In this document: one piece after another, positions 1 to 11,369 of the stretch | How positions within the stretch are numbered: the first letter of the stretch is position 1 | How the letters are laid out: each line of letters starts with the position of its first letter | Source of the DNA: an uncultured Eubacteriales bacterium | Lineage (GTDB): Bacteria; Bacillota; Clostridia; Oscillospirales; CAG-272 | Length of the DNA stretch: 11,369 nt | Assembly: GCA_949878535.1 (NCBI GenBank) | Contig: CATLAS010000011.1 | Span: forward strand, 1-11,369 | Reading direction: 5' to 3' | Position numbers and translations under genes: made by a program | Notes under the pieces: model-generated | Told to the model about the DNA's origin: nothing | The model's database searches: none | What the model saw: the letters and a program-made list of their open reading frames with translations, nothing else

Positions 1-495
1 ACGAATCCACAGAGGACGACCCATTTCCTCCGTCAGTCGCAAAAAGCGCAGCACCGTTTGCAGATTCCCCTTACAATGCTTTATATAATCCTCGGCAGTA
101 GTAAATTTTAAATCTGCAATCACAAGATCTGTATATTGAAGCACGGCACGCGCGCCGTCCAAATCAGCCGAACCTGCTGTACAAATGGCAGTGTGCAGAG
201 ATTGTTCTTTTGCCGCCCGCAAAAGCTCGGCAGCAAACGCACTTTGCAGCAGCGGCTCGCCGCCAGACAGGGTGATCCCACCCGCATCGCCGAAATAGGG
301 ACTACACCGCAATGCCTTTGCAATAATTTCGTCTACAGTATATAAAGAACCTTCCCGCAGATTCCAGGTTTCCGGATTGTGACAATACGCGCACCGCAGA
401 GCGCATCCCTGGAAAAAGACCACAAAACGAATACCCGGCCCCTCTAAAGTACCAAAAGTTTGAAAGGCGTTGATTCGTCCTTTATTTTCAGACAC
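1..495 (-). CDS. pflA: Pyruvate formate-lyase activating enzyme (radical SAM), C-terminus cut by window edge
   Basis: PflA uses S-adenosylmethionine and a [4Fe-4S] cluster to abstract a hydrogen from the glycine of PflB, making the glycyl radical. The visible 165 codons are open to base 1. They begin MSENKGRINAFQTFGTLEGP and carry the radical-SAM cysteines CALRCAYC (residues 31-38, CX3CX2C), an SGGEPLLQ motif (GGEP at 78-81), DLVIADLKF (DLK at 128-130) and a final RPLWIR. The family is usually about 240-250 aa, so roughly 80 residues lie outside the window. I chose the GTG at 495-493 because AAGGAG at 507-502 sits 6 nt upstream; the ATG at 500 would leave no spacer. That RBS overlaps the pflB stop codon (506-508), so the genes are co-transcribed and probably translationally coupled. 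Identity is secure; the exact start is less so. Confidence 0.95.
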   Translation of the reverse strand, partial: MSENKGRINAFQTFGTLEGPGIRFVVFFQGCALRCAYCHNPETWNLREGSLYTVDEIIAKALRCSPYFGDAGGITLSGGEPLLQSAFAAELLRAAKEQSLHTAICTAGSADLDGARAVLQYTDLVIADLKFTTAEDYIKHCKGNLQTVLRFLRLTEEMGRPLWIR

Positions 496-505
496 AGCAT
501 TCTCC

Positions 506-2728
506 TTATACCGCATGATGGAAGGTACGTTGAATCACTTCCCGCTGCTGTTCTCTGCTCAGCTTATGAAAATTAACAGCATAGCCAGACACACGAATCG
601 TCAGATTAGGGTATTTATCCGGATCATTGTAAGCCTCTATGAGCATTTCCCGATTCATTACATTCACATTTAAATGATGCGCACCCTGTCCAAAATATCC
701 GTCCAGCATGGCACACAGATTTGCATATCGCTCCTGCTCTGTTTTGCCCAAAGCATCCGGAATAATGGAGAAGGTGTTGGAGATGCCGTCTTTACAATGT
801 GCATATGGAATTTTCGCTACGGAGTTCAGCGCGGCAATCGCACCGTTCTTTTCCCTTCCATGCATGGGGTTTGCGCCGGGAGCAAATGCCTCGCCGACTT
901 TTCTGCCGTCCGGTGTGGAGCCGGTTTTCTTACCATACACTACATTGGAAGTAATCGTCAAAACTGACAAGGTGTGCTCTGCATTCTTATACAGAGGATG
1001 CTGCTGCAATGCCTTGTGGAACAGTTCGATTTGTCCGGCTGCAATGCTGTCAACTCGATCATCGTCGTTGCCGTATGCGGGATATTCCCCTTCTACAGTG
1101 AAATCACGAATTAAACCGGTGGTTTCATCCCGCACGCATTTTACGCGGGCATATTTGATTGCAGAAAGTGAATCCGCCAGCACGCTAAGTCCCGCAACAC
1201 CGAACGCCATATACCGGTGCACATCGGTATCATGAAGCGCCATCTGGGTTTTCTCATAGGCATACTTGTCATGCATATAGTGAATGACATTCATCGTATT
1301 TACATAGGTTTTCGCAAGCCAGTCGCGGTACAAATCCAATCTTTTGCAAACCGCCTCATAATCCAGCACTTCATCCGGATAAGGCTCCGCCTCGGGACCT
1401 ACCTGAATATTTTTCATTTCATCCCGCCCGCCGTTGAGTGCGAGAAGCAGCAGCTTTGCCAGATTAGCGCGCGCACCGAAGAACTGCATATCCTTACCCA
1501 CACGCATAGCAGAAACACAACATGCAATCGCATAATCGTCCCCGTAATACGGACGCATGAGATCATCATTTTCATATTGAATTGCACAGGTGCCACAGGA
1601 AACAGACGCGCAATATTTTTTGAAAGAATCGGGAAGCGCGCGGGACCACAAAATCGTAAGGTTCGGTTCCGGCGCAGCGCCCAGATTGTGCAACGTATGC
1701 AGAAAACGATAAGATGTTTTTGTAACGAGCGTCCGTCCATCCTCGCCCATGCCGCCGACTGCTTCGGTAATCCACATGGGATCCCCGCCAAACAGCTCGT
1801 TGTAAGCAGGTGTACGCAAATGCCGCGCCATACGCAGCTTCATAACAAACTGGTCGATCAGCTCCTGCGCGCCTTCTTCTGTAAGGATTCCTGCCTGAAT
1901 GTCCCGTTCAATATAAATATCCAAAAAGGTAGACACTCTGCCAAGGCTCATTGCAGCGCCGTTTTGCTCCTTGATTGCGCCCAAATATCCAAAGTATACC
2001 CACTGCACCGCTTCCCGGGCATTCTTAGCGGGGCCGGAAATATCACATCCGTACATAGCAGCCATATCTTTCAGATATCCAAGGAATCGGATTTGCTGGT
2101 ACAGTTCCTCACTCAAACGGATGCTGTCCACATCCATAGCTCCCTCGCCTACTGCTTTTTTATCCTTCTGTTTTTCCTCGATCAGCTTATCTATACCGTA
2201 CAGGGCAACCCTTCTGTAGTCTCCGATAATTCTGCCGCGGCCGTATGCATCCGGTAGTCCTGTTATAATACCACAGCGTCTGGCGTTGCGCATTTCTTCT
2301 GTATAAACCCGATACACGCCATCATTGTGCGTGGTTCTGTACTGGAATTCATCTTCCACAATATCGGAAAGCGTATACCCGTATGCAGCGCAAGCTTCCC
2401 GTGCCATTTTGATTCCACCGAACGGGTTGACACCGCGGCAGAGCGGTGCATCCGTCTGCAATCCTACGATCAGTTCATTTTCCTGATCCAAATAACCGGG
2501 CGCATAGTTCAAAAGGGAGGATACTGTGTCTGTTTTAATATCCAATACGCCGCCTTTTTCCCGCTCCTGCGCAAGAAGCGCGTCCAGCTTTTCTTTCAGT
2601 CCGATGGTTCTCTGTGTCGGTTCAGCCAAAAAAGACGCGTCCCCTGTGTAGGGGGTATAATTTTTCTGGATAAAATCCCGCACATCAATTTTCGTGTTCC
2701 AGACACCTTCATTGAAATTTTTGAACAT
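506..2728 (-). CDS. pflB: Formate C-acetyltransferase (pyruvate formate-lyase), glycyl radical enzyme
   Basis: This cytosolic enzyme splits pyruvate with CoA into acetyl-CoA and formate in anaerobic fermentation. The protein has 740 residues, close to the usual length of about 750. It carries the adjacent active-site cysteines in [16 protein letters not shown] (Cys403-Cys404), the conserved [10 protein letters not shown] (about 384-393), [11 protein letters not shown] (about 415-425), and the C-terminal glycyl radical loop RVSGYAVNF (712-720, radical on Gly715). The ATG at 2728 is preceded by GGGAGG with a 7-nt spacer. It is followed 10 nt later by pflA, its activase. No good promoter is seen in the 32 bp between the start and the repeat element at 2763-2909. 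The best promoter lies far upstream at 3526-3552, in front of a ZTP riboswitch, so expression is probably controlled by ZTP through a long leader. All catalytic residues are present. Confidence 0.98.
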
Positions 2729-2762
2729 ATCTATTCCTCCCTGAATCTATTATTTTCCATAA

Positions 2763-2909
2763 AGCCCCCCTTGTGCAAAGGGGGGTGGCGCGGCTCTGCC
2801 GCGACGGAGGGATTGTCTGCTATACTACCGATTTATAGATTCTGCAAAATGATAGCATAAACAATCCCTCACCCGCTACGCGGGAGCCCCCTTTGCACAA
2901 GGGGGCCTT
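2763..2909. repeat. Palindromic intergenic element, copy R1 (about 147 bp)
   Basis: Each end forms its own hairpin: CCCCCCTTGTGCAAAGGGGG at the left and CCCCCTTTGCACAAGGGGG at the right, and the two ends are also inverted repeats of each other. Inside these lie a second inverted pair, GAGGGATTGT (about 2807-2816) and ACAATCCCTC (2861-2870), and a less conserved core with TGCTATA and GATAGCAT. No ORF with protein character is present. It looks like a MITE-like or large REP-type element of the kind scattered in gut clostridial genomes. No transposase is in the window. The element ends about 34 bp upstream of the pflB start. Confidence 0.85.
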
Positions 2910-3201
2910 TCCCCAATTCTTCAAGTCTCCCCCAACAAGGTGGATGGCACGGCCAAGCGTAGCGATCGTGACGGGGGATTGTTATTATACTACCGATTTA
3001 CAGATCCTGCGAAATGACAGTATAGACAATCCCTCACCCGCTACGCGGGAGCCCCCTTTGCACAAGGGGGCCTTTCCCCAATTCTTTAAGTCTCCCCCAA
3101 CAAGGTGGATGGCACGGCCAAGCGTAGCGATCGTGACGGGGGATTGTTTGTTATACTACCGATTTACAGATCCTGCGAAATGACAGTATAGACAATCCCT
3201 C
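2871..3201. repeat. Tandem duplication, period 165-166 bp, of element plus flank
   Basis: The stretch 2871-3035 is repeated almost without change at 3036-3201. For example, CACAAGGGGG occurs at 2896 and 3061, TCTCCCCCAACAAGG at 2926 and 3091, and ACAATCCCTC at 2861, 3026 and 3192. The two copies differ by a T/C near 2921/3086 and by a 1-bp indel in the core (GTTATTATAC against GTTTGTTATAC). The unit joins the right arm of one element, a short linker (CCCCAATTCTT) and the body of the next. This points to recent unequal crossing-over or replication slippage, not two independent insertions. Confidence 0.85.
2925..3073. repeat. Palindromic intergenic element, copy R2
   Basis: Same family and orientation as R1. 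The right arm CCCCCTTTGCACAAGGGGG is intact, and the inner inverted pair GGGGGATTGT / ACAATCCCTC is clear. The left arm has decayed to TCTCCCCCAACAAGGTGGAT. A small internal hairpin, AAGCGTAGCGATCG, lies in the left half, and CCCGCTACGCGGG forms a hairpin in the right half. It is nearly identical to R3. Confidence 0.8.
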
Positions 3202-3257
3202 ACCCGCCTCGCGAGAGCACCCTAGGATCCGCTACGCGGCTCCAGCACAAGGGAGCC
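3090..3257. repeat. Palindromic intergenic element, copy R3, with an extra palindrome in the right arm
   Basis: The left half matches R2 almost base for base. The right arm differs. After ACAATCCCTCACCCG it reads CTCGCGAGAGCACCCT, and the hairpin tip is replaced by AGGATCCGCTACGCGGCTCC (3224-3243) before CACAAGGGAGCC closes the arm. The same inserted motif occurs at 11152-11171 and, inverted, at 11341-11361. Confidence 0.75.
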
Positions 3258-3357
3258 TTTTAATACAAAGTGGAGCTGCGTCGTGCCCTCTTTGCTGGGG
3301 GAGCCTTTTGAACCGGGGAAACTGTGCCGTACTCCCTTTGCAAAGGTGGCTAATGAA
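3258..3357. repeat. Decayed fragments of the palindromic element arms
   Basis: Pieces such as CCTCTTTGCTGGGGGAGCCTTTT, GGGGAAACTGTGCCG and ACTCCCTTTGCAAAGGTGGC resemble degenerate element arms. No inner inverted pair or core is recognisable and no gene is present. With R1-R3 they make up nearly all the DNA between the riboswitch terminator and pflB. Confidence 0.5.
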
Positions 3358-3391
3358 GTTTGCTCTCCCACTTATTCCCATCCAAATTATA

Positions 3392-3425
3392 CAAAAAGGG
3401 CAGTCTCCATATTGAGAGACTGCCC
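3392..3425 (-). terminator. Intrinsic terminator, expression platform of the ZTP riboswitch
   Basis: On the minus strand GGGCAGTCTC (3425-3416) pairs perfectly with GAGACTGCCC (3407-3398) around an 8-nt loop, followed by TTTTT (3397-3393) and TGT. The first bases of the stem (GGGC) are also the last conserved bases of the aptamer, so folding of the aptamer and of the terminator should exclude each other. It is also the first terminator met by transcripts reading through from the glycosidase gene at 3603-5429. Confidence 0.9.
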
Positions 3426-3500
3426 AGACGGTCGGCGCACCGCTTTTTACTTCATGTGGTAAACTCCACCGGCGGGCCCCCGCCGTCCGTCAGTAATAAA
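3420..3500 (-). promoter_or_regulatory. ZTP riboswitch (pfl motif) in the pflB leader
   Basis: Read on the minus strand, the parts occur in the order known for the ZTP/pfl RNA. A weak P1 pairs TTTATTACT (3500-3492) with AGTAAAAAG (3451-3443). Then comes ACTGACGG, a GC-rich extra hairpin (GGCGG/CCGCC, about 3484-3471), the GTGG-AGTTTA-CCAC hairpin (3469-3456), and the highly conserved 3' end GCCGACCGTCTGGGCA (3436-3421), one base from the usual CCGxCCGCCUGGGC. GACGGACGGCG is complementary to CGCCGACCGTC except for one mismatch. ZTP riboswitches sense the purine intermediate AICAR phosphates that build up when 10-formyl-THF is short, and they are named after pfl genes. Here ligand binding should prevent the overlapping terminator and turn pflBA on. 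Recognition is from memory of the consensus; the context supports it strongly. Confidence 0.85.
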
Positions 3501-3525
3501 AAGCGTTATTCGGTACTGTCTATAG

Positions 3526-3552
3526 CTTATACTGAAAATCGGTTTTTGTCAA
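3526..3552 (-). promoter_or_regulatory. Promoter for the riboswitch-pflBA transcript
   Basis: A perfect -35 TTGACA (3552-3547) is followed by TATAAG (3531-3526) 15 bp later; reading TAAGCT as the -10 gives 17 bp. Transcription would start near 3515-3520, about 20 nt before the first riboswitch stem. An inverted repeat CCATAA-GAA-TTATGG (3563-3577) lies just upstream of the -35 and could be a protein site. The leader to the pflB ATG would be about 790 nt. Confidence 0.65.
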
Positions 3553-3602
3553 TGGAACATTTCCATAAGAATTATGGTCAAATCCCATTTTATTTTATGT
3601 CT

Positions 3603-5429
3603 TTATACTTTCCGTATGGAAAATACAGTATATTCAAAGTCAGAATATACATTTGGTACATCTATTTCAATCTGCAGCATTTCCTTTCCTGCGCAGACTG
3701 CAGCAGGAATATAAAAATCGTTATCGGCAAAAGCGGTTGCTTCATTGTATCCTGGATTGTACCAGTCGCCAACCGGCACGCCGTCAACAGAAACAACACC
3801 CAACTGCGGAGACCGCGTCTGATCGTACAGACGGCGGAGACAAACGCCGTCGTTTTCCGGTGCAATCGCCACTTCAAACCGGATTTTTCCTGCTTTATGC
3901 ACAAAACCGTCTTTTTGCAGCACAGGTGCTTTCCGCTCGCTTTCGATTTTCGCGGTGAGAGATACTGCCTCGGCACTGTCGCTGGTATAGCCATGTTGTG
4001 CTCTGGACCGGGGACTGCCCACATAAATAAAGTCCGTTTGTGTGAAAAGTCCGTCCGGCTGCCGATAGGACAGACACAGGCTGGAATAGTCGGAATACGT
4101 CTGTCCAACCGCTCCGTGCTGGATGGATAAGCGGATTCCGTCCACAAAGCTGATAGGCATATCGTGAAGGAATCGATAATATCCGGCCGGATATTTAAAG
4201 GAACCTTTTACCGTGCAGTCGTTCATTAAATATACGTCATTGATACAGCCCGCACAGGGAGAATCATACTTTGTGTTGGGCCAGTAGATACCCAGATAAA
4301 AGTCCTCCGTACCAGTACCGTTGATTTGCGGTGTACGCGCACCGTTTATAAAGAAATGTTCGTTGCCTTCGCAGTACTGCCCGCCGTGACAAGTCTGCAT
4401 CACAGCCACAACATGACCGCGACCGAAAAATTCTCCAATGAGCCAATCATCAAACAGTTCTGTAATACCCTTGCGGAAATCTGCGTGGAAATATCCTGCT
4501 TCCTTTTTGGGATATGTATTCTCCTCCACCGCAAGTTTCAGGGTCAGCTCAGCCGGGGATTCCGTGTCAAGGTTTACAAGGGTAATATCCGCGCATTTCC
4601 AGAATGGCATAGGCAGATACAGCGACATCACAATCTGATCGCCCTCCATGTGCACATCCAGCGCATGGGAATGCACTTCCGTAAATCCGAAAGGCTGAGA
4701 AAACATGTGCAGCAGAGGAGTCGCCACCTGAGATATTTTTTCTCCGTCCCAGGAAATATCCACCTGCACCTGACTAAGATCCGCGTCCGCAGGCGCGGTT
4801 ACTGTAAACGCTGTAATTGTACCCGGCTGCTCCGCTTTAAATACATTGGTATACATAGAGGTCAGGGTAAGCGTCTTTTCATATGTATACGTTTTCTGTA
4901 CCGGCACTTCTCCTGCAAATGCCCGCAAGAATGCGGCGCTTCTGCCGCCTACCGTGTCCATATCTGTATCACCGTCAAACTTTTCATACATGATATGGTA
5001 ATACACATTATCCAGCTTGCCGACGGCTGTAATTTTCAGTCCCTTTTCAAAAGGAATGGGAATGAAGAAATTCCCCGCCCGGCAGTCCGCTTCATCATAA
5101 TGTCCCCGCTCTTCATAGGTATTGCCTGCGCCGGACAGCTCCGGCACAGCGTTGTTAAAAAATCCGAACATTGTTGTAGTGTACCGGGGCGTATCGCTTC
5201 CATCAAAATAAAAAGAAACAGTAGTTTCTTCAGAAGCGTTTGCAACCCAGATGCTTTTGATGCATCCTTTACCATGCTCGTCAAACAGCACCATAGAGCC
5301 GTCTGCATCCTGATACAAAAACTGGTTGAAGTCCGCATTCTCCGCATTTCGGTCAAAGCTGGACGCCTGCATTGTCCGTCTGTGCGTTTCAAGATAAGGC
5401 AGTTCGCTCAGCTCATAGTAATCTCGCAT
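3603..5429 (-). CDS. DUF2961 / glycoside hydrolase family 172 protein, probably cytosolic
   Basis: The 608-residue protein matches the DUF2961 (GH172) pattern: CHGGQYCEGNEHFFINGART (347-366) followed by NGTGTEDFYLGIYW (370-383). Characterised GH172 enzymes act on alpha-D-fructofuranosides such as difructose dianhydride I, or on D-arabinofuranosides. From memory, their catalytic glutamates lie 21 residues apart; Glu354 and Glu375 here have that spacing. There is no signal peptide or membrane segment, so it should act on imported sugar inside the cell. The divergent neighbour is an MFS transporter, which supports this. An open frame extends to an ATG at 5618, but I chose the ATG at 5429 because GGGAG lies 7 nt upstream and a TTGACT-17-TATAAT promoter sits inside the extension. 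The exact substrate cannot be read from sequence. Confidence 0.85.
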   Translation of the reverse strand: MRDYYELSELPYLETHRRTMQASSFDRNAENADFNQFLYQDADGSMVLFDEHGKGCIKSIWVANASEETTVSFYFDGSDTPRYTTTMFGFFNNAVPELSGAGNTYEERGHYDEADCRAGNFFIPIPFEKGLKITAVGKLDNVYYHIMYEKFDGDTDMDTVGGRSAAFLRAFAGEVPVQKTYTYEKTLTLTSMYTNVFKAEQPGTITAFTVTAPADADLSQVQVDISWDGEKISQVATPLLHMFSQPFGFTEVHSHALDVHMEGDQIVMSLYLPMPFWKCADITLVNLDTESPAELTLKLAVEENTYPKKEAGYFHADFRKGITELFDDWLIGEFFGRGHVVAVMQTCHGGQYCEGNEHFFINGARTPQINGTGTEDFYLGIYWPNTKYDSPCAGCINDVYLMNDCTVKGSFKYPAGYYRFLHDMPISFVDGIRLSIQHGAVGQTYSDYSSLCLSYRQPDGLFTQTDFIYVGSPRSRAQHGYTSDSAEAVSLTAKIESERKAPVLQKDGFVHKAGKIRFEVAIAPENDGVCLRRLYDQTRSPQLGVVSVDGVPVGDWYNPGYNEATAFADNDFYIPAAVCAGKEMLQIEIDVPNVYSDFEYTVFSIRKV

Positions 5430-5462
5430 ATTTGTTCTCCCAAATTCAAATGTATTGTTCTC

Positions 5463-5491
5463 ATTATATCGGACAGGCGGTACAAAGTCAA
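5463..5491 (-). promoter_or_regulatory. Promoter for the GH172 gene
   Basis: TTGACT (5491-5486), a 17-bp spacer and a perfect TATAAT (5468-5463) read on the minus strand. The predicted start is near 5456, giving a short leader of about 27 nt before the ATG at 5429. This is the strongest promoter by match in the window. Confidence 0.8.
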
Positions 5492-5520
5492 TGTTTACTG
5501 CGTTATATTCGCAAATACAG

Positions 5521-5548
5521 TTGATTTTCGGATAGAATATGCTAAAAT
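5521..5548 (+). promoter_or_regulatory. Promoter for the MFS transporter gene
   Basis: TTGATT (5521-5526), a 16-bp spacer and TAAAAT (5543-5548). The start would be near 5555, just before the inverted repeat at 5562-5581. Its -35 lies 30 bp from the -35 of the divergent glycosidase promoter, so one regulator could act on both. Confidence 0.6.
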
Positions 5549-5561
5549 AAGGAAACTGTAA

Positions 5562-5581
5562 GGCAGAAAAACATTTCTGCC
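5562..5581. repeat. Perfect inverted repeat in the divergent intergenic region
   Basis: GGCAGAAA-AACA-TTTCTGCC is a perfect 8+8 palindrome just downstream of the predicted start site of the transporter transcript. It could be an operator for a local sugar repressor or a hairpin protecting the 5' end of the mRNA. No T-run follows, so it is not a terminator. No regulator gene is next to it. Confidence 0.6.
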
Positions 5582-5620
5582 CTCTCCCGCACCAGAACAC
5601 AAACAAGGAGCATCCCAATC

Positions 5621-6859
5621 ATGACGCAAAATCCTTCTGTTACAAAGTTTGCCTGCTATATGTCCAACGCCTCTATGGCTGCAGTGGCAAGCATATCTCC
5701 CCTGCTTTTTATCACTTTCCACGATCTTTACGGAATCTCATTTACTCTGCTGGGTCTGTTGGTTCTCATCAATTTCTGCACTCAGCTGTGCGTGGATGTG
5801 CTGTTTTCCTTTTATGCACATAAATTTAACATATCAAAAGTCGTGCGATCTATGCCGCTTCTGACTGTGCTGGGACTGCTGATCTACGGATCCCTGCCGC
5901 CGCTTTTCCCGGAAAAAGCATATCTGTTTCTGGTAATCGGAACAGTCATTTTTTCTGCTGCCGCCGGTCTTGCAGAAGTGCTGATCAGTCCTGTAATTGC
6001 AGCGCTTCCCTCTGAAAATCCAGAGCGGGATATGAGCCGCGCCCATTCCATATACGCCTGGGGCGTTGCAGTAGTAGTACTGCTGAGTACACTATATCTG
6101 CGCCTGTTCGGAATAGAGGTGTGGTATATCCTTGTATTTATTTGGATCAGTATACCGCTGGCAGCTTTTATCCTTTTCATGTGTGCGCACATCCCCGTAC
6201 TGCCCACCTCCCAAAACAGCGCGGGAACAGCCAACCTGTTCAAAAACCCAGTTTTAATTTTGTGCATTCTATGTATCTTTCTGGGGGGAGCCAGTGAAAA
6301 CACCATGACCCAGTGGTGCTCAAGCTATCTGGAATCGGCTTTAGGGATTCCAAAACTCTGGGGCGATGTTTTCGGCGTTGCTGTGTTTGCAATTATGCTG
6401 GGACTTGGCAGAACGTTGTATGCAAAATACGGGAAAAATATCGCCAAATTTTTGCTGCTTGGTTTTGCAGGAGCCTTTTTCTGCTACATAACGGCAGCCC
6501 TTTCCCCCACCCCCGTTATTGGTCTGCTGGCCTGTATATTCACAGGGTTCTGCGTATCTATTCTATGGCCGGGTACTTTAATTTATACAGCACAGGCAGT
6601 TCCGAACGCCAGTGTGGCAGTGTACGCACTACTTGCGGCAGGAGGTGACTTAGGCGGATCGATTGCACCGCAGCTGCTCGGCAGTATCACAGATGCAGTA
6701 TCTAAAAGCAGGTGGGCAGCTTCCTTTGCAGAAAATCTGTCTCCCGAGCAGATTGGGTTCAAAGCAGGCATGTTGATCGCCGCGCTGTTCCCTTTGATTG
6801 GAACTGCTGTTGTTCTGGTTTTGAAACATGCAGTCAGGAAAAGGAAAGCATCGACGTAG
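5621..6859 (+). CDS. MFS transporter, probably sugar uptake
   Basis: A 412-residue, very hydrophobic protein with about 12 predicted membrane segments in two halves separated by a polar loop near residues 190-209 (HIPVLPTSQNSAGT). Major facilitator signs are the basic loop AHKFNISKVVR (66-76) after the second segment, its counterpart GLGRTLYAKYGK (261-272) in the second half, GGASENTMTQWCSSYLES (222-239), and a glycine-rich AAGGDLGGSIAP (339-350) late in the protein. It is transcribed away from the GH172 glycosidase, and the two probably serve the same substrate. AAGGAG lies about 10 nt before the ATG, a rather long spacer. No clear terminator follows; the next DNA is repeat-rich. The family call is firm. 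Substrate and direction of transport are inferred from the neighbour only. Confidence 0.85.
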   Translation: MTQNPSVTKFACYMSNASMAAVASISPLLFITFHDLYGISFTLLGLLVLINFCTQLCVDVLFSFYAHKFNISKVVRSMPLLTVLGLLIYGSLPPLFPEKAYLFLVIGTVIFSAAAGLAEVLISPVIAALPSENPERDMSRAHSIYAWGVAVVVLLSTLYLRLFGIEVWYILVFIWISIPLAAFILFMCAHIPVLPTSQNSAGTANLFKNPVLILCILCIFLGGASENTMTQWCSSYLESALGIPKLWGDVFGVAVFAIMLGLGRTLYAKYGKNIAKFLLLGFAGAFFCYITAALSPTPVIGLLACIFTGFCVSILWPGTLIYTAQAVPNASVAVYALLAAGGDLGGSIAPQLLGSITDAVSKSRWAASFAENLSPEQIGFKAGMLIAALFPLIGTAVVLVLKHAVRKRKAST

Positions 6860-6902
6860 TGCACAATTTTAAAAATGCCCCAACAAAGGTAGCGCGGCGC
6901 AG

Positions 6903-7259
6903 GCTCTTCTAAACTTCGCAAGCCTCCCCCCAGCAAAGGAAACTGTCTCGGAGCATCCTAATTCTTCTGTAAGGTTCACCTGTGTAAAAGGAACTGTCGC
7001 GATGCACTCTAATTCTTCTATATGGTTCCCCCCAGTAAAGGGAGCTGTCACGAAGCACTCTAATTTTTCTTTATGGCTTCCCCCAGTAAAGGGAGCTGTC
7101 ACGAAGCACTCTAATTCTTCTTTATGGCTTCCCCCAGTAAAGGGAGCTGTCACGAAGCACTCTAATTCTTCTTTATGGCTCCCCCCAGTAAAGGGAGCTG
7201 TCACGAAGCACTCTAATTCTTCTTTATGGCTCCCTTGTGCAAAGGGAGCTGTCGCGATG
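6903..7259. repeat. Tandem array of seven 51-bp units derived from a palindromic element arm
   Basis: Units start at 6903, 6954, 7005, 7056, 7107, 7158 and 7209, exactly 51 bp apart. Each holds a flank (CACTCTAATTCTTCTTTAT) and a hairpin arm (GGCTYCCCCCAGTAAAGGGAGCT followed by GTCACGAAG). The units from 7056 on are nearly identical, the first two are badly decayed, and the last runs straight into the full element at 7228-7374, sharing its left arm. There are no spacers between units, so it is not CRISPR. As 51 is a multiple of three, it yields open frames with 17-residue repeats on both strands, which I regard as accidental. Confidence 0.9.
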
Positions 7260-7374
7260 CGACTGAGGGATTGTTTATGCTATCATTTTGCAGGATTTAT
7301 AAATTGACAGTATGTATGGACAATCCCTCCGAGTTTTGCTGCGCAAAACCCACCTCCCTTTACACAAGGGAGGC
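7228..7374. repeat. Palindromic intergenic element, copy R5, inverted relative to R1
   Basis: Left arm GGCTCCCTTGTGCAAAGGGAGCT (7228-7250), right arm CCTCCCTTTACACAAGGGAGG (7353-7373), and inner pair GAGGGATTGT (7265-7274) / ACAATCCCTC (7320-7329). The right half carries the hairpin GTTTTGC-TGC-GCAAAAC. The reverse complement of the core shares CTGCAAAATGATAGCATAAA with R1, so this copy points the other way. It ends about 130 bp before the ktrB promoter. Confidence 0.85.
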
Positions 7375-7394
7375 TTGGGTTTGGTGTAAATTGC

Positions 7395-7434
7395 ACCGTG
7401 CCACCTCCCTTTGCCGAGGACGTCTTTTCTGGTG
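7395..7434. repeat. Decayed element arm
   Basis: ACCGTGCCACCTCCCTTTGCCGAGGACG resembles a right arm of the palindromic family with a disrupted stem. It abuts the end of R5 across about 20 bp and carries no gene. Confidence 0.4.
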
Positions 7435-7485
7435 GTGCTGAACAAGAGAACCGTCATAATTTGCCCTTCCCTTTTTCTTCACACA

Positions 7486-7551
7486 TTTATCACATGGATT
7501 CCATTGACTGGATCTATCAAAATGTGATACAATATATAGGAATGTAATACA
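7486..7551. promoter_or_regulatory. Possible operator around the ktrB promoter
   Basis: TATCACAT (7488-7495) and ATGTGATA (7522-7529) are perfect inverted copies that bracket the -35 and touch the -10. A third related copy, ATGTAATA (7542-7549), lies 20 bp after the second, and the surrounding 11-mers AATGTGATACA and AATGTAATACA differ by one base. The spacing is about two helical turns. The 9-mer TTTATCACA (7486-7494) also occurs at 10402-10410 in front of the ferritin gene. The regulator is unknown; the Crp-type protein at 9706-10380 is a candidate. Confidence 0.35.
7504..7533 (+). promoter_or_regulatory. Promoter for ktrB-ktrA
   Basis: TTGACT (7504-7509), an 18-bp spacer and TACAAT (7528-7533), with the start near 7540 and a leader of about 37 nt. 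No riboswitch fits in that space, so control by c-di-AMP riboswitch, as in some K+ transporter genes, is not visible here. Confidence 0.65.
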
Positions 7552-7576
7552 TCATAAGCATGAAAGAGGGCATTTC

Positions 7577-8980
7577 ATGTTCGGTAAAACCTTAAAAAAA
7601 CGCACATTTCATTTGTCCGCCTCCCAAACAATCATGGCAGGATTTGCCTGTATGATCTTTATTGGCGCACTTTTGCTGAATCTTCCCGCTGCCAGCAGAT
7701 CAGGGGAAAGTGTTGGCTTTATCAATGCATTGTTTACCGCCACCTCTGCTAACTGCGTTACTGGATTGATTGTCGTGAACACGATGGCCCACTGGACTTT
7801 GTTCGGGAAAGTGGTAATTCTTTTGCTGATTCAGGTCGGCGGGCTTGGATTTATGACTCTGATCACAATTGCTATGGTTTTGATCCGCCGGAAAATCTCC
7901 CTGAGAAGTCGGCAAACAATCCAGGCATCCTTTAATCAGGAAAGTATCGGCGGCATGGTCCGTCTGGTGCGAAATGTTGTTTTAATAACCCTCTTTTTTG
8001 AAATAGTCGGCGCACTTTTGCTGGCGTTTTCCTTTTGGATCAATGGTTCCATGTCTATCCCGCGTGCTTTAGGACAGGGTATATTTCACGCAATTTCTGC
8101 TTTTTGTAATGCCGGATTTGACAACATCGGACCAGAAGGGCTGATGCCATTTCAAAAAAATATTCCTGTCAATCTTATTATAATGATATTGATTATTGCA
8201 GGCGGCATCGGTTTTACCGTTTGGGGGGAAATTGCACGAATCCTGCACAACAAATCAAAACAATCCCTGCGCGTTCGTTTGCGACGGTTCAGTCTGCACA
8301 GCAAAATTGTTTTAGCAGTCACTGGCGTTCTGATCGTGGGCGGTGCCATCTTTTTCCTAATTGTGGAATGGTCCAACCCGCGCACACTGGGCGGCATGCC
8401 GATCTGGGAAAAAATCCAGGCTTCCCTGTTTCAGTCGGTAACGCTGCGCACTGCCGGTTTCAATACCATCCCACAGGATGGACTGACGGAAATTTCCCAG
8501 TTCTTTTCCTGCATTCTCATGCTGATTGGCGGATCGCCCGCCGGTACCGCCGGAGGTATCAAAACGGTTACTGTTGGCGTAATCATCGTCTCCATGATTT
8601 CCGTAATCTGCGGCAGAAACAAAGTGGAGGCATTTGGTCGCTCACTCCCGCTGGATCTGCTGCAAAAGGCATTAAGTGTTGTTTCTATCATGCTGTCAGT
8701 AGTATTTCTTTCTACCGTACTGCTGCATTTTACAGAACTGAGCAACCCTTATCCGCACACATTTTTAGACTTACTGTTTGAAACATGTTCGGCTGCGGGT
8801 ACTGTTGGTGTAACCACAGGAATCACCCCCCATCTGTCTGACGCTGGGAAAATTGTTCTTATTATTTGTATGTATATCGGGCGGCTCAGTCCAATCACGG
8901 TAGTAGTCGCATTGAATAAAAAACTGCGCGCAGGCGATGACAGCATTGGGCTGCCGTCAGAGCGTGTAATTATCGGTTAA
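7577..8980 (+). CDS. ktrB: K+ channel-like subunit of a Ktr/Trk potassium uptake system
   Basis: A 467-residue membrane protein of the Trk/Ktr/HKT superfamily that conducts K+ (with Na+ or H+ dependence in relatives). All four pore loops are visible with their selectivity-filter glycines: ATSANCVTGL (Gly63), ISAFCNAGF (Gly180), VTLRTAGFNT (Gly294) and SAAGTVGVTTG (Gly411). The conserved gating loop IGGSPAGTAGGIKT (317-330) is present. The length fits KtrB/TrkG better than the longer TrkH. AGAGGG lies 6 nt before the ATG. It is followed by its cytosolic gating partner at 9019, so the pair is a complete uptake system. Naming ktrB or trkH is a matter of convention; the single-RCK partner favours Ktr. 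Confidence 0.95.
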   Translation: MFGKTLKKRTFHLSASQTIMAGFACMIFIGALLLNLPAASRSGESVGFINALFTATSANCVTGLIVVNTMAHWTLFGKVVILLLIQVGGLGFMTLITIAMVLIRRKISLRSRQTIQASFNQESIGGMVRLVRNVVLITLFFEIVGALLLAFSFWINGSMSIPRALGQGIFHAISAFCNAGFDNIGPEGLMPFQKNIPVNLIIMILIIAGGIGFTVWGEIARILHNKSKQSLRVRLRRFSLHSKIVLAVTGVLIVGGAIFFLIVEWSNPRTLGGMPIWEKIQASLFQSVTLRTAGFNTIPQDGLTEISQFFSCILMLIGGSPAGTAGGIKTVTVGVIIVSMISVICGRNKVEAFGRSLPLDLLQKALSVVSIMLSVVFLSTVLLHFTELSNPYPHTFLDLLFETCSAAGTVGVTTGITPHLSDAGKIVLIICMYIGRLSPITVVVALNKKLRAGDDSIGLPSERVIIG

Positions 8981-9018
8981 AAGTGATTCTGCCCTTCGGG
9001 CAAAAAACGGAGTTTACT

Positions 9019-9666
9019 ATGGCAAATAAAAAAAATAATAAAAATTTTGCAGTTCTTGGGTTGGGTCATTTCGGCATGAGCATTATACAAACCCTCTCAG
9101 AACTGGACGTCAATATTTTAGCATGCGACCGGGACGAGGCAAAATTGCAGCTTGCTACAGAATATGCCATCCATGTAGTTCGTGCAGACATTGCGGATGA
9201 AAACGCACTGGCACGGCTGGGTCTGGGTAATTTTGACGTAATTGTCCTTGCTGTCGGCAAAGATTTTGAAGCATCACAAATTGCAACCATGATTGCAAAG
9301 GAAAACGGTGCAAAACATGTTATTGTGAAAGCACGCAACCTGCGGCAGAAAAAGATTTTGGAAAGCATCGGCGCAGACGAAGTCATTTTACCAGAACATG
9401 AAATCGGCGCAAAATTGGCGCGACGTCTGGCAAGTCCTAATATTATGGATATATTGGACGATTCTGATTTCTATACAATCACAGAAATGCATCCAATGGA
9501 CGAATGGCTGAACCAGACCATCCATGAGTCGGATATCCGCCATAAGCACAATATCACAGTATTGGCAATTCGTCGGGGAGACAAGTTTATAATCCCTGTT
9601 TCACCGGCCGAAGTATTGACAGAACAGGATGTTCTGCTTGTTTTCAGCGAGAAAAAACGAAAGTGA
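9019..9666 (+). CDS. ktrA: Ktr/Trk gating subunit with RCK_N (NAD/ATP-binding) and TrkA_C domains
   Basis: A 215-residue cytosolic protein. The Rossmann-type RCK_N domain starts at FAVLGLGHFGMS with GLGHFG (14-19) as the GxGxxG nucleotide loop and an acidic residue (Asp37) after the second strand. The last 70 or so residues, ending VSPAEVLTEQDVLLVFSEKK, are a TrkA_C domain, which in relatives binds c-di-AMP or other ligands. Rings of this subunit open and close the KtrB pore in response to ATP/ADP. I chose the ATG at 9019, with GGAG 6 nt upstream. A GTG at 8983 would add 12 residues without a good RBS. It follows ktrB by 38 bp; the small hairpin TGCCC-TTC-GGGCA (8990-9002) lies in the gap. 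Confidence 0.93.
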   Translation: MANKKNNKNFAVLGLGHFGMSIIQTLSELDVNILACDRDEAKLQLATEYAIHVVRADIADENALARLGLGNFDVIVLAVGKDFEASQIATMIAKENGAKHVIVKARNLRQKKILESIGADEVILPEHEIGAKLARRLASPNIMDILDDSDFYTITEMHPMDEWLNQTIHESDIRHKHNITVLAIRRGDKFIIPVSPAEVLTEQDVLLVFSEKKRK

Positions 9667-9705
9667 ATCAACAAACGTTGGATTTTACATTGTGAAAGGA
9701 GTGCT

Positions 9706-10380
9706 ATGAGTCAGATCAAACCGGCACTGCAGGACTTTTTTCCCTTTTGGGATAAGCTGGACCCAGAGCATCAAAAGGAATTAACGAAACATTGCGGATT
9801 GCAGCATTTCCGTAAGGGCGACACAATCGAAACCAAAGACAGGCAATGTATGGGATTGCTTTTAATTCAAACAGGACAGCTGCGCGCGCTGATCTTGTCG
9901 GAAGGCGGAAAGGAAATCACACTGTATCGGCTATACGAATTAGACATTTGCCTTTTTTCCGCTGCCTGCATTATGCGCAACATTCAGTTTGATATACAAA
10001 TCGAGGTAGAGGCAGATACCGATGCGTTTGTTCTTCCGCCTGTATTATATGATCGCCTATCCAGAGAATCAGCGCTTATGGCAAACTACACAAATGAGCT
10101 AATGGCGTCCCGTTTTTCCAACGTGATGTGGACATTGGAGCAGATTTTATTCAAAAGCTTGGACAGCCGTCTGGCAGGTGCATTACTGGAGCGGGCTGCC
10201 GATGAAAGCACAGCAGAACTGCATGTAACCCATGAATGGTTAGCCCGAGATTTAGGCACTGCCCGGGAGGTAATCACCCGTATGCTGAAATATTTCCGGG
10301 ATGAAGGCTGGATTGAACTTTCCAGGGGATGTGTTCGTCTGCGGAATGAGAAGAAGCTGCGGGAAATTGCAAATCAGTAA
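9706..10380 (+). CDS. Crp/Fnr-family transcriptional regulator
   Basis: A 224-residue regulator with an N-terminal cyclic-nucleotide-like sensor barrel (about 10-125), a dimer helix (about 127-160) and a C-terminal winged helix. The recognition helix is TAREVITRMLKYF (185-197). Its Arg187-Glu188-x3-Arg192 matches the contact residues Arg180, Glu181 and Arg185 of E. coli CRP, unlike FNR, so TGTGA half-sites are expected. The sensor carries Cys82 and Cys88 in ELDICLFSAACIM, plus Cys30 and Cys48. There is no N-terminal Fe-S cysteine cluster of FNR type, and I do not see the full cAMP-binding signature, so the effector is unknown. AAAGGAG lies 4 nt before the ATG. It starts 39 bp after ktrA and may be read from the ktr promoter. 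A matching site lies 16 bp after its stop, before ferritin. Confidence 0.9.
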   Translation: MSQIKPALQDFFPFWDKLDPEHQKELTKHCGLQHFRKGDTIETKDRQCMGLLLIQTGQLRALILSEGGKEITLYRLYELDICLFSAACIMRNIQFDIQIEVEADTDAFVLPPVLYDRLSRESALMANYTNELMASRFSNVMWTLEQILFKSLDSRLAGALLERAADESTAELHVTHEWLARDLGTAREVITRMLKYFRDEGWIELSRGCVRLRNEKKLREIANQ

Positions 10381-10395
10381 AACATATAAAAGATT

Positions 10396-10437
10396 TGTGA
10401 CTTTATCACAGTCCGGACACAAATGCAGTACTATAAT
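10396..10437 (+). promoter_or_regulatory. Ferritin promoter with a Crp-type site in class II position
   Basis: A perfect -10 TATAAT (10432-10437) has no acceptable -35 at 16-18 bp. In its place TGTGA-CTTTA-TCACA (10396-10410) is centred at 10403, about 41 bp before the expected start near 10444. That is the position of class II Crp/Fnr activator sites. The 5-bp spacer is one shorter than in the E. coli CRP site. The regulator encoded directly upstream is the natural candidate. Confidence 0.65.
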
Positions 10438-10474
10438 AAATCAAAAATATATTATTACATAAAGGAGAAATATC

Positions 10475-10987
10475 ATGGATAATAAAGTAAAAGACTTATT
10501 GAACGAGCAAATTATGAAGGAATTCTATTCGGCGTATCTATATCTGGATATGGCAAATTACTACGGCGACGAAGGTCTCGAAGGCTTCCAGAACTGGTTT
10601 GAAATTCAAGCGCAGGAGGAGCGGGATCACGCAATGCTGATGCGTACATATCTGATGAACAACGGCGAAAAAGTTACGCTGCTGCCCATTGACGCACCTG
10701 CAGAACAGTATGCTTCCTTTGATGCACCGCTGAAAAAGACAATGGAGCATGAAAAAACTGTTACCGAATCTATACACACAATTTTCGCAGCAGCAAACGA
10801 AATTCATGATTACCGTGCAATGGAATTTCTCAATTGGTTTATCAAAGAACAGGCTGAAGAAGAGAAAAATGCAGGAGATCTGATTAAAAAATATCAGTTA
10901 TTCGGCACAGATGCAAAAGGCTTGTATCAGTTAGATCAGGAGCTGAAAGCCCGGGTATATTCTGCACCATCTCTCATTTTGGATTAA
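10475..10987 (+). CDS. ftnA: Ferritin (non-haem, bacterial FtnA type)
   Basis: A 170-residue four-helix protein that oxidises Fe2+ and stores it as ferric mineral inside a 24-subunit shell, also limiting iron-driven oxidative damage. The ferroxidase ligands known from E. coli FtnA are all in place one residue earlier: Glu16, Tyr23, Glu49, His52, Glu93, Gln126 and Glu129. They sit in EFYSAYLYLDMA, QAQEERDHA and IKEQAEEEKNA. There is no haem-ligating methionine context of bacterioferritin, and length is normal. AAAGGAG lies 7-8 nt before the ATG. It has its own promoter after the Crp-type regulator gene and ends in a strong terminator, so it forms a single-gene unit, probably under that regulator. 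Confidence 0.96.
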   Translation: MDNKVKDLLNEQIMKEFYSAYLYLDMANYYGDEGLEGFQNWFEIQAQEERDHAMLMRTYLMNNGEKVTLLPIDAPAEQYASFDAPLKKTMEHEKTVTESIHTIFAAANEIHDYRAMEFLNWFIKEQAEEEKNAGDLIKKYQLFGTDAKGLYQLDQELKARVYSAPSLILD

Positions 10988-11019
10988 GAGGTCTGCGGTT
11001 GTCAGTAAATTTGTTTAAG

Positions 11020-11049
11020 ACGCCCCTTTTATCTTAAGGGGCGTTTTTT
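11020..11049 (+). terminator. Intrinsic terminator after ferritin
   Basis: ACGCCCCTT (11020-11028) pairs with AAGGGGCGT (11036-11044) around a 7-nt loop, followed by a run of T (11044-11049) and ATTT. It lies 33 bp after the ferritin stop. Confidence 0.95.
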
Positions 11050-11139
11050 ATTTGATGCAGAACTGAAACGATCTTTACGAATTTAAAAGCTCAAAGATGG
11101 CGTGGTGCAGCTGAGACGGAAGAACCACACTCATTTTTA

Positions 11140-11310
11140 GCCTCCCATGTGAGGATCCGCTGCGCGGCTCCATAGGGAGGTGGATCGCCCAAGCGTAGCG
11201 ATCGAGACGGAAGGATTGTCTAAGTGATACTGTCGGTTTGAAGATCCTGCAAATGATAGTATAACAATCCCCCACCCGCTACGCGGGAGCCCCCTTTGCA
11301 CAAGGGGGCC
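11140..11310. repeat. Palindromic intergenic element, copy R6, with an extra palindrome in the left arm
   Basis: Same orientation as R1. The right arm GCCCCCTTTGCACAAGGGGGC (11289-11309) is followed by TTTTTATTT and could end plus-strand transcription. The inner pair is AAGGATTGT / ACAATCCCC, and the core shares GATCCTGCAAATGATAGTATA with other copies. The left arm, normally CCTCCCTTGTGCAAAGGGAGG, has its tip replaced by a longer palindromic insert containing GAGGATCCGCTGCGCGGCTC (11151-11170). Confidence 0.8.
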
Positions 11311-11330
11311 TTTTTATTTGTGCTGTGCGA

Positions 11331-11369
11331 CAGCTCCCTATGGAGCCGCGCAACGAATCCTCACATAGG
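11331..11369. repeat. Start of another palindromic element, cut by the window edge
   Basis: CAGCTCCCTATGGAGCCGCG followed by CAACGAATCCTCACATAGG is an element arm with the same tip insert as R6, in inverted orientation. The rest lies outside the window. Confidence 0.65.

Follow-up and report, generated by a model that had tools for sequence, protein, structure and literature searches.

A ZMP/ZTP (pfl) riboswitch with an additional J1/2 hairpin ahead of pflB-pflA in an uncultured member of the Clostridia

Riboswitches of the ZTP class are believed to respond to low one-carbon folate by turning on a formate-making enzyme. The minus strand ahead of pflB in an uncultured Eubacteriales genome (contig CATLAS010000011.1, of which the whole stretch analyzed, 11,369 nt, is referred to here as the window) raises the question of whether it carries this switch and what to make of a GC-rich hairpin inside it, which had been put forward as a possible unusual variant. 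A cmscan search of the window against Rfam gave RF01750 as the only match above cut-off, on the minus strand at 3507-3415 (52.2 bits against a gathering cut-off of 39 bits, E value of 2.3e-6, model positions 1-86 of 86). The element is a ZMP/ZTP (pfl) riboswitch aptamer, as the original prediction had it; the covariance-model check proposed there returned a match rather than none, and the segment GCCGACCGTCTGGGCA was found as claimed, in the P3 block at 3436-3422. Its limit at 3500 was too short, the aptamer extending to 3507. The features of the locus are as follows.

3547-3552, minus strand: -35 element TTGACA, invariant in the eight aligned pflB leaders
3524-3529, minus strand: probable -10 element TAAGCT at a spacing of 17 nt, with letters and spacing the same in 8/8
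3415-3507, minus strand: ZMP/ZTP riboswitch aptamer (RF01750), full length by cmscan, with the -35 and -10 upstream
3441-3505, minus strand: P1 helix, 3505-3497 with 3449-3441, enclosing J1/2, the extra hairpin and P2 (minimum-energy fold of the 5' domain)
3487-3491, minus strand: J1/2 pseudoknot strand GACGG, pairing with CCGTC at 3431-3427 (co-change among relatives)
3470-3485, minus strand: extra J1/2 hairpin CGGCGG-GGGC-CCGCCG, six of six pairs in 8/8 orthologues
3456-3469, minus strand: P2 hairpin GTGG-AGTTTA-CCAC (Rfam alignment and 5'-domain fold)
3422-3436, minus strand: P3 with the pseudoknot loop, GCCGACCGTCTGGGC (Rfam alignment; conserved in 8/8 orthologues)
3393-3425, minus strand: intrinsic terminator, an 11-pair stem at 3425-3398 and then TTTTT at 3397-3393, conserved in orthologues
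2729-3392, minus strand: long leader from terminator to pflB, with dispersed-repeat copies at 2821-2983, 2986-3148 and 3139-3223 (repeat matches; gaps in orthologues)
506-2728, minus strand: pflB, formate C-acetyltransferase, 740 aa (TIGR01255, 1168.3 bits, cut-off 994.2; Pfam PFL-like and Gly_radical)
1-516, minus strand: pflA, PFL-activating radical-SAM protein, open at the window end (TIGR02493, 174.8 bits, short of the cut-off of 231.75; model positions 1-162 of 235)

The predicted gene order, with pflB first downstream and then pflA, was borne out, pflB scoring above its family cut-off and the truncated pflA matching the PFLA model below it. Upstream, on the same strand, lies a gene for a DUF2961 protein, followed on the opposite strand by an MFS transporter. 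Farther away, window 7577-10987 holds TrkH-type and TrkA-like potassium uptake genes and then a Crp/Fnr-type regulator, of which the TrkH match alone is over its cut-off; at the end of this stretch (10475-10987) there is a ferritin-like protein with a match below cut-off. A tandem repeat, MTAPFTGGSHKEELECF repeated, is visible in the listed open reading frames (ORFs) at 6869-7204, which look spurious.

The conserved core of the class, CUGRCGG and CCGNCUGGGC, is intact in the RF01750 alignment and in eight leaders, and the conserved P3 end CUGGGC is present in the same alignment and orthologues. The P1-J1/2-P2 helix-junction-helix was the minimum-energy fold of the isolated 5' domain in all seven pflB-type sequences folded (the eighth, L015, was outside the set), and the extra hairpin appeared in that fold with P1 and P2 in 7/7. 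When aptamer and terminator were folded together under a pseudoknot-free energy model, the preferred fold lacked P1, and GGACGG, from the end of J1/2 and the hairpin arm, paired with CCGUCU. Apart from the extra small hairpin the riboswitch is ordinary, a standard ZTP riboswitch ahead of pflBA, that is, a known class with a known target gene.

Of the consensus promoter predicted just upstream, the -35 half stood, being a perfect TTGACA, while the -10 is probably TAAGCT, far from consensus, with three of six positions matching TATAAT. An alternative -10, TATAAG at 15 nt, is retained in just four of the eight orthologues and was rejected. A promoter scan with spacings of 16-18 nt listed no site at 3552-3524; its sole minus-strand site upstream of the aptamer was at 3670-3642 (9/12), within the end of the upstream ORF.

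The terminator stem, GGGCAGTCTCT/GGAGACTGCCC at 3425-3398, has 10 Watson-Crick pairs and one U-G (-20.0 kcal/mol). It reuses the final GGGC of the aptamer as described in the original prediction: the stem starts with the GGGC at which the P3 core closes, and these shared bases are invariant in 8/8 orthologues. On paper the Rfam match, which runs to 3415, and the terminator overlap by 11 nt, but the model's two outermost P3 positions are unpaired here. Without the GGGC/GCCC pairs the stem would be worth -7.4 instead of -20.0 kcal/mol and would end 4 nt short of the T run, a weakening and displacement that would account for the loss of termination when P3 is held. From the shared GGGC bases we infer that terminator and aptamer are mutually exclusive.

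Promoter, aptamer and terminator are common to eight same-genus pflB leaders, which were chosen for having the extra hairpin. Over these, 98.9% of the cells of 35 named pairs were paired and four pairs showed two-sided change, against 39-56% and 0 or 1 in slid controls, and four of five structure measures beat nearly all shuffles (reached by 1 to 3 of 500). The fifth, further pair types, numbered six in this alignment and was not in excess (shuffle average, 5.5; reached by 265/500). Three terminator pairs had two-sided change, each in one sequence, and all three non-pairing cells belonged to the innermost terminator pair. One of the six hairpin pairs varied (G-C/A-U/G-U). P1, P2 and the pseudoknot did not vary, and therefore this comparison does not test them.

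For the pseudoknot, with GACGG/CCGUC forming five pairs invariantly in 8/8 pflB orthologues, we used a wider set of 113 loci (27 from the genus, 62 from the wider family and 24 from the pattern scan described below) in which the two strands were captured independently. The result was 98 GACG/CGUC, 10 GGCG/CGCC and one GGCG/CGUC (L088, with a G-U pair), besides one locus, L022, with GACG/CGUC plus a second, chance match; 3/113 were unparsed. Judged by these strands, the second pair of the predicted pseudoknot shows two-sided change (A-U in 98 loci, G-C in 10, G-U in 1). A J1/2-L3 pseudoknot is described for a ZMP riboswitch in PMC7337938. GACGG occurs twice here, overlapping (3491-3487 and 3487-3483), which offers a second possible register for the pseudoknot strand. 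This register, the one used by the pseudoknot-free fold, is present in only 4/8 orthologues and is therefore not kept. An extension of the pseudoknot through the 5' arm of the hairpin (GACGG-A-CGGCG with CGCCG-A-CCGUC) was also discarded, four of the eight orthologues reading CAGCG and not CGGCG.

The RF01750 family was present in all 17 same-genus genomes, at 27 loci. By reading of the ORFs, the downstream genes were pflB in 10, purE in 16 and a FolT-like ECF component gene in one; protein families were tested at the window and at L002, L008 and L013 only. L002 (G000:C96:1016-1117) is a second riboswitch in the same genome, ahead of purE-purC (196.2 and 262.7 bits, both over cut-off), with a different J1/2 hairpin. 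Downstream of L008, the FolT family score of 53.7 bits fell short of the cut-off (60), and that of Pfam ECF_trnsprt, 44.9, exceeded its own (30.7); a 474-aa piece of the PFL at L013 scored 715.7 bits, less than the 994.2 required of the full-length protein. With pflB-pflA here and the purE-purC copy in the same genome, the riboswitch precedes purine and formyl-folate genes, as expected for the class. Among 196 genomes drawn from the wider family, 140 had an RF01750 match, 131 of them over cut-off.

We consider it very likely that the element, with its aptamer, terminator overlap, conservation and neighboring genes, is a riboswitch of the ZMP/ZTP (pfl) class that controls pflB-pflA as a transcriptional ON switch; its ligand, ON direction and folding order are assigned by analogy with characterized members. 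The transcript would start slightly downstream of 3524, and P1, the J1/2 hairpin and P2 would fold first, P3 and the GACGG/CCGUC pseudoknot after them. Build-up of ZMP/ZTP at a shortage of 10-formyl-THF would stabilize P3 and the pseudoknot and keep GGGC off the downstream GCCC, leaving only the upper terminator stem, 4 nt from the U tract, so that polymerase would read into pflB. Free of ligand, the full 11-pair stem would form and transcription would end at 3397-3393. The formate made by PFL could then refill 10-formyl-THF. In outline, this agrees with the mechanism published for members from Thermosinus carboxydivorans and Clostridium beijerinckii (PMC7337938, PMC10085676).

The extra hairpin, 16 nt long, follows the pseudoknot strand and precedes P2; in the alignment to the Rfam model it shows as 12 inserted positions. 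By eye, a J1/2 hairpin is present at 19 of the 27 loci of the genus (8/10 pflB, 11/16 purE and 0/1 other), L003 and L006 being natural pflB switches that lack it, and the purE-switch hairpins of the genus lie at the same place with a sequence different from the pflB type. Outside the genus, 62 family loci were read, 30 among the best-scoring and 32 hand-picked for a span of at least 88 among the matches listed; five of the 59 parsed (all except L030, L034 and L045) have such a hairpin by eye (L028, L072, L079, L084 and L089).

A pattern scan of genome contigs matched 113 loci, with titles listed for 80 and P3-like text downstream in 30. L096, L107, L158 and L186 were dropped by eye alone as chance matches in probable coding sequence; L148 and L172 were left out as true ZTP switches matched out of register. 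The scan gave, from other genomes, 24 loci over the RF01750 cut-off with 12-40 nt between CGG and P2, among which L114, L124 and L150 repeat the inserts of L079, L028 and L072. Among the matches listed with titles (18 of the 24), 14 are Lachnospiraceae (one a Lachnospira) and four other Clostridia. The pattern requires a GTGG/CCAC P2 plus an insert, may omit records near the genome of the window, and is so restrictive that it yields no frequency of J1/2 inserts. Against their own mononucleotide shuffles, which are a weaker control than dinucleotide ones, 34 of 35 distinct inserts folded at the 5% level or better, and the one that failed was the out-of-register L148/L172 match; the inserts of L002, L021-L027, L084 and L089 are outside the 35. 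The L002 hairpin is in the minimum-energy fold, but with a z score of -1.44 (14/200 shuffles as good).

The predicted hairpin is thus real, with its six pairs in 8/8 orthologues; its description as an unusual variant should be toned down, since J1/2 hairpins recur in other Clostridia, which also rules out that it is unique to the window. It is, to judge from these occurrences, a recurrent peripheral helix of ZTP switches. The text passages searched from the ZTP riboswitch literature (PMC2864571, PMC7266159, PMC7337938, PMC10085676 and PMC12191101) nowhere mention such a hairpin in J1/2. As a tentative generalization, which we hold to be rather doubtful, Clostridia ZTP riboswitches may repeatedly carry an added J1/2 helix that helps the aptamer to fold or tunes it. 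Such a helix would probably have arisen several times, given that a single genome has different ones in its pflB and purE copies.

Dispersed repeats fill much of the leader, and pflB therefore starts 669 nt past the terminator, 416 of these (2808-3223) being repeat copies. Counted from where the aptamer match ends, the start codon of pflB lies at position 687 here, 600 in G002, 382 in G016 and 47 to 111 in the five others. The repeat gave 65 matches, some partial, in 1.2 Mb of this incomplete genome (40 of 186 candidates scored) and was found in 8/17 genus genomes, though in two of these it amounted to no more than 1 or 3 weak matches. In G002 the gap before pflB likewise contains a copy (C89:8003-8092), and in G016 there is, by eye, a similar stretch. 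The repeat is dispersed and hairpin-forming, with a unit of ca. 90 nt and a spacing of 165 nt in the leader, seen in the window at 2761-3260, 7228-7313 and 11178-11313. On its minus strand the leader contains a single weak terminator-like site (3217-3197) and, facing pflB, two that resemble promoters, at 3013-2984 (TTCGCA-18-TATAAT, 10/12) and 2777-2749 (9/12). Repeats have accumulated between riboswitch and gene without visible damage to the switch, aptamer and terminator being intact in all three long-leader orthologues of the eight (G000, G002 and G016).

The aptamer and terminator might be intact and yet have little effect, if pflB were mainly transcribed from promoters in the inserted repeats. 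The length of the leader and its approximately three repeat copies speak for this, and the two promoter-like sites could feed pflB past the switch. However, the long-leader orthologues keep the aptamer and terminator undamaged, and the TATAAT of the leader site reads TATAAC and TATAGC in the other two window copies and TATAGC in the G016 copy before pflB, so that the site is not kept; the excess of such sites in a scan of both strands is weak (four against 1.5 expected). We regard this bypass as unlikely. That the variant binds a ligand other than ZMP/ZTP is far less probable still: the junction carrying the pseudoknot strand is enlarged, but the conserved core is intact and the associated genes belong to purine and formyl-folate metabolism. 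Control of pflB-pflA by a ZMP/ZTP ON switch is the preferred reading.

Within that reading, the J1/2 hairpin might itself be under selection, as a quick-folding stem that frees the pseudoknot strand, stacks on P2 and tunes the ligand response. Consistent with this, it is kept in all eight hairpin-bearing pflB orthologues with a G-C/A-U/G-U switch, nearly all distinct inserts (34/35) match or surpass the top 5% of their mononucleotide shuffles in folding, and 11/16 genus purE switches have, by eye, a differently sequenced hairpin in the same place. Yet just one of the six pairs varies among orthologues that were aligned because they bear the hairpin, 2/10 pflB and 5/16 purE switches of the genus do without it, and an insertion tolerated at the junction may survive only if it is self-folding, with no further function. 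On balance we lean against selection, while taking it as a serious possibility. Since some natural aptamers have a J1/2 hairpin and others do not, they could be compared to see whether peripheral helices tune ZTP switches.

The locus confirms the namesake arrangement, in which a ZTP switch precedes pfl, for a genus of Clostridia represented here by genome sequences alone. The association with pfl genes and the expected ligand-raised expression were published in 2010 (Weinberg 2010, PMC2864571), and the work of Kim 2015 on the ZMP/ZTP riboswitch is summarized in PMC7266159. As these sources present the class (RF01750), P1, J1/2, P2, P3, the pseudoknot, an overlapping terminator and pfl/pur targets are common to it and to this locus, whose ON logic would follow that of the class; relative to the RF01750 model, the switch here has the 16-nt J1/2 hairpin and an aptamer linker five positions shorter. 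The available description of the T. carboxydivorans ZMP riboswitch (PMC7337938) has the J1/2-L3 pseudoknot and terminator capture of P3 residues, as here; its pseudoknot consists of G-C pairs, whereas GACGG/CCGUC includes one A-U, and that part of the text was not found to mention a J1/2 hairpin, which is present here. According to a 2025 preprint, variations of the ZTP fold include inserted paired elements, the one in C. beijerinckii lying between sub-domains (PMC12191101). The C. beijerinckii pfl ZTP riboswitch (PMC10085676, PMC12191101) is alike in class, in its transcriptional terminator and in being a pfl switch. There the added pairing separates the two sub-domains, whereas the hairpin here is in J1/2, and the invading strand continues through the pseudoknot, whereas the terminator here takes only the GGGC of P3.
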